Of a stretch of DNA of 64,000 bases, positions 1 through 64,000 are shown piece by piece. The stretch is from Polyangium sp. 15x6 (GTDB lineage: Bacteria > Myxococcota_A > Polyangia > Polyangiales > Polyangiaceae), in the NCBI RefSeq assembly GCF_029960785.1, contig NZ_JASBQE010000019.1, positions 1 to 64,000 of the forward strand, written 5' to 3'. A model generated the notes under the pieces. That model was not told where the DNA came from, searched no databases, and saw only the letters and a program-made list of their open reading frames with translations. Every line of letters starts with the position of its first letter. The first letter of the stretch is position 1. Made by a program: the position numbers and the translations under genes.

Positions 1-2
1 CG

Positions 3-926
3 GGCGGCACCGGGGGCACTGGCGGCAGCGGCGGCACCGGGGGCACTGGCGGCAGCGGCGGCAGCGGCGGTGCGGGCGGCGCCGGCGGCGGCGTCGCGGA
101 GGTCGATCCGCTCGTCGGGATCGGGACCGTCGAAGAGGTCCAGGGTAATTTCATGTTCACGGAGGGGCCGCAATGGAACCCCGCGACGAAGACCCTCCTC
201 TTCACCGACATCCCCGCGAATCGCATCTACGAACACACGCCGGGCGGCGCGATCACCGTCTTCCGCGAGCCCAGCGCCAACACGAATGGACTTGCCATCG
301 ATCAAAATGGCCTCCTCGTCTCCTGCGAGCACAGCGGACGGCGCGTCTCGCGGGAGCTCGCGAACGGCACGCTCGCCTCCATCGCCGACGCGTACGACGG
401 CAAGAAGCTGAACAGCCCGAACGACGTGGTCGTGCATTCGAACGGCACGGTGTATTTCACCGACCCACCGTACGGCCTCGCCGATCCGGGCCTCAGCGAG
501 CTCGGCTTCTACGGCGTCTTCCGCGTCTCGCCCGGCGGCGAGATCTCGCTCGTCGCCGACGACATGGAGCGACCGAACGGCACCGCGCTCTCGCCGGACG
601 AGAAGACGCTTTACGTCGCCGATACCAACACCCGCGAGCTCCGCGCCTGGCCGGTGAACGCCGACGGCTCGCTCGGGACCGGGACCAAGCTCGTCACCAC
701 GAGCCCGGGTCCTGACGGAATGGCTGTCGACGCGAAGGGCAACCTCTTCGTCACCACGTCGGCCGGCGTCGAGGTGTACAGCCCCGCGGGCAAGCTTTAC
801 GGTGCCATTGCGGTCCCTCAGCAACCTGCGAACTGCGCGTTCGGTGGGGAGGACAAGAAGACGCTCTACATCACGGCGCGGACCGCTCTTTATCGCGTGA
901 CGCTCCAGGGCGCCGGCATCTACTGA
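3..926 (+). CDS. SMP-30/gluconolactonase-family protein, 5' end outside window
   Basis: The frame is already open at the left edge, so the N-terminus, presumably an export signal, is missing. About 307 residues are visible. The first 30 or so are Gly/Thr/Ser low complexity, typical of myxobacterial surface lipoproteins. The rest is a six-bladed beta-propeller of the SMP-30/gluconolactonase/LRE type: an FTEGPQW motif opens the domain, followed by NGLAID, SPNDVVV, FTDPPYGL and RPNGTALSPD, which carry the usual metal-ligand and substrate-loop positions (Glu in EGP, Asn in PND and PNG). The family hydrolyses sugar lactones or related esters with a divalent metal. The actual substrate cannot be told here. 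The protein is probably exported and lipid-anchored, inferred from the linker. It converges on the OPT transporter gene with only 7 bp between the stops. Confidence 0.85.
   Translation, partial: GGTGGTGGSGGTGGTGGSGGSGGAGGAGGGVAEVDPLVGIGTVEEVQGNFMFTEGPQWNPATKTLLFTDIPANRIYEHTPGGAITVFREPSANTNGLAIDQNGLLVSCEHSGRRVSRELANGTLASIADAYDGKKLNSPNDVVVHSNGTVYFTDPPYGLADPGLSELGFYGVFRVSPGGEISLVADDMERPNGTALSPDEKTLYVADTNTRELRAWPVNADGSLGTGTKLVTTSPGPDGMAVDAKGNLFVTTSAGVEVYSPAGKLYGAIAVPQQPANCAFGGEDKKTLYITARTALYRVTLQGAGIY
4..57 (+). repeat. two exact 27-bp tandem copies in a Gly-rich linker
   Basis: Positions 4-30 and 31-57 are identical 27-mers encoding nine residues of a Gly/Thr/Ser linker in the SMP-30-like gene. 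The array may continue to the left of the window. Confidence 0.9.
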
Positions 927-933
927 TTCCGCG

Positions 934-2793
934 TCACATTCGCCCCGCCGCCCAGATCGCCACCACCACGCCCATCACGCTCTCACCGGCGACGAACCCC
1001 GAGGCCGTCGCCGTCGTGTAAAGCTCGTCCTTCTTCGGGAACTTCCACGCCAGGATCGCGGCGAGCGCGGCGCCCACGAAAAGCGTAAAGCTCGTCGACG
1101 CGGGCAGAATGAACGCGAGCCCGATTCCCAGGGGCGACGGCACCCAGGCGGCGAAACGCTTCGGCCCGAGCTCGCTCGCGATCGTGCAGACCACGGCAAA
1201 CCCCGCCGCGATCGCCATCGCCAGCGGCGCTGGCTCGGGCAGGCCGGCGAACCCTCGCGTCAAGAGCTCCGCCGTCCCTTTGAACATCTGCACGCCCGGG
1301 GCGGGGTATTTCGTGCCGAGGAGCTCGAGCGGGAACGCCTTCGCGAAGATCACCGCCGTGGCGAGCCCGCCCGTCGCGATCCCGAAGAGCTGCGCGAGGA
1401 GCTGCTTTTGCGGCGACGCGCCGAGGAGCCGGCCCGTCTTGAGGTCCTGCATCATGTCGCCGCAGCTGTTCGCCCCCGCATTCGTGAGCCCCGCCGCCAT
1501 CAGGCTGGCCTGCGCATGGCCACCGGTGAGCACGGCGAAGAGGAGCTGCGTCACCATGGCCATCGGGCCGATCGGATTCACGTCCGTCTCGCCCATCGTC
1601 CGCGTCCCCACGAGCGCGAGCGCGCCCGCGAGCACGATGGCCAGAAGCGACGTTGCCGGGTGCAGGCCGAACACGAGCCATTGCACCCCGATCGCCAGCA
1701 CCACCGCCGCGGCGAGGCCCCAGGCGAACCAGCGCCGCGGCACCTCCACGTCCTCCCGGAGCACCTCGCCCGGCGCCTTCGCGCCCATCGCTCCGCCGAG
1801 CGACCGAAACGCCGTCGCGATCGATCCCCCTTTGAGCGCAAACGACACGAGCCCGCCCACGACGAGCATCGCGACGCCCGGCCAAACCGTGAAGCCCACC
1901 GCGTCGCCATAGAGCGTCGGCGCGTTCGGCGTGGGCGTCACGATGCCGCGCCCGAGGGCCCAGGGGACGACGCCGGCCCAGCAGAGCGTCGCGCCGACGG
2001 CCATCCACGCCGTCGTCCGCAGCCCGACGAGCGCGCCCGAGCCGAGCGTCATGAGCGAGATGTCGAGCCCCATCGTGAGCCGCGCCAAACCCATTCCGCC
2101 GAGGCTCGCGAACGCGAACGGCACCGAATCCGGGACGAACCCGAGGCCCCCGCGCGCGAGGCCGAGCGCCGCGCCGATCGCGGTCGCGGCGAGCAATGCG
2201 ACGGCCATGCGTTTGCCGCCGCCGCCCTCGCCGTGCAGCGCGAGCGTCGTCTGGGCTGCGGCGATGCCCGACGGGAATTTCAGGTTTTCGCGGTTGATCA
2301 TCTGCCGCTTCAGCGGGATCGCGAAGAGCACCCCGAGCAGGGCGGCGGAGACGAGCCACGTGGCGATTTCGAGGATCGAGAGCCGCCGGTTCGTCACGAT
2401 CATGAGCGCCGGCACGGCCGTCACCATGCCTGCGCCGGCCATCGCGGCCGCGGCCGAGGCGGCCGTCTGCATGGTGTTGTTCTCCAGCACCGTGAACGCC
2501 GGCCCGGACGCGACGGCGCGAAAGAGCCGGAAGACGAGCCACGCCGACAGCGCCGCGGTGATCGAGGCGCCGTACGTGATGCCGATCGTGAACCCCGTGT
2601 ACAGGTTCGCGGCGGAGAGGACCGAGCCGATCACGCACCCGCTCGCCACGGCCCGGAGCGTGAATTGCGGCTCGATCGGCCGGTAGACCTGCGCATACCA
2701 GGCTTCGTCCGAGACCCGCCCGTGCACGTCCGCGGGCTCTTCGCCGTGCGGTTCGTTCGTGACGTCTGCGGGCAGGCTCGACATGGCAAGCAT
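934..2793 (-). CDS. OPT family oligopeptide transporter
   Basis: A 619-residue polytopic inner-membrane protein of the OPT superfamily (PF03169), with about 14-16 hydrophobic segments. Diagnostic family sequences are visible: an N-terminal segment with NNTMQTAASA, a central ETDVNPIGPM, and TNAGANSCGDMMQDLK followed by TGRLLGASP. Family members import small peptides or metal-chelate/siderophore conjugates by proton symport, and the bacterial branch is poorly characterised. The first Met is used (GGGA lies about 5 nt upstream), and a second Met three codons later is an alternative. The gene is transcribed divergently from the lipoprotein gene at 2896, leaving about 100 bp for both promoters. 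Substrate is unknown. Confidence 0.9.
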   Translation of the reverse strand: MLAMSSLPADVTNEPHGEEPADVHGRVSDEAWYAQVYRPIEPQFTLRAVASGCVIGSVLSAANLYTGFTIGITYGASITAALSAWLVFRLFRAVASGPAFTVLENNTMQTAASAAAAMAGAGMVTAVPALMIVTNRRLSILEIATWLVSAALLGVLFAIPLKRQMINRENLKFPSGIAAAQTTLALHGEGGGGKRMAVALLAATAIGAALGLARGGLGFVPDSVPFAFASLGGMGLARLTMGLDISLMTLGSGALVGLRTTAWMAVGATLCWAGVVPWALGRGIVTPTPNAPTLYGDAVGFTVWPGVAMLVVGGLVSFALKGGSIATAFRSLGGAMGAKAPGEVLREDVEVPRRWFAWGLAAAVVLAIGVQWLVFGLHPATSLLAIVLAGALALVGTRTMGETDVNPIGPMAMVTQLLFAVLTGGHAQASLMAAGLTNAGANSCGDMMQDLKTGRLLGASPQKQLLAQLFGIATGGLATAVIFAKAFPLELLGTKYPAPGVQMFKGTAELLTRGFAGLPEPAPLAMAIAAGFAVVCTIASELGPKRFAAWVPSPLGIGLAFILPASTSFTLFVGAALAAILAWKFPKKDELYTTATASGFVAGESVMGVVVAIWAAGRM

Positions 2794-2895
2794 CGTCCCA
2801 GCGGGGGAGGGTCGAGGTCAAGGCGAGCAGGGATCCGTCCGCTTTACAACCCTTTCCGATGTGATTTTTCGTGCGGACGTCCTAAGCTCCCGGAC

Positions 2896-3597
2896 ATGCT
2901 TGGAAATAGAACGGCTTCTGTTGCTTCGGTTTTTCTGGTCCTCGCCCTCGCCGCGTGCGGGGGACAAACCTCGGGCGGCGCCGGTGGTGACGGCGGCGCC
3001 GGCGGTAGCGGCGCAGCCAGCGGCTCGGGCGGCTCGGGCGGTAGTGGTGGCTCGGGCGGTAGTGGTGGCTCGGGCGGTAGCGGCACCGGGGGTGGCGGTG
3101 GCAATGCGGCCTGCAACATTGGCGGCTCGTCGACGCTGCCCGGCGTCTCCATCGAGTTCACCACGATCGATTGCACGTATACCCTCGCCGAGGCGGCCGC
3201 CGGTATCGGCATCCTTTACAACATCCAGGTGGCGGCCGACGTCCCGAGCGTTTACCCCACCCCGCAGGACAACGGCTGCGGCGAGCCTGGCCCGAGTGGC
3301 CTCATTCCCTTCGAGGTGCTCTCCGGCAACAACAACAAGTATTGCCTCTGCGACGTGGGCATCTGCCCGGCCCCAAACGATACGCCGAACGCCGTCCCCG
3401 CGGGCACCTACCCGAGCACGTTCTCGTGGGACGGGGTCAACTGGACCGGGCCGTCCGATTTCAACAACCCCAAAGGCCAGCCCTTCCCGCCCGGCGATTA
3501 CACGCTCACGGTGAACGCCATCGGCGAGTACGACGACGCCGGCACGAAAAAACCCTTCACGGTCGAAGGGACATTCCTCGTGCACCTCGTGCCCTGA
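2896..3597 (+). CDS. Gly-rich secreted lipoprotein, function unknown
   Basis: A 233-residue protein starting with a short signal peptide and lipobox (LALAAC, Cys21), so it should be lipid-anchored. Residues about 22-75 form a Gly/Ser low-complexity linker encoded by 18-bp repeats. The remaining 160 residues form a compact domain with several Cys (CNIGG, CGEPGP, CLCDVGICP) that I do not recognise. Near the C-terminus FPPGDYTLTV looks like a beta-sandwich strand. The start is set by the signal peptide, because longer upstream reading in this frame is antisense to the OPT gene. A hairpin without a T-run lies just after the stop. Confidence 0.8.
   Translation: MLGNRTASVASVFLVLALAACGGQTSGGAGGDGGAGGSGAASGSGGSGGSGGSGGSGGSGGSGTGGGGGNAACNIGGSSTLPGVSIEFTTIDCTYTLAEAAAGIGILYNIQVAADVPSVYPTPQDNGCGEPGPSGLIPFEVLSGNNNKYCLCDVGICPAPNDTPNAVPAGTYPSTFSWDGVNWTGPSDFNNPKGQPFPPGDYTLTVNAIGEYDDAGTKKPFTVEGTFLVHLVP
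3031..3084 (+). repeat. three 18-bp tandem repeats (GSGGSG linker)
   Basis: Copies at 3031-3048 and 3049-3066 are identical, and the third (3067-3084) differs at two positions. They encode the flexible Gly/Ser linker of the lipoprotein and probably vary in copy number by slippage. Confidence 0.9.
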
Positions 3598-3611
3598 GCC
3601 AAAAGATCGAG

Positions 3612-3633
3612 GCGGCCGGGAACTTCCGGCCGC
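3612..3633 (+). terminator. GC hairpin after lipoprotein gene, no T-tract
   Basis: An 8-bp perfect stem GCGGCCGG/CCGGCCGC encloses a 6-nt loop, 15 nt after the lipoprotein stop. There is no following T-run, so it may only pause RNA polymerase or protect the 3' end. Confidence 0.4.
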
Positions 3634-3652
3634 GCCCGCGCTCGGATCGGGC

Positions 3653-5278
3653 ATGTCGATCCGCCGGCTCGCTCCCGCCTTCCTCCTCGCCCTCGCTGCT
3701 TGCGCCAAATCCCCTCCGGGCCCCGAAGCCGCCTCGCCCGCGGCGCTCGCGCCGAAGACCCTCGCCAAGGCCGCGCCGCCGCCCGTCGACGAACCCCTCG
3801 CGCCTCCCGTCGTCCAGACCGACGCCCCTCCGCCCGTCGCCGTCGCGGCCGTCCCCGACGAGCCGCTCGAGGCGCCCGTCGATACGCGCCACGGTCCCGC
3901 GCTCAGCGCGAAGGGATCGATGTGGGGGGAGGCGGTCATGGACAAGAAAGGAGCCGGCGGCCTCGGTTTGTCGGGGATCGGCGAAGGCGGCGGCGGGCGC
4001 GGGGAGGGCATCGGCCTCGGTACGATCGGCACGATCGGGCGCGGCGCTGGCACGGGGTCGGGCGCGGGGTTCGGATCGGGCCATGGAAGGCTCGGCGGTT
4101 CGCACCGCGCGCCGGCGGGCGTGCGCGTGGGGCCGGGCGGCCTCGGCGCGTCCGCACAATCTCCGGGCGGCGTACGCACGGGGGAATGGGACGACAACGC
4201 GAACTACCGCGAATTCGCCCGCTGGCTCGGCAAGGAGCGCGCCCCGGGCGCCGCGACGCTCGACCTCTCTTCGCGTCGCTTCCTCGTCGTGCGGGACAGC
4301 GCGGGCAAGCCCGTCCCGAGCTGCCCCGTCGAGGTGCGTGACTCCGCGGGAAAGACGCTCTCGCTCCGCACGACCGCGAATGGCCGCGCCCTTCTGTTTC
4401 CGCGGGCCGAGGGCCTGAAAGGCCCGGACGTCGTGGCCACGGCGCGCTGCCAGGGCGAATCCGTCGCGAAGACGACCACGGTCGCCGCGGGCGACGGCGT
4501 CGTCGACCTCGTCCTCTCGGGCGCGCGTGTCTTGCCGGAGGCGCAGACCATCGACGTCGCGTTCGTCCTCGACACGACCGGCTCGATGTCCGAGGAAATC
4601 AACGCGCTGCGCGACACGCTGGAGAAGGTGGCCGGGGCGCTCTCCACGATGAACGTGCGCCCGCGCGTGGGCCTCGTCGAGTACCGCGACCGCGGCGACG
4701 AATACGTGACGCGCATGCACCAGATGACCACGGACGTCACCGGTCTGCAGGCGCGCATCGCGACGATCTCCGCGGGCGGCGGCGGCGATACGCCCGAGCA
4801 CGTGAACGAGGCGCTGCGGGTCGCCGTGCGCAACCTGCGTTTCCGGCCCGAATCGCTCGCGCGTCTGGTCTTCCTGATCGGCGACGCGCCTCCGCACCTC
4901 GATTACGCGCAGGACGAGGGGTATGCCGGCGCGATGAAGGAGGCGAGCCACGCGGGGGTGCAGGTGTATTCGATCGCGGCCTCGGGCATGGACAACCTCG
5001 GGCAGGTGGTCTTCCGGCAGATCGCGCAATACACCGGCGGCACGCACATGTTCGTCCTGCGCGGCGGAGCCGGGCCGGAATCGGTGGGCGGCGGGGATCC
5101 ACGATCGAGCTGCGGCGGGACGCACACGGATTACACGAGCGGGAACCTGGACGCGCTGATCCTCGGGAAGGTGCGGGGGGCGATCACGGCGCGGGACGCG
5201 GATCCGATGCGGATCGCGGGGCTGCACCAGGACGAGAAGGACCGGCCCTGTGATCAGCGGATCGTGATGGCACAGTGA
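3653..5278 (+). CDS. VWA-domain lipoprotein
   Basis: A 541-residue exported protein with signal peptide and lipobox (LALAAC). Residues about 20-180 are Pro/Ala- then Gly-rich and look disordered. Residues about 190-290 resemble a small beta-sandwich (PVEVRDSAGK). From residue about 300 there is a von Willebrand factor A domain with the MIDAS motif DTTGS (Asp307) in FVLDTTGSMSEE, a later Thr in GGDTPEH and FLIGDAPPH closing the site. Such metal-dependent adhesion domains bind protein ligands, here probably at the outer membrane or cell surface. The length and arrangement match myxobacterial VWA lipoproteins. It is separated by 133 bp, including a 9-bp repeat array, from the TonB-like gene. Confidence 0.85.
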   Translation: MSIRRLAPAFLLALAACAKSPPGPEAASPAALAPKTLAKAAPPPVDEPLAPPVVQTDAPPPVAVAAVPDEPLEAPVDTRHGPALSAKGSMWGEAVMDKKGAGGLGLSGIGEGGGGRGEGIGLGTIGTIGRGAGTGSGAGFGSGHGRLGGSHRAPAGVRVGPGGLGASAQSPGGVRTGEWDDNANYREFARWLGKERAPGAATLDLSSRRFLVVRDSAGKPVPSCPVEVRDSAGKTLSLRTTANGRALLFPRAEGLKGPDVVATARCQGESVAKTTTVAAGDGVVDLVLSGARVLPEAQTIDVAFVLDTTGSMSEEINALRDTLEKVAGALSTMNVRPRVGLVEYRDRGDEYVTRMHQMTTDVTGLQARIATISAGGGGDTPEHVNEALRVAVRNLRFRPESLARLVFLIGDAPPHLDYAQDEGYAGAMKEASHAGVQVYSIAASGMDNLGQVVFRQIAQYTGGTHMFVLRGGAGPESVGGGDPRSSCGGTHTDYTSGNLDALILGKVRGAITARDADPMRIAGLHQDEKDRPCDQRIVMAQ

Positions 5279-5283
5279 GCCGC

Positions 5284-5327
5284 TTGCGCAGTTCGCGCAA
5301 GTTGCGCAATTTGCGCGATTCGCGCAA
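5284..5327. repeat. five palindromic TTGCGCAA-like octamers at 9-bp spacing
   Basis: Octamers begin at 5284, 5293, 5302, 5311 and 5320. The middle one is the perfect palindrome TTGCGCAA, and the others differ by one or two bases. The array lies between the VWA gene stop and the GTG of the TonB-like gene. It could be a protein-binding array, a structured RNA segment, or remnants of a longer repeat. Confidence 0.85.
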
Positions 5328-5411
5328 GATGCCGCCTGCCACCCGAGCGGCGTTACGGCCGTTCGGGGAGCGCGCCGGGTTGGCCCGGCGCGTGCAAGCA
5401 GGGGCGAACCG

Positions 5412-6206
5412 GTGGATCACGGACACCTGAGCGCTGGCTGGTTGGTCGTGGCGAGCGTCGCCCATGCGGCGCTGCTCGGCGCGGGGTTCGTCCGCGACGA
5501 GAGCGGCGACATCGTGCGCGCCATGCGCGAGGCGATCCGGGCGGAGCTCGCTTCGTTCGAGGTCCCGATCGAGGCGCCCCGACCGCCGCCGCCCGAGGAG
5601 CCGCCGCCCGAGCCGCCCGTGGAGCCGCCGCCTACTCCCCAGCCCGTGGCGATACGCGCGCCGGCGCCTCCGCAAGAAGATCCCCCCGAGACCCCGCCGA
5701 GCGAGGTCCCTGAAGAGCTCCCCACCCCGATGGAGGCGCCGCCGGTGCTGGTGCAGGAGAGCAGTACGCCCGATCCTTCCGCGGTCACGTTCGTGACGGG
5801 CGAGGGCTTCGGTACCGGCCTCGTCTCCGCGCTTGGCACCGGGTTTCGTCCGGTGCGCCACACGGGTCTCGGTGGCGGCGCGCCGCCCCGCCGCCCGTCG
5901 CCGTCGCCGCCGCCGCCGCCCGATCTGTCGCGGCCGGCGTCGCTCTATGGCGACCGCGCGTGGGACTGTGACTTTCCGGCGGAAGCCGAAGCGGCGGGGA
6001 TCCGGAACGCGCTGGTGGTGCTCCAGATCCTCGTGCGCGCCGACGGCCGCGCGCAGAAGGTCGACGTGGTGTCCGATCCGGGGCACGGCTTCGGGGCCCA
6101 GGCCAGGTACTGCGCGGCGCAGCATCATTATCGGCCGGCGCTGGATCGGACGGGGAAGCCGATCCAGGCGTCGCTCGGGCCGGTCCGCATTCGCTTCGTT
6201 CGCTGA
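5412..6206 (+). CDS. TonB-like energy transducer protein
   Basis: A 264-residue protein in classic TonB layout: one N-terminal membrane segment (residues about 9-25, GWLVVASVAHAALLGAG), a long Pro/Glu-rich periplasmic spacer (about 50-115), and a C-terminal TonB-type alpha/beta domain starting near YGDRAWDCDFP and ending in VRIRFVR. It would link proton-motive force in the inner membrane to outer-membrane receptors or other envelope machinery. Two Cys in the C-terminal domain (WDCDF and RYCAAQ) could form a disulfide. The start is GTG with AGGGG upstream. No ExbB/ExbD or receptor gene is nearby, so its partner is unknown. Confidence 0.8.
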   Translation: MDHGHLSAGWLVVASVAHAALLGAGFVRDESGDIVRAMREAIRAELASFEVPIEAPRPPPPEEPPPEPPVEPPPTPQPVAIRAPAPPQEDPPETPPSEVPEELPTPMEAPPVLVQESSTPDPSAVTFVTGEGFGTGLVSALGTGFRPVRHTGLGGGAPPRRPSPSPPPPPDLSRPASLYGDRAWDCDFPAEAEAAGIRNALVVLQILVRADGRAQKVDVVSDPGHGFGAQARYCAAQHHYRPALDRTGKPIQASLGPVRIRFVR

Positions 6207-6274
6207 GAGGCGCCGGGATCCCGTTGTGGACACGTTGACCCCGCGCGGGTTACGATGCCAAGGAGGGGTCTATC

Positions 6275-6955
6275 ATGAACGGAAGCGGAAATGCGAATGT
6301 CGGCGCGCGACAACGCTCGAACGCCATCGTAGGTGCGGTCCGGAAGGGCGACATCATGATCAAGCACCGCCACGGCCTCGGGGCCGTGGGGGTCGGCATC
6401 AAGGTCGGTCAGCTCTTCAGCCGCGGAAACTCGGATCTGATCCACGCCGGGGTCGCGAGCTCGGCGACGACCATCGTCGAGATGGACGGGCACGGGCTCC
6501 AGGAAAACAACCTGCTCACCACGAACGCGCAGTTCACGTACGACGTGTTCCGGTGCCGTGACGAGAACCTCGCGGCCGGGGCCGGCGAGACGGCGATCAT
6601 GATGCGGGAGGGCATGGCGGCCGGCGGATTCAACATCCAGTACACCGTGGGAGGGGCGTTCGGGTCGCTGCTTCCCGGCAGCGCGGCCGCCTCGTCGAAT
6701 CGGATCAACGGGACGCTCGACCAGCTGCTCGCCGGAAACGCGCAGGCGTTCTTCTGCTCGGGGCACGTGGTCTACTGCTACCTGGCAGCGATGGAGCAGC
6801 TGCACATCGCCACGGGGCAGTTCTCGGCGCAGCGGATGCGCGAGTATTTCAGCCTGGAAGCCGTCGACTACAACCCGTCCTTTCTCCAGCAGCATTTGGC
6901 ACGGAATCGCCATTTCGTCTTCGTGGGCAGGGTGAGGGGCGCGCGGCTCATTTAG
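6275..6955 (+). CDS. putative permuted papain-fold (YiiX/LRAT/NlpC-P60-like) protein
   Basis: A 226-residue cytosolic-looking protein with a good ribosome binding site (AAGGAGGGG, 7 nt before ATG). The pattern GDIMIKHR...KVGQLFSRGNSDLIHAGV, and later AFFCSGHVVYCY, matches permuted papain-fold enzymes (YiiX/YycO, LRAT). In those the catalytic His comes first, in an HxG/HVG strand, and the catalytic Cys comes later, in a Cys-Ser-x-x-Val helix start. By that logic the active residues would be the His of IHAG and the Cys of FCSGH. Family activities include amidases, acyltransferases and thioesterases, and which applies cannot be inferred. The call rests on motif reading only. It sits at the left edge of the decayed accessory patch. 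Confidence 0.5.
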   Translation: MNGSGNANVGARQRSNAIVGAVRKGDIMIKHRHGLGAVGVGIKVGQLFSRGNSDLIHAGVASSATTIVEMDGHGLQENNLLTTNAQFTYDVFRCRDENLAAGAGETAIMMREGMAAGGFNIQYTVGGAFGSLLPGSAAASSNRINGTLDQLLAGNAQAFFCSGHVVYCYLAAMEQLHIATGQFSAQRMREYFSLEAVDYNPSFLQQHLARNRHFVFVGRVRGARLI

Positions 6956-6969
6956 ACGAGGAGGACCCC

Positions 6970-7860
6970 TCAGCCGTCGCACCAGGGATCGCTATCAGGG
7001 CTTGGCTCTTCCTCTTCGGGGTCCCTCGTATACTCGGGGTCCTCGCTCGGCGCAGCCAGGTACCTTAGTTCCGTCTCTACTTCGCGCGGTCCAAGTTGCT
7101 TCAGCTTCTTGCCTGCCGACTTGAGGGTCTTCTTCGCCTTGTCGATGTGCTCGGCCAACGGCAGCTCTTCGGGCTGGCTTCCGCCAGCCCGAATCACCGC
7201 ATCCCTCACGATTCGACCGACACTGAAGGCGGTATTTTCGAGCGCCCGCTGTCCTCGCACGTCTTCGATCTTGATTTTGTCGTCCGTCAGCGATACCCGA
7301 AACAGATTGGCTGCAAGTTCGGTCCTTCCCATGCGATCGATTAGGGCTTCACCAGCCGGCACCCCCTTATATTCCTCGATTTATTTGAGACTCATGTTGT
7401 ACATGCCGCGATAGCCCGCATTCATGAACAACGCGTAATCTCGAACGCCGTGACTTTTGGCCGTCGCGGCGAGCGCCTTCATTCCTTCCTTAATCTCTTC
7501 TCGGACGACGACACGGTCGACGAGTTCCGCCTGTTCGCGCCGGTCGTGCACCATGCTTGCGAACTGGCCGAGGTACATCTGGACCATCGCCACTTGCGGC
7601 TTCCGCGAATCGGCGTTCATCGCGATGAGGTAACAAGCGACGCGCGTCAGCTCGTATCGATCCCCGACCCGAATGAAGTCACCGCCCGGATCCATGTTCA
7701 GCGACAGACACGCCTGCATCGCCCGCAAGACGACTTTTCGGAACGTCGCATGCGTCGTGTAGCCAAGAGCGTGCATGAGGTCGTCTTCACGCCAGGTTAC
7801 GAGGCCATTTTCCTTGGCCATGCTTTCGAACGTGCTGACGAAGACGGCGAGGTCGCTCAT
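6970..7860 (-). pseudogene. dinD: DinD-like (DNA-damage-inducible/antirepressor family) gene with one in-frame stop
   Basis: Read on the minus strand, 7860-7381 encodes 159 residues ending YRGMYNMSLK. This is followed by a TAA at 7383-7381, and then the same frame continues without interruption for 136 residues to 6970. The joined product has the DinD family order: an N-terminal KilA-N/antirepressor-like part (WREDDLMHALGY), the NAGYRGMYNMSL motif, and a C-terminal DRMGRTELAANLFR block. It totals about 295 residues, close to DinD length (roughly 275 in E. coli). A single base change in CAA, AAA or GAA would create this TAA. DinD is SOS-induced and interacts with RecA filaments. Restart at ATG 7362 could give a 130-residue C-terminal protein, but no convincing RBS precedes it. 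Confidence 0.85.
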
Positions 7861-7925
7861 GGTACTCTTATCCTGGATTTCGAGCTTCACGGCCGCTGCC
7901 GCGGGCCGATGGCTGCCCCTGGCTG

Positions 7926-8069
7926 TTACCACAAGAGGCGGGCAACGTGTCGGGTCTTCGCGCTGGACGTCCGCTCGATCGAGGGGGCATGCCCGTCCGG
8001 CTCTGCGCCACAGCGAGCTTCGACCAGGCCGAACTCGACGGCGCGGAACGCCTCCGAAGGTGCGACCAC
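7926..8069 (-). CDS. 47-residue ORF overlapping the upstream remnant's stop
   Basis: A GTG at 8069 overlaps the TAG of the remnant above and opens a 47-residue frame ending in TAA at 7926. Third codon positions are mostly G or C, as in real genes of this genome, and the overlap suggests translational coupling. The sequence (VVAPSEAFRAVEFG...) is not recognised. It may be a fragment of a gene lost in this patch. Low confidence. Confidence 0.25.
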   Translation of the reverse strand: MVAPSEAFRAVEFGLVEARCGAEPDGHAPSIERTSSAKTRHVARLLW

Positions 8070-8388
8070 TAGGGCATTGGATCCTCTGGAAACAGGCTGA
8101 GTTGCTCCTTCGGCCGTGACTTCGGGCGCCCCGCAAACAGGTTCAACTGCCCGTTCTCGTCGGCAACAGGGACGGCAGGAGCGGGAACGGGTGCGGGCGG
8201 GGGAGTCATGGGAGCAGGCGCCTCGGGCGTGCCCTTTGCCCCCCTTGCACGACGCGCAGGAAGCCGCGCCCGTTCGGAAGCTCGCGGTGTGTCACCTCGG
8301 GCACGCGAGGCGCGAGGACCTGCTTCACGGGCAGCTCGCACGGGCCCGTCGTGAGCAGCGCGGTCTGAAATACCTCGATGCTCCACAT
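8069..8388 (-). pseudogene. frameshifted remnant ending in two sliding-clamp-type motifs
   Basis: From ATG 8388 a frame reads MWSIEVFQTALLTTG through LPNGRGFLRVVQGG and stops at 8206. A second frame, joined across the G-run near 8235, continues KGTPEAPAPMTPPPAP and a Pro/Ala linker. It ends with QLNLF and, 11 residues later, QLSLF just before the stop at 8069. Both pentapeptides fit the bacterial beta-clamp binding consensus QL(S/D)LF, the usual C-terminal tail of replication and repair proteins. The first part looks coding but is unrecognised. The reading break and the abrupt start beside the duplicated flavin reductase fragment argue for a broken gene. Alternatively, a 1-nt homopolymer sequencing error broke a real short gene. 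Confidence 0.4.
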
Positions 8389-8391
8389 GAT

Positions 8392-8709
8392 CTTCGTAGG
8401 GTCCTCGGGCAGTTCGCGACCGGCGTCACGGTCGTCACCACGCGCCACGAGGGCGTGCCCCAGGGCATGACCGCGAACTCCTTCACCTTCCGTCTCCCTC
8501 GACCCGCCGCTCGTGCTCTTCTGCGCCGACAACCGGCCCGCTCCGGCATGCTCGTCGGCACGGCCGGCTGCTTTGCCATCAACGTCCTCGCCGAGAAGCA
8601 GCGCCACCTGTCCGACCTCTTCGCCGGCAAGAGCTCCGACGAGCAGCGCAGGGCCCTGCTCGACGAGATCGGGCAAGATGCCGTCACCGGCGCGCCCATC
8701 CTGAAAGGC
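8392..8709 (+). pseudogene. partial, degenerate copy of the flavin reductase gene at 14537
   Basis: This 318-bp block matches 14558-14875 at all but about ten positions, over codons 8-113 of the intact gene. It lacks the start codon and the last third of the gene. One base is inserted near 8490 and one deleted near 8532, so about 19 codons are read out of frame before the frame is restored. No promoter, start or complete product is possible, hence a recent non-functional duplicate. Its left end lies 4 bp from the start of the clamp-motif remnant. Confidence 0.9.
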
Positions 8710-8720
8710 TCTCCAGCTCC

Positions 8721-8981
8721 TTAGACGAGTACCGCACTAATTTCGTCCCACCCCCAGAGCGTCGCGCCGCCATCGTCTTCTTCCTGTACGCCGACGTCGT
8801 ACAGGAAGAAATCGTGGTCAGTTGTCGTGACCAGCTCGCGTCCATCCTTGAGGCGCACGCCGCGGATCTTCCTGATGAGGAGCATCTCTCCGAAGATGGG
8901 GCGTAGCGCATCGACGGCTTCAGTGAATGTTGGGCGGCGAGTTGCGGCTGACAAAAGATCCGACATGCCGGCAGCATACAT
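8721..8981 (-). CDS. small conserved-looking hypothetical protein
   Basis: An 86-residue frame from ATG 8981 (a shorter start at 8966 gives 81 residues). It has no signal peptide or membrane segment. It has a plausible globular pattern (FTEAVDALRPIFGEML, VRLKDGRELVTTTDHDFF, ATLWGWDEISAVLV) with acidic and aromatic residues near the C-terminus. I do not recognise the family. It ends 11 bp from the duplicated flavin reductase fragment and is divergent from the Cys-rich lipoprotein gene at 9073. Confidence 0.5.
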   Translation of the reverse strand: MYAAGMSDLLSAATRRPTFTEAVDALRPIFGEMLLIRKIRGVRLKDGRELVTTTDHDFFLYDVGVQEEDDGGATLWGWDEISAVLV

Positions 8982-9072
8982 CGATGCCCCGCCCCGCGCT
9001 CGTGCGACATGCTGCCGCCGAGGTTTGTCGCCGACCTTGCGCACAATGGCGTCGACGTGTAGGGTCAAAGGC

Positions 9073-10263
9073 ATGGTTCGTCCAGGTACATTTTTTGTTT
9101 GTCTCGTATCAGCTACATTCAGCCTAGCCGCCATGATCGCGGGCTGCGAAGGGGGCGACATTTTCATCGGCAGCGACTGCATGCACGACGGCAAGCAGCT
9201 CCTCGATCCCGCCTGCTGCCCTTGTCCTCTGCCGGAAGATTGTCCTGGCGGCCCCAAGCCCATCCCTGCGGGTTGTCCGAACGCACCCGCTCCGGATGGA
9301 GGAACGGGGGACGGCGGCGGCGGCGGCGGCGGCGGCATGTCCTCACTCTGCAACGATGGCAAGTGCGTCCCCAAGCCGCCCGACGACTGGACGCCGGTCG
9401 CGTTCTTCTCCGACTGGAGCGAGCCGCCGCCTTGCCCCGAAGACACGCCGATCCTCGCGTACGAGGGCACGCCCGCGCCGCCGCCGCCCACGTGCGGCGA
9501 TTGCTCGTGCGGCGCGCCCGAGGGCATGTGCAAGCTCCCGGCGACGTGGACGATCAGCTCCGCGCCCTGTGCCGATCCTGCGGGTGGTGTCAAGACAAAC
9601 TTCGATCCGCCGACAAACTGGGATGGCTCCTGCAACCAGGACAAATCCCTTCCCCTCGATGTGCTTTGTGGCGGTTCTCCCTGCGTCCTGTCGATGACGA
9701 TCGACGCGCCCGTGATCGAGGAGCCGCCGTGCACGCCGCACACGACCGGAGATTCCGAGCAGCCCCCCCCGAACTATTGGCCCGGCGGGCCAGAGACGCC
9801 CCTCGGCCGCGTCTGCAAGAGTGACAAGCCGTGGCCGAGCTGCGCGGACCAGGCTGGGAAGATCTGCGGACCGGCCGCTGACGCCTACGCCGCCTGCATC
9901 TTCCGCGAAGGCGAGCATCTCTGCCCCGAAGGCTGGGGCGAGCGTCACGTCCTTTATGGTGTCGTCGACGACGGGCGAACGTGCTCCGCATGCACATGCG
10001 ATCCGCCGACGGGTGGGGTTTGTCAAGTCAAGTGGCGTACGTTTGCCGCCGCCGCATGCACGGCGGAAAACGCGGCGAACGACATCTACGCGGGGGAGGG
10101 TCCTCAGTGTTACCCCTACATGACGGGCGTCGCTCTCGCCGGAAAATCGGCGGAGGTCATCGCCTACGTGAAGGGCACCTGCGCCCCGAGCGGCGGCGAA
10201 GTCGAGGGCACCTTGACCCTTGACAAACCCGCGACCATTTGCTGCAGCCTGCCCACGAGCTAA
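9073..10263 (+). CDS. Cys-rich secreted lipoprotein, function unknown
   Basis: A 396-residue exported protein. A hydrophobic signal (FFVCLVSATFSLAAMIAGC) ends in a lipobox-like AGC, so it is probably lipid-anchored. The mature part is rich in Cys and Pro, with pairs such as CCPCP, CGDCSCG, CSACTC and CCSLPTS, and a Gly8 run near residue 80. Extracellular disulfide bonding is likely. I do not recognise a catalytic domain. The start was chosen because upstream codons in the frame are antisense to the small hypothetical gene and a signal peptide begins here. It is convergent with the outer-membrane-type protein gene, 16 bp away. Confidence 0.75.
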   Translation: MVRPGTFFVCLVSATFSLAAMIAGCEGGDIFIGSDCMHDGKQLLDPACCPCPLPEDCPGGPKPIPAGCPNAPAPDGGTGDGGGGGGGGMSSLCNDGKCVPKPPDDWTPVAFFSDWSEPPPCPEDTPILAYEGTPAPPPPTCGDCSCGAPEGMCKLPATWTISSAPCADPAGGVKTNFDPPTNWDGSCNQDKSLPLDVLCGGSPCVLSMTIDAPVIEEPPCTPHTTGDSEQPPPNYWPGGPETPLGRVCKSDKPWPSCADQAGKICGPAADAYAACIFREGEHLCPEGWGERHVLYGVVDDGRTCSACTCDPPTGGVCQVKWRTFAAAACTAENAANDIYAGEGPQCYPYMTGVALAGKSAEVIAYVKGTCAPSGGEVEGTLTLDKPATICCSLPTS

Positions 10264-10279
10264 ACCGCGCGCCACCCGC

Positions 10280-10984
10280 TCAATCGAACAGCGGCTTGCG
10301 CCCGTGGTCGTGACCCAACGTGTAGAATAGTTGGAGCCCCACGCTCCCGACGAGCGGGCTCACCTCCCAGAGGGGGGCACCGCCGCCGCGCAAAGCCGGC
10401 GGCGAGATCGTCTTCAGCACGTCGAGATACACGCGCATGTAGATGCTCGTGGTCAGCCGTAGTTCATAGCCGGCGCGTACCCCCGCGGTCGAGAACCAGC
10501 TTCCGTTTTCGGCTGGGTAGGTCAGCGTGCTCGTGGCGTCCCGATCGTCTCGGTACCCCTGCGCTTCGAGCTTCGCGGATGCGTACACGCCGCAGCCCAT
10601 GAAGCCACGGCGCTCGTAGCAGAGCGCGATCGGCACGACGATGCCGTTCCATTCGACCATCGTGACCTCCGCGGGCTTCCGCCAGCCGCCCCAGAGGATC
10701 TGCGTCTCGAACAGGAAGACGATCGGCGAGCGCCGGATGCCCGCCGAGATCGCAGTCATCCCCGTCAATCCAGGGCCCACGCCGTACGATGCGCCAGCGC
10801 CGGCTCCGAGGAAGAAGTTCGTGAACAGACGGGTCTCGGACGGGGGTTCTCGGGCGGCACTCGATGAGCCCTGCGGCTGGGGCGCAGGTGGCGATGGTTC
10901 CGCGTTTGCCAGCGAAGGCCCGGCTGCGCTGAGTGTCACGATTGAAACCAGCACCGCCCCGAGGTGTCGCGGATAGGAGCCCAT
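10280..10984 (-). CDS. outer-membrane beta-barrel-like protein
   Basis: A 234-residue protein with a cleavable signal peptide (cleavage probably after PSLANA, residue about 27), a short Pro/Ser linker, then alternating hydrophobic strands with Gly/aromatic girdles (NFFLGAGAGASYGVG, IVFLFETQILWGGW). It ends in LQLFYTLGHDHG rather than a terminal Phe. This pattern fits a small outer-membrane barrel of 8 or so strands. The role is unknown. It is divergent from the FHA-sigma54 activator gene, with about 130 bp between starts. Confidence 0.65.
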   Translation of the reverse strand: MGSYPRHLGAVLVSIVTLSAAGPSLANAEPSPPAPQPQGSSSAAREPPSETRLFTNFFLGAGAGASYGVGPGLTGMTAISAGIRRSPIVFLFETQILWGGWRKPAEVTMVEWNGIVVPIALCYERRGFMGCGVYASAKLEAQGYRDDRDATSTLTYPAENGSWFSTAGVRAGYELRLTTSIYMRVYLDVLKTISPPALRGGGAPLWEVSPLVGSVGLQLFYTLGHDHGRKPLFD

Positions 10985-11112
10985 GTCTCGTTTATATCCT
11001 GCGGCTTCGCTTTACGCCTCCCCTTCCTTGGCACCGAGCGCTCTCGCCCCATGCGCCCATGTCGAGCGCGCTTGTGCCGCCGGAGACGCATCGCCTAGAA
11101 TGCGCCCCGCCC

Positions 11113-12522
11113 ATGGCCCACTCCCTGGCCACCACCGACAACGAGTTCGAATCCGCGACGCGTGCGGCGACCCTCGGCGTCCTCGTCTTCGTGCTCCGTT
11201 ACGAGGACCTCTGCGCGGCGGACTCCGTGGCTTTGCGTCCGCTCACGCACGACGGCGCAGGCTTCGAGATCGGGCGAGCCTCCGAGGTCCGTCCGCCCGC
11301 AATGGAGGGAAAAACCTTTCTCCTGCCCGACCGCTTCGTGTCGCGCGTGCACGCCCGCGTGGTTCGTCGTGATGGCAAGGCCTTCCTGGAGGACGCCGGG
11401 AGCAAGCTCGGCACGTTCGTCCGCGGCGAGCGCATTCAGGGGCCCGTCCCCCTCGCGGACGGCGACGTCGTGGAGATGGGACAGTCGCTCTTCGTGTATC
11501 GGTTGATCGACGAGCCAACGGCCGTTCGCATGATCACCCGTCCCGCGGGGTTCACGTTTGGCCCGACGCGCACGCTTTGCCCCGAGCTCATGAGCCTGGC
11601 GATCGACCTCGATCGCCTTGCGCGCTCCGACCAGCCCATCCTTTTGCTCGCCGAGACCGGCGCCGGCAAGGAGGTCGCGGCGCGGTACGTGCACGACAAG
11701 AGCGGCCGCGCGGGGCCGTTCGTGGCCGTCGATTGCGGCGCCATTCCGGAGCACCTCGTCGAGGGGGAGCTTTTTGGGCATCGCCGCGGGGCGTTCAGCG
11801 GCGCGCACGAGGAGCGCAAGGGGCGCATTCGCAGCGCGGAGGGGGGCACGGTGTTCCTCGACGAGATCGGCAATCTGCCCGGGACCGCGCAGGCGAGTCT
11901 GCTCCGTGCCATTCAAGAGAACGAGGTGACGCCCGTGGGCGCCGACCGGGGGCAGAAGGTGGACGTGCGGTGGGTGGCCGCGACGAACGTGGACGTGTTC
12001 TCCGAGAAGAGCGGCTTTCGGGCGGATCTGCGAGAGCGGCTCGCCGGTTACGTCGGCATGCTGCCGCCGCTGCGCAAGCGCCGCGAGGATCTCGGTTTTC
12101 TGGTCGCGCACCTGCTCGCGCGGCGCGGCGTCGAGCGGGCGTCGATCACGCGGGCAGCGGCGCGCGCGCTCTTTTTGGGGGACCTGCCGGGCAACGTGCG
12201 CGAGATCGAGCGCACCCTCGGGAGCGCGTGTCTGCTCATGGGGGACGGGCCGATCGATTTGCAGCACTTGAGCGCCCTTCGAGCGCGCGCGGCGAGCGAG
12301 AAGGAGGAGCGGGCATCGGAGCCGCCGGGCGTCGAGGCGGCGGACGACGGGCGGCGTAACAAGATCCGGCCGTCGCGGGAGATGATCGAGGCGGCGCTCT
12401 TCCGGGCGAGAGGGTCTCAAGGGGAAGCCGCGCGTCTGCTCGGGGTGCACGACCGGCAGCTCACGCGGTGGATGGATGCATACGGGATACCCCGGTCGCG
12501 GAAGGGCCTTTCCGGCGGGTGA
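11113..12522 (+). CDS. FHA-domain sigma54-dependent transcriptional activator
   Basis: A 469-residue enhancer-binding protein. The N-terminal FHA domain, which binds phosphothreonine, has the SRVHA motif at Ser77-His80 and a following Gly-Thr (LGTFV). The AAA+ domain follows: Walker A ETGAGKE at 181-187, the sigma54-contact loop GAFSGA at 226-231 (Ser in place of the usual Thr), and Walker B FLDEIG at 248-253. FRADLRERL, carrying arginine residues, comes next. The C-terminus has a Fis-type helix-turn-helix ([16 protein letters not shown]). It should activate sigma54 promoters after docking to a Ser/Thr-kinase-phosphorylated partner, a common myxobacterial wiring. ATG 11113 is used, and ATG 11059 would add 18 residues. 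A 21-bp repeat array starts 4 bp after the stop. Confidence 0.9.
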
Positions 12523-12526
12523 GGCG

Positions 12527-12841
12527 ATGTCCCGCGAGGGCGGGATCGTTTTCGAGAAGGCCAGGGCGATGTCCCACGACGGCGGGGCGGTGTTCCGCAA
12601 GGGCGGGGCGATGTCCCACGACGGCGGGGCGGTGTTCCGCAAGGGCGGGCCGGCGTCCCGCGAGGGCGGGGTGATGTTCCGCGAGGGCGGGCCGGCGTCC
12701 CGCGAGGGCGGGGTGATGTTCCGCGAGGGCGGGATGATGTTCCGCGAGGGCGGGATGATGTTCCGCAAGGGCGGGGTGATGTTCCGCAAGGGCGGGTGCG
12801 CGTTCCGCAAGGGCGGGGCGGTGTTCCGCGAGGGCGCCCCA
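12527..12841. repeat. 21-bp minisatellite, 15 units
   Basis: Fifteen consecutive 21-bp units, imperfect but in strict register, begin 5 bases after the activator stop. Typical units read as ATGTTCCGCGAGGGCGGGG plus two bases, with variants TCCCACGACGG and TCCGCAAGG. Because 21 is a multiple of 3, several frames on both strands stay open and give heptapeptide repeats (MFREGGx on plus, ALAEHHP on minus). None has a clear RBS or a non-repeat domain, so I treat the block as repetitive DNA. Strong G/C strand asymmetry suggests RNA or DNA secondary structure. Confidence 0.9.
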
Positions 12842-12845
12842 GATG

Positions 12846-12877
12846 TCCGGACAAATTCGGACAGTTTCGGACAATTT
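12846..12877. promoter_or_regulatory. three CGGACA direct repeats at 10-bp spacing
   Basis: CGGACA occurs at 12848, 12858 and 12868, each preceded by TC or TT and followed by an A/T-rich triplet. A 10-bp period places the copies on the same DNA face, as in cooperative activator or repressor sites. The array sits between the minisatellite and the gene at 13050. The rest of the interval (12878-13049) shows no gene and only the RBS of the next gene. Confidence 0.4.
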
Positions 12878-13049
12878 CCCCCGCGACGCGCGTGTGCCCC
12901 CCGGCCTGCGCGTCGCGCGGTCTGTCCTCAACCCGTGGGATTTCAATCGGTTAGCGCGTGTCCCCGCGGAACCTCGAAGCCTGGCATTCCTCGTGCACCG
13001 TCTCGCGAGCGACGCGACGCCATACCCCTACCGCGTCGAGGGAGGAATC

Positions 13050-13769
13050 ATGACTGCTACCCTGATCGTGAAGACTTCGTATCCCCGGAAGGGTTTTTCC
13101 GCCATCACGCAGCTCGGCCTCAAAGCCTTGAACCTCGCGCTCACGCACGCCGCCGCGCTCGGGTCACGGCTGCCGCAGGGCTTGGCCGAGGGCCTCACGA
13201 GCGACATCGAGAGCCTCGGTGAAGTCATCCCCGGCGCAAAGCAGGCCCGGAGCGAGGCGGTCGCCGCCACGAGCGGGCAATTCGCCGCGCTCGCCGACGG
13301 ACATGTGCGCGCGAAGCAGGTCCGCGCCGCCCTCCGCCGCGTCAAGGCGCCCGCCGACGTGAAACGCGCCTACGGCGTGGGCCGGAAGATGAGAAAGGAC
13401 AGCGTGTCCGACGTGAAAGCCGCGATCCAGCAGATCCTCGACCGCGCCAAGGAAAAGCCGGCCGAGGCCGAGTCGCTCGGCATCGCGAAGAAGGACCTCG
13501 ACGGCCTCGAGCTTTCGCTGGCCGCGATCACGGACGCCGATACGAAGCAGGAGCAAAAACGCGCGAGCGCGCCGCTCACGACGCAGCAGCGCAACCGGAT
13601 CGGGAATCGGATCCTCGCCGCGGTGGCGCGGATCGAGGGGGCCGGGCGGCTGGAGTTCGCGAACGATCCTGTGAAGCGTGCGAGCTTCGAGGCGCTTGGT
13701 GCAGGGCCGAGGGTGAGGCGGAGGGTCGACGCGGAGAGCGGGGCGACGGAGGTGGTGGTGTCGGGGTGA
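13050..13769 (+). CDS. hypothetical alpha-helical protein
   Basis: A 239-residue protein with a strong RBS (GGAGGAATC directly before ATG), so the start is firm. The composition is Ala/Lys/Arg/Glu-rich with long predicted helices, few aromatics, and no signal peptide or membrane segment. Features include KASRVK-like basic stretches and FANDPVKRASFEALGAG near the C-terminus. I do not recognise the family. Extended helical, charged and repeat-poor, it may be a structural or DNA/cell-envelope associated protein, but nothing in the sequence decides this. It is convergent with the lipoprotein gene at 13787. Confidence 0.7.
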   Translation: MTATLIVKTSYPRKGFSAITQLGLKALNLALTHAAALGSRLPQGLAEGLTSDIESLGEVIPGAKQARSEAVAATSGQFAALADGHVRAKQVRAALRRVKAPADVKRAYGVGRKMRKDSVSDVKAAIQQILDRAKEKPAEAESLGIAKKDLDGLELSLAAITDADTKQEQKRASAPLTTQQRNRIGNRILAAVARIEGAGRLEFANDPVKRASFEALGAGPRVRRRVDAESGATEVVVSG

Positions 13770-13786
13770 CGATCTCGTAGATCCGA

Positions 13787-14350
13787 TCACCGCCTCACGC
13801 CCGCCGGTGGCGCACACACATCGGCGACCTCCGGATCCCGCGGCTTGATCACGCGCTCCCGATCCACACAGCCCTCGTCCCATCTCGGCGCCGCCACATC
13901 CCAAGGCGAGCCGCCGGGGATGGAAATGAGCGCTTCGATATCCGCCGCCGTCGGCCATTCCCCCTTTTCGAGGGACAATTCCGGTACTTGCATCGCGCGC
14001 GTATGGGAATTGCTGAGCGTCAGCGCTGCGACCACGCCTCCGGTTGCCCGGTCCGGCTCGAGGGTAAGGCTTGCCAGGACGTCATACATCGGCTGCACTT
14101 CCGGGAACCCATAATCATGCTCGCGGTAGGCGAGGTACCCGGCGCGGAGCAGCGCCGCATAGACCATTTCCTGTATGCAAAGCGCCAGCGGGTCCGAGCG
14201 GGATTCCCGGACGAGAACCACGACGGTGGGGCAATCCTCGTAGCGGGGCACCTTCCTCAGCCGGGGCGGCTCGGCTTGCGAAGCACCGCCACAAGCCGCG
14301 GCATGCACGAGACCAGCGAGAAACAGCGCCTGGACGCGAGATGCCTTCAC
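13787..14350 (-). CDS. lipoprotein, function unknown
   Basis: A 187-residue protein read from GTG 14350, chosen because GGAGGG lies 7 nt upstream and a signal peptide with lipobox (LVHAAAC) starts here. The mature part contains EDCPTVVVLVRESRSD and CIQEMVYAALLRAGY, a pattern resembling small periplasmic alpha/beta domains of the kind that sense or bind partners. No known catalytic motif was recognised. The upstream 186 bp separates it from the divergent flavin reductase gene. Confidence 0.65.
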   Translation of the reverse strand: MKASRVQALFLAGLVHAAACGGASQAEPPRLRKVPRYEDCPTVVVLVRESRSDPLALCIQEMVYAALLRAGYLAYREHDYGFPEVQPMYDVLASLTLEPDRATGGVVAALTLSNSHTRAMQVPELSLEKGEWPTAADIEALISIPGGSPWDVAAPRWDEGCVDRERVIKPRDPEVADVCAPPAGVRR

Positions 14351-14536
14351 GGATGAGCCCTCCGGTCGAAGGCCATGACAATGCGACCCCCTGTCCAAAG
14401 TCAAGGCGCCGACGACGCCCGCAGAACGGCCGTGACCGATCGCCGTGCCCGCCGGCGGATCCACGCCTCCCTGCCAAGCCCGGACGCCCCCCGAACGCCT
14501 CGCCACCCGGCAAGAACCACCCTACAGTGCAGCGCG

Positions 14537-15028
14537 ATGGCCATCGACGCCGCCGAGCTTCGTAGGGTCCTCGGGCAGTTCGCGACCGGCGTCACGGTCG
14601 TCACCACGCGCCACGAGGGCGTGCCCCAGGGCATGACCGCGAACTCCTTCACCTCCGTCTCCCTCGACCCGCCGCTCGTGCTCTTCTGCGCCGACAAACG
14701 CGCCCGCTCCGGCATGCTCGTCGGCACGGCCGGCTGCTTTGCCATCAACGTCCTCGCCGAGGAGCAGCGCCACCTCTCCGACCTCTTCGCCGGCAAGGGC
14801 TCCGACGAGCAGCGCAGGGCCCTGCTCGACGAGATCGGGCAAGGCGCCGTCACCGGCGCGCCCATCCTGCAAGGCGCCCTCGGCTGGCTCGATTGCCGCC
14901 TCGATCGCGTGATCGACGCCGGCGATCACGTCGTCTACTTCGGAGAGGTCGTGGCCGCGGGCGCAGGCGAGCCCGTCGCGCCCTTGCTCTACTTCCGCAG
15001 CGGCTACCGCCGCCTCGACCTGCTCTGA
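14537..15028 (+). CDS. flavin reductase-like (FMN-binding split barrel) protein
   Basis: A 163-residue protein of the flavin reductase-like family (PF01613). Family features in order are LGQFATGVTVVTT near the N-terminus, GMTANSFTSVSLDPPLVLFC (the FMN-phosphate region), the F/LAEEQRHLSDLFAG segment, and GDHVVYFGEV close to the C-terminus. Such enzymes reduce FMN or FAD with NAD(P)H and often serve a two-component monooxygenase. No oxygenase component is adjacent, so its partner is unknown. Part of this gene (14558-14875) is duplicated, degenerate, at 8392-8709. The ATG is followed by MAIDAAELRR, the usual family start. Confidence 0.92.
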   Translation: MAIDAAELRRVLGQFATGVTVVTTRHEGVPQGMTANSFTSVSLDPPLVLFCADKRARSGMLVGTAGCFAINVLAEEQRHLSDLFAGKGSDEQRRALLDEIGQGAVTGAPILQGALGWLDCRLDRVIDAGDHVVYFGEVVAAGAGEPVAPLLYFRSGYRRLDLL

Positions 15029-15202
15029 CCCCTTCGCGCCCGCCCTAGGCGCATCACGTTTGTCCCCGATGGACGCGGCGCGCGGCCCGGATGGCAGGGC
15101 CTCTTCGCTCTCGCCGAGCGACCTCGGTCGACCTGGAAAGGTGGACGTTGAACAGCGCCGGCCGACCCTCTAAGGTACCCGCGGATCCGGCAAGGAGAGC
15201 GC

Positions 15203-16099
15203 ATGGCCCTGGGTAATGTGGTCTTGGTGGCGACGGACCTGAGCGAGTCCGCCGACGAGGCGATCAAGCTCGGACACGAGTACGCAGAGCGGGCGGGCGG
15301 CAAGCTGGTCGTCTGTCACGTCGTGCACGAGGTGTTGCGCTCCGCGCCCCTCTTCCCGCAGGCGATCCAGGCCGACATGGAGGCCGTGATCCATGCCGAG
15401 AGCCACGCCGCCGCCGCGGTCGAGGATCGCGTCAAGGATCTCACCGGCCGCCCGAGCAACGGCTTCGAGGTGCGCATCGAGAGCGGCGGCGCCGACGCCT
15501 CGATCCTCCGCGTCGCCGAGGACGTCGGCGCGACGCTCGTCGTCACCGGCAGCCGCGGCCTCACCGGGATCGCGCGGCTCCTGCTCGGCAACGTCGCCGA
15601 GCGGATCGTGCGTTACGCGCACTGCCCCGTGCTCGTCGCGCGTCCGCACGCGCGGACGAAAAAGATCCTCGCCGCGACCGATCTCTCCGAGCTCTCGCAG
15701 CCCGGCGTCGCGCTCGCCGGTCAGGTCGCCGCGGAGCAGCGCGGCGCGCTCACGGTGCTGCACGCGCTCGACATCCTGCCGTCGCCGGCGCTCGGTTTCA
15801 CCGTGCCCTTCGGCGGCGTGCCCGTCATTCCCCCGCCCGAGCTCGTCGAGCAGATGCGCACCGCGGCAGACGGCGTGCTCGTGGGCATGGTGGAGCGGCT
15901 CGGGATCAAGGCCGGTCGACGCGTGGTCGAGGGAGATGCCGCCACGATGGTGATCCGGACCGCCGAGGAGCTCGACGCGGAGCTCGTGGTGGTCGCGACC
16001 CATGGCCGCACGGGGCTCGCGCGCGCGGCGCTCGGCAGCGTGGCCGAGAAGATCGTGCGGGGAGTTCACTGCTCCGTCCTCGTGGCGCGCTCACACTGA
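15203..16099 (+). CDS. tandem universal stress protein
   Basis: A 298-residue cytosolic protein with two UspA domains (about residues 1-148 and 150-298). Each ends with the ATP-binding signature: GSRGLTGIARLLLGN in the first, and THGRTGLARAALGS in the second. Both keep the G-x2-G-x9-G-(S/N) layout, so both domains may bind ATP. The first strand motifs VLVATDLSES and ILAATDLSEL mark the two halves. RBS GGAG lies 10 nt upstream. Universal stress proteins are induced by starvation and other stress, with client functions unknown. An 81-bp gap separates it from a tiny membrane protein gene on the same strand. Confidence 0.93.
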   Translation: MALGNVVLVATDLSESADEAIKLGHEYAERAGGKLVVCHVVHEVLRSAPLFPQAIQADMEAVIHAESHAAAAVEDRVKDLTGRPSNGFEVRIESGGADASILRVAEDVGATLVVTGSRGLTGIARLLLGNVAERIVRYAHCPVLVARPHARTKKILAATDLSELSQPGVALAGQVAAEQRGALTVLHALDILPSPALGFTVPFGGVPVIPPPELVEQMRTAADGVLVGMVERLGIKAGRRVVEGDAATMVIRTAEELDAELVVVATHGRTGLARAALGSVAEKIVRGVHCSVLVARSH

Positions 16100-16180
16100 C
16101 GTCCACGGTTGACGCAGCGCCGCGCCGGTGTCACGGATGGGACCGGCGCCGGCGCCCGCCGGCCGCGTCTGGGAGGCATC

Positions 16181-16303
16181 ATGGCGACCGATTCATCGAA
16201 CGAGAAGGCCCCGACCGAGGACTGGAGCGTGCCCATGCTCCTCGGGCTCGCGGTCGTGGTCCTCGGCGGCTTCTTCGTGTTCATCAACGCGATCTCGCCC
16301 TGA
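16181..16303 (+). CDS. 40-residue single-pass membrane protein
   Basis: A 40-residue frame with an RBS (GGGAGG) 5 nt before ATG. It has a polar N-terminus (MATDSSNEKAPTEDW), then one membrane helix (VPMLLGLAVVVLGGFFVFI) to the end. Codon bias is like real genes. It lies 81 bp downstream of the universal stress protein and may share its transcript. Such small membrane peptides often regulate larger membrane proteins, but no partner is evident. Confidence 0.6.
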   Translation: MATDSSNEKAPTEDWSVPMLLGLAVVVLGGFFVFINAISP

Positions 16304-16324
16304 AGAGCGGGTGTTCCCCGCTCT
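16304..16324. terminator. 8-bp hairpin between convergent genes
   Basis: AGAGCGGG and CCCGCTCT pair around a 5-nt loop just after the small membrane gene and before the convergent gene's stop. There is no T-run, so it may act weakly in both directions. Confidence 0.4.
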
Positions 16325-16336
16325 CCGGGGAGACCG

Positions 16337-17176
16337 TCATTTCAAGAAAAACCCGACCGACAGCTCCGCGTTCCAGCGGATGTCGCCGATGATCCCCACC
16401 TCGCCGGCGGCCTGCGCGAAGAACCACTTGCGCACGTGCGCCCGCGCGCCCGCGCGTCCCGAGAACGCGAAGCTCACCGCCCCGTAATCGGCCTTGTAGC
16501 CGTCGATCGAGAGCTCGGTGTCGACCCAGTGGACGCCGCCGAGCAGGTCCGCGAAGATCGCGACCTTCGTCCACGCGTACTCGCCGCCGATGCCGAACCT
16601 GAGCTCCTTCGCCGACAGCGACTGCACCGTCACCTTGCGCTGCGTGCCGCTCACGTCGTAGGTCGCCGTCGAGTCGCTCACCTTGTAGGTCGTGAACGGC
16701 ACGTCGAAGCCCACCGTCATCCGGATGTGGCTCATCACGAGACGCAGGTCGTAGCGGAGCCCGAGCACGTTCGTGGTGTCGAAGGGCGGCTTGACGAACG
16801 GCTCGACGAGCCCGCCGCCGCCGATGCCCTCGGCCGCGCCCTCCTCGAACTTGAAGGACGTCTTCGAGTAGGACCGCTGTCCCGCGAGGAAGCCCATCGT
16901 GAACTCGAAATGGTCGCCGTTCGCCCAGCCGTCCTCGGAGTCTTCCTCGAACGAGGGGGGCGGGGGCGGCGTGGGGCGCTCCGGCACCTCGAGCGGCCTC
17001 TGGGGCGGGGGCGGCGGAGTCGGGGGCGGCGCGGCCACCTCCAGCGGGTCGGCCTTCTTCTCACCCGGCGGCAGCGGCTCCGGCGAGGTTTCCTGCGCGA
17101 GCGCGAGCGCGGGCGCGGCGAGGCCGACGAGGACGAACGTGGCAAGGGACAGGACGAACGTAGAAGAGCGGCGCAT
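16337..17176 (-). CDS. outer-membrane barrel protein with Pro-rich linker
   Basis: A 279-residue protein with a signal peptide ending near ALALAQ, a Pro/Glu/Ala-rich linker (residues about 28-80), and then amphipathic strands (HFEFTMGFLAGQRSY, LRFGIGGEYAWTKVAIFADLLGG, VSFAFSGRAGARAHV). The last residues are ELSVGFFLK, an aromatic C-terminal strand close to the outer-membrane sorting signature. The role is unknown. It is divergent from the hybrid kinase gene at 17383, leaving 206 bp with a possible promoter for the kinase. Confidence 0.65.
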   Translation of the reverse strand: MRRSSTFVLSLATFVLVGLAAPALALAQETSPEPLPPGEKKADPLEVAAPPPTPPPPPQRPLEVPERPTPPPPPSFEEDSEDGWANGDHFEFTMGFLAGQRSYSKTSFKFEEGAAEGIGGGGLVEPFVKPPFDTTNVLGLRYDLRLVMSHIRMTVGFDVPFTTYKVSDSTATYDVSGTQRKVTVQSLSAKELRFGIGGEYAWTKVAIFADLLGGVHWVDTELSIDGYKADYGAVSFAFSGRAGARAHVRKWFFAQAAGEVGIIGDIRWNAELSVGFFLK

Positions 17177-17317
17177 GCGGAGCGGTTCCTTCCAGGGCGC
17201 ATCGTACCCGAGTTTTCGAAGACGAGACACCATCGAGGGACACGTCGTGAGACCGCCCATGCAGGAAGCTTCCCATGGAAGGTCGCAGGGCGATTGCCAT
17301 TTGCTACCAAAGTCGCA

Positions 17318-17346
17318 TTGACTCGATCGCGTGCGTGCTCGATCAT
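17318..17346 (+). promoter_or_regulatory. possible sigma70 promoter of hybrid kinase
   Basis: TTGACT (17318-17323) and GATCAT (17341-17346) are separated by 17 bp and lie 36 bp upstream of the kinase ATG. The -35 matches 5 of 6 and the -10 matches 4 of 6 consensus bases. Suggestive only. Confidence 0.35.
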
Positions 17347-17382
17347 GGATAGTCCTGCTACCGAAACGGGAAGGACCCTCGG

Positions 17383-19020
17383 ATGACCCAGCAAGACCCA
17401 TGGACGCGGCTCGCGGACGAGGCGCTAGCAGGACAGGGCGCGCTCGAGGCGGAGCGACGGTTCCACGACCTCCTCGAGGGCCTCCCGGCCGCGGCCTATA
17501 CCTGCGATTCGAAGGGGCTCATCACGTTCTTCAATCGGCCCGCCGAGAAGGTATGGGGGCGCGCCCCGAAGCTCCGCCACGAGCGGGATCGTTTTTGCGG
17601 CTCGTTCCGTCTGTTCACCCCCGAAGGAAAGCCCATCCCCCACGACGAGTGCTGGATGGCCCGGGCGCTCGAGACGGGCGAGCCACACAACGGGTTCGAG
17701 ATCGTCATCGAGCAGCCGTCCGGCGCGCAGGTCGTCGCGCTGGCGCACGCCAATCCGCTGCGGGATCGTCAGGGCCATTTGATCGGCGCCGTCAATGTCC
17801 TGGTCGACATCACCGATCGAAAACGCGCCGAGGAGGAGCGCCGCGAGCTCGAGGCCCGGGTGTTCCACGCGCAAAAGCTCGAGAGCCTCGGGGTGCTCGC
17901 GGGCGGCGTCGCCCACGATTTCAACAACCTGCTCACGGTCATCACCGCGCATGCGACGCTCGGCCTCGCCGAGGTTTCGCACCCCTCGCCGCTCTCGGCG
18001 ATGCTGCAGGAGATCATCATCGCCTCCGAGCGCGCCGCCGATCTGGCCCGGCAAATGCTGGCCTATTCCGGCCGGGGCACGTTCGTGAGCCAGCACGTGC
18101 GGCTCGACGCCGTCGTCCGCGAAATGGCCGTGCTCCTCCGGAGCATCGTATCCAAGGGCGCGACGGTGGAGCTCGATCTGTCGCGGGCGTGTGTCGACGG
18201 AGACGCGACCCATTTGCGGCAGGTCGTGATGAACCTGATCACGAATGCCTCGGACGCGCTCGCGGGAAAGCCGGGCGTCATCCGGCTCCGCACCGGCGTG
18301 CAAGAGCTCTCGGCGCCCATGCAATCGGCTTGGATGGCCGAGCCCATTCCGCCCGGCGATTATGCCGTCGTGGAAGTGGAGGATTCGGGCGAGGGGATGA
18401 GCGAGTCGGTCCTCGCCCGGATCTTCGATCCGTTCTTCACGACGAAGGTCGGAGGCCGGGGCCTCGGCCTCGCCGCCGTGCTCGGCATCGTCCGCGCGCA
18501 TCACGGCCTCGTCGACGTGACGAGCCGGCCGGGGAAGGGCACGCGGTTCACGTTGCTCCTGCCGAGCGCCGCCGAGCGCGCGTCCGTCATGCCCCGCGTG
18601 AGCGACGCTCCTTCGGCCTGCGGCAACGGCTCGTGCGGGACGATCCTCGTGGTCGACGACGAGGACGCCGTGCGTCGCGTCGCGCTGCGCGTGCTCGAGC
18701 GCGCCGGCTACCGCGTCCTGCTCGCCGCCGGCGGCCGCGAGGCGCAGCGGCTCTTCCGCGAGCATCGCCACGAGATCAGCGCCGTCGTCGCCGACCTGAC
18801 GATGGGCGAGATCGGCGGGATCGAGCTCATCCGCTCGATCCACGCGGTCGACCCGACCATGCCCGCGCTCCTCATGAGCGGCTACAGCAGCGAGGACTCG
18901 GCCTCGATCTCGGCGCTCGGCGTGCCGTTCCTCGCGAAGCCGTTCACCGCGAACATGCTCGCGGCGAGCGTGCGCGAGGTGCTCGCGGAGCGAGGCGCGG
19001 GCGGTTTTTCGATGGCGTGA
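17383..19020 (+). CDS. hybrid sensor histidine kinase (PAS-HisKA-HATPase-REC)
   Basis: A 545-residue soluble protein. A PAS domain covers about residues 28-145 (PAAAYTCDSKGLITFFN...DITDRKRAE). A HisKA/HATPase kinase core covers about 165-400, with the phosphoacceptor His178 in GGVAHDFNNLL, the N-box VMNLITNASDAL, and the G-box DSGEGM...FDPFFTTK...GRGLGL. A C-terminal receiver covers about 420-535, with the acidic pair DDED and phospho-Asp471 in ADLTMGE and Lys in LAKPFT. No membrane segment is present. It likely senses a cytoplasmic redox or ligand signal through PAS and relays phosphate internally to the receiver. No output regulator is adjacent, so the partner is unknown. Confidence 0.9.
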   Translation: MTQQDPWTRLADEALAGQGALEAERRFHDLLEGLPAAAYTCDSKGLITFFNRPAEKVWGRAPKLRHERDRFCGSFRLFTPEGKPIPHDECWMARALETGEPHNGFEIVIEQPSGAQVVALAHANPLRDRQGHLIGAVNVLVDITDRKRAEEERRELEARVFHAQKLESLGVLAGGVAHDFNNLLTVITAHATLGLAEVSHPSPLSAMLQEIIIASERAADLARQMLAYSGRGTFVSQHVRLDAVVREMAVLLRSIVSKGATVELDLSRACVDGDATHLRQVVMNLITNASDALAGKPGVIRLRTGVQELSAPMQSAWMAEPIPPGDYAVVEVEDSGEGMSESVLARIFDPFFTTKVGGRGLGLAAVLGIVRAHHGLVDVTSRPGKGTRFTLLLPSAAERASVMPRVSDAPSACGNGSCGTILVVDDEDAVRRVALRVLERAGYRVLLAAGGREAQRLFREHRHEISAVVADLTMGEIGGIELIRSIHAVDPTMPALLMSGYSSEDSASISALGVPFLAKPFTANMLAASVREVLAERGAGGFSMA

Positions 19021-19155
19021 GGGGTCGTTCCAGGCGCCCTGGCGATAGCGGCCCGGGGGCGCCGGGACGCAGAACCTCCGTCGAGACGGCGAGGGGAACT
19101 TGCTGGTGCGCCGGGACGCCTGCTAGGCCTCGACCGAGTGAGGAGGTCGCGGCTC

Positions 19156-19941
19156 ATGGGGCTCTGGTATCGCAACCGATCTCGCATGGAGAGGGCTCCA
19201 GGGATCGCACGCCTGATGCGGCTGGCTCGCTGGTGGAGCCTTTGCCTCGTCGTGGGGGGATGCACGCGTGGCGAGCCGGACGGGGCGGGGGTTGCCGCGC
19301 CGAGCGCCGTTGCTCCAGCGCCGAGCGTCGCCTCGTCCGCAGCGCCGCCGGGGGCACCGCCGGATACGAAGGCTTCGGACGTCCAGGAGGCGCCTCGGTC
19401 GGCGACGGACACGGTGCCGCTTTCGTGCCCGAGCACCGTCCGCGTCGAGAAAGGGGACTCATTCGAGTCCATCACCAATCGCTGCTATGGGAGCCGCACG
19501 TATCAAGACTTCCTCGTGTCGCACAACCATCACGAGCGGAAGGGGCTTCGCGCCGGCGAGACATTGAAGATTCCGCCTTTCGAGACCCTGGCTCGCGAGC
19601 ACGTCGCGGCGAAATGGGCGAGCGAAATGAGCGCGGTCGCCGCGGCGTACGCCCACTTCCGCCGCGTCGAGCCCGAGATCGATGAGCAGCTTCGTGCTCA
19701 GAAGCCAGGGATGGGGCCGTATCGGCCGAGCGCCGCGGCGAAGCTCGAGCTCGACGCCGCCGCCAGCGCGCTCCGCCCTGTCGTGGAGCACCTTCGCGCA
19801 GCCGGCGTCAAAACGAAGAAATTCGCCCAGGCCGTGGAGGCGTTCGAGCAACTCGCCAGCGGCGAGGGCAGCTTCTCCACCGACTACGCGACCGAGGAGA
19901 TCCACCAGTGCTTCTCCTACGGCATTTCGGCGCTCGAGTAG
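19156..19941 (+). CDS. LysM-like lipoprotein
   Basis: A 261-residue protein with AGGAGG 9 nt before ATG 19156, which fixes the start against a GTG 18 nt upstream. A signal peptide ends in lipobox LVVGGC, and an Ala/Pro linker follows. Residues about 92-140 fit a LysM fold (VRVEKGDSFESITNRCYGS...LRAGETLKIPP), which binds peptidoglycan glycan chains. The C-terminal half is helical (FRRVEPEIDEQL, SALRPVVEHLRAAG) and unrecognised. Likely role: an envelope protein tethered to the outer membrane and touching the cell wall. It is convergent with the nicotinate phosphoribosyltransferase-like gene, 16 bp between stops. Confidence 0.75.
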   Translation: MGLWYRNRSRMERAPGIARLMRLARWWSLCLVVGGCTRGEPDGAGVAAPSAVAPAPSVASSAAPPGAPPDTKASDVQEAPRSATDTVPLSCPSTVRVEKGDSFESITNRCYGSRTYQDFLVSHNHHERKGLRAGETLKIPPFETLAREHVAAKWASEMSAVAAAYAHFRRVEPEIDEQLRAQKPGMGPYRPSAAAKLELDAAASALRPVVEHLRAAGVKTKKFAQAVEAFEQLASGEGSFSTDYATEEIHQCFSYGISALE

Positions 19942-19957
19942 GCCCTTCCGCTCCCGC

Positions 19958-21178
19958 TCACGCCTTCCGATGAGGCGCCATCGCGCGCGCCCGCGCCGCG
20001 GCCTCGCGTTGCGCGACGACCGCCGCCGACTCCTCCACGCGGTACGCCGCCGGGGCGCGCAGGTACGTCACGGCCTCGGGCAAGGTCGCGCGCGCCGCGA
20101 TCGACCGATCACGCCCGAGCGACGGGGCCTCCGGCCGCTCGAGCGCGCGGCCTTGCCGCACCCGCGGGCGCGACAGCGGCGCGAGCGTCGTCGCCCCGAG
20201 GTCCTGCGGCGAGCGCATCCGCTCCGCCATCAGGTGCACGACATCCGCGACGAGCCTCCCGGCGCTGTCGGTGTACCGCACGACCATCTTCCGGCCCGGC
20301 CGCGGCGCCGCCTCGTCGCCGAGATCCGCAGGCGGGACCGCCCACGCGCCGCCTTGCTCGAGCGCCACGAGCTCGCACCGCATCGGCAGCGCCCGCGCCT
20401 CCGCGTCGTCGAGCCCCCGCGCGATCCACCCGCCCGCGCGCCGCCCGCGCCGCTTGGCCTCGATCAGCATCGCCTCCTCGTCGTCGCCCGCGCCGAGGTC
20501 CGCGAGATCGTCCGTATCGAGCGCGCCCCAGCCATCGACCGAGGTCGTCTCGAGCGACGGCCCCGTCGGACCGAGCACGAGCCCCGGGCTCGCGCGGAAG
20601 GGCACGCCGAGCGCCATCGCCGCGATGACGTTCGTCGTCGCGCTCGCCCCGCCCACGTACGCCGCGCGCGCGACCAGCATCGACGCCTCGGCCCCGGGCG
20701 CGTGCGCGCTCGACCCATCGATCACCGGATCGCCCGCGGCCGCCTGGTGCAGCCGCGCTGTGCGCGTGGCGATCGCGGTCGCGCGCCGCGCCGCCGCGCG
20801 GAGGAGCGAGGCGAGGAGCGAGGCTTCGAGGAAGGGCCCTTCCACCGTGGCGATCGGCGCGCCAGGGAAGGCGATCGTGCCGTCGGGGACTGCGTCGAGA
20901 TCGATCGCGGGCACGAGCTGCGCGAGCCTCTGCGCGAGCGCGTCGGAGAAGCCGACGAGGCTCTGCGCGGCAGCGACGGCGGCGGGATCGACGAGCGGCC
21001 GACCGAAGAGCTCGAGCGCGCTCTCCAGCCCGGAGACCACGACGAAGCCCGTGTGGGGCGGCGCGGCGCGGAACGAGAGCTCGAAGCTCGCGCGGCGATC
21101 GGCGAGCTTGGCGGCGAGCAGGCGATCGGCGTCGAGCAGCGCGCGGCCATCGAGGAGCAGGGGACTGCGGTGGGGCAT
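19958..21178 (-). CDS. nicotinate phosphoribosyltransferase-like enzyme
   Basis: A 406-residue protein starting at ATG 21178, with GGAGGG directly upstream. It resembles the nicotinate/quinolinate phosphoribosyltransferase fold: IDGSSAHAPGAEASML followed by ARAAYVGGASATTNVIAAMALGVPF matches the family core in which the substrate-binding and PRPP-contact loops sit. True nicotinate PRT converts nicotinate plus PRPP to NaMN, the entry to NAD salvage. The usual DFGxRR signature is replaced by IDGSSAH, so activity could be altered. The C-terminus is unusually rich in Arg/Ala. Divergent from the ncRNA candidate and lipoprotein at 21.4-22.1 kb. Confidence 0.75.
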   Translation of the reverse strand: MPHRSPLLLDGRALLDADRLLAAKLADRRASFELSFRAAPPHTGFVVVSGLESALELFGRPLVDPAAVAAAQSLVGFSDALAQRLAQLVPAIDLDAVPDGTIAFPGAPIATVEGPFLEASLLASLLRAAARRATAIATRTARLHQAAAGDPVIDGSSAHAPGAEASMLVARAAYVGGASATTNVIAAMALGVPFRASPGLVLGPTGPSLETTSVDGWGALDTDDLADLGAGDDEEAMLIEAKRRGRRAGGWIARGLDDAEARALPMRCELVALEQGGAWAVPPADLGDEAAPRPGRKMVVRYTDSAGRLVADVVHLMAERMRSPQDLGATTLAPLSRPRVRQGRALERPEAPSLGRDRSIAARATLPEAVTYLRAPAAYRVEESAAVVAQREAAARARAMAPHRKA

Positions 21179-21421
21179 CCCTCCAAAAGGACGCGCTCGC
21201 CCGCTCTTGTCAACCGTCGCCCTCGGTTTGCCAGGCCTCGCGCTCGACGTCGTGGCCGGAGCCCGAGGGCGACGTCCCGTCCCGCGCCATGCAAAGGGAC
21301 GTCGTGCCAGTCTGGGTTCTGCTCTCGTGGGATGCCCTACGTCGCTCCACGGCGGACCTGAAAGGCTGCAATCCGCATGCCTTTCATAACTGCAAGGACC
21401 ACCCTGGTAGGTGGGTGCAAA

Positions 21422-21439
21422 GTGACGAAAATTCGTCAC
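21422..21439. promoter_or_regulatory. interrupted palindrome GTGACGAA-AA-TTCGTCAC
   Basis: Eight-base arms flank a 2-bp centre, giving an 18-bp near-perfect inverted repeat typical of a dimeric repressor operator. It lies within the candidate small RNA, upstream of the lipoprotein gene at 21608 by about 170 bp. Confidence 0.45.
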
Positions 21440-21475
21440 GAAGGGCTTGGCCCATAGGTTGCTCTATCTACGGAC

Positions 21476-21529
21476 AGAGCGCCTGCTCCGGTCCCCCCCC
21501 CCGCCGTTGAGTAGGCGCTCTTTTTTTTT
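21476..21529 (+). terminator. strong intrinsic terminator
   Basis: A 9-bp perfect stem AGAGCGCCT/AGGCGCTCT is followed immediately by nine T residues on the plus strand. The loop is long (28 nt) and contains a run of ten C. A T9 tract is rare in this GC-rich DNA, so a plus-strand transcript most probably ends here. Confidence 0.75.
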
Positions 21530-21607
21530 GTCTCGCGGCATCGTTGCTCCGCGAGGGCGTCGCTCTGTCGCGACGCGCTATGTTCGGCTCCGGAGACGGA
21601 GGAGCAG

Positions 21608-22126
21608 ATGCGCGACGCGTGGACGGGATGGAGAGGCATGGCCGTGCTGGTCCTGGCCCAGGCCGCCGGGTGTCTCTCGCTCTCGACGGGTAACGGCGGA
21701 ACGGGCGGCGCGGGCGGGCAAGGCGGCGGCACGGGGGGCCTCGACGTCGTGCCGGGCGGCGGCGGCGCCGGCGGCGACGACGGGAGCGGGGTCGTCACGG
21801 CGTCGTCGTCGAGCGGGGGCACGTCGAGCAGCGGCCTCGGCCAGGCGTGTATCGAGGCGTCCGAATGCATGAGCGGCTTTTGCGTCGACGGCGTGTGCTG
21901 CGATGTGGCCTGCGACGGCATCTGCGTGTCGTGCGCTCGGCCGAGCAGCCTCGGCACTTGCACGAGCCTGCCCGCGCAGGAGGAAGATCAGGGAGGGGGC
22001 TGCGCGATCACGAGCGCCTGCGACGGCGCTGGCGTCTGCAAGCTCAAGAACGGGCAGCCGTGTGCGCAGAACGATGAATGCCTGAGCAACACCTGCCACG
22101 GCGGCATGATGACCTGCGTGCCCTGA
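21608..22126 (+). CDS. Cys-rich lipoprotein (Dickkopf-like repeats)
   Basis: A 172-residue protein with RBS GGAGGAG before ATG. The signal peptide ends in lipobox QAAGC, and a Gly/Ser/Thr linker runs to about residue 78. The C-terminal half carries Cys repeats of the type ECMSGFCVDGVCCDVACDG and NDECLSNTCHGGMMTC, similar to the disulfide-rich repeats common in myxobacterial surface proteins. Probably outer-membrane surface exposed, function unknown. It begins about 80 bp after the strong terminator. Confidence 0.75.
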   Translation: MRDAWTGWRGMAVLVLAQAAGCLSLSTGNGGTGGAGGQGGGTGGLDVVPGGGGAGGDDGSGVVTASSSSGGTSSSGLGQACIEASECMSGFCVDGVCCDVACDGICVSCARPSSLGTCTSLPAQEEDQGGGCAITSACDGAGVCKLKNGQPCAQNDECLSNTCHGGMMTCVP

Positions 22127-22151
22127 GGGGTCTTTCCTTATCGCGAGATCG

Positions 22152-23108
22152 TCACCTCGGTCCCGCAGCGGGCACCACGTCCGCTTCGCGCTCCTTGAGC
22201 CGACGTCGGAAGGCGCCTGGGGTCTCGCCGAGGTGTCGCTTGAAGGCTTTTACGAAGGCGCTGTCGGTCTCGTAGCCGACCGCCTGCGCGATGGCGCTCG
22301 TGGACCTGTCGCCGCCCGCCATGAGCTCTGCGGCCCTGTGCATGCGCCAGCGCGTCAGGTAGGTCAGCGGCCCCTCGCCGACGACGGCCTTGAAGCGCGC
22401 CGCGAACACCGAGCGCGACATGCTCGCCAGATGCGCGAGGCTCTCGACCGTCCAGGGTTTCTCCGGGTTCTCGTGCAGGCGTTGCAGCACGACGCCGATC
22501 TGCGCGTCGGTCAGAGCGCGCAGCCAGCTCGCTTGTTCGACGGGCAAGGACGCCACGTGCGTTCGTAGCGCCTGGACGAACAAGACCTCCGAGAGCCGGC
22601 TCGCCACCGTCTCGTAGCCGGGTTGTTCCGCCTCCATCTCCGAGGCCACGAATTGCAACGTGGATTCGAGCCACCGCGCGGCGACGCCCCCGTCGCCCTT
22701 GACGTGGATCAGCGGCGGCAAGCTCGCGATCAGCGGGTCGAGCGACGTGCCTTCGAAGAGGAAGCAGCCGGAGACGAGCGTGGTCGGCGCGCCCGCGCCG
22801 CCATGATGCACGAGCCCGCCACAACGCCCGCCGCGTATCGCATAGATCTCGGCGACCGGCGTGGGCCGCGTCCCCGGAGCATCCCGGAGGACGTGGGAGC
22901 ATCCGCCGAGAAGAAACACAAAATCCCCTCCCGAGAGCGGGATGCGCGCGCCGTCGACCTCGAGCAGGCAGCTCCCGCGCGAGACCGCATAAAACAGAGC
23001 GTGCCCGGGCTTGTCGACGCGCATGCCCCACGGCGCTCGCATCTCCAGCCGTCCGTACACCTTCGTCCGCAGGTGAAGCCCGCGCAGCACGTCCGCGAGA
23101 ACGTCCAT
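22152..23108 (-). CDS. AraC family transcriptional regulator
   Basis: A 318-residue regulator. The N-terminal cupin-like sensing domain (about residues 20-155) contains HALFYAVSRGSCLLEV and LSGGDFVFLLGGCSHVL. The C-terminal AraC/XylS domain (about 215-305) has two helix-turn-helix motifs, ending AIAQAVGYETDSAFVKAFK and GETPGAFRRRL. The sensing domain type usually binds a small ligand through its barrel. It is divergent from the Gfo/Idh oxidoreductase at 23273 with 164 bp between the starts, and likely regulates that gene. The substrate is unknown. Confidence 0.9.
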   Translation of the reverse strand: MDVLADVLRGLHLRTKVYGRLEMRAPWGMRVDKPGHALFYAVSRGSCLLEVDGARIPLSGGDFVFLLGGCSHVLRDAPGTRPTPVAEIYAIRGGRCGGLVHHGGAGAPTTLVSGCFLFEGTSLDPLIASLPPLIHVKGDGGVAARWLESTLQFVASEMEAEQPGYETVASRLSEVLFVQALRTHVASLPVEQASWLRALTDAQIGVVLQRLHENPEKPWTVESLAHLASMSRSVFAARFKAVVGEGPLTYLTRWRMHRAAELMAGGDRSTSAIAQAVGYETDSAFVKAFKRHLGETPGAFRRRLKEREADVVPAAGPR

Positions 23109-23272
23109 CGTCCCTCCGTGGCGGACGATCGAACCACAAAAACGGACGTGGCGCCAATGATCGTCCGCAGCTTTGGGATTACGGTCCTTCGCAGGCCATT
23201 CGATGCGAGAGGGGGCGGACGAGCGCTCGGTCCCCGGGCACGGGTGCGCCCGAAAGAAGGGATGGAGAGATC

Positions 23273-24370
23273 ATGAGCAAGACGGGGACGTCGAAGAAGA
23301 TCCGCGTGGGTATCGTCGGGGCAAACCCGGACCGGGGCTGGGCATCCCACGCGCACCTGCCCGCGCTCCAAGCGTCATCCGCTTTCGAGATCACCGCCGT
23401 GAGCACCAGCCGGCAAGCGAGCGCGGACGAGGCCGCGCGCCGCTTCGGGGTGCCCCACGCCTTCGACCGCGCCGAGCGCCTGATCGAGCACCCGGAGGTG
23501 GATCTCGTGGTCGTCTCCGTCCGCGCGCCGTTGCACGCGGGGATCGTGCGCCCCGCCATTGTCGCGAAGAAGCACGTCTTCTCCGAATGGCCGCTCGGCG
23601 TCTCCCTGGCCGAGACCGAAGAGCTCGCGCGCCTCGCGGAGTCCGCGGGCGTCCGTACGTTCATCGGCGTGCAGCGGCGCTTTGCCCCGGGTGTGCGTTA
23701 CCTGCGTGATTTGCTGGCCGAGGGGTACATCGGCAAGCTCCGCTCGGTCACGCTCCATATTTCGGTGCCGCACCTCGGCCCGCGGGTCCCCGAGGCCCTC
23801 GCGTACACGACCGACGCGAAGAACGGCGCGAACGCGCTGTCGATCATGGCCGCGCATTACCTCGATACGGTGTTCGCCGCGGTGGGCGACGTGAAGAGCG
23901 TCTCCGCGGTGGTCGCGCGCCAGTTCGACCAGGCGACGGTCATCGAGACGGGCGAGACGTTGCCCATCACCGTGCCGGACCAGGTGCTCCTCAGCGGGAC
24001 GCTGCAGAACGGCGCGGTGCTGTCCGCGCACATCGAAGTCGGCAAGCGCAATGGCGGCGAGATCTGGGCGACCTTCACGGGGACCGAGGGCGACCTGCGT
24101 TGGTCCCCCGATTTCACCGTCTCCGGCGCGCGCGGCGACGGCCAGCCGCTCGAGCCGCTGCCGATCCCCGAGCGATATCGATCGCCCGCCCAGGGGGATC
24201 TGAACGACGACGCCTATCAAACGGCGCTTCTCTACACGGCGCTGGCGAAGGATCTCGCGGAAGGGACCGAGGTCGTCCCGACGTTCCGGGATGCCTGGAA
24301 GCTCTACCGGCTGCTCGATGGCCTCGCGGAGTCGTCGGCGACGGGAAAGCGCCTGGAATGGAAGGGGTGA
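23273..24370 (+). CDS. Gfo/Idh/MocA family oxidoreductase
   Basis: A 365-residue NAD(P)-dependent dehydrogenase. The Rossmann fold starts at RVGIVGANPDRGW (residues about 11-23, a Gly-Ala-Asn variation of GxGxxG), and FSEWPLGVSLAE takes the place of the usual EKP loop. The C-terminal alpha/beta domain follows, with SIMAAHYLDTVFAAVGD. Similarity to the Gal80-like branch of the family is possible, in which case it could be a regulator instead of an enzyme. Its likely regulator is the divergent AraC gene. No sugar transport or catabolic genes adjoin it, so the substrate cannot be inferred. Confidence 0.85.
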   Translation: MSKTGTSKKIRVGIVGANPDRGWASHAHLPALQASSAFEITAVSTSRQASADEAARRFGVPHAFDRAERLIEHPEVDLVVVSVRAPLHAGIVRPAIVAKKHVFSEWPLGVSLAETEELARLAESAGVRTFIGVQRRFAPGVRYLRDLLAEGYIGKLRSVTLHISVPHLGPRVPEALAYTTDAKNGANALSIMAAHYLDTVFAAVGDVKSVSAVVARQFDQATVIETGETLPITVPDQVLLSGTLQNGAVLSAHIEVGKRNGGEIWATFTGTEGDLRWSPDFTVSGARGDGQPLEPLPIPERYRSPAQGDLNDDAYQTALLYTALAKDLAEGTEVVPTFRDAWKLYRLLDGLAESSATGKRLEWKG

Positions 24371-24374
24371 GCGG

Positions 24375-25358
24375 CTAGAGCAGCTTCGCGAGGATCTTCG
24401 TCCCCTCCACCGTCGAGGCCTCGTCGAAGAGGTGCGGCAGGTTGATCTGCGGCAGGTCGATCTCCTTCGCGAGGCGCTCCAGGCTCTCGGCCTGCACCTT
24501 CTCCCGCACCGCGCGCCGCGCCCCCGCCACGAGCGCGCTCTCTGCCGTCCCATCCGTCCGGTTCGGCGCGTCGATCTCGAGCAAGGACGCCTCCCGCGCG
24601 AGCCGATCCCGCTCCTCGGGCGAGAAGAGCGGCGCGAGGACCGCGTTCACCACGAGGCGCAGGACGGGCAGCGTGAGGTCTTTCTTGATCGCGTCGACGA
24701 GCTCGATCGTCTCCTGCGCCGGCATCTCCTCCGGCAGCGTGACGACGACGATCCCGCTCCGCGTCGGGTCCTGGAACATCGCCCACGCCTCCTCGGCGTC
24801 GCGGCGCAAGACGCCCGGCGGCACGACGTCGAGGATGACCTTCGGCACGCGCATCATGTCGAGGCCGTGGCCCGTCGCCGGCGCGTCGAGCAGCACCACG
24901 TCGAAGCGCGGCCGTCCGTCGGGGCCGAGCTCCGTCGTGTGAAACCACGCCTTGCCGAGCATCGCCCACTCGTAGAGGCCCGGCACCGCGCGGAAGAAGG
25001 TCTTCGTGTAGCGGTTGTCGAAGACGGCGTGCGCCACGCTGCGCACCTTGAGGACCATCTCCCCGTACTCGGTGAGCGCCTTCTCGGGCGAGATGTTCAC
25101 GGCCCACACGCCCTCGGCGACGGGCATGATCTCGTCGCCGATCGGCTTCGTCCCGAGGATCGCCGAGAGCCGCTCCTTGGTGTTGCAGAGCGCGACCAGG
25201 ACCCGCTTGCCTTCCCGCGCGAGCGCCACCGCGAGGGCCGCGGAGAACGTCGTCTTGCCCACGCCTCCTTTGCCCGTGACGAAGAGGAAGCGGCGCCGCC
25301 CGAGGTCATCGACGAGCCGCCCCGGCGCGCGGCCTTGCGAGGGAGAAGAAGGGGGCAT
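24375..25358 (-). CDS. ArsA/GET3-family ATPase
   Basis: A 327-residue cytosolic P-loop NTPase. It carries the deviant Walker A GKGGVGKTT at 29-37 with its signature intradimer Lys, and VLLDAPATGHGL as the switch II/Walker B region. SSP-like ATPases of this family pump arsenite (ArsA) or target tail-anchored proteins (GET3). The family is widespread in myxobacteria, where the substrate is unknown. No arsenic-resistance gene is adjacent. The start is the Met at 25358, directly before a Pro/Ser segment, as upstream reading overlaps the divergent reductase. About 100 bp separates it from that gene. Confidence 0.85.
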   Translation of the reverse strand: MPPSSPSQGRAPGRLVDDLGRRRFLFVTGKGGVGKTTFSAALAVALAREGKRVLVALCNTKERLSAILGTKPIGDEIMPVAEGVWAVNISPEKALTEYGEMVLKVRSVAHAVFDNRYTKTFFRAVPGLYEWAMLGKAWFHTTELGPDGRPRFDVVLLDAPATGHGLDMMRVPKVILDVVPPGVLRRDAEEAWAMFQDPTRSGIVVVTLPEEMPAQETIELVDAIKKDLTLPVLRLVVNAVLAPLFSPEERDRLAREASLLEIDAPNRTDGTAESALVAGARRAVREKVQAESLERLAKEIDLPQINLPHLFDEASTVEGTKILAKLL

Positions 25359-25458
25359 GCGATCCGGCGATCCTCTAGGCGACGAGGAACGGAAAGGCAA
25401 CCGGGTTCTGCACGCCGGAGGCCAGCCAGCCGAGCCGCGCTCTGCTACCACGAGGGAC

Positions 25459-26235
25459 ATGCGCGTCACCGAAGCGGGCCTCGAGGCCCTGAACGGGCGC
25501 CTCGCCGGCGCCGCGCCGCTCGATGTCCTGCGTTTCGTGCACCAAACGTTCGGCCGGAGGGCCGCGATCCTGACGAGCATGCAGCGCGCCGGCACGTGGC
25601 TCTGCCGGCTCGCGGACCAGGCCGGGCTCGACTTCGACGTGCTCTTCGTGGACACGGGCGTCCTGCACGAGCAGACGCGCTCTGCGCGCGACGAGCTCGC
25701 GCGGACGCACACGAATCTCCGGGTGATCACGCTCTCGCCCGCGCGCACGTTCGCCGAGCAGACGGCCGAGGAGGGGCTCTTGTACCTCTCCGTGGAGGGC
25801 CAGGAGCGCTGCTGCGACCTGCGCAAGACGGCGCCGCTGCACGCGCTGCGGGGCCGCTACGACGCGCTCGTCTCGGCGCTGCGGCGGGGCGAGGGCGGGG
25901 CGCGCAGCAAGGTGCGCTCGGTGGGGCTCGACCTCGCGATGGGCGCGCTCCGCGTCCACCCGCTCGCGCACGTGACGAACGAGGAGCTCGACCGGGCCAT
26001 CGCCGCCGATCCGGGCGTCGTCGTGAACCCGCTCCACGCCATGGGTTTTCGGACGATCGGCTGCTTTCCCTGCACGACGCCGGTCCTGCCCGACGAAAGC
26101 GAGCGCGCCGGCCGCTGGCGGCATTTGGCGAGCGTGCAGTATTGCGGGATCAATCCAGTGGACCGCGGCGCGGCCGAGGGTGGGATCGAATTGGACGATC
26201 GTTATGCCGAGGCGCTGTCGGGGTCGGCGGCGTAG
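25459..26235 (+). CDS. CysH-type PAPS/APS reductase-like protein
   Basis: A 258-residue protein of the phosphoadenosine-phosphosulfate reductase fold. The nucleotide-binding region (TSMQRAGTWLCRLADQ, VLFVDTGVLHEQT) and the cysteine sets RCCDLRK and GCFPCTTPV match the [4Fe-4S]-ligand pattern of assimilatory APS reductases. The family's C-terminal catalytic motif (ECGLH or similar) appears here as QYCGIN: the Cys is present but its flanking residues differ, so activity may be altered or the substrate unusual. Genuine enzymes reduce APS or PAPS to sulfite. No other sulfate-assimilation gene is near. Confidence 0.75.
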   Translation: MRVTEAGLEALNGRLAGAAPLDVLRFVHQTFGRRAAILTSMQRAGTWLCRLADQAGLDFDVLFVDTGVLHEQTRSARDELARTHTNLRVITLSPARTFAEQTAEEGLLYLSVEGQERCCDLRKTAPLHALRGRYDALVSALRRGEGGARSKVRSVGLDLAMGALRVHPLAHVTNEELDRAIAADPGVVVNPLHAMGFRTIGCFPCTTPVLPDESERAGRWRHLASVQYCGINPVDRGAAEGGIELDDRYAEALSGSAA

Positions 26236-26435
26236 GCGGACAAACACTTCCGGCGCCGCCCATCCGCCAACTCGGTCTGCCTGTCAAGGGCCTCCCTCGT
26301 GTGGGATTACGCTCCTTTCTGGGTCGCGAAAGCACGAGGAGAGGGCCGAGCGGACCGAGAAGTTCCGGCGCGAAGCTCCTTTCGCGCCACCTTGTACTTG
26401 ACGAGAGGCCTTCCAGAGGTGATTCCGGGACGCAA

Positions 26436-27095
26436 ATGGCAGCGAGCTACTTCGACGTGGACGGCACGCTGATCCGCACGAACCTCGTCCACCCCACGCT
26501 CTATTACGTCCTGAACCAGAACACGCCGCTGCACAGCCTCGCGAAGCTCGGCGGGGCGCTGGTGAAGGCCCCGTGGCTGGCGTGGGCGGAGACGCGGGAC
26601 CGACGCATCTTCAACGAGCTGCTCTTCACGTCCTACGGCGGGATGAGCGAGGACCGGCTCGTGGGGCTCGCGGTCGAGACGTTCGAGCGCGTGATCAAGC
26701 CCAACATCTACCCCGGCGCGCGGGACCTCGTGCAGACGAGCCTCGACAAGGGGCACGACGTGGTGCTCGTCTCGGGCGCGCTCGACTTCCTGATGCGCCT
26801 GCTCGCCGAGCACCTCGGCGCGACGGACGTCATTGCGAACCGCCTCGAGATCAAGGACCGCTTCGCCACGGGCAAGCTCCTGCGCCCCGTGGTCGCGGGC
26901 CCCGAGAAGTCGCGGCTCATTCGCGAGCACGCCAAAGGCCGCGGTCACGACCTCGACGAGTGCTTCGCTTACTCCGACAGCTACTCCGATGTCCCCATGC
27001 TGAGCATCGTCGGCCACCCGGCCGCGGTGAACCCGGACAGGAAGCTGTCCCTGCTCGCGAACGCCTACCACTGGCCCATCATCCACGTCGACTGA
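26436..27095 (+). CDS. HAD-IB family hydrolase (SerB-like)
   Basis: A 219-residue cytosolic phosphatase-fold protein. Motif I is FDVDGTL with nucleophile Asp7 and general acid Asp9, motif II lies in VLVSGALDF, and motif IV is SDSYSDVPML. The HAD-IB subfamily includes phosphoserine phosphatase and lipid phosphatases, and substrate cannot be told. Its neighbours are the LarA-like gene 34 bp downstream on the same strand, probably one transcript, and a 200-bp upstream gap without recognisable features. Confidence 0.85.
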   Translation: MAASYFDVDGTLIRTNLVHPTLYYVLNQNTPLHSLAKLGGALVKAPWLAWAETRDRRIFNELLFTSYGGMSEDRLVGLAVETFERVIKPNIYPGARDLVQTSLDKGHDVVLVSGALDFLMRLLAEHLGATDVIANRLEIKDRFATGKLLRPVVAGPEKSRLIREHAKGRGHDLDECFAYSDSYSDVPMLSIVGHPAAVNPDRKLSLLANAYHWPIIHVD

Positions 27096-27129
27096 AGCGG
27101 GCGGGATTGCCGCCGAATACGAGAATGCC

Positions 27130-28755
27130 ATGAGCCATCCCTGTGTCGTGACGATCGACAGCCGCAGCGCACCCCGCGTCCTCTTCTCGGGCGACCGGCT
27201 CGTCGAGGTCGACCTGCCGACGGGCAGCCGCGTCATCTACCCGAAGCCGCCGCTCAAGCCCTTGAAGGACGTGGACGCGGCCATCCGGTACGCGATCAAC
27301 CACCCGTACAACTCCGAGCCGCTCTACGCGAAGCTCCGGCCGGGGATGAAGGTGACGATCGCGATGGACGACATCTCGCTGCCCTTGCCGCCGATGAAGC
27401 GGCCGGACATCCGCGAGCGCGTGCTCACGATCGTGCTCGACCTGCTCGCCGATTACGGCGTCGACGACATCGAGATCATCATCGCGACGAGCGTGCACCG
27501 CCGCATGAAGGACTGGGAGATCCGGCACGTCGTCGGTGACAAGATCTTCAACGCGTTCTGGCCGAAGAAGCTCTACAACCACGACGCCGAGAACCTCGCC
27601 AACATGAAATACCTCGGCACGACCGAGGAGGGCGAGGATGTCGAGCTCAACCGGCGCGCGGTGGAGAGCGATCTCATCATCTACGTGAACCTGAACCTCG
27701 TGCCCATGGACGGCGGCCACAAATCGGTCGCCGTGGGCCTGTGCGGCTATCGCAGCCTGCGCGCGCACCACAACCCGCGCGTGATGCGGCAATGTTATTC
27801 GTACATGGACCCGAAATCGTCGGCGCTCAACACGAGCGTCGTGCGCATGGGCCGGCTCGCGAACAAGAAGCTCAACGTCTTCACGATCGAGACGACGATC
27901 AACAACCGGATGTTCGATACGCCGCTCGAGTTCCTCGCGAAAAACGAGGACGATCTCTCGCGGACCGAACGAAACGCGCTCCAGGCGCTCCGGTTCACCC
28001 TCGACAAGATGCCGCAGCCCGCGCGCCAGGCGATCTTCCAGCGCGTGCCCTCGCCGTTCGGCGTGACGGGCGTGTTCGCGGGCGAGACCGAGGCCGTGCA
28101 CGAGCACACGCTCCGGCGAAGCTTCGAGCAATACTGTGTCCCGGTCGTGGGGCAGAGCGACATTCTCATCACGGGCATTCCGTTCATCAGCCCGTACAAC
28201 GTGAATTCGTTCCTGAACCCGCTGCTCGTGCAGGTGATGGCGAACGGGTATCTCTTCAACCTGTATCGCAACGCGCCCATGGTGAAGAAGGGCGGCACGA
28301 TGATCATCATGCATCCGTGCACGGACCTCTTCGACAACGAGCACCACGCGCCGTACATCGAGTTCGTGCACCGCGTGCTGCCCGAGACGCGCGACGCGAT
28401 GGAGCTGCACAAGATCTGGGAGCCGAAGTTCGCGAAGAACCCGGCCTACATCGAGATGTATCGATACGGCCACGCCTATCACCCGACGCACCCGTTCTTC
28501 ATGTGGTACTGGGGCGAGGCGGGGCGGCAGCACCTCGGCCGGGTGATCGTCGTCGGCGCGGACAACGAATACATCCCGCAGCTGCTCGGCTGGGAGACGG
28601 CGCGGACGATGGACGAAGCGCTGCGGATGGCGAAGCAGACCGCGCCGCCGAACCCGGACATCATGGCCCTGCATTGCCCGCCGATCTTCATGGCGGACAT
28701 GTCCGTGGAGAAGCAGCGCGCGCCGATTGCGGCATTGCCCGAAGGGCAAGGCTGA
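27130..28755 (+). CDS. LarA-like (nickel-dependent lactate racemase family, DUF2088) protein
   Basis: A 541-residue protein whose middle carries the LarA N-terminal domain hallmarks: AMDDISLPLPPM, IEIIIATSVHRRM (His corresponding to the LarA catalytic His) and GGHKSVAVGLCGY (Lys of the nickel-pincer cofactor attachment region), then LRAHHNP. LarA needs the LarB/C/E-made pincer cofactor to racemise or epimerise 2-hydroxyacids. None of these helper genes is in the window. The protein is about 120 residues longer than typical LarA (near 425), mainly at the N-terminus and in the C-terminal domain. Substrate unknown. Overlaps nothing, 34 bp after the HAD gene. Confidence 0.8.
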   Translation: MSHPCVVTIDSRSAPRVLFSGDRLVEVDLPTGSRVIYPKPPLKPLKDVDAAIRYAINHPYNSEPLYAKLRPGMKVTIAMDDISLPLPPMKRPDIRERVLTIVLDLLADYGVDDIEIIIATSVHRRMKDWEIRHVVGDKIFNAFWPKKLYNHDAENLANMKYLGTTEEGEDVELNRRAVESDLIIYVNLNLVPMDGGHKSVAVGLCGYRSLRAHHNPRVMRQCYSYMDPKSSALNTSVVRMGRLANKKLNVFTIETTINNRMFDTPLEFLAKNEDDLSRTERNALQALRFTLDKMPQPARQAIFQRVPSPFGVTGVFAGETEAVHEHTLRRSFEQYCVPVVGQSDILITGIPFISPYNVNSFLNPLLVQVMANGYLFNLYRNAPMVKKGGTMIIMHPCTDLFDNEHHAPYIEFVHRVLPETRDAMELHKIWEPKFAKNPAYIEMYRYGHAYHPTHPFFMWYWGEAGRQHLGRVIVVGADNEYIPQLLGWETARTMDEALRMAKQTAPPNPDIMALHCPPIFMADMSVEKQRAPIAALPEGQG

Positions 28756-28886
28756 CAGACGCCCCCCCGGCCTCCCGCTCCGACCGATCTTCGCAGAGCC
28801 GGCCCGGCGGCACGGACGACATCATGGAGCTCGTCCATGACCGTCCGCCGGGGCCCACCAACCCGCGATCCGCGCTAGGGTGACGC

Positions 28887-29558
28887 ATGAACGAGGTCCT
28901 CCGCGCTGTCGTCTTCGACATGGATGGCACGCTCGTCGACAACATGGCCTTCCACAATCGTGCGTGGGAGATCGTCTCGGCGCGGCTCGGCGTGCCGATC
29001 AAGGCCGAGCGCTTTCAGCGTGAATTTGCGGGAAAGAAGAATGAGGAGATCTTTCCCGAGCTCCTCGGGCGGGCGGTGCCGCCGGACGAGCTCGCGCGGC
29101 TCGCCGAGGAGAAAGAGGGGCTCTACCGCGCCGCGTACCGCCCGCACCTCGCGCTCACGCGCGGGGCCGATGCCTTCCTCGAACAACTGCGGCACCGCGG
29201 CGTGCGGCTCGCAATCGCGACGGCGGCTCCGCTCGCCAACCGCGATTTCGTGCTCGATGGGCTCCGCCTCCGCGATCGTTTCGAGCGCGTGGTGGGCGCC
29301 GAGGAGGTGACGCGCGGCAAGCCGTCACCCGACATCTTCCTCCGCGCGGCGCAGGACCTCGGCGTCGCGCCAGCGGCGTGTGTCGTATTCGAGGATGCGG
29401 CGAACGGCGTGCGCGCCGCGAAGGCGGCGGGGATGGTGGCGGTCGGGATCACCACCGCGACGACCGCCGAGGAGCTGCGCGACGCGGGCGCCGACTGGAC
29501 GTCCGCGGATTTCGCGTCGCTCCCGGCGGCGCTGCTGGAACGGCTCGGGATCGCGTAG
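28887..29558 (+). CDS. HAD-IA family phosphatase/phosphoglucomutase-like
   Basis: A 223-residue protein with motif I FDMDGTL (nucleophile Asp11, Asp13), a cap region with NRAWEIVSARLG, motif II in LAIATAAPL, Lys in TRGKPSPDIF and motif IV FEDAANGV. This matches the beta-phosphoglucomutase/CbbY-like branch, which acts on sugar phosphates. Substrate is not clear. The RBS AGGGTGA precedes the ATG. It lies 131 bp after the LarA-like gene, and may share its transcript. Confidence 0.88.
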   Translation: MNEVLRAVVFDMDGTLVDNMAFHNRAWEIVSARLGVPIKAERFQREFAGKKNEEIFPELLGRAVPPDELARLAEEKEGLYRAAYRPHLALTRGADAFLEQLRHRGVRLAIATAAPLANRDFVLDGLRLRDRFERVVGAEEVTRGKPSPDIFLRAAQDLGVAPAACVVFEDAANGVRAAKAAGMVAVGITTATTAEELRDAGADWTSADFASLPAALLERLGIA

Positions 29559-29581
29559 CCCTCGCAGGAGACGAGGCTTGT

Positions 29582-30631
29582 TCAGCGCGGGCGCGTGACG
29601 TCCGGCAGGTCGATGTCGTTTGCGCGATCGCCGTAGATGACGCCGCGAAGGCGGGGGTTACCCAGGAAATCGTGCGGGAAGCCGAGCTCGATCCGGCTCA
29701 CCTCGTTCAGGCGGCCGAGCTGGTCGTCATTGAGCGTGAAATCGAGGCCGGCGAGGACGTCCTTGATCTGCGATGTCTTGCGCGCGCCCACGATGGGCAC
29801 GACGTTCGCCCCGCGCTGACGCACCCAGTTCGTCGCGACCTGCGCCGACGTTTTGCCGAGCTCGTCCGCGATCGCGTCCACGGTCTTCGCGATGGAAAGG
29901 TTTTTCGGCGAGAGGCGCTGCTCGTTGCCCGCCGCGCGCTTCGTGTCCTCGGGCGCGCCGCCGCTGCGTGAATACTTGCCCGTGAGCACGCCGCCGCCGA
30001 GCGGCGCCCAGGGCGTCAGCGTGATGCCGAACGCCTCGGCCATCGGGATGAGCTCCCGCTCCACCGTCCGCTCGATCAGGCTGTATTCGATCTGCAGCGC
30101 CGCGAACGGCGAGAGGCCCCGCAGCGTCGCCAGCGTGTTCGCCTGCGAGACGACCCACGCGGGCGCGTCCGAGATGCCGATCGAGAGGACCTTGCCCGCG
30201 CGGACGAGGTCGTCGAGGCCCCGCATGACCTCCTCCACGCCCGTCGTGAAATCCCACGCGTGCACCCAGAGCAGATCGATGTAATCGGTCCCGAGCCGCC
30301 CGAGGCTCTTGTGGACCGCCTGGACCATGTTTTTTCGCGAATTGCCCGAGGCGTTCGGATCGCCGTTCGCCGTGGAGAGCGAGAACTTCGTCGCGAGCAC
30401 CCAGCGGTCGCGGTTCTGCGCGATGATCTTGCCGCAGATCTCCTCGGTGTGGCCCTCGTGATACTTGTTCGCCGTGTCGAGGAAATTGCCCCCCGCCTCG
30501 GCGTACGCGGCCGCGACCTCGATCGACGTCGCCTCGTCCGCACCGAACCCCCACCTGTCGCCGAAGCTCATCGTGCCCAGGCACAGCTCCGACACCTTGA
30601 TCCCCGTTCGACCCAAGAGCTTGTAGCGCAT
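29582..30631 (-). CDS. aldo/keto reductase
   Basis: A 349-residue NADP(H)-dependent oxidoreductase of the AKR family (TIM barrel). The catalytic tetrad is visible: Asp52 in NFLDTANKY, Tyr57 in the same motif, Lys82 in ATKFS and His124 in LWVHAWD. The start is ATG 30631 with GGAGGAAAC directly upstream. A C-terminal loop SQIKDVLAGLDF and the Arg in GARKTSQ belong to the cofactor site. AKRs reduce aldehydes and ketones, and the specific substrate is unknown. Converges on the HAD gene. Confidence 0.92.
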   Translation of the reverse strand: MRYKLLGRTGIKVSELCLGTMSFGDRWGFGADEATSIEVAAAYAEAGGNFLDTANKYHEGHTEEICGKIIAQNRDRWVLATKFSLSTANGDPNASGNSRKNMVQAVHKSLGRLGTDYIDLLWVHAWDFTTGVEEVMRGLDDLVRAGKVLSIGISDAPAWVVSQANTLATLRGLSPFAALQIEYSLIERTVERELIPMAEAFGITLTPWAPLGGGVLTGKYSRSGGAPEDTKRAAGNEQRLSPKNLSIAKTVDAIADELGKTSAQVATNWVRQRGANVVPIVGARKTSQIKDVLAGLDFTLNDDQLGRLNEVSRIELGFPHDFLGNPRLRGVIYGDRANDIDLPDVTRPR

Positions 30632-30686
30632 GTTTCCTCCCGCGAATTGCGGATCGGGACGTGCGTACGCAGGCCCGAGGGCGAAA

Positions 30687-31319
30687 TCAAGGGGGCAGCC
30701 GGTTTTTGGCTTCCTGTCGTTCCTTCGCGTACCCGATACCCACGCGGACCCCCACGAGGGCGATCGCCGCGAGGCCGATGGCCGCCATACGAACAATGTC
30801 GAGCGCGAGCCCGAAGACGAACACGAGTGCGCCGAGCGCCACGCCGAGCAGCGGACCCTTGATGCGTAATGCGCGCTCGGCCTTCACCATCGCCGTGGTC
30901 GCCGTCTCGAAACACGCCTTGCAGCGCACGTCGTCGACCGCGACACACGAATCGCACAGCGAGACGCGGCAGACTCCGCAGGCGCGCTTCGCCTCGGCCG
31001 TCGCCCCTGGGTCACGATAGCCGCCCTTGCCGCCCGGGTGCACCTCGCAGACCGTGTCCTTCTTCGGTTTTCGCCGCGGGATCGGGTCCTCCGAGGGCGG
31101 CACCTTCACGCCGTCGATCCAGATCTCGCTCCGCGCGACGTCGAGGTTCCGCACGCGCCGGAGGAGCACGCCCCGCTTGCCGATCTTCAGCGGAAAGTCG
31201 CCGAGCGCGTGCGTCGGGATCTCATTTTCGCGCGTCCTCTCCTCGTCGACGAAGATCGTCAGGAAAGGCTCGCGGACGTCGACCTGTACCCAATGTTTCC
31301 CGATGGACCAGCCGGCCAT
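30687..31319 (-). CDS. Cys-rich membrane protein with N-terminal beta domain
   Basis: A 210-residue protein. The N-terminal part (residues 1-85) is strand-rich (VQVDVREPFLTIFVDEE, HALGDFPLKIG). A cluster of Cys (ACGVCRVSLCDSC and VRCKACFE) follows, spaced as in a zinc-binding or rubredoxin-like knuckle. Two hydrophobic helices (LLGVALGALVFVFGLALDI, IGLAAIALVGVRVG) close the protein. The start is inferred as ATG 31319, because upstream reading is not supported by an RBS. No family is recognised. It is divergent from the HEXXH gene. Confidence 0.6.
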   Translation of the reverse strand: MAGWSIGKHWVQVDVREPFLTIFVDEERTRENEIPTHALGDFPLKIGKRGVLLRRVRNLDVARSEIWIDGVKVPPSEDPIPRRKPKKDTVCEVHPGGKGGYRDPGATAEAKRACGVCRVSLCDSCVAVDDVRCKACFETATTAMVKAERALRIKGPLLGVALGALVFVFGLALDIVRMAAIGLAAIALVGVRVGIGYAKERQEAKNRLPP

Positions 31320-31414
31320 GCGCTTCGGCTTACCACGCCGCCGCGGCGGAATGAAGCAGCGCGCCGCGCGCATTCTTGCTTGTCGCCTCGCGCCGTTCTG
31401 CCCACAATGGCGCC

Positions 31415-32677
31415 GTGCCTCCCGCCCTCGCCACGCGCCCGATCGAGCCTCCCGAGGACCTCACGATTCCCGCGGCGGGCTCGGAGACCGCGAAAGGCGT
31501 TCTCTCGCGCGCGCTCGGTCGCCTCGTGCCCGAGCTCCTCGGCGTGGGGCAGGGTCTCGCGCTCTCGGCCGAGGCGCGCGCCGATCTCGCCGTCTTTCAG
31601 GCACTCGTGCGCGAGGTCGCGCGGAAGAACCCCGGCTCGCTCCCGAGCGTCCTCCGCCGCACGGCGATGGGGACGCTCGTCCGGTGCCTGCGCGCGCCGC
31701 GGCCCGATTCCGAGGCGCTGCTGCGCGAGCTCATCGGGGTTTTCCTCTTGCACCTCGCGCGCGCCTCCGCGCTCCCGCGGGCCATTCGACAGAAAGCGCC
31801 TCCGAAGCAGCTCGTTTCCACCACGGCGTGCATTTCGATCGGTTTGCCCGAGGATACGCGCGCCGTCGTGTTCGAGAACGAGGGAAAGATCGGCATCGAG
31901 CGCGCGGACGGCGTCAAGGCGCTGAGCCTTCAGGCGCTGGAAGCGCAGCCGCCGGGGTATTCCGAGACGCGCGCGGGCGTGACCGTATCGCGGCCGTTCT
32001 TCCCGATCGACGGGGGTACGGTGCTCGCGCTCGTGGACACGAATCCGCTCGCCATGGTCGAGGCGCACCCCGACAAGGAGGGCAATGCGATCGACCTCGG
32101 CGGCAAGAGCGTGACGGAATGGACGCGCCCGCTCTCCGAGGCGCTCGGCCTCGTGCGGGAACACCTGCCGGATCTGCGGGGCGAGATCGAGCTTTTCGTG
32201 CAGCAGATCGTACCCGTCGGATACCACGACGAGAAACACCTCTCCGCGTCGTACCAGGAGGCGATCGGGACGATCTACATGTCCCTGCATCCGAGCCTCA
32301 TGACGATGGCGGAGGCGGTGATTCACGAGTTTTCGCACAACAAGATCAACGCGCTCTTCGAGATCGATCCCGTGCTCGAAAATGCGTTCTCTCCGCTCTA
32401 CACGTCGCCTGTGCGGCCCGATCCGCGGCCGCTCCACGGCGTCCTGCTCGCGGTCCACGCGTTCTTGCCCGTCGCGCGGCTCTACGAGCGCATGATCGAG
32501 GCGGGCCATCCGCTCGCGAAGGCGCCGGGATTCTCGGAGCGATTCGCGCGCATCCGGCAGATCAACGCGGAGGGCGCTGAGGTGATCCTCGAAAACGGAA
32601 AGCCGACCCGCGTGGGGAAGGCGGTGCTCGACGAGATCCAGCGCTGGCACGCTCACTACGAGAAAATGGACGCCTGA
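31415..32677 (+). CDS. HEXXH-motif putative peptide-modification protein (aKG-HExxH-type)
   Basis: A 420-residue protein of the HEXXH family linked to RiPP peptide modification (TIGR04267; recently grouped as iron/alpha-ketoglutarate-dependent peptide beta-hydroxylases). The HEXXH motif is HEFSH (His304-His308), preceded by AEAVI and followed by NKINALFEIDP. Downstream PVRPDPRPLHGVLLAVHAFLPVARLYERM is the conserved tail of the family, including the extra His and Asp that complete the site in relatives. Many relatives sit with radical SAM enzymes and precursor peptides, and none is visible here. The start is GTG 31415, or alternatively TTG 31376. The next gene starts 8 bp after its stop, so the two are probably one transcript. 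Confidence 0.75.
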   Translation: MPPALATRPIEPPEDLTIPAAGSETAKGVLSRALGRLVPELLGVGQGLALSAEARADLAVFQALVREVARKNPGSLPSVLRRTAMGTLVRCLRAPRPDSEALLRELIGVFLLHLARASALPRAIRQKAPPKQLVSTTACISIGLPEDTRAVVFENEGKIGIERADGVKALSLQALEAQPPGYSETRAGVTVSRPFFPIDGGTVLALVDTNPLAMVEAHPDKEGNAIDLGGKSVTEWTRPLSEALGLVREHLPDLRGEIELFVQQIVPVGYHDEKHLSASYQEAIGTIYMSLHPSLMTMAEAVIHEFSHNKINALFEIDPVLENAFSPLYTSPVRPDPRPLHGVLLAVHAFLPVARLYERMIEAGHPLAKAPGFSERFARIRQINAEGAEVILENGKPTRVGKAVLDEIQRWHAHYEKMDA

Positions 32678-32685
32678 GGGGCCGC

Positions 32686-33165
32686 GTGCGTCCCGACGAA
32701 CGCGTCCTCCGCGATACGTTCCGGGAGCAACTCGCGCGCCTGCGTTCCTTGCGGGTCGATCTGCGCACGCTCGGGCCGCGGGCCACCGAGGAGCACGCGG
32801 CGCGCCTCGCCGAGGCGTTCGTCGAGCCAGACCGTAGCTTTGCCTTTCGGCAGGCGCTCGAAGGGAAGGGCGAAGCGGTCGACTTCGAAACATGGCTCCG
32901 CCAGGACCGGCTTTCGCCGCGGGAGATGCACGGCTGCCTCGAATGGCTCGCGGCTGGCGCCGAACGGGTCGTCTGCGTGCGATTCGACCGCCGCGCCGGG
33001 TTTCCAGCCGTGGCGCTCGTGGTGCGCACGCTCCACGAGTCCTGGGTGTGCTCGTGGCCCGGCGTGTACGTGCATTTCGAGGCGGGACGGGCGCTCGCCG
33101 TCACGGTGCATTACGAGCTATTCCAGTGTGATCTGCGGGTCGGGATGGGATCGCCTTATCGGTAG
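32686..33165 (+). CDS. unknown protein coupled to HEXXH gene
   Basis: A 159-residue protein from GTG 32686, 8 bp after the HEXXH stop, strongly suggesting a shared transcript. It is globular (TLGPRATEEHAARLAEAF, REMHGCLEWLAAG, FDRRAGFPAVALVVRTLHESWV) and has no signal or membrane segment. I do not recognise the family. Its pairing with the HEXXH protein makes it a possible substrate-binding or precursor-related partner, but no cleavable leader or core is visible. The following gene is 63 bp downstream. Confidence 0.55.
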   Translation: MRPDERVLRDTFREQLARLRSLRVDLRTLGPRATEEHAARLAEAFVEPDRSFAFRQALEGKGEAVDFETWLRQDRLSPREMHGCLEWLAAGAERVVCVRFDRRAGFPAVALVVRTLHESWVCSWPGVYVHFEAGRALAVTVHYELFQCDLRVGMGSPYR

Positions 33166-33228
33166 GAGCGCCTCGACCCCACGTCGACCGCTGTTCCTTT
33201 TCGCTTCCGCTTCGCATACAATCACGAA

Positions 33229-34083
33229 ATGAAAAAGGATCTCCTCCTCGCCCTCGTTTTTCTGCTCATCGGGTGCGGCACGAGCACCGACCCGATGACC
33301 CCTGTCGACGGTGGCGTCGGCGACGCGGAAACCGACGGCGCCGGAGGCGGTGACGCGGGCGACCCGTGCTGGGCGAATCAACCCGGACCCGACAATACCG
33401 GCGTCCCCAAGGGGACGATCCTCACCCCGAGCGGATCGATCCAGGTGACGACCAACGGCGCGATCGTCGAGGACCTCGACATCCAGGGCGAGGTCCAGAT
33501 CCTCGCCGACGACGTGACGATCCGGCGATGTCGGATCACGAGCGGCGACTATTACCCGATTCGCTACTTCGACAACGACAACAAGGGTCTCGTCGTCGAG
33601 GACACCGAGATCATCGGGACGAGCGCAGACGTCACCGCCGGGCTGTCGTTCTCGAACTACACCGCGCGCCGGGTGAACGTCCACGGCGGCGCCGACGGCT
33701 TCAAGGCGGACGAGAACGTGCTGATCGAGGATTCGTGGATTCACGACCTCGGCAACTATCCGGACCAGCACAACGACGGCGTCCAGTCGACCCATGGGCT
33801 GAACGTCCATCTCCGCCACAACCGGATCGAGGGTGCGAGCAACGCCTGCGTCCAGACCGGCGACGAGAGCGGAGATACGACGGATCTCCTGATCGAGTGC
33901 AACTGGCTCTCCGGCGGCGGCTATTCGCTCAACCTGCGGGGAGACATGCCGACCGGGATCAAGGTCCTGCGCAACCGCTTCAAGGGCGACTGGGGGTACG
34001 GGCCGTGGACGATCGACGATCCGAATCCGACCGTTGTCGGTAACGTCAACGACGCCGACGGGACGCCGATCGAATATCCGTGA
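33229..34083 (+). CDS. right-handed beta-helix lipoprotein
   Basis: A 284-residue protein with a signal and lipobox (LIGCG). A Gly/Asp linker (about residues 20-45) leads into a right-handed parallel beta-helix (residues about 60-280). It shows repeated rungs such as DVTIRRCRIT, LVVEDTEII, ARRVNVHGG, NVLIEDSWIH and VHLRHNRIEG, the pattern of pectate lyases and carbohydrate-active enzymes. The catalytic residues cannot be assigned. Probable surface-exposed polysaccharide-binding or -cleaving protein. Confidence 0.8.
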   Translation: MKKDLLLALVFLLIGCGTSTDPMTPVDGGVGDAETDGAGGGDAGDPCWANQPGPDNTGVPKGTILTPSGSIQVTTNGAIVEDLDIQGEVQILADDVTIRRCRITSGDYYPIRYFDNDNKGLVVEDTEIIGTSADVTAGLSFSNYTARRVNVHGGADGFKADENVLIEDSWIHDLGNYPDQHNDGVQSTHGLNVHLRHNRIEGASNACVQTGDESGDTTDLLIECNWLSGGGYSLNLRGDMPTGIKVLRNRFKGDWGYGPWTIDDPNPTVVGNVNDADGTPIEYP

Positions 34084-34115
34084 GATTCACCGGCGAGGGG
34101 GCCCGGACAGCCCCG

Positions 34116-35417
<1,302 letters not shown>

Positions 35418-35548
35418 TCGCCGCGAAAGCTGGGAGAAGTCGCGCGCGCCGTCAAGCGGGCCGGGCCCGAGCGGCGCGGCAGGAAAGGCGACGGGCTCGG
35501 CCGGGCCGTGCTAGGCTCGGCTTGTACTTTTCAGGGGGCCATCGCTCC

Positions 35549-37040
<1,492 letters not shown>

Positions 37041-37069
<29 letters not shown>

Positions 37070-37997
37070 CTTCGAGCGGCGTCGCTCTTTTCGTTTCGTC
37101 GCCCCGGTCCTTGCCTTCGCGACGCTCTCGTTTTGCGCCACGCCGGCGTTCGCCAATGATCCGGCCGCGGCCGAGGCGCTTTTCCGGGTGGCCAAGGGCC
37201 TCATGGAAAAGAAAAACTACGCCGAGGCCTGCCCGAAATTCGAGGGGAGCTACAAGCTCGATCCGGCCATCGGCACGAAGCTGAACTGGGCCGATTGTGT
37301 CGAAAAACAGGGCCAGCTCGCACGTGCGTGGGCCCTGTGGGGCGAGGCGCGGGATCAGGCCAAGCGCGAGGGCGACAAACCCCGGGAGGACCTCGCCACG
37401 CGCCGGCAAAAGGAGCTCGATCCGCGCCTGCCGCACTTGACGGTGCAGGTGAAGGGCAGCGTCGAGGGGCTCGGGGTGTATCGCGACGAGGTGAAGCTCG
37501 ACCCCGTCACGTTCGGCGTGCCGCTGCCGGTCGACCCGGGCAAACACGTGGTGACGCTCCGGCGCGGGAACGACGTGCTCAAAGAGGCGGCGGTCGAATC
37601 GAAGGAGAAGCACACGGACGAGGTCACGCTCGACGCGACGGACGTGCCGCCGCCGCCGCCCGCGGAGGTCACGCAACCGCAGATCGTGCCGGGGCAGGGG
37701 GACAAACCCAAATACCGGATCGCCACGGTCCGCCGCAGCACGGGCATGCTCGCCGGCGGGGTCGTCCTCGGTGTCGTCGGTGGAATCGTGGGGCTCGTGG
37801 GCGTGGGCATGGTCGGATTTTCGAAAGGCCGAGCGCTTGATGGCTGGGGGACGCTCGGCGTGGGCACCGTGATGTTCGGCGGCGGCATCGCGCTCGGCGT
37901 CATCGGCAATCAGAAGATCCAGCGCAAGCTCGAGGTGACGTACATGCCCGAGGTCTTCATCGGGCCGAGCTCGGTCATGGTGCGCGGGGTGTTTTGA
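37041..37997 (+). CDS. kinase-linked envelope protein with TPR-like repeats
   Basis: A 318-residue protein overlapping the kinase gene by 29 bp, a classic myxobacterial STPK-partner layout. It has a signal peptide (residues about 20-38, ending near FANDP), helical repeats resembling TPRs (LFRVAKGLMEKKNYAEACPKF, LARAWALWGEA), and a domain of beta-strands (VKGSVEGLGVYRDEVKLD, VVTLRRGNDVLKE). A hydrophobic C-terminal segment (GGVVLGVVGGIVGLVGVGM) spans a membrane. Function is unknown; a proposed role is an envelope sensor or substrate of the kinase. It is followed by another exported protein gene 14 bp on. Confidence 0.7.
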
Positions 37998-38011
37998 GCC
38001 AAAGGGGGGGC

Positions 38012-38623
38012 ATGCGCCGGGGCATTTCGACGTTTTGTCTTCTCGCGCTCACGAGCGCGCTCCCCGCGTGCATCGCCTTCCCCTTCGCGACGCCGCCGGT
38101 CGCCATCTCCGGGGGCGGCGGTGTTCGTTATGGGGCGTCGAGCACCGAGCAGACGGGCCCCGGAATGGGGCACGTCGACGTGGGCGTGAAACCGCTCCAG
38201 CTCATGCGTGACTGGCAGAAGCGGCGCGCGGACGTCGGCGTGGGCTACACGTTCGAGGCGGGCGCCGGGCCCTCCCGGCACGGCGCCTTCTTCGAGGGGA
38301 CGGTCTTTCCCGTCGTGGATCAAATCGCCCGTATCGGCGTCGGGGCCCAGCCGCGGCTCTGGTACGAGCCGGAGACGGACAGGATGGGGTTTGGCATGGC
38401 CGCTCGTGTCACGGCCGAGGTCCGCGCGTTCGAGGCGACCACGTTCTCGGGGACGAGCTCGAGCGGCGGCGCGATGGGGTATGCGCACGGCGAGGCCGGG
38501 CTTGGCCTTTACCTCGAAGGCGCGTATGCGAAGATCGGGGAGCGGCCGAACGTGACGCTGGGGTTCGGTCTGACCGCCCGCATTCCCGCCACGGTCGGCC
38601 TCGCGCTCGTATTCCTGCGCTGA
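38012..38623 (+). CDS. exported protein, barrel-like, function unknown
   Basis: A 203-residue protein with RBS AAAGGGGGGG and a signal whose end resembles a lipobox (LTSALPAC). The mature part is strand-rich and Gly-rich with alternating hydrophobics (ADVGVGYTFEAGAGPS, RIGVGAQPRLWYEPETD, MGFGMAARVTAEVRA, ARIPATVGLALVFLR). The last residues VGLALVFLR resemble an outer-membrane barrel ending. It sits immediately after the kinase-linked envelope protein and may be co-transcribed with it. Role unknown. Confidence 0.6.
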   Translation: MRRGISTFCLLALTSALPACIAFPFATPPVAISGGGGVRYGASSTEQTGPGMGHVDVGVKPLQLMRDWQKRRADVGVGYTFEAGAGPSRHGAFFEGTVFPVVDQIARIGVGAQPRLWYEPETDRMGFGMAARVTAEVRAFEATTFSGTSSSGGAMGYAHGEAGLGLYLEGAYAKIGERPNVTLGFGLTARIPATVGLALVFLR

Positions 38624-38754
38624 GGCCGCCCGCGCCCGCCCGCGGCGGCCGGTCCCGTCCGCCCGCGCCGCGCGGTCGCTTCGGAATGCTTTCGCTCGAA
38701 GAAGCAGCGAAAGGGACTTGCGACCACGCGACGCGATCCAAACATTCGCTGGCA

Positions 38755-39396
38755 ATGGTCGCAATCGCTCCGTCCACGGTAGAGCCCGGCCCCGATTCAC
38801 CCGCCCCGGACAGCGAAGAAACGACGCAGCCGAGGCTGCGCGCCGTCTCGGCTCCCCCACCGGACTCGGCCGTGCGCAGGGTGATGCCGCCCGCGGAGCG
38901 CAAAAAGGACCCGTACATCGTGCTCGTGGGGCTCGATCTCTCGGAGCCCGGCGGTCGGGCCTGGCGGTTCGCTTTTGATCTGGCGGAGCTCCGGGGCGAG
39001 GAGACCGAGATTCACGCGGTGGTGATCGGGGCGCGCGGCATGGCGCCGCGAATCAAGGACGTGGCGACGCCGCGGGTGTCGACCTCACACGCGAGCGAGG
39101 CGAAGCTGCCGCCTTTGAAGGTGCTCGAACATCGCTCCGCGGGCGGGCAAGCGCGGCTCATGGCCATGCATTACCGTGATGGACGGCCGGACAAGGCCAT
39201 CGTGAACCTCGCGCACGAAATCGGGGCCGACCTCATCGTCGTGGCGAGCCACCCGCCGAGCCGCCTGGAGCGTCTTTTCGGCGGACCGCTCGCCGATCGC
39301 ATCGCGCGCAATGCGCCGTGCCCCGTCGTGATCGTCCGACCGAAGCGCGACGAGGACGACCCGGGCGTCGATCAATACGATCCGCGCCTTCGTTAG
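38755..39396 (+). CDS. universal stress protein, single domain
   Basis: A 213-residue protein with an N-terminal Pro/Ser-rich tail and one UspA-like domain (about residues 50-205; YIVLVGLDLSEPGGR to IVRPKRD). The ATP-binding region reads SHPPSRLERLFGGPLADRI. The first two Gly of the G-x2-G-x9-G-(S/T) motif are missing, so it probably does not bind ATP, unlike the tandem protein at 15203. ATG 38755 is used; ATG 38686 would add 23 residues and no RBS separates the two. The stop overlaps the convergent gamma-glutamyltransferase gene by 4 bp. Confidence 0.75.
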   Translation: MVAIAPSTVEPGPDSPAPDSEETTQPRLRAVSAPPPDSAVRRVMPPAERKKDPYIVLVGLDLSEPGGRAWRFAFDLAELRGEETEIHAVVIGARGMAPRIKDVATPRVSTSHASEAKLPPLKVLEHRSAGGQARLMAMHYRDGRPDKAIVNLAHEIGADLIVVASHPPSRLERLFGGPLADRIARNAPCPVVIVRPKRDEDDPGVDQYDPRLR

Positions 39397-41282
39397 GGAC
39401 GGGCGTCCTTGGCCTTTTCCATCTCCGAACGCGAAATCCCCTCGGCCGTGCCTCCCTCGCGGGGATCGGCGAAGCCGTAGGCAAAGCCCGTCTGCGGGTC
39501 GACGAGGATGTCGTTCGCGTCGCCTTGCGTGAGGTTGCTCGGCTCGATCGTGTGCCCGCGCCGCGTGAGCTCGGCGAGCACCTCGCGCGGCGGCGGGCGC
39601 TGCTTCTCCACGCGCAGTTTGTCCGGCTGGAACTGGTGGTGCAGGCGGCCGGTCGCGATGGCCTCGTCGATCGTCATGCCCCAGTCGACGAGGTTTCGGA
39701 AGACCTGGGCCACGGTGTTCGGGATCGTGTCGCCGCCCGGCGAGCCGAGCACGAGCGCGAGCTTTCCGTTCTGCGTGACGATCGTCGGCGACATCGAGGT
39801 CGCCATGCGTTTGCCCGGCGCGACGACGTTCGGGCCGTCCTTCGAGAAGCCGCCGAGGGCGTTGCCGAGCAGGACGCCCGTGCCGGGCACGACGACCTTC
39901 GCGCCGAACCCGGCCGAGAGCGTGTACGTGCAAGCGACGGCGTTGCCCTCGGCGTCGACGACCGAGAAGTGCGTGGTCTCGGGTGACTCCTTCGCGGCCT
40001 CGGGCATCGCCGCGGCGAGCGTGGCCGAGGGCGTGGCGCGCGTCGGGTCGATCGCGGGCTTGCGGGTCGCGAGGTGTACGCCGGAGAGGAGCTCCTTTAG
40101 CTGCGTGTCGAGGTCCTTCGGCCCGAAGTCCGGATCGGCCGCGACGAGCCTTCGATCGGCGTAGGCGCGGCGCGCGGCCTCGACGAAGAGGTGGAGCGCG
40201 TCGGCCGAGCCGGGCTTCTGCTCGTGCGCGCGCGCGCGCTCGAGCGAGAGCATGATCTGCGCGAACGCGACGCCGCCCATCGACGGCGGAGGCGCGGTCT
40301 CCACGGAAAAACCTCGGTACGAGAAGCGCAGCGGCGCGCGCAGCTTCGCGCGGTAGTCGGCCATGTCCTTGGCCGTGATGTACCCGCCGCCCTTCTTCAT
40401 CCATTCATCGATCGCGCGCGCGAAAAAACCTTCGTAGAAGGCGCGCGGGCCGTCCTTCGCGATCGACTCGAGCGTGCGCGCGAGGTCCGGCTGGCGCACG
40501 CGTTCGCCCTCGGCGAGCGGTTTTTTCCCCTTGCCCCAGATCGCGCGGGCCGCGGGGTCGTGCTCGAGCTTGTTCCAGGCCCACGCGAGCGTGAGCGCTT
40601 GCCGCGGGCCGAGCGCGTGTCCTTTCTTCGCGAGCTCGATGGCGGGCGCGACGAGCTCCGCGAGCGGGCGCGTGCCGAACCGTTCGAGCGCAAAGGACAA
40701 ACCCGCGACGGTGCCCGGCACGCCGGCCGAGCGCAGGCCGATGCCGCCGTCGTGGTCGAGCATCGCGAGCACCTTCTCGGTCGTCGCGCCGGCCGCGGGC
40801 GCGGTCTCGCGGAAGTCGACGAAGTGCGTCTCGCCGCTCTTCAGGCGGATCGTCATGACGCCGCCGCCGCCGATGTTTCCGGCCGAGGGATGCGTGACGG
40901 CGAGCGCGTAGGCGACGGCCACCGCGGCGTCGACGGCGTTGCCGCCGCGGCGCAGCACGCTGACGCCGATGCGCGTGGCGTTCTTCTCGACGGAGGTGAC
41001 GAGGCCGGCCTCGCCCTGCACGGCGCGCTTGCCGCCCGGGCGAAGAGCGACGGGCGGATCGGGCGGCGGCGGTGCCGGGTAAGGGTCGGGCGCGGGCGCG
41101 CTCGCGGCGGCGGAGGTCGCGGGGACGACGGCCGCGGGCGCGCTCGTGGAGGCGCTCGGCGCGGCGGACGTCACGGGGAGGGCAGGAGGCGCGGCGTCGT
41201 CGCGCGGCGCGGGCGTCTGTGCGACGCAGGCCGAGACGAGCGCCGCCGCGAGGAGGAAGGTTCTTCTCGAGCTCGCGGGCAT
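39393..41282 (-). CDS. gamma-glutamyltransferase-family lipoprotein
   Basis: A 629-residue exported enzyme. Signal and lipobox (LVSAC) are followed by a long Ala/Pro linker to about residue 80. The Ntn-hydrolase core includes GGNAVDAAVAVAYAL, GNIGGGGVMTI and FVDFRETAPAA. The autocleavage and catalytic Thr is in PETTHFSVVDAEGNAV, and the small-subunit sequence GSPGGDTIPN follows. This order is that of gamma-glutamyltransferases, which act on glutathione and other gamma-glutamyl compounds in the periplasm. The unusual Ala/Pro linker suggests surface anchoring. Precursor processing is implied by the conserved Thr. Confidence 0.88.
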   Translation of the reverse strand: MPASSRRTFLLAAALVSACVAQTPAPRDDAAPPALPVTSAAPSASTSAPAAVVPATSAAASAPAPDPYPAPPPPDPPVALRPGGKRAVQGEAGLVTSVEKNATRIGVSVLRRGGNAVDAAVAVAYALAVTHPSAGNIGGGGVMTIRLKSGETHFVDFRETAPAAGATTEKVLAMLDHDGGIGLRSAGVPGTVAGLSFALERFGTRPLAELVAPAIELAKKGHALGPRQALTLAWAWNKLEHDPAARAIWGKGKKPLAEGERVRQPDLARTLESIAKDGPRAFYEGFFARAIDEWMKKGGGYITAKDMADYRAKLRAPLRFSYRGFSVETAPPPSMGGVAFAQIMLSLERARAHEQKPGSADALHLFVEAARRAYADRRLVAADPDFGPKDLDTQLKELLSGVHLATRKPAIDPTRATPSATLAAAMPEAAKESPETTHFSVVDAEGNAVACTYTLSAGFGAKVVVPGTGVLLGNALGGFSKDGPNVVAPGKRMATSMSPTIVTQNGKLALVLGSPGGDTIPNTVAQVFRNLVDWGMTIDEAIATGRLHHQFQPDKLRVEKQRPPPREVLAELTRRGHTIEPSNLTQGDANDILVDPQTGFAYGFADPREGGTAEGISRSEMEKAKDARP

Positions 41283-41373
41283 CGGCGGGGGGACTCTATC
41301 GCAAGGCCCCGGTCGACGCTTGGGGGCTTTGCTCGGACGAGCCGAGCGAAGCCCCAAGCCCCGCGTCCGGCGA

Positions 41374-42258
41374 CTACTTCTTCTGGTTCTTGCGGCGGCC
41401 GAGCGCGAGGCCGAAGGCCGCGATGGCGCCGAGGATGCCGGCCGCGCTGCCGGACGTGTTGCCGGCGCTCTGCGCGCAGGAGACGCCCGCCTCGCCCGAG
41501 GCGGTGCAGCGGCCGCCGCTGCAATTCGCGTCGCCGCGCGCGTAGCCCTCGACCTTGATCTCGAGCAGGCTCTCGAGCTGCGCGACGCAGTTGTCGATCT
41601 GCTCGCCGACGTCGACGTACTGGCCGTCGCAGAAGAGCGCGCCCTCGGGCCGCGAGCAGGCGACCTCGCAGCCGCCCTTGAGCTCGGCCTCGCAGTCGAT
41701 GAAGCCCTTGGCCTGGCAGTCGATCTGGCAGTCGATGTTGGCCTGCGCGTCGCAGGAGCCGGTGCAGCACGCGGAGCACTGCGCCTTGCAGTCCGCGCTG
41801 GGCGGCGTGGCCTCGCAGCGCGCGTCGCACTCGCCGCCGCACGTGGCCTCGCAGGAGGCGCGGCAGCGGGCGCTGTCCGGATCGGCGGCGCAGGAGGCGT
41901 CACAGCTCGCGCCGCAGTCGGCGCGGCAGGAGGCGCCGCACTCGAAGCTGCCGGGGTCGACGTTGCACTCGGCCTCGCAGCTCGCCGAGCAGCTCGCGCT
42001 GCACGAGGCGCTGATGTTCGCGTTGCACTGGCCGCTGCAGCCGACGTAGAGGTCGGCGGCGCACTGGACCTGGAAGCTCACGGGCTCGCAGGCAGCGGTG
42101 CAGCCGCCTTCGACGCGCATCTCGCACTTGGCGTTGGCGGCGAGCTCGATGCCGCCGCAAGCGCTGATGGTTTTTGCGTCGGCCGAGGAAGCAAAGCCGA
42201 AGGTCGTGGCGGCGGCGAGCGCGGCGGCGGCGAAGATCGGGGCAAGGGAAGTACGCAT
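41374..42258 (-). CDS. Cys-rich exported protein with MYXO-CTERM-like tail
   Basis: A 294-residue protein. The signal peptide (residues 1-28) ends near ASSADA. The mature part has about 45 Cys in dense repeats such as CSASCSASCEAEC, CRASCEATCGGEC and CQIDCQAKGFIDCEAEL, mostly C-x3-C or C-x2-C steps, so many disulfides or metal sites are possible. The C-terminus has a Cys, a Gly/Ser spacer, a hydrophobic helix (AGILGAIAAFGLALG) and a basic tail (RRKNQKK), the layout of the MYXO-CTERM sorting signal. A surface structural or adhesive role is likely, and no function is known. Confidence 0.7.
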   Translation of the reverse strand: MRTSLAPIFAAAALAAATTFGFASSADAKTISACGGIELAANAKCEMRVEGGCTAACEPVSFQVQCAADLYVGCSGQCNANISASCSASCSASCEAECNVDPGSFECGASCRADCGASCDASCAADPDSARCRASCEATCGGECDARCEATPPSADCKAQCSACCTGSCDAQANIDCQIDCQAKGFIDCEAELKGGCEVACSRPEGALFCDGQYVDVGEQIDNCVAQLESLLEIKVEGYARGDANCSGGRCTASGEAGVSCAQSAGNTSGSAAGILGAIAAFGLALGRRKNQKK

Positions 42259-42448
42259 GAGTTCGTTCTCCTGTGTGGACGAGGGGTCCCTCGATCGCGG
42301 CGCCCCCGGTGCAAGGGGACGACCACTCGCGAGGGTACGTCCTGCGTTCGACGATCCGCCGAGGATTTCGAAACGGTCGAGCTCCACCGTTCACGTCGCC
42401 TCGGGCGACGCTGTCATACCGGCGGTCACGCGTCCGACCAGGTCGAGC

Positions 42449-43495
42449 TCACGGAGTGATTTGACTGGCGATCCTGCCCGGGCCGTACCGCGCCACGATG
42501 CCCTCGCGCGCCGCGCCCGGCATGCTGCTCGTCACGAAGTTGCCTCCAACGGCCCAGTACGTGCCAGTGCCATCGGCCCAGGCCGCGTGCAGATCGGCAT
42601 AAGGTGGCACTTCGAACTCGTCCACCCAGACGCCCGCGTCGAGGCGCTGCTTCGAGCCACCGAAGCCCACGACGACCACCTCGCCGGGCGCGTTGCAAGA
42701 CACGCCGTTCACGCCGTTCGTGAGCGCGACGTCGAGCTTCTGCCAGGTGGCGCCGTCCGAGCGGAGGACGTCGAACGTGCCGACGGCGTAGACCTCGTTC
42801 GGGCCGCAGCCAGCCACCGTGAAGAGTGTGCCACTGGCAAGGGGCGGGTTCGATTCGAGGGCCCAATCCGCGCCTTTCTTATGCCAGATCGTGCCGTACT
42901 CGCCGACCACGTAAAGGTCGTCCGAGCTCGTGCCCCAGACCTTGTAGTGCGCGCGTCCGAGCGGCATGTCGGGCAAGGTCACCGGCGTCCAGGTGTTCCC
43001 GTCCCAGCGCAGGACGACGTCGTTCGGGGCGTCGGCGCCGCCCTCGGGCGTGCCGCCGACGGCCCAGGCGTCCGTCTTCGAGGCCGCCCAGACGCCCCAG
43101 AGCGTCGCCGTGGTGCCGGAAACGTGCTCCGTGAAGGTCGCGCCGTCCCAGTGGGTGATGCGGCCCTCCTCGCCGACCATCCAGACGTCGTCCGGGCCGG
43201 AGCCCGAGACCCACCAGTACGTCTGGTCGCCACCCGGATGGAGCTCGCGGAAGGAGGCGCCGTCGAAGTGGACCACGAGCGACTCCTTGCCGTTTCCGAG
43301 CGGGCCGCCGACGGCGAAGACGTCCTTCGGGCCGCTGCCCCACACGCTGAGCACCGCGCGATCGAGGTCGCCTCCGTCGAGCGCGACTTGCCACGCGGGT
43401 GTTTCCGAGGAAGGCGGCGGATCCGGCGGCGGATCGGAGCAGCCGGTCGCGAGCGCCGCGAGCGTGAGCACGAGCGCGAGGCGAAGGCGCTTCAC
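42449..43495 (-). CDS. beta-propeller-like lipoprotein
   Basis: A 348-residue protein from GTG 43495 (GGAGGA 6 nt upstream). A signal with lipobox (LATGC) leads into a repeated four-strand pattern: SVWGSGPKDVFAVGG, WWVSGSGPDDVWMVGE, GVWAASKTDAWAVGG, KVWGTSSDDLYVVGEYG and VAGCGPNEVYAVG, each about 45 residues. This matches the beta-propeller 'SGSGPDDVWAVG' repeats common in myxobacterial secreted proteins. Ligand unknown. Its start overlaps the previous gene's stop by 4 bp, so it is the third gene of an operon. Confidence 0.8.
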   Translation of the reverse strand: MKRLRLALVLTLAALATGCSDPPPDPPPSSETPAWQVALDGGDLDRAVLSVWGSGPKDVFAVGGPLGNGKESLVVHFDGASFRELHPGGDQTYWWVSGSGPDDVWMVGEEGRITHWDGATFTEHVSGTTATLWGVWAASKTDAWAVGGTPEGGADAPNDVVLRWDGNTWTPVTLPDMPLGRAHYKVWGTSSDDLYVVGEYGTIWHKKGADWALESNPPLASGTLFTVAGCGPNEVYAVGTFDVLRSDGATWQKLDVALTNGVNGVSCNAPGEVVVVGFGGSKQRLDAGVWVDEFEVPPYADLHAAWADGTGTYWAVGGNFVTSSMPGAAREGIVARYGPGRIASQITP

Positions 43496-44178
43496 GGCGA
43501 TCCTCCGGAGGCGTCCGAAGAATTCACGTCCGCGCCCGCGTCGAGGTCCGGATCGAGGGGGCCGGCGTCCGGATCGCACTGCATGCCGAGGACGTAGTCG
43601 CCGGCGCACATGCAGAGGCACTCGGCTTCGTAGCCGGGTTCGTCGCAGCGCGGAGTCACGGTCATGATCTTCGTGATCTTCTTGCCGTCGCGATCCGTGA
43701 GCGTGACCGTGAGCTCGTAGGGTTTGTCGAAGAGGTCGTCCTCGGCCCACTGGTTCGGGCACGCCGCGATGTTCGAGAACGTGGAGATGTCCGTCGGCGC
43801 GCTGCGCCCGTAGCCGTCGTCCGTGGGCTCGAGGTTGATGATGCGTGTGTCCAGACGAACTTGCTTCGTCGTCAGGTCGCGCAAGGCGCCCGCGACGCGC
43901 ACGGCGCACGGGTCGACGTTCGTCACCCGCACGCCCGCGAAGACGACGCGGCCGCCCTGCGGCGGGAAGATGAGCGAGATGCTCGATCCTTCGCTGATCG
44001 GCTGGAGCTCGCCCCCGGGGCCGAGCGCGATCACTTCCATGCTCGGCTCGGCCGAAGGGTCCCCGAGATACGCGAGCTTGCAGCCCCCGATCGGGCCGGC
44101 GTCCGGCTCCGGCGGCGGCTGCGAGGGAGAGCTGCAAGCGGCGAGCGCGAGCACGAGGGCGAGCCAGGGTTTGTCCAC
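43492..44178 (-). CDS. lipoprotein of unknown function, operon middle gene
   Basis: A 228-residue protein with a signal and lipobox (LALAAC), a Pro/Asp-rich linker and a strand-rich domain (VIALGPGGELQPISEGSS, GRVVFAGVRVTNVDPC). The C-terminal region has several Cys (CPNQW, RCDEPGYEAECLCMC) and a low-complexity Asp/Ser tail. I do not recognise the family. It starts 3 bp after the copper-monooxygenase-like gene and overlaps the propeller gene (4 bp), so it probably acts with both at the cell surface. Confidence 0.6.
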   Translation of the reverse strand: MDKPWLALVLALAACSSPSQPPPEPDAGPIGGCKLAYLGDPSAEPSMEVIALGPGGELQPISEGSSISLIFPPQGGRVVFAGVRVTNVDPCAVRVAGALRDLTTKQVRLDTRIINLEPTDDGYGRSAPTDISTFSNIAACPNQWAEDDLFDKPYELTVTLTDRDGKKITKIMTVTPRCDEPGYEAECLCMCAGDYVLGMQCDPDAGPLDPDLDAGADVNSSDASGGSP

Positions 44179-44180
44179 GG

Positions 44181-45263
44181 CTAGAAGCAGTTGATGTCGT
44201 CGGACTTCGGGTAGTAGTAGACGAAGATGTTGCAGTGCTCGTTGGCCTCGACGATCGGGCCGAACGTGTAGCAGCAGTCATCCGCGCCCTGCTTGTCGAG
44301 CGCGTTCAAGCCGTCACAGCCGACCGAGGCCTCGGGCATCTGCCACTGGTACGAGCACGAGTAGAACACGCCGCCGCCCGCGGGGACCTCGCGGTCGAGC
44401 TCGGGAGAGGTGAGCATCGGCGGCTCGTCCCAGGCCTGCGAGGAGTAGAAGCGCTGATCCATCGGCGGCTGCTCGATGCTCACGCCGTCCCACGCGAACA
44501 TGTCGAACTGCTTGCCGCGGCTGTGGAAGTGGCCGTTCGCGCCGATGATGCGGACGGGCTTGTCGCTGTTGAACTGGCAGGAGCCGTCGAACGAGGGCGT
44601 CGGGTTCGAGGCGCAGACGCGGATCGACTGCTTCGTCGCGAAGAGCGTGCCGAGCTGCGCCTTGACCTTGTCCTTCGGGATCGTCCAGAAGTTCACGTTG
44701 ACCTTGCCCTCGCCCGAGGGCGTGCCCTGCGTCGAGGCGTTGACGTAGTGCGTCTGGAGCATGAGCCACTCGTCGGGCATGAACTCGTTGGCGACGCCCT
44801 CGGGGAAGGTCCAGTCGAGCTGGCCGTCGATCTGCGAGTTCGCGACGAGCGGCCAGTCGGCCCAGTTCGAGCTCTTGAAGCACTCGCCGACGTTGTCCTT
44901 GCCCTCCTGGATCGCGCCGTTCGCCGGATCGAGGCCCGTGATCGTGCGGACGCGGAAGACGTTCATGTGGTGCGAGCCCTCTTTCTGGGCGATCTGCACG
45001 CGGTTCACGTAGACGGGGCTCTCGGGATCGAGGCCGTTCGCGGCCGCGAGGTCACGGACGCGGAAGAAGTAACAGTCCTGCTTCTCGACGCCGGCAGGGA
45101 CCTCGAAGGTCTCCGTCTCGATCTGGAAGCCCTGACCCTGCGGAGGTGGGTCGATATGTGCCGGGTCTGCCCCCGTTGTCGGGGGGGGGTTCGGTTCGCT
45201 GGAGCAGGCAAAAAAGAGGGGGGCGGCGAGCGCCATCAAGACGAGCGATCGGAATGCAGACAT
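44181..45263 (-). CDS. PHM/DBM-like copper monooxygenase lipoprotein
   Basis: A 360-residue lipoprotein (lipobox LFFAC). Motifs resemble type II copper, ascorbate-dependent monooxygenases (peptidylglycine alpha-hydroxylating monooxygenase/dopamine beta-monooxygenase fold): SHHMNVF (CuH site His pair), QTHYVN (third CuH His), NGHFHSRGK (CuM site His pair) and a later Met that could complete CuM, with Cys pairs for the disulfides. The family hydroxylates C-H bonds of peptides or small molecules; the substrate here is unknown. RBS GGAGGAG fixes the ATG. First gene of a three-gene lipoprotein operon with 42449 and 43492. Confidence 0.7.
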   Translation of the reverse strand: MSAFRSLVLMALAAPLFFACSSEPNPPPTTGADPAHIDPPPQGQGFQIETETFEVPAGVEKQDCYFFRVRDLAAANGLDPESPVYVNRVQIAQKEGSHHMNVFRVRTITGLDPANGAIQEGKDNVGECFKSSNWADWPLVANSQIDGQLDWTFPEGVANEFMPDEWLMLQTHYVNASTQGTPSGEGKVNVNFWTIPKDKVKAQLGTLFATKQSIRVCASNPTPSFDGSCQFNSDKPVRIIGANGHFHSRGKQFDMFAWDGVSIEQPPMDQRFYSSQAWDEPPMLTSPELDREVPAGGGVFYSCSYQWQMPEASVGCDGLNALDKQGADDCCYTFGPIVEANEHCNIFVYYYPKSDDINCF

Positions 45264-45439
45264 GGGTTCTCCTCCCGGGGGGCAGAAAAAGGGGACGCTA
45301 TGGACGCTACACGAAAGCAAGTCGTCGGCCATCCGGGCCCTGCTGCCCCACCCCCCGCCCTTTCCCGCGGGAAGCGCGCGCGGGGAGGCGCGCACAGGGC
45401 GCCTAGCTGCTATTGTCGCCGGACGGAGGATTTTCGTCG

Positions 45440-45664
45440 ATGGCTGGCAACAAGCAGTGCGGAGAGCACACCGAGCTCGCGTCGAACAGCGCCGTGCGCG
45501 TGACGCGGTGCACGTGCGGCACGGTCCACGTCACCATGCTTCAGAACGGCGTGACGGTGCGCATGTCGGCCGACGCCCTCCGCAACGCGTGGGCAGGGAT
45601 GAAGGCCGCGATCGATCGGATGGACGAGCCCGTGCCGAGCTTCGGCAGCTCGATCATCAACTAG
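45440..45664 (+). CDS. small Cys-containing protein
   Basis: A 74-residue cytosolic-looking protein. The N-terminal half has CTCGTVHVTMLQ after RVTR, with three Cys in total (GEHT, TRCTCG), and the C-terminal half is helical (ALRNAWAGMKAAIDRM). RBS GGAGGA precedes the ATG by 9 nt. I do not recognise a family. Cys spacing hints at metal binding. It is convergent with citrate synthase. Confidence 0.55.
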   Translation: MAGNKQCGEHTELASNSAVRVTRCTCGTVHVTMLQNGVTVRMSADALRNAWAGMKAAIDRMDEPVPSFGSSIIN

Positions 45665-45697
45665 CGTTCACGAGGATGCGGGGAGGGGAGGGCGCGC

Positions 45698-45719
45698 GGG
45701 GGGAGGCGGCCCTCCCCCC
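45698..45719. terminator. 9-bp GC hairpin between convergent genes
   Basis: GGGGGGAGG and CCTCCCCCC pair around a 4-nt loop, midway between the small Cys gene's stop and the citrate synthase stop. No T-run. A strong RNA structure that could protect or terminate both transcripts. Confidence 0.5.
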
Positions 45720-45737
45720 ACACATGCGCGTGGCGCT

Positions 45738-47039
45738 TCAGCTGCGCTCTTCGAGGGAGATGTAGTTGCGCTCGACCTCGCCGGTGTAGATCTGGCGCGG
45801 GCGGCCGATCTTCGTCGAGGCGTTCTCGTTCTGCTCTTTCCAGTGCGCGATCCAGCCGGGCAGGCGACCGAGCGCGAACATGACGGTGAACATGTTCGTG
45901 GGGAAGCCGAGGGCCCGGTAGATGATGCCGCTGTAGAAGTCGACGTTCGGATAGAGCTTGCGCTCCACGAAGTACGGGTCGCTGAGCGCCGCCTCTTCGA
46001 GCTTGCGCGCGATGTCGAGCAGCGGGTCCTTGATGCCGAGCTTGGCGAGGACCTTGTCCGCCGCGACCTTGATGAGCTTCGCGCGCGGGTCGTAGTTCTT
46101 GTACACGCGATGGCCGAAGCCCATGAGCCGGAAGCCCGAGCTCTTGTCCTTCGCGAGCTTGACGAACTTCGAGACGTCGCCGCCGTCCTTGCGGATCTCC
46201 TCGAGCATCTCGACGACCTCCTGGTTGGCGCCGCCGTGCAGCGGGCCCCAGAGGGCACAGATGCCCGCCGCGATCGAGGCGAAGAGGTTCGCCTTCGCGC
46301 TGCCCACGAGCCGCACCGTCGACGTCGAACAGTTTTGCTCGTGGTCGGCGTGCAGGATGAGCAGGAGGTTCAGGACCTTCACGATGTCCTCGTCGATCTC
46401 GTACGGCTCCGCCGGGACCGAGAACATCATGTTGAGGAAGTTCGCACAGTACGAGAGCGAGTTCTGCGGGTAGACGAAGGGCTGGCCGATCGACTTCTTG
46501 TACGAGAAGGCCGCGATCGTGCGGACCTTCGAGAGAAGACGCGCGATCGTGATGTCGACCTGCTCGCGGTTGTCCGCGTCGATCGCCTCGGGATAGAAGC
46601 TCGAGAGCGAACACACCATCGACGACAGGATCGCCATCGGGTGCGCCGTCGAGGGATACCCCTCGTAGAAGTGCTTCATGTCCTCGTGGATCAACGAGTG
46701 CCGCGTGAGCAGCGTGGAGAAGCGCGACAGTTCCGCGCGGCTGGGCAGCGTGCCGTAGATCAGGAGGTAAGCGACCTCCACGAACGTGGACTTCTCACCG
46801 AGCTGCTCGATCGGAATGCCCCGATACCGCAGGATGCCCTGCTCCCCGTCGATGAAACAGATCGAGCTCGACGTGGACGCGGTGTTCACGAACGCCGGGT
46901 CGAGCACCACGTAGCCGGTCTTTGCGCGGAGCGTCGAGATGTCGATGCCCTTCTCGTTCTCCGTCCCGGTCACGATCGGAAGCTCGATCGTCTGCTCCTG
47001 TCCATCATTCTTGAGCGTGAGCTTGGCCGTCTCCTGCAC
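45738..47039 (-). CDS. gltA: citrate synthase
   Basis: A 433-residue enzyme catalysing condensation of acetyl-CoA and oxaloacetate, first step of the TCA cycle. The substrate and catalytic motifs are visible: LHADHEQNCSTS, WGPLHGGANQEV and MGFGHRVYKNYDPRAK, which carry the conserved His residues and, further on, the catalytic Asp region. The N-terminal region FIDGEQGILRYRGIPIEQL is typical. Start GTG 47039 has AAAGGAGG upstream. Length fits the bacterial type. 238 bp of upstream sequence (47040-47277) separates it from a divergent gene and presumably holds the promoter, none obvious. Confidence 0.95.
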   Translation of the reverse strand: MQETAKLTLKNDGQEQTIELPIVTGTENEKGIDISTLRAKTGYVVLDPAFVNTASTSSSICFIDGEQGILRYRGIPIEQLGEKSTFVEVAYLLIYGTLPSRAELSRFSTLLTRHSLIHEDMKHFYEGYPSTAHPMAILSSMVCSLSSFYPEAIDADNREQVDITIARLLSKVRTIAAFSYKKSIGQPFVYPQNSLSYCANFLNMMFSVPAEPYEIDEDIVKVLNLLLILHADHEQNCSTSTVRLVGSAKANLFASIAAGICALWGPLHGGANQEVVEMLEEIRKDGGDVSKFVKLAKDKSSGFRLMGFGHRVYKNYDPRAKLIKVAADKVLAKLGIKDPLLDIARKLEEAALSDPYFVERKLYPNVDFYSGIIYRALGFPTNMFTVMFALGRLPGWIAHWKEQNENASTKIGRPRQIYTGEVERNYISLEERS

Positions 47040-47277
47040 GCGTCCTCCTTTCACCACACCCGCCGCAGCGGCGGCATAAGTACCACGGCTGCCCGACATA
47101 AGCCGAGCGGAACCACACGGGAAGTGTCCACGTGCACGCAAATATCGTGAGGACGCCGGAAAACACAGGGTTTCGGCGCTTCGAGTGTTGGTCTGACCAC
47201 AAGCAGAGGGCGAGGGAGGGGGGTCTCTCGGGGCAAACCCCGCGGCGGTCAGGGAAAACTTTGGTAGGTACACGAGG

Positions 47278-47925
47278 ATGGCCGCGCTCGAACCGATGGT
47301 CCGGGGCAAGCTCGCCTCCCACCCCGAAGCGACTGCGTTCGCCGCCGAGGTCCTCCGGGTCCATCGGCGCTACGCGACGGAGATCGTGCAAGCGTACGCG
47401 CTCTGCCCGTTCGTCCGAGATGTGGACGTGGCGTTCGGGAAGTTCTGCGTGATGCTCGACCGCGAGCCCGATCTCGACGCGACGCGCGAAGCGGTCGTCG
47501 AGGCGCAGAGCAACGTGCTGCACGTCGTCTTCCCGCTCGCGCTGCCTCCGCCGAACGTGTTCGAGCGCTTCGCCTCGACGCTGCTCGCTCGCTTGCAAGG
47601 GTTTTTCCCGGAGGCGCCGGTGATGGCGGCGTTCCACCCCGAGCTCGTCGGCGATTGCGACGCGCCGCATCGTCTCATCGGGCTCTTGCGCCGCGCGCCC
47701 GACCCGTTCGTGCAGTTCATCCCCGCGGGCGTGCACGAGGGCGGCACGGTGTTCGCAAGCTCGATCGAGGAGTTCGAGGCGAGCGCGGTCGACCGTTCGG
47801 AGCTCACCTTCCAGAACCTCCGCGGCGAGCCGATCGAAGCGCTGCTCGCGCTGGCCCTCGAGATCCGCGCGGATCGGGATCGGGCGTACGCGCGGTTCGC
47901 CGGGCTCGCCGTCGACGCGGGCTAG
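47278..47925 (+). CDS. DUF1415-like protein
   Basis: A 215-residue protein with AYALCPFVRDVDVAF near the N-terminus, VFPLALPPPNVFERFAS in the middle and HRLIGLLRRAPDPFVQFIP later, resembling the DUF1415 pattern (a CPF motif and a later tyrosine/His-rich region). No signal or membrane segment is present. Function is unknown; such proteins are scattered in Gram-negative bacteria. The call is moderate, and the CPF motif is the best evidence. It starts 238 bp from the citrate synthase start, divergent. Confidence 0.45.
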   Translation: MAALEPMVRGKLASHPEATAFAAEVLRVHRRYATEIVQAYALCPFVRDVDVAFGKFCVMLDREPDLDATREAVVEAQSNVLHVVFPLALPPPNVFERFASTLLARLQGFFPEAPVMAAFHPELVGDCDAPHRLIGLLRRAPDPFVQFIPAGVHEGGTVFASSIEEFEASAVDRSELTFQNLRGEPIEALLALALEIRADRDRAYARFAGLAVDAG

Positions 47926-47934
47926 ACGGGGCGT

Positions 47935-47996
47935 ACAAAAAGAAAACGGGCCGCGCGCCGGCTTCGCACTGCGAAGACCGGCGTTCCGCGACCCGT
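47935..47996 (-). terminator. strong intrinsic terminator of the HU gene
   Basis: Read on the minus strand, a long GC stem (CGGGTCGCG, CGCCGG and CTTCGC pairing with their complements around a 3-nt AGT loop, with small bulges) is followed by TTTTCTTTTT. It lies about 40 bp after the HU stop. Clear Rho-independent terminator. Confidence 0.85.
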
Positions 47997-48034
47997 GGCC
48001 CCGCCCTTCGAAATCGAGGGACGGGAGCGAAGGC

Positions 48035-48370
48035 TCAGCCCATCGCGTCCTTGACCGCCTTGATCGGGCGGGCGCGGACCGTCTTGCTCGCCGGCTTGGC
48101 CGGGAACGTCATCGGCTGCTTCGTGAAGGGGTTGACGCCCTCACGCGCCTTCGTGGCCGGCTTCTTCACGACGCGGAACTTGGCGAAGCCGGGCACGGTG
48201 AAGATGCCGGCCTTCTTGAGCTCGCGGTGGCCGATCTGCGCGAGGTTGTCGAGGACGAGCTTGACCTGCTTGCGCGTGATCTCGCCCCCCGCCTCCTCCG
48301 CAATCGCGTTCAGAAGCGCGCTCTTGCTGATCGAGGCCGCCTTCTTCGTCTCCGTCTTCTTGCCAGCCAT
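48035..48370 (-). CDS. hup: HU family DNA-binding protein
   Basis: A 111-residue nucleoid protein. The HU/IHF fold is shown by SALLNAIAEEAGGEITRKQVKLVLDNL, FTVPGFAKFRVVKKP and the arm-tip region PATKAREGVNPFTKQPMTF. A basic C-terminal tail of about 15 residues beyond the usual 90 ends RARPIKAVKDAMG. HU bends and compacts DNA, supports replication and recombination, and influences transcription. Start ATG 48370 has GGAGG upstream, and the N-terminal KKTETKKAAS is a short basic extension. It ends before a strong terminator. Confidence 0.92.
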   Translation of the reverse strand: MAGKKTETKKAASISKSALLNAIAEEAGGEITRKQVKLVLDNLAQIGHRELKKAGIFTVPGFAKFRVVKKPATKAREGVNPFTKQPMTFPAKPASKTVRARPIKAVKDAMG

Positions 48371-48790
48371 GATGTGTTTCCTCCGAGGTAAAAGCCCCTC
48401 TCGCGGCCCAAACAACCACAAGGAACGCGCTAGGTCGAGCGGGAAATCGTCGTTCGGAGCGACAAAAACAGGCCATTCGCGAGAGCTCCCGCCCGAGGTC
48501 GCGGGCGGATGGGGCCCTCGGCGCGGCCACACGAGGGGCCGAAAGAGCCCTGATTTCCAGGCAAAACGCGCGATCTTCCGGAGGAACCCGAGCGGCGCGG
48601 AGCGGAGGATCGCGGCGCGGTGGGAGGTCCGGGTACCACGAAAACGGCGGATCCCGAAGGGTCCGCGCCGATCCAGCTCCTCCGGGGGGCAGCGCGCGGC
48701 GCGCGCCGGTGCGAGGCGAATTTTTCACGGGACGGCCGGGAGACAGGCCTCCGGAGAGGAGAGCACGCGGGGACGAACCCGTTTTTCGGA
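48371..48790. other. 420-bp gap upstream of HU, downstream of NAD kinase
   Basis: No ORF with gene-like features. It should contain the HU promoter on the minus strand, but no convincing -35/-10 pair was seen. Small GC inverted repeats (for example near 48648-48665) are weak. Confidence 0.6.
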
Positions 48791-49816
48791 TCAGCGCGCG
48801 TGGTCGTCGCGCTGCGCGGCGCGGCTCGGGGCGTGGGACGGGGGTTCGTCGTGGTCGACGCCCCAGCGCCGCGTGGGCGCGATGCCGAGCACGGTGAGGG
48901 CCTCGCTCGCCTGCGTGAACTCCAGGAGATCGCCGACGCCGACGTCGATCGTGCGGTTCGGCCCGTCGATGAAGAGCTTCGCGTCCGTCATCTTGCTGCG
49001 CACGACGAGCGGCGTCCCCGGCGGGATGAGCGCGTGGCGCAGCCGGTAGCGCTCGCCGTGCGGCGTGTAGGGCTCGCGCACGACGAGCTGCAATCGTTTG
49101 GAGGTCAAAGGGATCACGCGGCCGCCGGCGGAGCGCTGCGCCGCCGTGGAGCCGGCCGCGGGGCCTATCCAGAAGCCGCTCGACTTCTGCTCCTCTTCGA
49201 TGTCGCCGAGCCGGACGAGGTAGCGCGACGTGGCGGCCGGCGAGACGTGGCAGAAGAGCGCGTCGTTGAGGACGCGGGCCGCGACGACGCGGCCATTCAC
49301 GCAGACCTGCATGCGCGTGAGCACGGCGCGGCGGAGCTCGCCGCCGAGCGCGCGGCCGATGGCGAGCGCGGCCTCGCCGCGGCGCGCGCCGCAGAAGAAG
49401 CCGACGGAGTACTCGGGCGCGCTGTTGATGCCGAGGATGGGGACATCCGCGACGGAGTGCGAAGCGCTGAGCAGCGTGCCGTCGCCGCCGACGGTGATGA
49501 CGAGGTCGAGGCCGCGGGCGTCGAAGGCGTCGCCGACGCTGCCCTCGAACGCGACCTCCACGCCGAGCGCGCCGAGCGCGGCTTTGACCTCGTGCACGGT
49601 GGCCTCGTGCTCCTCGTGCGCGGCGCGCAGGTGCGCGACCGTGGGGTCGTGGGCGTCGAGGAGGCGCTGAATGCGGCCGTTCTTTCGCTCCTCCACCTGC
49701 ACCCGGTACGCCGAGCGCTTCACGATGAGCACGACCTTGGGCTTCTGCGCGCTCTTTGCCGCGAGGCCGTTCGAGCTCGCGGGCGTCTTTCGTCGCGCGG
49801 ACGAGGCGCGCTTCAC
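48791..49816 (-). CDS. NAD kinase
   Basis: A 341-residue ATP-NAD kinase, producing NADP from NAD. The conserved GGDGTLL motif sits in VITVGGDGTLLSASHSV. GINSAPEYSVGFF takes the place of the usual GVNxGxLGFL loop, NDALF follows, and GSTAAQRSAGG is a family C-terminal motif. The divergent INSAPEY segment puts it in a less common branch. A Lys/Arg-rich N-terminal extension (about 50 residues) precedes the domain. Start GTG 49816 overlaps the NUDIX stop by 4 bp (GTGA), indicating a coupled pair. Confidence 0.88.
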   Translation of the reverse strand: MKRASSARRKTPASSNGLAAKSAQKPKVVLIVKRSAYRVQVEERKNGRIQRLLDAHDPTVAHLRAAHEEHEATVHEVKAALGALGVEVAFEGSVGDAFDARGLDLVITVGGDGTLLSASHSVADVPILGINSAPEYSVGFFCGARRGEAALAIGRALGGELRRAVLTRMQVCVNGRVVAARVLNDALFCHVSPAATSRYLVRLGDIEEEQKSSGFWIGPAAGSTAAQRSAGGRVIPLTSKRLQLVVREPYTPHGERYRLRHALIPPGTPLVVRSKMTDAKLFIDGPNRTIDVGVGDLLEFTQASEALTVLGIAPTRRWGVDHDEPPSHAPSRAAQRDDHAR

Positions 49817-50478
49817 GCGTCGAGCTCCGCGAGGCGGCGCAGCGCGAGCTCGGTCTTTTCGTCCTCGATGAGGCCGCTCCGCGCGAGCGCGAGGGCCTCG
49901 TCGAGGGAGAGCGCCGCAATCGCAGCCTTGCGTTCGAGCACCGAGCCGTCCTCGGTCGGCGCGGTGCGCTGCGCAGGGTCGACTTCGACGTGGAAGAAGA
50001 AGTGCCGCTCGCCGACCATGCCGGGCGCCGGGAACGAGGAAGGGCCGAGCGGCGCGAGCGCGCGCGGGTCGACCTCGAAGCCGAGCTCTTCCTGGAGCTC
50101 GCGCGCGGCGCAAAGCAGGAGGCCTTCGGGGCTCCGCTCCTCGACTTCCACGAGACCCGCGGGCAATTCCCAGAGGTTGCCGAGGTCGTCGCGCTCTTCG
50201 ACGGGCGAGGTCGCGCGGCTCCGGAGTGCGACGGGAGGGCGCACCGAGGAGCGGAGGTAGACGTGGCGGACGCCCTTCTCGTCGCGGAAGTGCGCGGCGA
50301 TGACCACGGCGTCGAGCCGTTCTCGATCGACGATATCGTAGGAGAAGGGCTCGCTCTGTTCGCCGTCCGGGAAGGAGGCGCGGAGCATGACGCGCTCGAC
50401 GCGCAGGAAGGCGGGCGAGCCCGGTTCTGCGTGCTGTTCCCGCGTGAGCAGGATGCGTGGCAAGGAGGGCAACGGCAT
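49813..50478 (-). CDS. NUDIX hydrolase
   Basis: A 221-residue NUDIX protein. The NUDIX box region reads ELPAGLVEVEERSP then ARELQEELGF, with an insertion of about 4 residues relative to the standard box. LWELPAGL matches ADP-sugar/NADH pyrophosphatases. It hydrolyses nucleoside diphosphate-linked substrates, with the specific one unknown. Coupled with the NAD kinase by a 4-bp overlap, hinting at nicotinamide-dinucleotide metabolism. The start is Met 50478. It is 37 bp from the stop of the next minus-strand gene. Confidence 0.85.
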   Translation of the reverse strand: MPLPSLPRILLTREQHAEPGSPAFLRVERVMLRASFPDGEQSEPFSYDIVDRERLDAVVIAAHFRDEKGVRHVYLRSSVRPPVALRSRATSPVEERDDLGNLWELPAGLVEVEERSPEGLLLCAARELQEELGFEVDPRALAPLGPSSFPAPGMVGERHFFFHVEVDPAQRTAPTEDGSVLERKAAIAALSLDEALALARSGLIEDEKTELALRRLAELDA

Positions 50479-50515
50479 CGCCGGAGCCCGGAGCATACGC
50501 CGAACGGTCCGTGCG

Positions 50516-52150
50516 TTACAGGACTTTTCCAGCCCAGAGCGCGGCGTTGTACGCGAGCTGTTTGCCCCACGTGTAGCCCGAAGCGAGCGAGCAATCGGAC
50601 GTGAGGTAATGAAAATCGAGATAGACGGCGCGGCCGCTTCCGTACTGCCACTTCGCGACGGCGTGCCTGCTGAGATCACCGAGCCACACGACCGAGCTCT
50701 TGGCGCCGGGCTTGAGCGTGAACTGGACCTCCTCCCAGCCGACGTAGTCGCCAGGCTGGAAGGTGACGCCTTGCAGGAGGACGTCGGACGGGTCGAGCAC
50801 GGTGACCTTGAGCGGGAAGCTCTGGAAGCTGTTGATGACCTGGCCCGTGACGGGCAAGAGATCGAGGTCGCCGTAGTTGCTGTACATCCACGGCGTGGCG
50901 ATGACGCCGCCGCCGCCCTGCACGTAGGTGTTGAACGTGGAAGGGCTGAAGCAGCTCATCTGGCCGTGGGTGATCACGACGTCGAACTTCTGCAGCGTGG
51001 CGAGCGAGCAATCGGTGTTCACCACGGCCGAGCCGATGAAGGGCTGCGTGGCGAGGTGGGCGCGCAGGTCGTCGACGTAGAACGGTCCGCCCATCACGGC
51101 GACCTTGAGCAGCTTGCAGTCGTCGTCGGTCGAGAGATCACAACCCGCAGGGCAGCAGCCGTCGCCACTCGCGCAGTTGAGGATCGGCGCGCCGCCGCCG
51201 CAGGTGCCGGCGGTGCACGTCTCGCCCGTCGTGCAGGCCTTGTTGTCGTTGCACGACGTGCCCGCAGGCACGGGCATGCCGCTGCCGCACGCGCCGCTCG
51301 CGCAGACCTCGCCCGCGGTGCAGGAGTTTCCGTCTTCGCACGCGGCGCCGTCGTTGCCCGGGATCGCGATGCAGGTCTTCTGGATCTCGTCGCACTGCGG
51401 GTTCTTGCACGGATCGGCCGTCGGCGTGCAGGGGTTCGGCTTGCCGACGCACTGGCCCGAGACGCAGACGTCCTCCACGGTGCAGAAGAGGTTGTCGTCG
51501 CAGAAGATGCCGTCGTCGAGAGGCGTGGCGATGCAGCCGAGGACTGGATCGCATTGGCCGGCGGAGCAGGCGGTGTTGAGGAAGGAGCAGTCGATCGGCG
51601 GGCCCATCTGGCACGAGCCGGCCTTGCACGTGCCGAGGTCGGTGCACGGATCGCCGTCGTCGCAGAAGCCACCCTCGTTGACGGGGCCGAACTCGCACGC
51701 GTCGTTCGCCTCGTTGCAGCTGCCGATCTTGCAGGACTCGCCGTTCGACGGGCAGATCTTCGAGGTGCCCGCGGTGCACACGCCGCTCAGACAAACGTCG
51801 TTGATGGTGCAGAAGAGACCGTCGTCGCATGGGCCGAAATCGTTCTTCGGCACGAACTGGCAGCCGTTCTCCCCGGCGCACACGCCGTCGCTGCAAGGGC
51901 CTTCGAGGGCCACGCAATCGAGGTCCGTGGTGCAGGGCGAACCGGGCGTGACGTCGGGGCCGGCGTCGCCGTCAGAGCCGCCTGCGCCGCCTGTGCCACC
52001 TGTGCCCGTCGCGCCGCCCTCACCCCCCGCGCCGGTGCCGGCGTCGGGCTTTTCAATGGGATTTGCGCAGGCGAACGGGGCTGCGGCGAGCGTGAGCAGC
52101 GGCAGCAGAAGAAGCGGAGATGTAAGCGAAGAAATACGCATGGTCGCCAT
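50516..52150 (-). CDS. Cys-rich exported protein with C-terminal alpha/beta domain
   Basis: A 544-residue protein. A signal peptide (LPLLTLAAAPFAC, lipobox-like) and a Gly/Thr linker (to about residue 65) lead to about 300 residues of disulfide-rich repeats of roughly 40 residues each, such as GFCDDGDPCTDLGTC, GIFCDDNLFCTVEDVC and ACTTGETCTAGTC. The C-terminal 200 residues form an unrelated alpha/beta domain (LLKVAVMGGPFYVDDLRAHL, VVITHGQMSCFSP, GGGVIATPWMYSNYGD) that resembles glutamine-amidotransferase/ThuA-like folds. Surface-exposed, function unknown. ATG 52141, three codons later, is an alternative start. Confidence 0.7.
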   Translation of the reverse strand: MATMRISSLTSPLLLLPLLTLAAAPFACANPIEKPDAGTGAGGEGGATGTGGTGGAGGSDGDAGPDVTPGSPCTTDLDCVALEGPCSDGVCAGENGCQFVPKNDFGPCDDGLFCTINDVCLSGVCTAGTSKICPSNGESCKIGSCNEANDACEFGPVNEGGFCDDGDPCTDLGTCKAGSCQMGPPIDCSFLNTACSAGQCDPVLGCIATPLDDGIFCDDNLFCTVEDVCVSGQCVGKPNPCTPTADPCKNPQCDEIQKTCIAIPGNDGAACEDGNSCTAGEVCASGACGSGMPVPAGTSCNDNKACTTGETCTAGTCGGGAPILNCASGDGCCPAGCDLSTDDDCKLLKVAVMGGPFYVDDLRAHLATQPFIGSAVVNTDCSLATLQKFDVVITHGQMSCFSPSTFNTYVQGGGGVIATPWMYSNYGDLDLLPVTGQVINSFQSFPLKVTVLDPSDVLLQGVTFQPGDYVGWEEVQFTLKPGAKSSVVWLGDLSRHAVAKWQYGSGRAVYLDFHYLTSDCSLASGYTWGKQLAYNAALWAGKVL

Positions 52151-52218
52151 TCTTACCGTGACGAACGTGCAGCGTCACGGCGGCGGCGACTTCTCGACGA
52201 GGGCGTGTCGAGGACGTT

Positions 52219-53022
52219 TCAGTCCTGCAAACAAGCGTTGAGCTGTTGCCCGCATTTTTGCTGCACGCAGCCGTAGCAGGCCTGACTTGGCTGTCCGCCT
52301 TGGCAGGAGCTGGCACACTCGGTCGTGCAGTTCTGCTGGCAAGTGCAGTCGAAGAAGTCGCTGAGCAGCGTGTCCGAGCCCGAGCAAGGCGGATCATTGC
52401 CGGCGCCTTGGAGAATCTCGGAGCACGTGCTGCACGCGGAGCCGCCGCCGCCGGTGCCGCTCGCGCTGCTGCTCGTGGTCGTGCTCGTGCTCGTGCTCGA
52501 GGTGCTCGCGCCGTCGCAGTAGCTGCCGCACTGCGCGCTGCACGAGCCGCACGTGCAATCGTAGGCCGGCTGGGCCTGGGGGTACTGCGTCAGGCAATCG
52601 TCGACGCAAGCTTTGTCGGCGCAGTTCTGCCCGCAGGTGAAGAAGCCCTGACACGCCTGGCCACACGCGAAGATCTCGCTCTGACAAGCGCCGAACGCGC
52701 ATTGCCCGCAGGCCTGCGGATCGAAGCCGCCGCCCTGTCCGCCCTGTCCTCCCGTGCCCGCGCTGCTCGAGCTCGGGCCCGTGCCCGTCGCGGCGCTGCT
52801 CGAGCTCGACGCGGCGCCGCCTTGCCCGCCCGCGCCGCCGAGACCGCCTGCGCCGCCGAGCCCGCCTTGCCCGCCCGCGCCTCCGACGCCGCCGCCTGCG
52901 CCGCCGTTTCCGCTCGTCGTGCCGCCGCTTCCGAAGAGCGACTCCACCTCCGCGGCGCAAGCCGCGACGGAGCCGAGACCGAGCACGATCGACAAAAGTC
53001 CAAGATGAAAAGAAGTACGCAT
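52219..53022 (-). CDS. Gly-rich and Cys-rich lipoprotein
   Basis: A 267-residue protein: signal with lipobox (LGSVAAC), then a Gly-rich linker of about 50 residues, Ser/Gly stretches, and a Cys-rich C-terminal half with regular C-x3-C steps (CGQCAFGACQ, CGQACQGFFTCG, CTCGSCSAQCG). A Ser/Thr tract near residue 175 may be a flexible spacer. Likely disulfide-stabilised surface protein, function unknown. Divergent from the cNMP-kinase fusion with only 41 bp between starts. Confidence 0.7.
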   Translation of the reverse strand: MRTSFHLGLLSIVLGLGSVAACAAEVESLFGSGGTTSGNGGAGGGVGGAGGQGGLGGAGGLGGAGGQGGAASSSSSAATGTGPSSSSAGTGGQGGQGGGFDPQACGQCAFGACQSEIFACGQACQGFFTCGQNCADKACVDDCLTQYPQAQPAYDCTCGSCSAQCGSYCDGASTSSTSTSTTTSSSASGTGGGGSACSTCSEILQGAGNDPPCSGSDTLLSDFFDCTCQQNCTTECASSCQGGQPSQACYGCVQQKCGQQLNACLQD

Positions 53023-53063
53023 GAAGGCACCTCGCGCGCGCATGGTAGCTCTCTCCGCGCCGT

Positions 53064-55250
53064 ATGTCGTCGCCCACGCTGCCCTATCTCCCCGAACCCA
53101 TCCCGCGTGCATCCATCGACGCGCTCACCGCCACGAGCGCACTCTTCGCGCAAATTTGCAGTGCGACCTCATCGCGGTTGGTCTCGTACCTCGAACACGT
53201 CGTGGTCCCGCCGCAGTCGGTCGTGATGCACGAGGGCGAGGTCGCGCAGGAGATGTATTTTCTCGTGTCGGGCGAAGCGCATCTGCGTCGCGCGGACGTG
53301 GACCTCGGTCGCATCGGGCCGGGCGCGCACTTCGGTGCGTTCGCGTTCATCGCGAGGCGCCTGCGGACGTCGAGCGTGGTGGCGGCGTCGACGCTCACGC
53401 TCGCGCGGCTCTCGCGCGAGAAGTACGAGCGGATGTCGAAAGAAGACCCGGAGCTCGCGCTCTGCCTGACGCAGGCGCTCGTGGCGTCGCTCGGAAAAGA
53501 GCTGACCGAGATGACGGAGAGCGTGGGCGTGCTCCTTGGCGAGCGCTCGCTGCCGCGGCGCGTGTTCGTCGACGTCACGGTGAACCGCGCGTGGACGCGG
53601 GTGCGGACGGGGACGCGCCTCGGCGACCTCGTGCCGCGCGAGGTCGACGGCGATCCGGTGGTGGCGGCGCTCGTGAACAACAAGGCCGTCGCGCTCGGGA
53701 TGCCGATCACCTCGGACGCGCACGTCGAGCCGCTCGGCGCGTCGCACTGGGAAGGCAAGCGCGTCTATCGGGCGAGCCTCGGGCTCTTGCTGCTCGAAGC
53801 ATCACGTCGCGCCTTTCCGGATGTCTCCGTGCGGCTCGGGCCCGGCGCGGGCTTCGGTCAATCGATCGAGCTCTTGCACCCGGGCGCGCTCTCGCTCGCG
53901 ACGTGGGCCAGGCGCGTGATGGGGATGATGCACGAGCTCATCGCGGCCGACTTGCCGTTCCAGCAGGAGCTCTGGACGGTGGACGAGGCGCGTAGCCACT
54001 TCGCCGAGGAGGGCGCGCGGGACTTGCTCGCGCTGCTGCGCACGTGGCGGACAGGGCACGTGCAGCTCGTCTGCGCGGGGTCCGCGGCGGTGCTGTCGAT
54101 GACGCCGCTCTTGCCGAGCGCGGGGCACATCGCGCCGTTCCCGTTCCGCATCGAGGTCGACGGCGAGGCGGTGATGCTGCGTTACGGCGACGAGTCACGC
54201 GTGAAGCCCGAGGGGGGCGCGGCGCCGCTTTCGACGCGCCTTCCCGAGGACATCCAGCCCGAATCGGCGCGGCACGGGGTACGGCAAGACGAGCCCTGGC
54301 TGACGACGCTGGGGATCACGAGCGTGGGCGCGTTCAACGACGCGTGCGTGCGCGGCAAGACGCCGGAGATCATCCGGGTGAGCGAGGGCCAGCACGAGAA
54401 GCGCATCAGCCGCATCGCGGACGCGATCGCGGAGCGCGGGACGATCCGGGTGATCTGCGTGGCGGGCCCGTCGTCGTCGGGCAAGACGACGTTCCTGTCG
54501 CGCCTGACGGTGCAGCTCCTCGTGAACGGGATCCACCCGGTGGGGTTGTCGCTGGACGACTACTACGTCGACCGGGAGAAGACCGCGCGGGATGCACGAG
54601 GCGAGTACGACTACGAGTCGCTCGAAGCGCTCGACGTCGGCGCGCTGCGTGATCACCTCGCGCGCATCGTCGCCGGGCAGACGGTGAAGACGTCGCGGTA
54701 CGACTTCGTGACGGGCAAGAGCCATCCGGACGGCGGGCGCGAGGTGACGCTGCGCAGCTCGGACGTGCTCCTGATCGAGGGCATCCACGGGCTGAACCCG
54801 AAGCTCGTCGATGGGATCCTCCCGCGGGACAAGGTCTTCCGGATCTTCATCCAGCCGATGACGGCGCTGCCGTTCGACCGGGTGAACCGCATCCACGTGT
54901 CCGACGTGCGTCTGCTCCGGCGCATCGTGCGCGACCGTCACGGGCGCGGGGCGAACGCGGCGGCGAACATCCAGCGCTGGCCGTCGGTGCGCGCGGGCGA
55001 ACGCACGAACATCTTCCCGTTCCTCGCGCAGGCGGACGCGATCTTCGACTCGTCGCTCGTCTACGAGCTCGGCGTGATCAAGGTGTTCGCCGATCGCTAC
55101 CTGCTCGAAGTGTCGCAGGAGCATCCCGCGTTCGTGACGGCGTATCGGCTGAGGCAGCTCATCGACAAGGTGGTGACGATCTACCCGGATCACGTGCCGC
55201 CGACGTCGATCCTGCGGGAGTTCATCGGGGGGAGCGGGTTCGAGTACTAG
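53064..55250 (+). CDS. cNMP-binding/TGS/uridine-kinase-type fusion protein
   Basis: A 728-residue protein with three modules. Residues about 40-150 form a cyclic-nucleotide-binding domain (SVVMHEGEVAQEMYFLVSGEAHL, GPGAHFGAFAF). Residues about 165-235 form a TGS-like domain (FVDVTVNRAWTRVRTGTRLGD), followed by a threonyl-tRNA-synthetase-like middle region. The C-terminus (about 450-728) is a P-loop phosphoribulokinase/uridine-kinase domain with GPSSSGKTT (468-476), LSLDDYYVDRE and LIEGIHGLN. TGS plus uridine-kinase architectures are known; the added cNMP domain suggests cAMP/cGMP control of nucleoside phosphorylation. Substrate unproven. Confidence 0.8.
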   Translation: MSSPTLPYLPEPIPRASIDALTATSALFAQICSATSSRLVSYLEHVVVPPQSVVMHEGEVAQEMYFLVSGEAHLRRADVDLGRIGPGAHFGAFAFIARRLRTSSVVAASTLTLARLSREKYERMSKEDPELALCLTQALVASLGKELTEMTESVGVLLGERSLPRRVFVDVTVNRAWTRVRTGTRLGDLVPREVDGDPVVAALVNNKAVALGMPITSDAHVEPLGASHWEGKRVYRASLGLLLLEASRRAFPDVSVRLGPGAGFGQSIELLHPGALSLATWARRVMGMMHELIAADLPFQQELWTVDEARSHFAEEGARDLLALLRTWRTGHVQLVCAGSAAVLSMTPLLPSAGHIAPFPFRIEVDGEAVMLRYGDESRVKPEGGAAPLSTRLPEDIQPESARHGVRQDEPWLTTLGITSVGAFNDACVRGKTPEIIRVSEGQHEKRISRIADAIAERGTIRVICVAGPSSSGKTTFLSRLTVQLLVNGIHPVGLSLDDYYVDREKTARDARGEYDYESLEALDVGALRDHLARIVAGQTVKTSRYDFVTGKSHPDGGREVTLRSSDVLLIEGIHGLNPKLVDGILPRDKVFRIFIQPMTALPFDRVNRIHVSDVRLLRRIVRDRHGRGANAAANIQRWPSVRAGERTNIFPFLAQADAIFDSSLVYELGVIKVFADRYLLEVSQEHPAFVTAYRLRQLIDKVVTIYPDHVPPTSILREFIGGSGFEY

Positions 55251-55254
55251 GAGG

Positions 55255-55980
55255 TCAAACGGAGTCGGGATCGACGCCGAGGGCGCGGAGTTTTTCGGCG
55301 AGGCGATCGGCGCGTGCGTGCTCGGCTTCTGCGCGTTCGGCGAGCTCGCGTCCCGTGGGCAAGAGAGCGCCTTCCTTTGTGGAGAAACGAAGCATGCCCT
55401 CGTGGATGCCGATCATGCCCTCGTGGACGCCCAGGAAGAGACCGAGCTCTCGGCTCCACAAGCGCCCGGAGGCGTCTGGCATGAGCGGCGTGTACTGGCC
55501 CTTGATCAACTCGAAGCCCGAGAACTCCTTCGTCTCGGGATCGAACCAGAAGTACTCGGGCGTGCGGAAGACGTCCTGGTAGACCTGCTTCTTGAGGCCT
55601 TGATCAAGCTGCTTCGTACTCGGTGCGAGGATCTCGACGATCACGTTCGGGTACATCCCGCCCTCGTGCCAGACGGTCCAGCTCCTGCGCGGCTTGCGCT
55701 CGGCGCCGAGCACAACGAAGAAGTCGGGGGCACCGAACGTCTCGCCCGCGAGGTGCTTGGCGTTGAACTCGATCACCAGGTTGCCTGCGGCGAAGAAATC
55801 CGTCCGGTCTTTCCAGTGAATCTCGATGCTCTCCAGGAGGAGGAAGAGCTGCGCGGCATGGATGGAAGATTCGAAGCCAAGCGCTTCGCTCCAGAGTTCT
55901 TCCTTCGGCAGGTCGAGGTTGGCGGTGTCGTCCACGTCGTTCTCCATGAAGGAGGAGGAGGCCATCAGGGACCCGCTCAC
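55255..55980 (-). CDS. Uma2 family (PD-(D/E)XK-like) endonuclease
   Basis: A 241-residue protein of the Uma2/DUF820 family. Family core motifs are LVIEFNAKHLAGETFGAPDFFVV (the conserved Asp in APDFFV) and PNVIVEILAPST (Glu and following pattern), then PEYFWFDPETKEFSGF, consistent with a restriction-endonuclease-like fold. Family members are mostly uncharacterised nucleases. A local near-repeat LGVHEGM/IGIHEGML is seen before the C-terminal helical tail (AERAEAEHARADRLAEKL). It overlaps the upstream gene by 4 bp, so it ends an operon of unknowns. ATG 55965 is an alternative start. Confidence 0.75.
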   Translation of the reverse strand: MSGSLMASSSFMENDVDDTANLDLPKEELWSEALGFESSIHAAQLFLLLESIEIHWKDRTDFFAAGNLVIEFNAKHLAGETFGAPDFFVVLGAERKPRRSWTVWHEGGMYPNVIVEILAPSTKQLDQGLKKQVYQDVFRTPEYFWFDPETKEFSGFELIKGQYTPLMPDASGRLWSRELGLFLGVHEGMIGIHEGMLRFSTKEGALLPTGRELAERAEAEHARADRLAEKLRALGVDPDSV

Positions 55981-56258
55981 GGCTCGGAGACGTCGAAATC
56001 ATGGGCACTCGACGAGTCGGCTTGCCGGAGGGCACGGACCTCCCGCCGCAATGCAACCAGCTCCCGGACGGTGACCCGAAACCGCTCTTCCGCTTCCTGT
56101 CGTTCTTGCGTGCGCTCGTGCTCCTGCGCGAGAAGCCACCCCTTGATGTCTTCGAGCTCGAGTCGGATGGCGAGCGCAAACAGCACAGCAATCAGGGCTA
56201 ATGCAGCAAAGAGCCCGCCGGCCGCGAGGGCCGAGTAAAAGAGCCAAAGCGGAACCAC
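55977..56258 (-). CDS. single-pass coiled-coil membrane protein
   Basis: A 93-residue protein from GTG 56258 (RBS AAAGGGGG 7 nt upstream). One membrane helix (LFYSALAAGGLFAALALIAVL) is followed by a charged helical tail (LAQEHERTQERQEAEERFRV...EVRALRQ) that reads as a short coiled coil. No family is recognised. Overlaps both its neighbours' ends: start inside the upstream gene's 3' end, and 4 bp with Uma2. Likely translationally coupled to both. Confidence 0.55.
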   Translation of the reverse strand: MVPLWLFYSALAAGGLFAALALIAVLFALAIRLELEDIKGWLLAQEHERTQERQEAEERFRVTVRELVALRREVRALRQADSSSAHDFDVSEP

Positions 56259-57016
56259 CGATACCCCCTTTGCAAAATGAATAACAATACATAAAGGCCC
56301 AGGTAGGACGCTTGCGCGAGCCACCACCGCTCCGTGGGCGCCATCCGCGGGAGTGGCAGATACGGCCCCCCGAACAGAAGGCCATCAGCAAGTCCAAAAA
56401 GCATGGGCGCGGCGTGCTCGACGGAGGGCCGCGTCGCCGGGCGCGAGGTCGACGCTCGTAGTGACGCGGCGACATATCCCGCGAGAGACGCCGTAATTAC
56501 CGTGAGCTCTGCCGCGTGGAGTCCGGCTCGAATCCTCGTCAGCGGCGTTCCTGAAATGGCAGGATACGCCACGATGAGCCCCACCAGCGCCAGGCCGTAC
56601 AAGAAAATGATGGGGCGTATGGAGCGACCAAGATAGACGTGCACGGCGAGCGCGGCGGCACCGAAGATCCATCCCCAGTAAAGCGCCTCGCGTGCGAAGA
56701 ATCCGATCCGCGCGATCCCCTCGTAGGGAACCGTGGCGCCTGCCGTGAGCGGCGAGAGCGACCAGCGCGCGAAGTCGCCCAGCACCGTGTACCATAACAT
56801 GATGCTGATCGGCCGATACTCGGGCCGAAACGTTCTGGCGAGCCTTGTCGCATCGATTGCGACAATGAGTCGAACGAGCCGCAGGGTGGTGGCGAGCGCG
56901 CCGTCACCCTGCGGCAAGCCGATGGCCGGCCACCGGGTAAGCGCGAATCCGACGACGACGCAGAATCCGATCCATGCAAGCCGTCCGATCGAGCCCCAGC
57001 GCGAAGCCGGCTTCAT
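56198..57016 (-). CDS. polytopic membrane protein, function unknown
   Basis: A 272-residue protein with about six hydrophobic segments (AWIGFCVVVGFALTRWP, SIMLWYTVLGDFARW, ALYWGWIFGAAALAVHVYLG, PIIFLYGLALVGLIVAYPA, LTVITASLAGYVAASL, ASYLGLYVLLFILQRGY). No family is recognised. Met 57016 overlaps the upstream gene's stop by 4 bp (ATGA). Its 3' end overlaps the next gene's start by 61 bp. Appears to be the central membrane component of the Uma2 operon. Confidence 0.6.
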   Translation of the reverse strand: MKPASRWGSIGRLAWIGFCVVVGFALTRWPAIGLPQGDGALATTLRLVRLIVAIDATRLARTFRPEYRPISIMLWYTVLGDFARWSLSPLTAGATVPYEGIARIGFFAREALYWGWIFGAAALAVHVYLGRSIRPIIFLYGLALVGLIVAYPAISGTPLTRIRAGLHAAELTVITASLAGYVAASLRASTSRPATRPSVEHAAPMLFGLADGLLFGGPYLPLPRMAPTERWWLAQASYLGLYVLLFILQRGYRWFRFGSFTRPSRPAGSLLH

Positions 57017-57372
57017 GCGACCTGGACCGCGTCCGCCACGTGCCGCGTGCCGTCCCAGATGGCTCGGAGGTGGAAGCGCGTACCATTCGCGACGACTCCA
57101 CCCTCCGCGGCTGCGCTCGCACGGAGGAGGATGTCGTATGTCGTTCGCGAGAGGCGATAGGCTGCCACGCCCGCGGGCACGCGCTCCACGAGTGCCCACT
57201 GGATGCTTCCCGGCGTACCACCCGAGGTGGCCACGAGATGCATGGTGGCGCCGTCCGGTGTAGCGAGCTCGCCGAGCTCACGGGTGGCGTCGCGGTCGAT
57301 GAGGCGGAAAAGAAGCTTGGCGATTGCGTCGAGGAGACCAGGGGGGAGCGCGGGATCAGGGGGATCGGTCAT
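57013..57372 (-). CDS. unknown protein, first gene of the Uma2 operon
   Basis: A 119-residue protein starting at ATG 57372. It has a helical start (PGLLDAIAKLLFRLIDRDATRELGE) and then alternating strands (GATMHLVATSGGTPGSIQWALVERVP, HLRAIWDGTRHVADAVQV). No membrane segment or signal. Its stop overlaps the next start (ATGA), so it is coupled to the membrane protein. No family is recognised. Confidence 0.55.
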   Translation of the reverse strand: MTDPPDPALPPGLLDAIAKLLFRLIDRDATRELGELATPDGATMHLVATSGGTPGSIQWALVERVPAGVAAYRLSRTTYDILLRASAAAEGGVVANGTRFHLRAIWDGTRHVADAVQVA

Positions 57373-57499
57373 GCTCCCGATGGTACGCGCGAGGCGCGGC
57401 GTGCCGCAAGGGAAAAACCCCGCGGACAAACCTGGCGTCAGGTGAATCCGCGTGCTTTTCCGATTGCGCCGTCCTGTGGCGCGAGGGAGGCGGGATCGT

Positions 57500-58294
57500 T
57501 CAGGGAGTGGAGCTTCCCGCGGAGCCGGCGGGGGTCGCTTCGGCGGAGCCTTCGGCCGTGTCCTCGGGCTCGGGCAAGCCAGCCCTACGTCGCGCCGTGG
57601 GCCGCACGCGTTCGCTCAGGGCAGGGCGGCCGGCGAGGAGGAAAAAGGCAGCGGCTGCGTCCGCCACGCCCGAATACGACGACCCCCAGGCGGTCATGGC
57701 CTCATTCTTGGCGGTTTGCGTGAGCTGCGCCTCGCGCTTTTCGCGTTCGACATCGCCAAGCGCCGTCTTCAATGCGGAGGCGCTTGCTTTGAGGTCATCG
57801 GCGGCCGCAATGGGGTCGATCTTCAAGCTCTTGTTCTTCGGCGGCTCGGTGAGCGGGCGATTGCGAAGCTGATTCTCGACATTATCGGCGAGCACGAGGA
57901 CGGTATGCGGGTCCTCGGGAATGGGGGCGCCGAGGCCATAAGCACCGGCGACGGCCTGGCCATAATTGCGACCGAGGCCGGAGCGAAGCGTGCCGAGGAA
58001 GTCTCGCGTCTCGGCCGTGCATTCGTCGCGCTTCGCGCGGTAGCCGTCGTCATCGGAGAGCTCGACCATATGGGTACGGTCGGCCGTGACGAGCTGGTCG
58101 GCACGCGCGCGGAGGTGGGCGCCGAACGCGACGAGGACCTTGGCAATCGTGAGGTCCTGGGGGACGCCGCCAGGGAAAAGAATCTTCTCCAGGGTGGGCG
58201 CGACCTCGGGGCCGTGGATGTCGATCGCGGCGACCACGGTGTTGGTGATCGAGACGCGGTCGGAGACCATGCGGGAGGCTTTGGCTTCGCTCAT
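57500..58294 (-). CDS. hypothetical helical protein
   Basis: A 264-residue protein from ATG 58294; no strong RBS was seen. Helical segments (VSITNTVVAAIDIHG, TLEKILFPGGVPQDLTIAKVLVAFGAHLRARADQL, ADNVENQLRN) and an Ala/Glu/Thr-rich C-terminal tail (ARRRAGLPEPEDTAEG) are the main features. No signal or membrane segment. Not recognised. A TTG at 58366 would add 24 residues. The region above it (58295-58672) has no gene and is extremely G-rich on the plus strand. Confidence 0.55.
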   Translation of the reverse strand: MSEAKASRMVSDRVSITNTVVAAIDIHGPEVAPTLEKILFPGGVPQDLTIAKVLVAFGAHLRARADQLVTADRTHMVELSDDDGYRAKRDECTAETRDFLGTLRSGLGRNYGQAVAGAYGLGAPIPEDPHTVLVLADNVENQLRNRPLTEPPKNKSLKIDPIAAADDLKASASALKTALGDVEREKREAQLTQTAKNEAMTAWGSSYSGVADAAAAFFLLAGRPALSERVRPTARRRAGLPEPEDTAEGSAEATPAGSAGSSTP

Positions 58295-58672
58295 GAGGAC
58301 GTGGGTACCCGAACGAAGGAAGGTTGGGAAGGGGGATTGCGGGAGCGTCCGGGGCGGGACCTTCAAGATGAAGATGGGGCTCCGGGGACGAACGGGACGC
58401 GGCGATCGGGCGCGCGGAGGGGGGCGGGGGCGGCGGGAGGCGAATGGGAGCGGTGTGGAGGGCGGGGGCGGGACGTGGGGTGAGGGTTCGAGCGGCGAGG
58501 GGTGAGGCGGGGGAGGCGAGGTGGGTGTTTGGTTCGGGAGAGGCGCGGCGGGGGCGGCGGCGCGCGGGTTCGACGGGCGAGAGGCGTTCCGGCGGCGACG
58601 GGAGACGGCGCGGGGGTGAACATGAGGAAGCGGAGGGCTCGACGGCCTGCGCGGCGTGGTAGGTTGCTCCGC
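58295..58672. other. 378-bp G-rich gap, no gene
   Basis: The plus strand is strongly purine/G-skewed with many GGG to GGGGGG runs between about 58380 and 58620. G-quadruplex formation or R-loops are possible. Frames crossing it on either strand read as Arg/Pro/Gly low complexity without a start signal or domain. Confidence 0.6.
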
Positions 58673-59106
58673 ATGTCAGCGGCCTGGCCGAGGATGTATC
58701 GATCGATGGTGCCGGAGGACCCGTCGCGTCGCCCGTCGTTCCGAAGGTGGGGACGGCGGCGAACATGCTCGGCGTGCGCGTGGTTGTTGATGTGCAGCCC
58801 GATGGCGAGGGGAAGGTGGGGCCGTCCGGCAAGGGGCTGTCCGTCGCGCCGAGCGTGAGATCACTCCCTTTGCGGCTCGTGCCTGAACGTCTCCGACATA
58901 GGGTTCCGGGCGCTCGGGGAAGTGACGACCTTCGGGTATTCCGACTCGGGGAGGCGCCTTTTGAGGCTGCTCCCGTTGGCGATGCGCTGGCGCTCCTCCC
59001 GACCTCAGCCACCCATGGCGTGCTCCAGCCGAGCCGGGCAACGCAGCTCGAGCAATATCAAAGAGACCTTGCGGCTACGCGGGGATCGTGGGTCGACGAA
59101 GGGTGA
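58673..59106 (+). pseudogene. effector-like small protein interrupted by a 1-nt frameshift
   Basis: ATG 58673 opens MSAAWPRMYRSMVPEDPSRR, and after about 25 codons the coding signal moves to the next frame: PKVGTAANMLGVRVVVDV, GKGLSVAPSVRSLP, RHRVPGARGSDDLRVFRLGE, and finally HGVLQPSRATQLEQYQRD and AATRGSWVDEG. Inserting one base near 58741 (for example a C in the CC run at 58741-58742) would give a 144-residue protein. The C-terminal pattern HGxxxPxxxxxLxxYQxxLAATRxxW resembles small secreted-effector-like proteins, including Tse2-like ADP-ribosyltransferase toxins, as I recall them. That match is tentative. The stop overlaps the next gene's ATG (TGATG). Either decayed, or a sequencing or frameshifting event. 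Confidence 0.45.
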
Positions 59107-60311
59107 TGGTCATGTCCAAGTCCGCACGCGAAGGATACGAAGCTCTCCTCGTGGAGCTCCACCGCGAAATGCGAGCCGGGCGGCGCGACGGCGAGAGGGC
59201 GGAAGCGATCGCGGCTCCGATGGATGCCTTTTGGTATCAACTGTCGGAGGATGAGCAGACGCTCTTTGGTGAGCTGTCGGAAGATCTGTACCTCATCGAG
59301 GACAAGCGTCGGGTGGTGCCGCTCGCGGAGGGGGAAACGCTGGCGAGCGTGATGCAGGTGCTCGCCACCGCATTCAAGGCCAACGACGCTCGCCGAACGC
59401 TCGAGCTCTTGAGAAAGAAACCGACGCTCGAAGCCCCGGATGTGTACGCGATCGGGCGCTGCTGGAGTGATCTCGGGTTCCACCTCGGCGCCGCGTGTTT
59501 TTACGATTTCGCGAACGAGCTTTCGCCGAAGGACAATTACGACGCCCTTACCCTCGACGCGCTCGTCCGCGCGGGCGCGCTCGAAGAGGCGATGGCCCGC
59601 GCGAAGACGATCGAGGCCCGGCCAAACGTATCCGCGAGGCTCGCCCAGGAGGTCGTCAGGGTTCTGCAACGACGGGCTGCGATGTCGGACGACGCGAGCG
59701 AGCGCCGCTCGATGCACGAGCGAGTGACGACACTCGTACATCGCACCTGGAACGATCCCGCAGCGCAGCCGGCCATCCGCGCCGACATTCTCATGGCGGC
59801 CGGCAACTCCTCCGAGGAGCTTGGAGACAAGGAGAGCGCCCTTGCGTCCTTCGAGCGAGCCGTGGCGGTTCACCGCTCCGACGAGACGCTGATGAGGCGC
59901 GGCATCGCGCTCGTGCCCGTCGACCGGACGCGCGCGTTGTGGGACTTCACGGAAGCAGTCCGGATGGGGACGAAGCGCGATTGGCCGTATCTCTACGTAG
60001 CCCTGCATGCGTTCATCGCCGGCCGGTTCGCCGATGCTGAGCGTTCTTGCGAAGCGGGCCTCGCGCTCGCGGAGCGCCCCGAGCTACGCGGTCGCTTGCT
60101 GGAGCTCTGGGCGATGGCCGCGGCCGTGCTCGATCGTCCGCCGCCCTTCGTATCCGCGCTTTTCATCGAAGCCCAGATGGAGCTGCCGCTCGATCCTCAG
60201 CTCAGGTCCAACGCGAAGCGATACCTCGAATCGCTCTCGGAAAAACGCGCGACATCCGCGAGCGACTACCAGATATCCACGGACATCGACGAACTGCGCC
60301 CGGCAGCCTGA
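59106..60311 (+). CDS. TPR-like protein coupled to the frameshifted ORF
   Basis: A 401-residue protein starting at ATG 59106, which shares a base with the stop of the preceding ORF (TGATG), a sign of translational coupling. The N-terminus EALLVELHREMRAGRRDG...MDAFWYQLSEDEQ is a recognisable block. From about residue 90, helical repeats follow (VLATAFKANDARRTLELLRK, AIGRCWSDLGFHLGAACFYDF, LGDKESALASFERAVAVH, ALHAFIAGRFADAERSCEAGLALAE), fitting TPR-like repeats for protein binding. No signal or membrane segment. If the upstream ORF is a toxin, this could be the cognate partner or chaperone, but that is inference. Confidence 0.65.
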   Translation: MVMSKSAREGYEALLVELHREMRAGRRDGERAEAIAAPMDAFWYQLSEDEQTLFGELSEDLYLIEDKRRVVPLAEGETLASVMQVLATAFKANDARRTLELLRKKPTLEAPDVYAIGRCWSDLGFHLGAACFYDFANELSPKDNYDALTLDALVRAGALEEAMARAKTIEARPNVSARLAQEVVRVLQRRAAMSDDASERRSMHERVTTLVHRTWNDPAAQPAIRADILMAAGNSSEELGDKESALASFERAVAVHRSDETLMRRGIALVPVDRTRALWDFTEAVRMGTKRDWPYLYVALHAFIAGRFADAERSCEAGLALAERPELRGRLLELWAMAAAVLDRPPPFVSALFIEAQMELPLDPQLRSNAKRYLESLSEKRATSASDYQISTDIDELRPAA

Positions 60312-60315
60312 CGGA

Positions 60316-60705
60316 TCACTTCGGCTCCTCATCATCCGTCATGATCCGGAACCCCGGATCCTCCTCCGTCGGCCCCTTCGGCTTCTGGCCCGGCGGGTAC
60401 CGCGGCGGATCACGATCGTCGCCCTTGCGCTCGTCTTCCGGCTCGGGCTCGCGCTTCTTGTCCTTGTCCTTCGATCCGAACAGGATCTCCGTCCCGAGCC
60501 GGCTCACCACGTTGTTCGCCGCGCGGTAGATCTCGCGACCTGCGACCTCGACTTGCTTGCCCACGTCCGAGCGGTCGAGCTCCTTCTTGATCCCGGTCGC
60601 CGCCATCGTGGCCGCGCGGAACAAGTGACCGAGGCCTTGCACCAGGTGCGTCTTCGCCCGCTCCGCTTGCTCGTTGCGATCGTCCCGATCGTCGTTCGCG
60701 CTCAT
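60316..60705 (-). CDS. small soluble protein, unknown
   Basis: A 129-residue protein: a charged N-terminus (MSANDDRDDRNEQAERAK), a helical core (HLFRAATMAATGIKKELD, EVAGREIYRAANNVVSRLG) and a very acidic/basic mixed tail (SKDKDKKREPEPEDERK) with a Pro-rich end. No signal. Not recognised. It converges on the TPR gene with a 4-bp gap. Confidence 0.55.
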   Translation of the reverse strand: MSANDDRDDRNEQAERAKTHLVQGLGHLFRAATMAATGIKKELDRSDVGKQVEVAGREIYRAANNVVSRLGTEILFGSKDKDKKREPEPEDERKGDDRDPPRYPPGQKPKGPTEEDPGFRIMTDDEEPK

Positions 60706-60745
60706 GCCTAGAGTGTATGGGTCGTGTCAGCGCGCTCGCAAGCCA

Positions 60746-62911
60746 TCAGGCTGCGTGTTGCGCTTTCGAGCCGGCCGCGCGGGTAGGCAGGGAGGCGTGG
60801 GCGGTCACGCGGTTTCTGCCCCCGCGCTTCGAGGCGTAGAGCGCCTCGTCTGCGGCCTTGAACAGGTCGTCCCAGGTCTCGCCGGCCTCGGGGAAGCTCG
60901 CCACGCCGATCGAGCAGGTCACGCGGATCGTCACGGGCTGACCGTCCGGGCCGGGCTTCGGCGCGTGGAAGATCGTCTTGCCGAGCTCCTCGCGTACCCG
61001 CTCGGCCAGCAGCATCGCGCCGCGCGCGTCCGTCTCCTCGCAGATCACCACGAACTCCTCGCCGCCGAAGCGCGCGGTGGCGTCGGTCGCGCGCCGCTCG
61101 CGGCGCAGCACCTCGCCGAGGCCCTTGATGATCACGTCGCCCGCGTCGTGCCCGTACGTGTCGTTGACCTTCTTGAAGTGGTCGATGTCCGTCACGAGCA
61201 CGCTGAGCTTGCGGCCGAAGCGCTTGGCCGCCTTGATCTTCTGGTCGGCGATCTCCAGCATCGCGCGCTTGTTGTAGAGGCCCGTCATCCCGTCGAGCGT
61301 GGCCATCTCTTCGAGCCTGCGCATCATGCGGGCGTTCGCGAGCGAGACGGCGACGTGGCTCGTGAGCACCTCGAGCGTGCTGCGCGCGGCGTCGCCGAAC
61401 GCGGCCCTCCTGCGCGAGCCGAGCACGAGCGTGCCGAGGGGCTTGTCGTGCACGAGCATCGGCAGGACGATCATCGACGGCATGCTCGGCGGCGCGAGCT
61501 TCTTCGTGAAGACGATCTGCCGCTTCTCGTCGTACTCGCCGCGGTAGGGCAGCGGGTGCTTGTTTTCGAGCGCCATCGAGACGAGACCAGCGTTCTTCTT
61601 GTACTGCTGGCCGACGAGGTTCGCCTCGTCGCCGCCGCTGACGGCGCGGATCTCGTGGGCCTTCTGCGACTCGTCGTAGAGGGTGACCGCGGCGAAGTCG
61701 ACGCTCGTGATCTCGCGCGCCGTGCGCAGGCCCGCCTCCACGACCTCGGCCTCGGTCGTCGCGGCGTTGAGGCTCTCGACCGCGCGGTAGAGCCGGCCCT
61801 GCTCCACCTTGGCGCGCTCGAGCTGCACGAACACGCGCTCGTTCTGGATGGCCCGCACCGCGTAGCGGCAGGCTTCCATGGCGAGCTCTTGTTCTTTGAG
61901 GCCAAAGGGTTCGTCGGCGATGCGGTCGAGGACGAGCACGCCGCGGATGGCGCCGTGCTCGAAGACCGGCAGCGCGAGCGCGGCGCGCACGGGGCAGGGG
62001 CCCGTGTAGTAGGGGAGCTTGTGGCGCGGCTCGAGGCCGCGGAGCGCGACGGCCTCGCGCTGCGTGATCGCCGCGCCGAAGATGCCGTCGCCCGCGAGGA
62101 AGGGGCCCTCGGCGACGTTCGGATCGTCCGTCGAGAGCTCGCTGATGCGCAGGTGCGTCCCGGCGTCGTTTTGCCAGAGCAGGACGGCCGTGTGCAGGTT
62201 CATCGCCTGCCGCAAGAGCCGCAGCGCGAAGAGCACGGACTGGTGGATCTCCTCCACGCCCGAGCGCACGAGCCGCTCCTCGTCGTTCGCCCGCGACGCG
62301 TTGCGCCCGCCGGCCGGCGCGCCGAGCAGCCGGTAGCTGCGCGCGTCGTCGCGAAGTTTCTCCACCTCGGCCTGGATGCGCTCCTTCAGCGCGCTGCGGG
62401 CCCGCGCGATCTCGGCGCGCAGGAGCAGCGCGTTGAACGAGGCGAACACGACCATGAACGCGCCCGAGTAAGCGAGCCGCTCGAAGCTCGACGCCACCAT
62501 GGCCCAGTGCCGCACGGACGCGTCGAGGCCGAGCGCGAAGGCGAGGATGAGCACGGTGGCGATCGGTCGCGCGAACGCGCTCACGAGGCCCACGCACACG
62601 TAGACGAGCGGGTAGAGGCGCCCGTCGAGCGCGCCGTCGCTGCGCGTCACGATCGCGTAGACGAGCACGGTGAGGAGCGTGCCGACCTCGAGGTCGAGGC
62701 GGAGCGTGCCCTCGATCGCCCGGGAGCGTCGCGACGCGCGCGCCGCGAGCAGGCCGAGCAGGAGCGCCGAGGCGGGCGCCTCGATCCAGAGCGAGAGCGG
62801 GCTCGCCGTGGACGCGACCACGACCGCGCCGAGGGCGATCGCAGCGGTGAGCGGCAAGGCCGCGCGGCCAAGGCGACGAAGCTTGAGCACGAGGACCACG
62901 AGCGGAGCCAT
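60746..62911 (-). CDS. GAF-GGDEF diguanylate cyclase, membrane-bound
   Basis: A 721-residue protein. The N-terminus has about six membrane helices (residues about 10-165; AALPLTAAIALGAVVVAS, VGTLLTVLVYAIVT, LVYVCVGLVSAFARP, TVLILAFALGLDASV). Two GAF-like domains follow, about 205-355 and 370-525 (LLWQNDAGTHLRISEL, VDFAAVTLYDESQ). The C-terminal GGDEF domain is active-looking: DIDHFKKVNDTYGHDAGD and GGEEF at 616-620, with an intact inhibitory site RxxD five residues upstream (RATD). It makes c-di-GMP from two GTP and controls motility or development. Divergent from the histidine kinase at 62988, 76 bp apart. Confidence 0.92.
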   Translation of the reverse strand: MAPLVVLVLKLRRLGRAALPLTAAIALGAVVVASTASPLSLWIEAPASALLLGLLAARASRRSRAIEGTLRLDLEVGTLLTVLVYAIVTRSDGALDGRLYPLVYVCVGLVSAFARPIATVLILAFALGLDASVRHWAMVASSFERLAYSGAFMVVFASFNALLLRAEIARARSALKERIQAEVEKLRDDARSYRLLGAPAGGRNASRANDEERLVRSGVEEIHQSVLFALRLLRQAMNLHTAVLLWQNDAGTHLRISELSTDDPNVAEGPFLAGDGIFGAAITQREAVALRGLEPRHKLPYYTGPCPVRAALALPVFEHGAIRGVLVLDRIADEPFGLKEQELAMEACRYAVRAIQNERVFVQLERAKVEQGRLYRAVESLNAATTEAEVVEAGLRTAREITSVDFAAVTLYDESQKAHEIRAVSGGDEANLVGQQYKKNAGLVSMALENKHPLPYRGEYDEKRQIVFTKKLAPPSMPSMIVLPMLVHDKPLGTLVLGSRRRAAFGDAARSTLEVLTSHVAVSLANARMMRRLEEMATLDGMTGLYNKRAMLEIADQKIKAAKRFGRKLSVLVTDIDHFKKVNDTYGHDAGDVIIKGLGEVLRRERRATDATARFGGEEFVVICEETDARGAMLLAERVREELGKTIFHAPKPGPDGQPVTIRVTCSIGVASFPEAGETWDDLFKAADEALYASKRGGRNRVTAHASLPTRAAGSKAQHAA

Positions 62912-62987
62912 GCGGGTGCTAACGGCCCCGTATCAGAGCTGATCGGACCGGGCCTAGTTTTGGGAGAAGACGGCTACGCTCACCTTC

Positions 62988-64000
62988 GTGCGCCCCGGCA
63001 TACGGCTCCAGCTCCTCGTCGCGCTCGGCACGCTCCTCGTCCTCGCCTTCCTGCCTCTCTTCTTCGCCGTCGTCAGCTTGCACCGGGCCAGCATGGCGGG
63101 GGTCATCCCCACGGCGCCCCTCGTCCGGCTCCTCGCCCTCTACATGGGCATCTTCGCCCTCGCGCTGCTCGTCTTCATGTACCTCGCGATGACGCGGCTC
63201 GTGGTCGATCCGATCGAGCGCCTCTCGCGCGCCGCGGGCCGCGTCGCAGAGGGCGCGCGGCGACTCGAGTTACCACGCACGGGCGCGCGCGAGCTCGCCG
63301 AGCTCGCCGAGAGCGTGTCGCGCATGACCGAGCGCTTGCGCGCCGACGAGGAGAGCCTGCGCGTGAAGATCGACGAGGCCACGCGGTACGCGAAGGAGCT
63401 CGAACGCGCGCAGGAGCGGCTCGTGCGTTCGGAGCGGCTCGCCTCCGTCGGACGTCTCGCGGCCGGACTCGCGCACGAGATCGGAAACCCCATCGCGGCG
63501 CTGCTCGGCTTCGAGGAGCTACTCCTCGCCGGCAGCCTCGACGAGGCCGATCAGCGCGACTTCCTGCAACGCATGAAGCGCGAGACCGAGCGCATCCACC
63601 ACATCCTGCGCGACCTGCTCGACTTCGCGCGCCCGGCCACGAGCGTGCGTGACGGACGAGCCCCCGAGGCCTTTGGCTCCTTCACGCAAGCGCTCGACGC
63701 CGCGCTCGCCCTCGTCAAACCACAGAAGGCCCTGCGCGACGTGGACATCGCGCTCGACGTCGAGAAAGACCTGCCACTCGTCGCGCTCTCCGAACCGCGC
63801 CTCGTGCAGGTCCTTCTGAATCTGCTGTTCAACGCGGCCGACGCCGTCCCCAAGCCCGGAGGCCGTATCGAGCTCCTCGCCCGCCGCGCGCCCGAGGGCT
63901 TGCGTGTCGAGGTCCGCGACAACGGCCCCGGCGTCGCGCCGGCCATCCGCGATCGCCTCTTCGAACCGTTCACCACGACGAAGGACGTCGGCAAAGGCAC
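62988..64000 (+). CDS. HAMP-domain sensor histidine kinase, 3' end outside window
   Basis: Reads from GTG 62988 to the window edge without a stop; 337 residues are visible. Two membrane helices (residues about 5-28 and 47-66) flank a short periplasmic loop. A HAMP-type linker follows (VVDPIERLSRAAGRVAEG), then a HisKA domain with His163 in GLAHEIGNPIAALLGF, and the HATPase domain with N-box LNLLFNAADAV, G-box DNGPG and FEPFTTTKDVGKG. It is a class I histidine kinase that would signal to a response regulator, not visible here. GTG 62988 with GGGAGAAG upstream is the likely start. Confidence 0.88.
   Translation, partial: MRPGIRLQLLVALGTLLVLAFLPLFFAVVSLHRASMAGVIPTAPLVRLLALYMGIFALALLVFMYLAMTRLVVDPIERLSRAAGRVAEGARRLELPRTGARELAELAESVSRMTERLRADEESLRVKIDEATRYAKELERAQERLVRSERLASVGRLAAGLAHEIGNPIAALLGFEELLLAGSLDEADQRDFLQRMKRETERIHHILRDLLDFARPATSVRDGRAPEAFGSFTQALDAALALVKPQKALRDVDIALDVEKDLPLVALSEPRLVQVLLNLLFNAADAVPKPGGRIELLARRAPEGLRVEVRDNGPGVAPAIRDRLFEPFTTTKDVGKG

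Follow-up and report, generated by a model that had tools for sequence, protein, structure and literature searches.

His-Xaa-Ser (Hxs) systems, HxsA/B/C/D, were reportedly described by Haft and Basu. Their description is cited in the accessible part of PMC9062424. In the literature searched, which mostly lay outside subscription journals, we found no characterised Hxs product and no HExxH hydroxylase named as part of an Hxs system, the accessible portions of PMC12636437, PMC13060819, PMC9062424 and PMC12614342 included. As far as the available text of PMC12636437 and PMC13060819 goes, members of the HExxH family act as hydroxylases on RiPP precursors, targeting His and Asp, Pro, and Gln in strings; several successive Gln residues are hydroxylated by PflC and PosC, and PflC leaves truncated substrates unhydroxylated. 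The ChlH/ChlB-HExxH domain is 2-oxoglutarate-dependent and beta-hydroxylates His and Asp (available part of PMC12636437). For SjiH, a further relative with solved structures (22nu and 22ob), no paper on function was found in the literature searched.

The window, that is the whole 64-kb stretch of DNA analysed here, encodes a homologue of aKG-HExxH-type peptide beta-hydroxylases, closely followed by a 159-aa protein (Table 1). The original prediction had assigned the first protein to the TIGR04267 type, and this assignment held: it scored 93.5 bits against the model (E 1.5e-26; curated cut-off 40), and no other protein of the 13.4-Mb genome matched it at E <= 0.01. Its closest named relatives, from Polyangium species, share 91 to 93% identity. 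The HEFSH motif and the PVRPDPRPL tail were found as that prediction had read them, residue numbers being counted from the start at 31415, and an alternative upstream TTG start is possible at 31376. Both the HExxH and the RxDxRP motifs were invariant in 63 aligned sequences, and the R-x-D-x-RP pattern is present too in 22nu and 8s5f. By analogy with the family HEFSH would bind the metal, and PVRPDPRPL may have a role in 2-oxoglutarate or metal binding. Two of the six genomes of the window's group, which are called Polyangium throughout, encode a further and more distantly related TIGR04267 protein (about 79 bits); these two proteins (G003:C123:270723-271220 and G005:C1:349607-350104) had been missed at E 1e-5 with the window protein as query.

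Table 1. Coordinates of the HExxH gene, its motifs and its downstream neighbour in the window, and of three genes at the Hxs locus L148 on another contig of the same genome.
Feature	Position	Strand	Remarks
aKG-HExxH-type peptide beta-hydroxylase homologue, 420 aa	31415..32677	+	GTG start; TIGR04267 match, modelled fold
HEFSH putative metal-binding motif, residues 304-308	32324..32338	+	H304, E305 and H308 invariant in 63 aligned sequences
PVRPDPRPL motif, residues 332-340	32408..32434	+	R334, P335, D336, R338 and P339 invariant in 63 aligned sequences
159-aa protein, family not placed	32686..33165	+	8 bp after the HExxH stop; Polyangium-level neighbour
181-aa protein	L148 5786-6331		no family found; Tat-like start (by eye)
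284-aa radical SAM protein (PF04055)	L148 6336-7190		HxsC/HxsC4-like
681-aa protein	L148 7197-9242		PF11617 (MopE putative metal-binding motif) matched 7 times

An AlphaFold2 model of the HExxH protein built with 63 sequences had a mean pLDDT of 93.7. Among solved folds its best match was SjiH (22ob; Z 31.0, 383 residues aligned), the second was the HExxH domain of ChlH (8s5f; Z 27.5, rmsd 3.1, 306 residues), and matches after these had Z 6.4 and lower; Foldseek also recovered the ChlH HExxH domain from the model, at E about 2e-9. The predicted catalytic class, an aKG-HExxH hydroxylase, is well supported by family membership and modelled fold. With ChlH the window protein shares the fold, HExxH and RxDxRP, but ChlH is fused to a cyclophane-forming radical SAM enzyme, whereas the window protein stands alone at a locus without one. 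SjiH is the closest solved relative and matches over nearly the full length, although at 15% identity. PflC/PosC and PesO are, like the window protein, stand-alone HEXXH enzymes; they modify RiPP precursors, in the case of PflC/PosC at several residues in a row. According to the accessible parts of PMC12636437 and PMC13060819 their genes share a cluster with those of their precursors and of an MNIO, whereas the window hydroxylase lies away from a radical SAM Hxs system.

That Hxs system was found elsewhere in the genome. No HxsB, HxsD or HxsD-like gene was detected by tblastn in the 64-kb window, which held no His-X-Ser repeat tract either, and no HxsA4 match was found on the window's contig. 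The earlier statement that radical SAM partners and a precursor peptide are absent thus stands for the window but fails for the genome, where the Hxs system, including an HxsA4 precursor, is on another contig, C211 (locus L148, G000:C211); the hydroxylase gene is therefore not inside the Hxs gene cluster in this organism. The genes on C211 run in the order 181-aa protein, HxsC-like radical SAM protein, MopE-motif protein, HxsD, HxsD-like, HxsB and HxsA4 precursor. HxsD (60.5 bits; cut-off 50), HxsD-like (76.3; cut-off 41), HxsB (547.6; cut-off 370) and the 98-aa HxsA4 precursor (111.8; cut-off 55) all scored above curated cut-offs, identifying a His-Xaa-Ser system of the HxsA4 type. In contrast to the known systems, the linked 284-aa radical SAM protein, the one gene scored against both models, fell below the cut-offs of HxsC (88.2 vs 267.9) and HxsC4 (108.9 vs 500). 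The occurrence of a MopE-motif protein within an HxsA4 cluster hints at metal binding. BLAST relatives of the 681-aa MopE-motif protein recur in other HxsA4 clusters, and the 181-aa protein heads many such clusters and is also found near several linked HExxH genes.

The window's genome also has another Hxs locus, a classical-type one, at 8109-11546 of L149 (G000:C19:4001-24000). It encodes a 156-aa HxsA-like protein, HxsD (64.2 bits), HxsB and a radical-SAM-cluster protein, the HxsA-like protein carrying HRS/HSS repeats and scoring 50.5 bits, under the HxsA cut-off of 121.65. L149 had no TIGR04267 match.

Across 377 Myxococcota genomes the hydroxylase and the Hxs system co-occurred: HxsD-like was present in 95 of the 99 hydroxylase-positive genomes vs 27 of the 278 hydroxylase-negative ones (95/4/27/251, given here and below as both/hydroxylase only/other gene only/neither; one-sided Fisher p 1.8e-58, uncorrected for kinship). 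HxsD-like was called here at E <= 1e-7, with 117 of the 122 positives exceeding the curated cut-off, and for the hydroxylase the best 4 first-look candidates per genome were scored. Counted by genus the table became 56/3/19/156, and the four hydroxylase-only genomes have reported completeness of 92, 86, 58 and 73%. Among 59 close relatives, 28 of which carry the HExxH protein, the counts were 27/1/3/28 for HxsD-like, 27/1/6/25 for HxsB and 26/2/4/27 for HxsA4 over its curated cut-off, the last rising to 28/0/4/27 with G039 and G054, whose shorter HGS precursors score below that cut-off. The sole hydroxylase genome without HxsD-like in this set (G044) has an HGS precursor. For HxsA4, a threshold of E <= 0.001 matched 44 of the 59 genomes, many of them by weak low-complexity hits; the curated cut-off was used, giving 30 genomes, one of which (G055) counts only with its neighbours in the frame, and for an HxsA4 count at E < 1e-9 the threshold was chosen after seeing the data. 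The HxsD-like association was also seen within the window's family (37 genomes; 17/0/3/17), in genomes of >= 6 Mb (23/1/3/15) and in smaller ones (4/0/0/13), and when each genus among the 59 relatives was represented by a single genome (22/1/3/26). LarAH, a control gene from the same neighbourhood, showed no significant association in the 59 genomes (17/11/14/17, p 0.30) or within the window's family (15/2/12/8, p 0.07). The protein had been called an orphan, which it is by position but not by genome, where it tracks the Hxs system; the suggestion that its substrate might be a peptide encoded elsewhere gains support from the co-presence with Hxs and HxsA4 in both genome sets. Such co-occurrence, like a place for the hydroxylase gene inside the cluster, is not known as a defining trait of Hxs systems.

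The surroundings of HExxH relatives were surveyed at 90 loci, including 80 named loci and with several places counted twice, on gene calls from a purpose-made simple caller and not a standard one. A radical SAM cluster lay within five genes of the HExxH gene at 37 of the 90 loci (adjacent at 27), and clusters whose representatives were identified as TIGR03976 (HxsD), NF038315 (HxsD-like) and TIGR03978 (HxsB) did so at 22, 18 and 16 loci, respectively. Two of 81 loci were dropped from the linkage count as too short; of the remaining 79 hydroxylases (window and named genomes), 24 had HxsB, HxsD or HxsD-like in their locus, 28 had none of these three despite at least 6 kb on each side, and 27 were cut by contig ends. 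On a tree of these 79 proteins, made by a quick method that left 22 forks open and the root unsettled, 7 changes between linked and unlinked were needed. At locus L059 (G038) genes for a radical SAM protein, the hydroxylase, an HxsD homologue and another radical SAM protein all lie on one strand, the hydroxylase gene overlapping both its radical SAM and its HxsD-homologue neighbour by 4 bp; the homologue scored 35.6 bits, under the cut-off of 50. The hydroxylase and HxsD-like genes lie within 20 kb of each other in at least 27 of 99 genomes, a lower bound owing to contig breaks, and a single contig of G005 carries both, separated by 371 kb.

Other genes were also seen beside members of the family. 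Positions 26436-28755 of the window encode a HAD-IB hydrolase and a LarAH14/15/16-type NPN-dependent hydroxyacid isomerase (NF052592), and this combination was found near the HExxH gene at 9 of the 90 loci (Polyangium, Minicystis, Byssovorax and G036). A protein cluster near HExxH genes of one family branch, whose tested member (L095) contains eCIS_core (PF13699), occurred within five genes at 9 loci (L095, L099, L105, L106, L109, L113, L124, L126 and L146; adjacent at 6). Another protein cluster, SIR2-type (PF02146) in its tested member (L081), was present near the HExxH gene at L077, L081 and L104, adjacent in two of them.

The precursor on C211, encoded at G000:C211:68586-68882, ends in AQHCS(HGS)14W and does not differ among the six Polyangium genomes. 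Runs of 7 to 53 His-X-Ser units occur in the other HxsA4-like precursors examined; almost every unit is HGS, and the usual end is HGSW or HGQW; the longest runs were 53 consecutive units in L072 (around 4819) and 49 in L212 (G167) and L219 (G098). An HGS tract was found in 13 of 20 hydroxylase-positive HxsD-like loci sampled from 95 (one masked after its start), with no His-X-Ser tract in the stretch examined at the other 7, and in 8 of 20 HxsD-like-positive, hydroxylase-negative loci sampled from 27. Three genomes (G019, G020 and G027) combine HxsD-like with an (HGS)n precursor and no hydroxylase. Because such genomes exist, the predicted hydroxylation step is optional and not needed for every HGS peptide. 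No difference in the HGS core was found between genomes with and without hydroxylase: the precursors from these three genomes start HCSHAS, but HAS also occurs in the hydroxylase-positive loci L133 and L142. As far as sequence comparison goes, the HGS core gives no clue to the residue that would be modified.

We consider it very likely that the window protein belongs to the Hxs system, and probable, with somewhat less assurance, that it is a stand-alone hydroxylase encoded apart from, yet serving, an HxsA4-type Hxs system in trans. Since the hydroxylase is found almost only in genomes that encode the machinery of the HGS peptide, it probably modifies this peptide from a distance. In the scheme that we propose, whose activity, cofactor, substrate, modified residue and order of steps we infer, a predicted Fe(II)/2-oxoglutarate-dependent HExxH peptide hydroxylase would reach the HxsA4 precursor in trans from its separate genomic location and would most likely beta-hydroxylate several of its HGS repeats, at His or else at another residue, either before or after radical SAM modification. 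We lean towards the HGS core as the target; that His is the residue hydroxylated is a more tentative proposal, which we hold slightly more doubtful than probable. An extended version, which we think rather unlikely, is a dispersed RiPP pathway in which the HExxH oxygenase would hydroxylate many successive His residues of (HGS)n, with about 7 to 50 repeats, together with HxsB, the HxsC-like radical SAM protein and the MopE-motif protein, to give a poly-hydroxyhistidine metal-binding, perhaps copper-binding, polymer. Metal binding by such a polymer is suggested by its His density and the MopE motifs, and no product type of this kind, a poly-hydroxyhistidine metal-binding RiPP, was found in the literature searched.

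A different role was suggested by the original prediction, in which the HExxH and 159-aa proteins would form a new two-component modification system; in the form weighed here, its substrate would be local or a larger protein. The two genes share a strand and are separated by the 8 bp first reported, and on sequence evidence the 159-aa ORF is a real gene under purifying selection, because its mean dN/dS is 0.25 (10 pairs from 5 Polyangium genomes) and differences fall mainly at the third codon position (106, 68 and 264 at positions 1, 2 and 3). Five of the 6 Polyangium genomes retain the pair, and each of the 7 genomes in which a 159-aa homologue was confidently identified carries the HExxH gene as well, five of them of one genus; the search had listed 10 of the 59 genomes at E <= 0.01, from which G022, G024 and G051 (E 0.005 to 0.009) were left out. 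However, in G001, the sixth Polyangium genome, the HExxH gene is present but other sequence stands in place of the 159-aa neighbour, the two homologues outside the genus (G008 and G036; 38-39% identity) are unlinked to their HExxH genes, and phylum-wide the 159-aa protein occurs in 4 of 377 genomes vs 99 of 377 for the HExxH protein. The two genes are neighbours at 5 of the 90 loci, all Polyangium. Lack of conservation of the second gene beside the first had been named beforehand as the outcome that would speak against a two-component system, and this is what the neighbourhood comparison gave. The 159-aa protein proved as hard to place as the prediction had said, with no match at E <= 1 in NCBIfam or Pfam, a weak match only (E 0.4) in PHROG, one chance-level chain (E 1) among PDB sequences, no match in plasmid records, and a structure prediction from 4 sequences at pLDDT 35. 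It looks like a local neighbour only, and we regard the two-component reading as very unlikely. Less likely again is that the HExxH protein works with the LarAH-type hydroxyacid isomerase and HAD-IB hydrolase on a small molecule: their genes lie within five genes of it at the nine loci mentioned above, and in a Byssovorax MAG (L044) the HExxH gene starts 6 bp past the LarAH gene, but the genome-wide association with LarAH was not significant and the linkage is limited to the four groups named.

The least credible of the readings considered is that the protein is a zinc metalloprotease of the HExxH type and not an oxygenase. It would account for the HExxH motif and for weak zincin fold matches (Z about 5), and PflC is described in the accessible part of PMC12636437 as hydrolysing a truncated substrate; the ChlH and SjiH matches, at Z 27 to 31, nevertheless far exceed the zincins, and RxDxRP is invariant. 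More plausible than any of these, but still unlikely, is an Hxs-system enzyme whose target is HxsD, the MopE-motif protein, the terminal Trp or the leader, and not the HGS core. The likeness of the HGS core with and without hydroxylase and the presence of other conserved proteins in the cluster favour such a target, against which stands the modification of RiPP precursors by characterised family members, as described in the available parts of PMC12636437 and PMC13060819.

The enzyme family and the Hxs system were already known. Within the literature searched, what appears to be new is that an often-unlinked HExxH hydroxylase is tied to an HxsA4-type system in a dispersed, trans-acting arrangement. 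With a hydroxylase that would serve the HxsA4-type system in trans, an orphan enzyme gains a named candidate substrate, and the Hxs genes concerned have curated families. Because the hydroxylase is nearly always present together with the Hxs system yet is often not beside it, our results suggest that tailoring enzymes can be overlooked when RiPP mining is locus-based, and can be recovered through their co-occurrence across genomes.
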